A DNA stretch of 12,318 nucleotides from Eggerthellales bacterium UBA948 (lineage in GTDB: Bacteria; Actinomycetota; Coriobacteriia; Coriobacteriales; UBA8131): the NCBI GenBank assembly GCA_002293265.1, contig DBCW01000113.1:5119-17436 (forward strand), read 5' to 3'. Of this stretch, positions 1 to 12,318 are shown in pieces (within the stretch, counting starts at the first letter, position 1; every line of letters starts with the position of its first letter). The position numbers were made by a program, and so were the translations under genes. The notes under the pieces are model-generated. The model had not been told where the DNA came from and did no database searches. It worked only from the letters and a program-made list of their open reading frames with translations.

Positions 1-784
1 CCGGACAATACCGGTTGATCATCTCGGTGTTACGACAAAAGCCGCCGGATGCCATGATGACCTTCTTTGCTTCGTACCTGACACGCTCTCCGGCATGGTT
101 TTTGGCGATAATGCCTGTCACTGCGTTGTCGTCACTCAGCGCAATAGACTCTGCCGCCGTAGAAAAGTGAATCTCCACACCATTTTTGCGCGCTAAGGCC
201 TCTACGGCGTTTAAAGCCACAGTTGCAGTTGAGTTAATATTGTGTCCACGGCGCACAGTGTCTGTGCCTTTAAACGACACCTCGCTAACAAAGGGAACCT
301 TTAGATCTTCGCTTAACCAGTCTATAGTTTCGCCAAAGTGATCAGCGCAAAACTTCTGGATATCCCAGTTAAGCTGACTACCGCCCCGATCAAGGAAGTA
401 CTGTAGTAATGCTTGCGGAGAATCATTGATGCCTGCGGCTTGCTGAAGCTTAGTGCCTGCTCCGTAAAGCGTGCCTAATGCAAGTGAGCTAGAGCCATTA
501 AGCGAGCTGAGCTTCTCAATAAGGATGGTCTTTGCGCCAAGTCCGGCAGCCTCGCCGGCGGCGGTAACGCCGGCAGCTCCACCACCAACCACCAACACGT
601 CGCAAGAAATACTTCGAGCAATTGAGGATGATCCGGGTTCCTTATGTGCACATCCAAGTAGATTTCCAAACACGATGGTAGCGGCGCTGCTGCCAACCAG
701 CTGAGCAAACTGGCGTCTGCTAACTTCTGATGGGTGATTTTGCTCCTGAATCCGCACATTATCTACACGCGTGTTTACGGTCAT
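1..784 (-). CDS. Tat-exported FAD-binding fumarate-reductase-type lipoprotein, N-terminal part
   Basis: Partial gene: 261 codons from an ATG at 784 to the window edge, where the frame is still open. The start is supported by a purine-rich GGGAGAGGGAGAG just upstream. Residues 22-26 read SRRQF, a twin-arginine motif, followed by a hydrophobic stretch ending in LLGC (residues 42-45), a plausible lipobox, so a Tat-exported, lipid-anchored protein is predicted. A Rossmann FAD-binding fold follows: DVLVVGGGAAG starting near residue 62, then an acidic ILIEK strand. Further on are RRGHN and a second FAD-contact strand, VIMASGGF, close to the cut. This is the layout of the FAD_binding_2 / fumarate reductase flavoprotein family, which uses fumarate, urocanate or other unsaturated acceptors in anaerobic respiration. 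The usual GG-S-ATGG segment is altered here (SLNGSSSLALGT). The substrate residues lie in the missing half, so the electron acceptor cannot be assigned. Confidence 0.85.
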   Translation of the reverse strand, partial: MTVNTRVDNVRIQEQNHPSEVSRRQFAQLVGSSAATIVFGNLLGCAHKEPGSSSIARSISCDVLVVGGGAAGVTAAGEAAGLGAKTILIEKLSSLNGSSSLALGTLYGAGTKLQQAAGINDSPQALLQYFLDRGGSQLNWDIQKFCADHFGETIDWLSEDLKVPFVSEVSFKGTDTVRRGHNINSTATVALNAVEALARKNGVEIHFSTAAESIALSDDNAVTGIIAKNHAGERVRYEAKKVIMASGGFCRNTEMINRYCP

Positions 785-896
785 AGTTGCTCTCCCTCTC
801 CCCACTACAACAAATAAATTATTTCAAGACTATATATAAACCGCTAATAAGTATACTAGATAATGCATTGTTCTTTTTGTTGTAGCTATTATTATT

Positions 897-944
897 CGGC
901 ACTTCCTTAAGTGCCGCGAAGACAAATCAGAGCTTCGCGGCACT
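897..944. repeat. Overlapping, mutually exclusive inverted repeats
   Basis: Two perfect hairpins share a middle arm. The first pairs CGGCACTT (897-904) with AAGTGCCG (909-916) across a 4-base CCTT loop. The second pairs AGTGCCGCGAAG (910-921) with CTTCGCGGCACT (933-944) across an 11-base loop. Both cannot form at once because 910-916 is used by each. Neither strand has a T-run directly after the stems, and both neighbouring genes point away, so a simple terminator role does not fit. The role is unknown; a conformational switch in a leader or a protein-binding element is possible. Confidence 0.7.
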
Positions 945-1041
945 CGGCGAGCGGCGTGTTGCACTCTCAAACCTCATCAAAACTCATCAAACCCATGCAA
1001 CTCTCACACTCAAACCCCCTTAAAATCCGCTCAAAAAATCA

Positions 1042-1070
1042 CTTCCAATGTAGCAAATTAGTGGTATAGT
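1042..1070 (+). promoter_or_regulatory. Candidate promoter for the transaldolase-rho operon
   Basis: TATAGT at 1065-1070 is a good -10. A weak -35, CTTCCA (1042-1047), lies 17 bp upstream and matches consensus at only about half its positions. It would leave a leader of about 105 bases before the GTG start at 1181. The weak -35 suggests activation or a different true promoter. Confidence 0.35.
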
Positions 1071-1078
1071 GGAAAAAT

Positions 1079-1110
1079 ACAAATCCCTGATGTGGATGAA
1101 CAAATCCCTG
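1079..1110. repeat. Pair of 11-bp direct repeats, candidate operator
   Basis: ACAAATCCCTG occurs at 1079-1089 and again at 1100-1110, exactly 21 bp apart, which is two helical turns. A shorter echo, ACAAATC, is at 1128-1134. The pair lies immediately after the candidate -10 at 1065-1070, a typical place for a regulator to bind one face of the helix. No regulator can be named. Confidence 0.5.
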
Positions 1111-1180
1111 TCTAATTTTTTTCACAAACAAATCTTCGGATACCCATGTGTTCATAACTCATATTTCAAGGAGGACATAA

Positions 1181-1861
1181 GTGAAATTTTTCTTGGACAC
1201 AGCCGATCTTACCGAGATCGAAGAGGCGGCTTCTTGGGGGGCACTAGCCGGTGTTACCACCAATCCCACGCTCTATGCCCGTATCGGCGGTAAGCTTGCT
1301 GACTTCCCCGAGCACATTAAGCGCATTTGCGAGATAACAGAAGGTCCGGTATCTGCCGAGGCTGTAGGCACAACTCGCAGCGAGATCATTGCCGAAGGAA
1401 GGCAGCTTGCTGCTCTTGCTCCCAATGTAGTCGTGAAAATACCAACCATGATCGAAGGTTTGGCTGCAACTCGCACATTAGCCAATGAAGGTATCGCGGT
1501 TAACATGACCCTTTGCTTCTCGGTTCCTCAAGCCATATTGGCTGCCAGAAGTGGTGCTCGCTATATCAGTCCTTTTGTTGGGCGCTTTGATGACATATCC
1601 GAAGACGGCATCGAGCAGCTGTCACAGATAGTTGTTGCCCTTAGCAATTACGACTTTAGTGATTCCGGCGTATCCGGGCAAAGTGTTGAGGTCATCGCGG
1701 CATCGATCCGTAGTGCTCAACACGTAACTCAAGCGGCACTCATGGGGGCAGACATCGCAACTGTTCCCTTTAATGTATTAAAGAAATGTGTTGAGCATCC
1801 ACTTACCACAAATGGACTTTTAGCATTTGAGAAAGATTGGGAAAAGGTTATACAAGCATGA
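1181..1861 (+). CDS. tal: Small transaldolase (TalC/FSA family)
   Basis: A 226-residue TIM-barrel enzyme of the short transaldolase / fructose-6-phosphate aldolase family (usual length about 210-225). It is predicted to move a dihydroxyacetone unit between sugar phosphates in the non-oxidative pentose phosphate pathway, in the cytosol. The start is GTG at 1181, with a strong AAGGAGG at 1168-1174 six bases upstream. Visible landmarks are MKFFLDTADL at the N-terminus, GVTTNPT (residues 24-30) and the Schiff-base lysine K86 in VVVKIP. Residue 60 is Glu (in VSAEAVGTT) and residue 132 is Phe (in YISPFVGR). E. coli fructose-6-phosphate aldolase has Gln59 and Tyr131 at these places, whereas transaldolases have Glu and Phe, so transaldolase activity is inferred. 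The stop overlaps the rho start codon (ATGA at 1858-1861), so translation of the two is probably coupled. Confidence 0.92.
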   Translation: MKFFLDTADLTEIEEAASWGALAGVTTNPTLYARIGGKLADFPEHIKRICEITEGPVSAEAVGTTRSEIIAEGRQLAALAPNVVVKIPTMIEGLAATRTLANEGIAVNMTLCFSVPQAILAARSGARYISPFVGRFDDISEDGIEQLSQIVVALSNYDFSDSGVSGQSVEVIAASIRSAQHVTQAALMGADIATVPFNVLKKCVEHPLTTNGLLAFEKDWEKVIQA

Positions 1862-3783
1862 TTCAAAGTACCGAAAACGAGACCTTGGGGCAGGGCGGAG
1901 AGCAAAGCGCTCATACAGAAACAGCAACAGCAGGGGTTTCTTCTGAGCAGACCATAGCAGCTGAGATCGCCCCGGCTGCTCCTACTCCTCGCAGAAGAGG
2001 GCGTCCTCGCAAAGAAGCCAGCGCTGTAACAGATATGCCTGCCGTATCAGAGATCTTTGCCGACACATTCATAATGGGCAGCATTGACTCCCTGACAGAA
2101 CCAAAACCGGCTAAGACAACAAAAGGTAGAGGCAGACCAAAAGCCGGCAAAGCGATTGATGTTGAGAAGGTAAATGATCAAGTCGAGACCGACCAAGCTC
2201 AAGGTCAAGCTAAAACTAAAACCCAAATCCAAGATCAAGTGTCCGCAGAGGCTGCGCCTGCAGAAGCTGCATCGGCTCCGGTAGCGCAGCAAGAAGAAAC
2301 AACACCTGCACAAACTCCCAAAGAATCGCGCAAATCTAAGGGCGGTGGATCAAACAATGGCGGCGGTTCCAACAAGAACAACTCTAATAACGGGCACAAC
2401 AATCAAGGCGGTTCCGGCGGTAAAAAGGGTTATCAAAACCAAGGTCGTCGTCCGCGCAGAAATAACTACAACAATCCTCGCGAGCAGGTAGTTCCTCAGA
2501 CCAGTCGTGAAGATCTTGAAGGTCTAAAAATTGCCGAACTGCGCGAAAAAGCAGCTGAACTTGAGTTAGATATTACAGCCATCAAGAAAAAAGAAGAACT
2601 GATCGAAGCCGTTTTAGATGCCATGGTCAAAGCCGAGGGCTTTGTGGGCTGCGAGGGCATTCTCGATCTTTTGCCTGAAGGTTACGGATTCTTGCGCACG
2701 ACAGGTTATTTGCCGGGCGAGCTTGATGTTTACGTTGGCATGTCTATGGTGCGCCGCAACGGACTACGCAAAGGCGACAAAGTTACCGGTCAGGTCAGGC
2801 CGGCACGCGACAACGAGAAGTACGCCGCGCTGCATCGCATCGACACAGTTAACGGGCTTTTGCTGGATGATTCTCGTGGGCGCAGACGTTTTGCCGACCT
2901 CACGCCGGTGTATCCGGATGACAGACTGCTTATGGAACATGGCCCAAACACCATTACTGCACGCACTATCGACCTTGTAGCACCTATTGGTAAGGGTCAG
3001 CGCGGACTTATCGTGTCTCCACCTAAAGCCGGTAAGACTACCATTCTCAAAGATATTGCCGCAAGCATCTCGGCAAATAATCCCGATGTACATCTGATGT
3101 GTCTTTTGGTCGATGAGCGTCCTGAAGAAGTTACTGATATGGAGCGCTCCATCAATGGAGAAGTGGTCTCCTCAACATTTGATATGCCGTCTGAAAATCA
3201 CATTGCTGTGGCAGAGCTGGTCATTGAGCGCGCTAAGCGTTTGGTTGAAATTGGCAAGGACGTAGTTATCCTTTTGGACTCCATAACCCGTTTGGCTCGC
3301 GCTTACAACTTGGCGCAACCGGCATCCGGACGCATCTTATCCGGTGGTGTGGATTCCACGGCTTTGTATCCGCCCAAGCGCTTTTTGGGCGCTGCCCGAA
3401 ACATCGAAGGCGGCGGGTCGCTGACGATCTTGGCTTCTGCACTCATTGAGACCGGTTCAAAAATGGACGAGGTCATCTTTGAGGAGTTTAAGGGCACCGG
3501 TAATATGGAGCTGAGGTTGGATCGCGATTTGGCAGATCGTCGTATTTTCCCGGCAATCGACCCTGTGGCATCCGGCACACGAAAAGAAGAGTTGCTGCTT
3601 GATGCACAAGAAGCACCACTGATTTGGGCAGTCAGACGCATACTCGCAAATATGAATAATACCGAGCGAGCTATGGAGATGCTCATAAAATCGCTCAAAC
3701 AAACACAAAATAACGCTGAGTTCTTAATGCGAACCGCTAAAAAAGCACAAATAAAGAGCAATACAGAAATAGCTGAACTATAG
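1858..3783 (+). CDS. rho: Transcription termination factor Rho with long disordered N-terminal extension
   Basis: A 641-residue hexameric RNA helicase/translocase that ends transcription of untranslated RNA; E. coli Rho has 419 residues. I chose ATG 1858, which overlaps the tal stop as ATGA, over an in-frame TTG at 1837. Residues 1 to about 215 are low-complexity and probably disordered. They contain two AT-hook-like basic motifs, RRRGRPRK (45-52) and GRGRPK (90-95), and a Gly/Asn/Lys-rich tract at about 161-206. The conserved core follows: a Rho_N helical domain (about 216-258), an OB-fold RNA-binding domain (about 262-340), Walker A PPKAGKT (388-394, K393), Walker B VVILLDS (aspartate at 474), the Q-loop region with [14 protein letters not shown], and the R-loop FKGTGNMEL. 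All core motifs appear intact. Inserted basic N-terminal segments are known in actinobacterial Rho and help RNA binding; the AT-hook and Asn-rich combination is what I see here. No separate promoter or leader is visible, so it is probably expressed from the tal transcript. Confidence 0.97.
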
Positions 3784-3826
3784 TAGACTGAAAACAGCAT
3801 AAGCCGCATCATCGGGGAGGATGAAC

Positions 3827-5938
3827 ATGGCTAGAACAGTTAGCGGACTGGCGCTACGGATATCAGAGATCCGTTTTGTGCGAGCCCTTAATAACGGTCT
3901 CATGAAGGCAATACCATTCATTTTGGCTGGTGCCTTATGTGTTGCTGTATTCAACTTGCCTATCCCGGCGTACCAGGATTTTGTCAGAAATGCCTTTTTT
4001 GGGCAGCTTGCTGTTATCTTTGACAGCATTTCTGCTGCCACGCTAAGCGTTGTCTCTATAGTCGTATTAATTGCTATTTCATACAACTACTCTATAGATG
4101 AACCGATGGTTAAGAATGGCACCATACATCCTTTGGCACCGGTCATTACTGCTTTTTGCTGCTATATAGCGTTATTTATGAGTCTTGAAGCAAGTGGTCT
4201 TATAGCCATCAGCAATCCCGGCAGAGGCGGAATGTTTTTTTCGATGCTACTTGCCCTAGTGGTGCCGTGGCTTTTTTTCGCATTTCTTAAGCTGCGGATG
4301 AAAATCAGACCATATAGATACTCCGCGCTTGATTCTAACCTCTTAATGCGTTTATCTCTGAGAGCTATTTTTCCGGTAACTGCAACGATAGTTACCTTTG
4401 TGGTGTTTAAAGTTGTTGTGCTCGAAAGTGCCCCCATTGAAATGCTGGAAAATGCTTTTCTGCAATTTGCTCAAGCCAATTTGGGCAAAGAAGACATCTT
4501 CTCTGTAATACTAACTGTATTATTGATGCAACTTATGTGGTTTGTAGGCATACATGGCGGGGGAGTAGTATTTGATGACATTATGAACAACGCTACGGTT
4601 CATGATGTTTCATCGATGTTTGCCACGCAAGATTTTTACTTTGTATTTGTAAACATTGGTGGAGCGGGAGCGCTGCTCGGGCTACTTTTAGCGCTATGGT
4701 TATTCAAGCCGGGGTATCGCGAAAAACATCTCGCAAATGTCTCTGCCGTACCGCTGGTCTTTAACATCAACGAATCACTAATCTTTGGTATACCTATAAT
4801 ATTTAACCCATTTTATGCAATTCCATTTATACTTGGTCCTGCACTAATTGCCGCAATTGCCTATGGAGCATTTGCGTCCGGCATAGTGCCTGCCATGACC
4901 TTACATGTGGAGTGGACTACACCTATCATCTTCTCCGGATTTTTAACTACTAACTCAATTGCCGGTGTGGTTCTTCAGTTGGTATGTTTGGGACTTGCGA
5001 TGCTGGTGTACACACCATTTGTGCTTGGATATCGACGCTCCCTTATACGACACCGCAAAGAGCGAGTAGCTGCAATGCAAGATGCTATGACCAAGGCTGC
5101 TGATACCGATGGCATGAGCGTAATTGAACGAGATGATATTATCGGCACAACAGCCCGCGAGATGTCGGCATATATTCACGGCTGCTTTGAATTAAAAGTT
5201 TTGCCGTTCTACTTGGTGTACCAGCCCAAAACAGACAGCCAAGGTAAAGCTGTGGGCGCTGAAGCCTTGCTCAGATGGAAGCACCCTGATTATGGAGTCG
5301 TGTCGCCGATTGTGTTGGTTGAATTATGCGATGAGACAGGTCTTAGCGTAGAGCTTGGTAGGTGGATAACTGCCGAGGGCATGAAAGAGTACAAGCGCTG
5401 GAAAGAACGCGGAATAAAAGACTTGCGTTTATCCATAAATCTGAATCCACGGCACTTTGAACAAGACGATGGTTTCGTAGACTTTTTGGCCGAGCAGATT
5501 CGCGAAAATAACATCAAACCGGGCGAGATAGAGCTGGAGATAACCGAGCATATGGCGATGCACTTTACACCCGCAAATGAACAAGCAATTAAGAGTATTC
5601 GTGAATTAGGAATAGATCTGTCGATCGATGACATGGGTATTGGCTACAGCTCCCTTACATATATCAGCGATTTTGGTGCCAAGCGCATAAAGGTTGATGT
5701 ATCGCTGGTTAGCCAGATAGAAACAGACCGCCAACAACGCGAGATACTTCGCTCCATAGTAAACCTTGCCGAACAACTAGACCTTGGCGTGGTGGTAGAA
5801 GGCGTTGAGCAACAAGGTCAGGTAGATGCACTGGTAGATTTGGGCGTGAAGCACTTTCAGGGCTACTACTTTAGCAAACCCTTAGAGCCAAAAGACTTTG
5901 TGGAGTATGTTGAACAGCATTGTAAGGGTAACGTTTAG
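3827..5938 (+). CDS. PTS EIIC-like membrane domain fused to EAL c-di-GMP phosphodiesterase
   Basis: A 703-residue fusion. I start it at ATG 3827, six bases after GGGGAGG (3814-3820); an in-frame ATG at 3821 touches the Shine-Dalgarno and is less likely. Residues 1 to about 400 are a polytopic membrane domain of the lactose/cellobiose/chitobiose PTS EIIC family: GIHGG (His243) and [13 protein letters not shown] (Glu316) match the sugar-binding His and Glu of ChbC-type permeases, with NES where NEP is usual. A linker (about 405-465) leads to a cytoplasmic EAL domain with the expected catalytic and metal residues: EAL at 479-481, N538, E571 in ELEITE, D601-D602 in the [10 protein letters not shown] loop, K622, E658 in VEGVE, and Q678 in FQGYY. 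It is therefore probably an active c-di-GMP phosphodiesterase. No EIIA or EIIB gene or domain is in the window, so a sensory role (sugar occupancy controlling c-di-GMP breakdown) is inferred, but transport with general EIIB partners remains possible. It starts 43 bases after rho with no terminator between them, so read-through from tal-rho is likely. Confidence 0.9.
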
Positions 5939-6099
5939 AGGAATTTTAATCTGCTAACTTCACATAGCAGTACAGATGCGATAACCTTATCAGCTTGAAG
6001 TTAATGACTTCGATAGCTTTGTATTTGCCGGGCAATTTGGAGGGCAGGCAAATGCGCTGTTTCACAACTACTTAAAGGCTACATTTCGAGAGGCGGATC
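5939..6099. promoter_or_regulatory. Gap before metK, with imperfect palindrome and no recognised riboswitch
   Basis: The 161 bases before metK contain an inverted repeat, GAAGT-TAATG-ACTTC at 5997-6011, which extends with one mismatch to TTGAAGT/ACTTCGA (5995-6013). TTGAAG at 5995-6000 could be a -35, but no good -10 follows at the right distance. I looked for a SAM-box-type leader and did not recognise one. A start-less open frame runs through the right part of the gap (see findings). Confidence 0.4.
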
Positions 6100-7365
6100 A
6101 TGGGCGACATCGGCAACAAAAAAACGTACATATTTACATCAGAAAGTGTGACCGAAGGGCATCCCGACAAGGTTTGTGACCAGGTTGCTGACACCATATT
6201 AGATGCAATCATAGCAAAGGAAGCCGAGCTTGAGGCATCCAGCTATCGCTCACCTGAAGGAGAGACTGCCGATGTAAAAAGCGTTCGCGTAGCTTGTGAA
6301 GCTTTGGCAACAGAAGGTCTGATGATATTAGCCGGCGAGATTCGCACTCAAGCTTACATTGATATCGAATCCATTGCGCGAGAGGTCATCGCTGACATTG
6401 GCTACAACGATCCTGATACCGGATTTCATAGCAAATCCGTTGGTGTCATCAACGCTATTCACGGACAAAGTGCTGATATTGCCCAAGGAGTTGACGAATC
6501 TTTTGAGGTACAGCATAACGTTAATGCCGATGACCCTTACGAGCTTAATGGAGCAGGCGACCAAGGCATGATGTTTGGTTATGCCTGCAACGACACTCCA
6601 ACACTAATGCCTATGCCGATCTTTTTAGCACACCGCATTTCCGAGCGCCTTACCGAGGTGCGCAAGAACGGCACTTTGCCGTATCTGCGCCCGGATGGCA
6701 AAACACAAGTTAGCGTGCGCTACGAGGACGACAAGCCCGTAGCGGTAGAAAAGGTATTGATATCCACACAGCATCAGGACGGCATTGATGTTGAGACGCA
6801 ACTTAAAAACGACCTGATTGAGCATGTGATTACACCGGTATTTGCCGAGTGGAACATCAACTGGAATGATACTGAGGTCTATGTAAACCCCACCGGGCGT
6901 TTTGTTATCGGCGGTCCAACCGGAGACACCGGAGTAGTTGGGCGTAAGATTATTGTTGATACATATGGCGGAAAAGGTCGTCACGGCGGCGGTGCTTTTA
7001 GTGGTAAAGATCCTACAAAGGTGGATCGCTCAGCCGCATATGCGGCTCGTTGGGTAGCTAAAAACATCGTAGCAGCCGGTCTGGCTGATCGCTGCGAAGT
7101 GCAGGTGGCATACGGTATTGGTATGGCTAAGCCGCTATCGCTTATGGTGGACACATTCGGCACCGGCACTGTGGCGGACGAAAAAATTGCCGAGGCAGTG
7201 CGCAAGGTATTTGACCTACGCCCGGCAGCCATTATCGATGTCTTAGACCTACGCCGCCCAATATATAGGAAAACTTCCAACTACGGTCACTTTGGTCGCG
7301 AACTACCGGAGTTCACCTGGGAAAAAACCAACCGCACCGAAGAACTCAAAGCCGCAGTACAATAA
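6100..7365 (+). CDS. metK: S-adenosylmethionine synthetase
   Basis: A 421-residue methionine adenosyltransferase that makes S-adenosylmethionine from methionine and ATP in the cytosol. ATG 6100 has a GAGAGG-type ribosome site ending about six bases before it. Family signatures are all present: [12 protein letters not shown] (GHPDK at 20-24) binding ATP and Mg, the first MAT signature [12 protein letters not shown] (from 151), and the glycine-rich phosphate loop [16 protein letters not shown] (296-311). It is longer than the roughly 384-residue E. coli enzyme, mainly because of an extra segment at about residues 40-58, between the GHPDK helix and the VRVACE strand. The gene stands alone on its strand and is followed by a strong terminator. 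The product feeds methyltransferases such as the convergent gene next door, but that proximity need not be functional. Confidence 0.97.
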
Positions 7366-7449
7366 GAGCAAGAGGGGTTGTATCAAAAGTATGAGCATAG
7401 CCAAGATTGTCAACTCAGCGTCGCCCTCTGACACCCTCGCAGCTCCTCC

Positions 7450-7475
7450 TGTCATTCCCGCGCAGGCGGGAATCC
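7450..7475. repeat. CATTCCCGC palindromic repeat, copy 1
   Basis: Within TGTCATTCCCGCG...GGAATCC, the arms ATTCCCGC (7454-7461) and GCGGGAAT (7466-7473) pair perfectly around a 4-base GCAG loop. This is the REP/MITE-like short repeat seen as interspersed intergenic copies in many bacteria. Related copies occur in this window at 8317-8453 and 12278-12318. It lies between the metK stop and the terminator. Confidence 0.85.
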
Positions 7476-7497
7476 ATATTTAACAGTTGCTACAATG

Positions 7498-7534
7498 CAA
7501 AAGCCATAGGAAACTGTGTATCCTATGGCTTTTG
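7498..7534. terminator. Bidirectional intrinsic terminator between metK and the methyltransferase
   Basis: A perfect 14-bp stem: CAAAAGCCATAGGA (7498-7511) pairs with TCCTATGGCTTTTG (7521-7534) around a 9-base loop. The A-tract on the left and T-tract on the right lie within the stem ends, so it can act on both strands, as expected between two convergent genes. It ends only 11 bases after the methyltransferase stop codon. Confidence 0.88.
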
Positions 7535-7544
7535 ATACAGCACA

Positions 7545-8246
7545 CTAAATGCTCTTAACGGCATGTCCATAAGCCATATAATGCCCTTTGGAGCTATTAG
7601 ATCTGCACACCAAGCGGTCTGTTAGCACAAAGGGCGCAAAGTCTTTCTTGATGCAGGAAAAGAACCCATAGGTACGAATAAATGATTCGTCAAAGATGCC
7701 GAGCAGCTCTTTCATCTCCATTAAAGTGGGGTAATACCAGGTCTTGCCCCACTTAACAAAAGTGCGTCTGGCATATTTGTGAAACTTTGAGCCGTCGAGA
7801 TTCTCCGCAAATAATAAAATGCCGCCCGGCTTGAGAACGCGGAGCATTTCGGATAAAGCCAGCTTAATGCTTTCGATGCCGGCAAAAGTGCCTATGCCGC
7901 CAAGAACTGATTTAAAGACCACAAGATCAAAGCGACCGCTATCATAAGGAATTCCGGTGGCGTTTATAGTTGCATGTTCAATTCTGCCCAGCATGTTGTA
8001 TTTTCCGTGCAGCTCAAAAGCCTCAGCTGTAGGACCATAGAGGTCAGAACATACAACTCGCATACCTTTTTCAGCCAAATATAAAGAAAGACCGCCGTCT
8101 CTGGCGCCAAGATCTAGAGCTTCATAAGAGCTGACATCCGTGTCGCCAAGCACTTTATCCCAATGGATTAAGGCTTTATGCCAGGTCATGATGTCCCACT
8201 GTAGGTACTCGCGGAGCTTGTCATCGCTATAAACAGATCCAGTCAT
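7545..8246 (-). CDS. Class I SAM-dependent methyltransferase
   Basis: A 233-residue Rossmann-fold methyltransferase of the Methyltransf_11/UbiE-like type, cytosolic. The ATG at 8246 is preceded by AGGGGAAGC, a good ribosome site. Motif I is ALDLGARDGG (residues 43-52), where a DxGxxxG loop binds SAM; the acidic residue after the second strand is D68 in VVCSDLYGP. Later core strands are FDLVVFKSVLG and the typical EMLRVLKPGGILLFAEN. The C-terminal third, rich in aromatic residues, probably forms the substrate cap. The methyl acceptor cannot be told from the sequence. It lies on the same strand as the LCP gene but 222 bases downstream of it across a repeat cluster, so a shared operon is uncertain. 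Confidence 0.88.
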   Translation of the reverse strand: MTGSVYSDDKLREYLQWDIMTWHKALIHWDKVLGDTDVSSYEALDLGARDGGLSLYLAEKGMRVVCSDLYGPTAEAFELHGKYNMLGRIEHATINATGIPYDSGRFDLVVFKSVLGGIGTFAGIESIKLALSEMLRVLKPGGILLFAENLDGSKFHKYARRTFVKWGKTWYYPTLMEMKELLGIFDESFIRTYGFFSCIKKDFAPFVLTDRLVCRSNSSKGHYMAYGHAVKSI

Positions 8247-8289
8247 GCTTCCCCTAATGGTCGCGTCTTATTACATCATTATAGCCAAA

Positions 8290-8453
8290 TTCTGCCACTC
8301 CCGCGCCTCCACTGTTCTGTCATTCCCGCGTTGCCATTCCGCGTTGTCACCTCGCGTTGTCACCTCACGCCTCCACTGTCATTTCCGCGTAGGCGGGAAT
8401 CTATTGTTACAAACTGCATGTGATTCCAGATTCTCGCCAAGGCGACAATAACA
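8290..8453. repeat. Cluster of degenerate CATTCCCGC repeats with 13-bp tandem repeat
   Basis: A mosaic of related pieces. TGTCATTCCCGCG (8319-8330 region) is a half copy of the palindromic repeat. Three 13-bp units follow: GCGTTGCCATTCC (8328-8340), then two identical GCGTTGTCACCTC (8341-8353 and 8354-8366). CGCCTCCACTGT appears twice (8304-8315 and 8368-8379), bracketing the tandem units. A nearly complete copy, TGTCATTTCCGCG..GGCGGGAATCT, spans 8378-8402. A diverged inverted copy (about 8422-8453, TTCTCGCCAAGGCGACAA) faces it; TTGTTA (8404-8409) and TAACAA (8449-8454) are complementary. No ORF of significance is present. Confidence 0.7.
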
Positions 8454-8468
8454 AAAAACACAAGAGGT

Positions 8469-9464
8469 CTACTCTCCATCCACCGGTGGCAGACCTTGAT
8501 TTATGCGTGCTAACATTGCAGCCCAGGGCTCCTCCTCCACAAATACATAAGAGCCACCATTATATGAGCCGGAGTAAGATGGCACGGTGGCTTCAAGAAT
8601 CTGTGTGCTGTCGTAGCCTTTAAAGAATGTGAGCAGGTTTAAGGCTTTATCCATGGGGATATTTGTTTCCAGATACGGAAGTATCTTGGTGGCTAGAGTG
8701 GGGAAGTCTGTGGGATCGGCGTTTGCCAGCTTGTCAAATGTGGCTATGAAAAGGTCACGGTGGTGTTCAACGCGATGGAAGTCGCCGCGAGCAAGTTCTT
8801 TGCGGCAGCGTGCAAAGGTGAGCGCCTGCTTCCCATTTAAAGTTTGCGGACCGGTTGTTAGGCTAATGGTGCCAAAACTCATGTTGGCATCAACGTCTAC
8901 AAATACTCCGCCTAATTTATCTATAAGCGCGGTACTGGTGTGAAATCCCAGCAAAGCAGTGTAGCGGATATCTACACCCAAGCGCTTCTCTACAGCTTGC
9001 TCGGCCAGATCGCGACCGCCATATGCCAGCGCTGCGTTGATTTTGTCCGAGCCATACCCGGGTATCTCGGCAAGTGAATCACGCGGCAGCGACACTACTG
9101 TCAGCAAGGGCTTGGCCTCGTCTACGCGTATCAGCAAAATTGCATCACTGCGAGTTCCGGACAGATCGCGTGTTCTGGAATCAGCGCCCATAAGCAACAC
9201 ATAATACGGGTCATCCGGAGTGGGTTTTTCCGGCTCAGGAGGCTCACTGATAATCGTGTCTTCAATTTCTTGTGAAAAGATTGGTGCAAATTGCTCGGCG
9301 ATAGGTGCAGGCTCCGGCTCGGGAGCTTTAAATAATGTTTGTCCAAGTACCACTCCTGTGGTTATTAGCACAACTACCACACCACCAACTATTGCAGACG
9401 GTGTCTTGTGCCTAATTATAAAGTCGCAAAACGCCCTTACCTTGCCGGTAATTAACCCAAGCAT
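8469..9464 (-). CDS. LytR-CpsA-Psr (LCP) family cell-wall glycopolymer ligase
   Basis: 331 residues from ATG 9464; an ATG at 9473 is also in frame, but AAAGG abuts it with no spacing, while it is 9 bases from 9464. LCP enzymes transfer lipid-linked glycopolymers (teichoic-acid-like or capsular) onto peptidoglycan outside the membrane. A short cytoplasmic segment precedes one membrane helix (about 22-42), then a Pro/Glu-rich linker (about 46-86), then the extracytoplasmic LCP domain. Key residues visible are D95, R105 and D107 in TRSDAILLI, R128-D129 in SLPRDS, and KINAA with YGG (141-150). R219 and R221 are in FARCRK, and D228/R231 in GDFHRVEHHR. The usual Arg-Gln after this point is replaced by His234-His235. 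It is divergent from the YtrA-type operon. Confidence 0.92.
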   Translation of the reverse strand: MLGLITGKVRAFCDFIIRHKTPSAIVGGVVVVLITTGVVLGQTLFKAPEPEPAPIAEQFAPIFSQEIEDTIISEPPEPEKPTPDDPYYVLLMGADSRTRDLSGTRSDAILLIRVDEAKPLLTVVSLPRDSLAEIPGYGSDKINAALAYGGRDLAEQAVEKRLGVDIRYTALLGFHTSTALIDKLGGVFVDVDANMSFGTISLTTGPQTLNGKQALTFARCRKELARGDFHRVEHHRDLFIATFDKLANADPTDFPTLATKILPYLETNIPMDKALNLLTFFKGYDSTQILEATVPSYSGSYNGGSYVFVEEEPWAAMLARINQGLPPVDGE

Positions 9465-9502
9465 GTTTAGCATCCTTTAGCACTCGATGACTTCCTCATA
9501 AG

Positions 9503-9531
9503 AGACTATTCCAAATACTTGTGGATTTCAA
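9503..9531 (-). promoter_or_regulatory. Candidate promoter of the LCP gene
   Basis: On the minus strand TTGAAA (complement of 9526-9531) is separated by 17 bp from TAGTCT (complement of 9503-9508). The -35 is good and the -10 is poor. The -35 lies inside the 17-bp palindrome at 9525-9541, which would make it easy to repress. Confidence 0.4.
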
Positions 9532-9541
9532 GGCTTGAAAT
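9525..9541. promoter_or_regulatory. 17-bp perfect palindrome, candidate operator
   Basis: ATTTCAAGGCTTGAAAT has two perfect 8-bp arms (9525-9532 and 9534-9541) around one central base. It overlaps the candidate -35 of the LCP gene and lies about 34 bp upstream of the -35 for the divergent operon. The short spacer argues for a dimeric protein binding site rather than an RNA hairpin. Which regulator binds is unknown. Confidence 0.55.
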
Positions 9542-9574
9542 TATTTGAAAGCGGTAAAAACTCGCCAAAAAGGC

Positions 9575-9603
9575 TTGCACAAAAGCATTGTTGGATATAT
9601 AGT
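9575..9603 (+). promoter_or_regulatory. Promoter of the YtrA-type regulator-ABC operon
   Basis: TTGCAC (9575-9580) and TATAGT (9598-9603) are separated by exactly 17 bp, a near-consensus sigma-70-type promoter and the best one in the window. It leaves a leader of about 75 bases before the regulator start at 9686. Confidence 0.7.
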
Positions 9604-9623
9604 TAGTTAGTCAAGTAACTAAC
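9602..9623. promoter_or_regulatory. Inverted-repeat operator overlapping the operon promoter
   Basis: GTTAGTTA (9602-9609) and TAACTAAC (9616-9623) form a perfect 8-bp inverted repeat with a 6-base spacer. It begins within the -10 element and covers the expected transcription start. It begins with GT and ends with AC, as GntR-family operators often do. Autorepression by the first gene of the operon is the simplest reading (inference). Confidence 0.6.
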
Positions 9624-9685
9624 CAAATAAGCAGCAGTATGGTTACCACCACCAGCTGAATGGTAAGTAAGACATAGGAGGTGTA

Positions 9686-10060
9686 ATGAAGTTTGATTTT
9701 GACAGCGATGTACCAATCTTTTTGCAGATAGCAGAGCAAATTGAAAGCGGCATCTTAGCGGATATCTTTGCAGAAGAGGCTCAGATACCGTCAACAACTG
9801 AAGTTTCGGTAACTTACAAGATCAACCCGGCCACCGTATTAAAAGGTATGAATATTCTTGTGGATGAGGGTCTGGTTTACAAGAAACGAGGTATTGGAAT
9901 GTTTGTTGCCAGTGGCGCGAAAGAAAAGATATTAAGTAAGCGTCAACAAGCTTTTTTTGATACATACATAGTTACGCTTTTGGGCGAAGCTAAGAAGTTA
10001 GGGATTAATAAAGAGCAGCTTTTCAAAATGATCGATGGAGGTATGAGCGATGCAAAATAG
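9686..10060 (+). CDS. GntR-family transcriptional repressor, YtrA subfamily
   Basis: A 124-residue regulator. ATG 9686 follows AGGAGGTG (9676-9683), a near-perfect Shine-Dalgarno, though close to the start. Residues about 8-75 form the GntR winged helix-turn-helix: PIFLQIAEQIESGIL, then the recognition region with INPATVLKGMNILVDEGLVYKKRGIGMFV. The short C-terminal part (about 50 residues) lacks an FCD, UTRA or aminotransferase domain. Short GntR proteins of this kind form the YtrA subgroup, usually the first gene of an ABC transporter operon responding to envelope stress. Its end overlaps the ATPase start by 11 bases, so the two are translationally coupled. It probably binds the inverted repeat at 9602-9623. 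The inducing signal is unknown. Confidence 0.92.
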   Translation: MKFDFDSDVPIFLQIAEQIESGILADIFAEEAQIPSTTEVSVTYKINPATVLKGMNILVDEGLVYKKRGIGMFVASGAKEKILSKRQQAFFDTYIVTLLGEAKKLGINKEQLFKMIDGGMSDAK

Positions 10061-10895
10061 TATCGAAGTCAACAACGTGACTATGAGCTTTAAAAGAGTA
10101 AACGCTCTAAAAGACTTTTCTGTAACATTTGAAGGCGGAAAGATTTATGGGCTTTTGGGGCGTAATGGTGCAGGCAAAACAACCTTGCTCAATGTGATTA
10201 ACAATCGCCTAATTCCAACTGCCGGCGCAGTGCAAGTGGACGGAATGCCAATATGTGAAAACGACAAGGCGCTGGCAAAGATATATTACATTGGCGAAAA
10301 GCAATTAATGCCCGAAGAGATGAAGGTAAAGAACTACTTTGATGCCACAGCTTGCTTCTACGGTTTTGATATGCCATATGCCAATCGCCTTGCAGCCAGT
10401 TTTGGACTTAACACTTCCAAAAAGCTTAAGAGTTTATCCACCGGTTATTCAACAATCGCCAAGCTGATAACCGCTCTTGCATGTGATGCAGAGTATTTGT
10501 TGTTAGATGAGCCGGTGCTGGGATTGGATGCTAACCACCGTGAGTTGTTTTATCGAGAACTTCTGGAAAACTATGCAAAAAAACCGCGCACGATCATTTT
10601 ATCTACTCATTTGATCGAGGAGATATCCAGACTTATTGAGCAGGTTGTGATTATCAAAAATGGTACTTTACTGCTCTTTGCCTCTGCAGAAGAAATGTTG
10701 TCGATGGGTTACTCGGTGTCCGGAAAAGCCGATGAAGTGGATGCGTATTGTGCTGATAAGCGAGTGCTAAGCTCAGACAGTATTGGCGCGCTTAAAACCG
10801 TGTGCGTGTTGGGAAAGCCGCAAAACGTATCGGACTCACTTGAGGTCACTGCCTTAGATATGCAAAAGCTATTTATTCACCTGACAAACAATTAG
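10050..10895 (+). CDS. ABC transporter ATP-binding protein (YtrB-like)
   Basis: A 281-residue ATPase subunit at the inner face of the membrane. ATG 10050 lies inside the end of the regulator gene, with GGAGG at 10037-10041 as its ribosome site. Motifs in order are Walker A GRNGAGKT (37-44), the signature LSTGY (129-133, a variant of LSGGQ), Walker B YLLLDEP (D153, E154), and the H-loop STHLIEE (H187). At the Q-loop position the sequence reads YIGEKQ, with Glu83 where Gln is usual. The last 80 or so residues form a C-terminal accessory region, as in YtrB/BcrA-type exporters. Its partner is almost certainly the membrane protein gene that follows after 16 bases. Substrate unknown; antibiotic or envelope-stress efflux is a family-based guess. 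Confidence 0.93.
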   Translation: MQNSIEVNNVTMSFKRVNALKDFSVTFEGGKIYGLLGRNGAGKTTLLNVINNRLIPTAGAVQVDGMPICENDKALAKIYYIGEKQLMPEEMKVKNYFDATACFYGFDMPYANRLAASFGLNTSKKLKSLSTGYSTIAKLITALACDAEYLLLDEPVLGLDANHRELFYRELLENYAKKPRTIILSTHLIEEISRLIEQVVIIKNGTLLLFASAEEMLSMGYSVSGKADEVDAYCADKRVLSSDSIGALKTVCVLGKPQNVSDSLEVTALDMQKLFIHLTNN

Positions 10896-10911
10896 GAGCA
10901 AAGGAAAGATC

Positions 10912-11643
10912 ATGAGAATCAAAGAAATGGCAAAATGCATTATTTATGATGGTATTAAAATGTTAAGCGTTGTGTATGGTGTCCTGATAGTTTCAACAAT
11001 AGTATTTAATATACTGGTTGCTTTTTTGCCAAACACGAGAATAGGCATGGTTGGTTTTGGCGGCTCTTCTGTAATCGTTCTCTTTATTTTTGGCATCATA
11101 TATTTCTACCAATACATAAAAGTAGGCTTTTCTTTTAGCATCTCTCGTAAGTCGGTTTACTTATCATTTGTTTTATCCGGTGTGGTATTGGCAGTAATAT
11201 CTGCAATCGTGACTGCAATCATCGTTGTGATTGCAGCAGCACTTCCAACAGGGCAAAGCGAAATGACTCAATTTTTTCCACACCTTTATAGCAGCTCCAG
11301 CGAGTTATTTGCAGTATTGGCTTCGGTAGTTATGTTTGCCGCCTTAGCTTTTCTGGGCATGACGTCAGGTTGCTTTATTGGGGTTCTATTCTATCGCATG
11401 AATACGGTGCAGAAAGTTGTTGTATCGGTTGGTGCGGGTTTTTTACTGCCAATGGGGTTATATATTTGGATTGATTTAATGCCAGAGGCTTTGGTTCAAG
11501 CCGTGTTTGGCTGGATATTTGCTATTGCTAATTTTGCTGTCGTGTCGCCTTATAACCTTTCACTGGTATCTATTGCAATCGCAGTCGTATTCATTCTTTT
11601 CTTCTGGCTGCTGATTCGCCGCGCCCCGGTCAAGGATAAGTAG
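10912..11643 (+). CDS. ABC transporter membrane subunit of the YtrA-type operon
   Basis: A 243-residue, very hydrophobic protein with roughly six predicted membrane segments (about 18-40, 50-68, 82-108, 133-157, 166-190 and 194-236, the last long enough for two). A basic C-terminal tail (RRAPVKDK) probably faces the cytoplasm. ATG 10912 is preceded by AAAGGA six bases upstream. It has no recognisable catalytic motif; assignment as the permease rests on its topology and its place 16 bases after the ATPase in a regulator-ATPase-membrane protein operon. A second, paralogous permease, common in such operons, is absent, so the transporter may be a homodimer. A terminator follows. Confidence 0.82.
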   Translation: MRIKEMAKCIIYDGIKMLSVVYGVLIVSTIVFNILVAFLPNTRIGMVGFGGSSVIVLFIFGIIYFYQYIKVGFSFSISRKSVYLSFVLSGVVLAVISAIVTAIIVVIAAALPTGQSEMTQFFPHLYSSSSELFAVLASVVMFAALAFLGMTSGCFIGVLFYRMNTVQKVVVSVGAGFLLPMGLYIWIDLMPEALVQAVFGWIFAIANFAVVSPYNLSLVSIAIAVVFILFFWLLIRRAPVKDK

Positions 11644-11668
11644 CGCATAACGTTCAATAATCATTAGG

Positions 11669-11714
11669 CAGGTAGGGCATCGCTGTGCGCATTTGTCCTA
11701 CCTGTTTTGCTTTT
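11669..11714 (+). terminator. Intrinsic terminator of the YtrA-type ABC operon
   Basis: CAGGTAGG (11669-11676) pairs with CCTACCTG (11697-11704) and is followed by TTTTGCTTTT (11705-11714). The 20-base loop can fold further through CGC/GCG. It stands 26 bases after the permease stop and reads toward the convergent RHH gene. Confidence 0.78.
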
Positions 11715-11776
11715 ACGGGTTTGTATTAAACAGCAAAATGCATGGTGCGAGTAAAGAAAGCACTAGCTTTTCCCTG

Positions 11777-12040
11777 TTATCTCTTGCTCGGCAATGCCAA
11801 ATCTACGGCATTGCGCAAGAACTGAGACCGCGTCTCACCGATCTCGGCTGAGTAAGCATCTATTGCGGCAATTGTAGACACCGGTAATCTTAAGACCACA
11901 GGCTTAACTTCTTCGTTAGCGATACTTGGGCGTCCAATAACAACATTGCCTAACTTTGCTTTACCCCAGTCTCCGCTGGTATGTCTTTCAGTTAACTCAT
12001 CAAGAAAATCATCAGTTACGATCTGCCCACTCTTAGACAC
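11777..12040 (-). CDS. Ribbon-helix-helix (CopG-like) protein, possible antitoxin
   Basis: An 87-residue protein if begun at GTG 12040, which has no clear ribosome site. The C-terminal half has the RHH pattern: VKPVVLRLPVSTIAAIDAYSA, a DNA-contacting strand followed by two helices, then GETRSQFLRNAVDLAL. It is preceded by GRPSI, a segment common in CopG-type antitoxins. The N-terminal part (DDFLDELTERHTSGDWGKAKL) would be the toxin-binding or dimer-extension region. An ATG at 12062 with AGGA upstream looks the natural start and would give MKKSKKLVSKSGQ, but only if one base of the A7 run at 12044-12050 is skipped; as written that frame stops after nine codons. No toxin gene lies downstream, where only 62 bases separate it from the operon terminator. 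It is probably a DNA-binding autoregulator or orphan antitoxin. Confidence 0.72.
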   Translation of the reverse strand: MSKSGQIVTDDFLDELTERHTSGDWGKAKLGNVVIGRPSIANEEVKPVVLRLPVSTIAAIDAYSAEIGETRSQFLRNAVDLALPSKR

Positions 12041-12062
12041 CAGTTTTTTTGCTCTTCTTCAT

Positions 12063-12158
12063 TTAGATCATTCCTAAATCTTTAAGCACCTTAGTTGTTG
12101 GAGGCGTTATTGCATTGTATATCAACATAAAACCATCTTTTGTTCTAATCGCAACCAT
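12063..12158 (-). CDS. 31-codon ORF directly ahead of the RHH gene
   Basis: A small open frame from ATG 12158 to TAA 12063, encoding 31 residues (begins MVAIRTKDGF, ends KVLKDLGMI). Its stop codon abuts the ATG at 12062 with no gap, so translation of the two would be linked. No Shine-Dalgarno is visible; the site where one would lie is occupied by the palindrome at 12163-12174. I do not recognise the peptide. It could be a leader peptide, a small antitoxin-operon partner, or the remnant of a longer gene; an in-frame TGA lies 21 bases upstream of the ATG. Confidence 0.4.
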   Translation of the reverse strand: MVAIRTKDGFMLIYNAITPPTTKVLKDLGMI

Positions 12159-12162
12159 TAAT

Positions 12163-12174
12163 ATGATGCATCAT
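12163..12174. promoter_or_regulatory. 12-bp perfect palindrome, candidate RHH operator
   Basis: ATGATGCATCAT is fully self-complementary. It lies between the candidate -10 (12185-12190) and the small ORF start (12158), at the expected transcript start. RHH repressors commonly bind short palindromes in their own promoters, so autoregulation is inferred. Confidence 0.5.
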
Positions 12175-12184
12175 CGACCTATAA

Positions 12185-12214
12185 AAAGTACCCTAAACAC
12201 ATTAATTGCGTCAA
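12185..12214 (-). promoter_or_regulatory. Candidate promoter of the RHH locus
   Basis: On the minus strand TTGACG (complement of 12209-12214) is followed after 18 bp by TACTTT (complement of 12185-12190). The -35 matches consensus at five of six positions and the -10 at three. Spacing and position upstream of the small ORF and palindrome support it. Confidence 0.42.
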
Positions 12215-12277
12215 AATAGAAAGTACTTAAAAATTGCCATGGTTCATCAAAGCTAAATTAGTGTTTAGCGCAGAGGT

Positions 12278-12318
12278 TTCATTCCCGCTCTCTCCCTGTC
12301 ATTCCTGCGAAAGCAGGA
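12278..12318. repeat. CATTCCCGC palindromic repeat, cut by window end
   Basis: A half copy, TTCATTCCCGC (12278-12288), is followed by TGTCATTCC (12297-12305) beginning a fuller copy. Its arms TCCTGC (12303-12308) and GCAGGA (12313-12318) pair around a GAAA loop and reach the window edge. It is the same family as the repeats at 7450-7475 and 8317-8453, with a C-to-T and G-to-A pair change that keeps the stem. Confidence 0.8.

Follow-up and report, generated by a model that had tools for sequence, protein, structure and literature searches.

The input signal is, to our knowledge, established for only a few c-di-GMP phosphodiesterases. A transporter recast as a receptor is seen in the ammonium-transporter receptors, which are coupled to a c-di-GMP enzyme, in that case a cyclase rather than a phosphodiesterase. 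Such Amt-type receptors (Sd-Amt1; PDB 8qj3/8qj4) resemble the putative receptor described here in that a transporter fold has been given a new role, but they have a different fold and ligand, and their weak fold match to the model presented below shows no kinship. Members of the PTS Lac/Cel EIIC family (ChbC, CelB, LacE; 3qnq) share with it a common sequence family and fold, the GIHG and NINE motifs, and the His and Glu of the sugar site. According to the accessible part of PMC7329351, such PTS transporters are homo-oligomeric and work as elevators, and ChbC and MalT are examples with a fixed barrier. Control of an EAL phosphodiesterase by sugar availability, which is also the most likely role of the present protein, has been shown experimentally in Vibrio cholerae, where, according to the sections available of PMC6877527, PdeS is controlled by EIIA-Glc, a separate soluble PTS protein that binds the enzyme depending on its phosphorylation state. 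The protein studied here differs from PdeS in that its permease domain belongs to the enzyme itself, and a search for a PTS phosphorelay found none. A review (J Bacteriol 2022; PMC8846402) lists, in the portion accessible, PTS_EIIC as a rare domain of c-di-GMP proteins and calls it a phosphoreceiver; it was the sole text found in the literature search for PTS_EIIC in such proteins. The present fusion is of that kind, having the same domain class in a c-di-GMP protein, but the hosts examined here are without a detected phosphorelay. The search, which left subscription papers mostly out of reach, found no paper on the function of an EIIC-EAL protein, and no such protein is mentioned in the available parts of PMC10333796, PMC1183210, PMC10100716, PMC10513181, PMC2453333, PMC7526171, PMC11878068 and PMC6123363.

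The gene lies within a stretch of 12,318 nt from Eggerthellales bacterium UBA948, the whole of which is referred to here as the window (Table 1). Its ORF (nt 3821-5938, forward strand, 705 aa) has an in-frame ATG at 3821 as an alternative start, but the ATG at 3827, with GGGGAGG six bases 5' of it, is preferred. The first-pass annotation had proposed a chitobiose/cellobiose-type EIIC domain fused to an EAL domain, and this is borne out by Pfam matches and by structure prediction of both folds. The PTS_EIIC match (PF02378; E 7.1e-29, 101 bits against a cut-off of 30.7) spans the full length of the profile (2-319 of 319), as expected of a member of the PTS Lac/Cel EIIC family, and the EAL match (E 3.9e-58, 197 bits against a cut-off of 31.3) spans positions 13-236 of 236. 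Compared with the NCBIfam models lacE and cello_pts_IIC the fusion scores 180 bits, below the curated cut-offs of 236 and 434, and the EIIC domain is therefore considered to be a divergent branch. It differs from the family's transporters also in the attached EAL domain, the lack of adjoining EIIA or EIIB genes, and the lack of detected EI and HPr. As had been noted earlier, neither EIIA nor EIIB was recognised among the ten ORFs of the window that were scanned.

Table 1. Features of the EIIC-EAL locus (coordinates are those of the window).
Feature	Position (nt)	Strand	Remarks
EIIC-EAL fusion gene	3827..5938	+	703 aa from ATG 3827
PTS_EIIC domain, lactose/cellobiose/chitobiose type	3893..4840	+	residues 23-338
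His243	4553..4555	+	aligned with bcChbC His250 (sugar-site His)
Glu316, NINE motif	4772..4774	+	aligned with bcChbC Glu334
Continuous helix 378-427	4958..5107	+	last membrane helix extending into cytosolic stalk; AlphaFold2 prediction
Second linker helix 438-456, invariant Gly440	5138..5194	+	AlphaFold2 model and alignment
EAL phosphodiesterase domain	5207..5881	+	residues 461-685
rho	1837..3783	+	TIGR00767, 620 bits; directly upstream, 43-base gap to ATG 3827
metK	6100..7365	+	TIGR01034, 545 bits; next gene downstream, neighbour only

Relatives with the same two domains were found at 69% identity over 100% of the query and at 64% over 94%, and because they share both domains the fusion is not an accident of assembly. 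The architecture was already known, as the first-pass annotation had stated, but its restriction to some Gram-positive bacteria proved too narrow, since fusions were returned also under the names Trinickia and Cohaesibacter. A scan of genome contigs gave L005 as its one fusion, together with two matches confined to the EAL part. One listed protein, P0001, is identical to the window protein over about 535 residues, after which it diverges in a short tail and stops prematurely; its longest contig measures 59 kb and is thus distinct from the 17 kb contig of the window, and P0001 represents either a broken allele or an assembly fault.

The AlphaFold2 model of the fusion (mean pLDDT 85.6, pTM 0.74) supports both folds. 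An EIIC fold is predicted, with ChbC as the top EIIC fold match, at an rmsd of 9.1-9.8 A that may reflect either another conformation or an imperfect model; absence of a family from the lists of fold matches is uninformative. In the model the last membrane helix is predicted to run on without a break, as helix 378-427, into a putative cytosolic stalk. Gly440 is invariant in 44 aligned members (alignment A1, consisting of 44 chosen rows), and the EAL domain follows after helix 438-456. Linker residues 430-445 carry a DExG-like motif in relatives, resembling the second helix of HAMP. None of the 44 members scanned had HAMP among its family matches, which were listed to an E-value of 10, although HMMER filters drop most matches above about 0.1. 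A HAMP linker was dropped as a candidate: the motif is like the end of HAMP (short, DxxG-like), yet no member gave a HAMP family match.

The genome that carries the window (2.89 Mb, 180 contigs, 83% complete) has a single PTS_EIIC match, which is the fusion itself. At that completeness HPr, EI and PF02302 EIIB each gave no match, so these parts of a functional PTS transporter were not recognised; the search for EIIB covered the PF02302 type, and that for EIIA the ten ORFs of the window. A wider comparison was made with 197 genomes of the order, in which the fusion, called at E up to 1e-60 (a limit that could hide divergent fusions in PTS-bearing genomes), was present in 27, and HPr and EI over its curated cut-off were each present in 101, with one further EI match below the cut-off in G135. 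HPr was found in 0/27 fusion genomes compared to 101/170 of the others, and the figures for EI over the cut-off were identical. A sample of 396 genomes of the class contained 26 with the fusion and 186 with HPr, and again the two did not coincide (0/26 versus 186/370). The united samples give 32 fusion genomes, with HPr in none and EI in none of the 27 checked. Fisher tests gave 4e-10 (order) and 3e-8 (class), uncorrected for kinship, and the contrast covers fusions within the class. None of the 27 fusion genomes in the order sample has a PTS_EIIC match besides the fusion, and PF02302 EIIB likewise occurs in none of them, versus 4/4 genomes of family f2 in that sample that have HPr and EI. Since fusion genomes have no detected HPr, EI or PF02302 EIIB, the EIIC domain can hardly be a PTS transporter or a phosphoreceiver here. 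Both of these roles were dropped, because every fusion genome checked for HPr, for EI or for EIIB gave no match, and PTS-coupled transport in such genomes is very unlikely.

The absence of a PTS is wider than the presence of the fusion. HPr is lacking also in 69 of the 170 genomes without the fusion, including all 17 listed genomes of family f1 without it, and PTS loss alone therefore does not call for the fusion. Of the 33 f1 genomes in the order sample, 16 have the fusion and none has HPr; as none of these f1 genomes has HPr, the independent events are fewer than the counts. Fusion rows from the order stand in three separate places in the EIIC tree (f1, ten f2 rows, and G146), and, judging from these sequences, the pairing of the fusion with genomes lacking a PTS probably does not go back to a single inheritance. 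Two genomes of genus g77 differ in this respect, G146 having the fusion and no HPr, and G313 having HPr and not being among the fusion genomes. The tree included 12/23 and 24/48 of two groups of listed proteins (P0046-P0071 and P0073-P0120), with the partial L023 left out, and the separate position of its fused EIIC branch is judged against only five PTS EIICs and with a midpoint root.

In bcChbC, His250 and Glu334 have a role in sugar binding. Their counterparts had been reported as retained in the window protein, and His243 and Glu316 do align with them, the equivalence being taken from a phmmer alignment to 3qnq, from which the ChbC numbers were also counted. An alignment of 140 rows was prepared, and residues were counted in 98 fusions (16 f1, 11 f2, 23 of P0046-P0071 and 48 of P0073-P0120) and in five real PTS EIICs; 37 near relatives among P0002-P0045 were aligned but stand outside the counts, listed proteins shorter than 640 aa are not in the alignment, and the gapped f1 rows are partial genes (G117, G133). 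Of the 98 fusions, 97 retain His243 and 96 retain Glu316, the other two having Asp in place of Glu316, so that both residues are near-invariant. The plasmid-borne PTS EIICs have both residues in all five cases, and four of the five adjoin EIIB and EIIA genes. Nearby positions vary more: Ser replaces N315 in 10/11 f2 rows, and 4/16 f1 rows have Asn or Tyr at G244. In a relative from the same genus (G133, locus L005) the position of His243 is occupied by Asn (codon AAC), on a draft contig with unread bases, and either His243 is dispensable or the contig is in error.

The case for direct sugar sensing is based chiefly on the retention of a sugar site in cells where no phosphorelay was detected. 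On balance we favour, with a little better than even confidence, a membrane receptor that arose from an orphaned PTS permease and in which a sugar controls the EAL phosphodiesterase; of the roles considered for a fusion in genomes without a detectable phosphorelay, a sugar receptor controlling c-di-GMP is the most likely. Under this proposal the EIIC domain would bind a beta-linked disaccharide or a similar sugar via His243 and Glu316. No phosphoryl group would be delivered to it in a host without EI, HPr and PF02302 EIIB, and net transport would presumably not occur. The bound sugar would instead shift the elevator-type transport domain, and the movement would travel down the last membrane helix, unbroken to residue 427 in the model, and through helix 438-456, changing the packing or activity of an EAL dimer so that c-di-GMP hydrolysis is raised or lowered. 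EAL enzymes act as dimers. As elevators are homo-oligomeric and EAL enzymes dimeric, the fusion may well be a dimer in which movement of the transport domains re-sets the EAL interface. The absence of a PTS separates a sensor from a phosphoreceiver, because any effect of sugar on the enzyme must then come from direct binding, and if the proposal is true a group-translocating transporter has been recast as a receptor. Occurrence of the fusion in genomes without a detectable phosphorelay is a new statement and is well supported within the class. The broader view, that the EIIC-EAL proteins of Coriobacteriales form a PTS-independent class of sugar receptors by which PTS-less lineages, having kept one sugar-binding permease domain for this purpose alone, read outside sugar to set c-di-GMP, the fused EIIC branch being a sensor clade of its own and of long standing and not a transporter to which a tail was added, is about evenly balanced.

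The earlier reading had left a choice between a sugar sensor and direct coupling of transport to c-di-GMP breakdown. The sensor has been strengthened by the HPr and EI counts, and coupling survives only in its unphosphorylated (facilitated) form, the PTS-coupled form being very unlikely here. In the surviving form the EIIC domain would be a sugar facilitator acting without phosphorylation, with EAL activity tied to flux or occupancy. The full EIIC profile and fold would suit this, as would the retained pocket, since the conserved pocket and Gly/Pro positions of the fusions are common to the five real PTS EIICs. However, EIIC transport is normally coupled to phosphorylation, leakage being known mainly for mutants, and no sugar kinase, glycosidase or regulator was consistently beside the fusion in 18 loci inspected by eye. 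This alternative is considered unlikely.

Residues E479, N538, E571, D601, D602, K622, E658 and Q678, which we take to be the catalytic and metal residues of EAL, are all present in the window protein, in agreement with the first-pass annotation, and are unsubstituted throughout the 98 counted fusions, apart from gaps where a row is partial. Elsewhere in the domain the loop residue G604 is Ser in 11/11 f2 rows, and the position of D624 is Ala in one f1 row. A direct-receptor interpretation may be compared with its reverse, in which c-di-GMP, sensed by the EAL domain, would act on the gating of the permease and in this way control the entry of sugar. The anatomy would be the same, and EAL domains can be c-di-GMP receptors, as in LapD and FimX; but a pure receptor would not need the eight unsubstituted residues, and there is no phosphorelay to drive uptake, which makes such inside-out control decidedly improbable. 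The sugar-controlled phosphodiesterase that we prefer would act in a cell equipped for c-di-GMP signalling: two GGDEF proteins are encoded in the window's genome, which is thus not without a diguanylate cyclase, and the fusion is its sole EAL match. It was also considered as the only c-di-GMP phosphodiesterase of the cell, which was rejected because the same genome has an HD-GYP-type response regulator. At locus L054 (nt 4679-9931) one of the two GGDEF genes is clustered with this response regulator, with a V4R protein and with a T2SSE ATPase that we read as PilT-like, which suggests type IV pili as a c-di-GMP output in this organism.

PTS parts might be present but have been missed, through draft gaps, very divergent EI or HPr, or use of another donor family. 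The window's genome is 83% complete and the other f1 fusion genomes 57-93%, which leaves some room for gaps, but in the order sample all 11 f2 genomes with the fusion, five of them single contigs, are 99-100% complete and likewise without EI and HPr, so that assembly gaps do not explain the absence. The same searches also match in 101 relatives within the sample, and an oversight of this kind is given little credence. Still less is given to the membrane part being only an anchor that tethers a constitutive, locally acting phosphodiesterase, as the pocket is near-invariant even where members share as little as 26-30% identity with the window protein, which would be unexpected for a plain anchor. 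Least credible, and strongly disfavoured in this class by HPr in 0/32 fusion genomes and EI in 0/27 checked, is phosphorylation of the EIIC domain by the PTS to set phosphodiesterase activity, the role given in the accessible part of PMC8846402 and one to which the experimentally shown control of PdeS by EIIA-Glc (PMC6877527, sections available) lends support.

The position of the fusion next to rho had been regarded as unusual. Matches to tal and rho were found in only 2/18 other loci (L040 and L041, of one genus, one of them convergent), flanks being of unequal length and some contigs short, and were not beside the fusion in the same-genus locus L005. On these grounds the idea of an operon linking the fusion functionally to rho was dropped, and the neighbour is probably incidental. 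No sugar-use genes stood out beside the fusion in the 18 loci, as read by eye from ORF starts only. In 4/7 f2 loci read (L046, L048, L049, L051) the fusion is followed by a uvrA-like gene of about 960-980 aa, recognised by eye from its first residues. A known RNA element was considered and dropped, there being no Rfam match in the window at gathering cut-offs. A scan of nt 3600-6200 gave 2 promoter-like sites versus 5.4 expected and 5 terminator-like sites versus 2.0, all inside the gene and none usable.

Several other features of the region were observed. Rho (nt 1837-3783) begins with about 220 residues ahead of the Rho profile, a long extension with many Asn, Gly, Lys and Gln, and there is overlap between its longest frame and the end of the transaldolase gene. 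Just upstream on the contig are genes for a flavin oxidoreductase and for a protein whose cytochrome c3 match falls a little short of the cut-off, and these would be compatible with a respiratory way of life. Near them, where the contig of the window starts (L055, nt 317-3517), a putative surface protein of 1066 aa with repeats is encoded. Within the window (nt 9686-11643), a GntR regulator, an ABC ATPase and a membrane protein without a Pfam match form a tight run, which we take to resemble the small ABC operons of the YtrA type.
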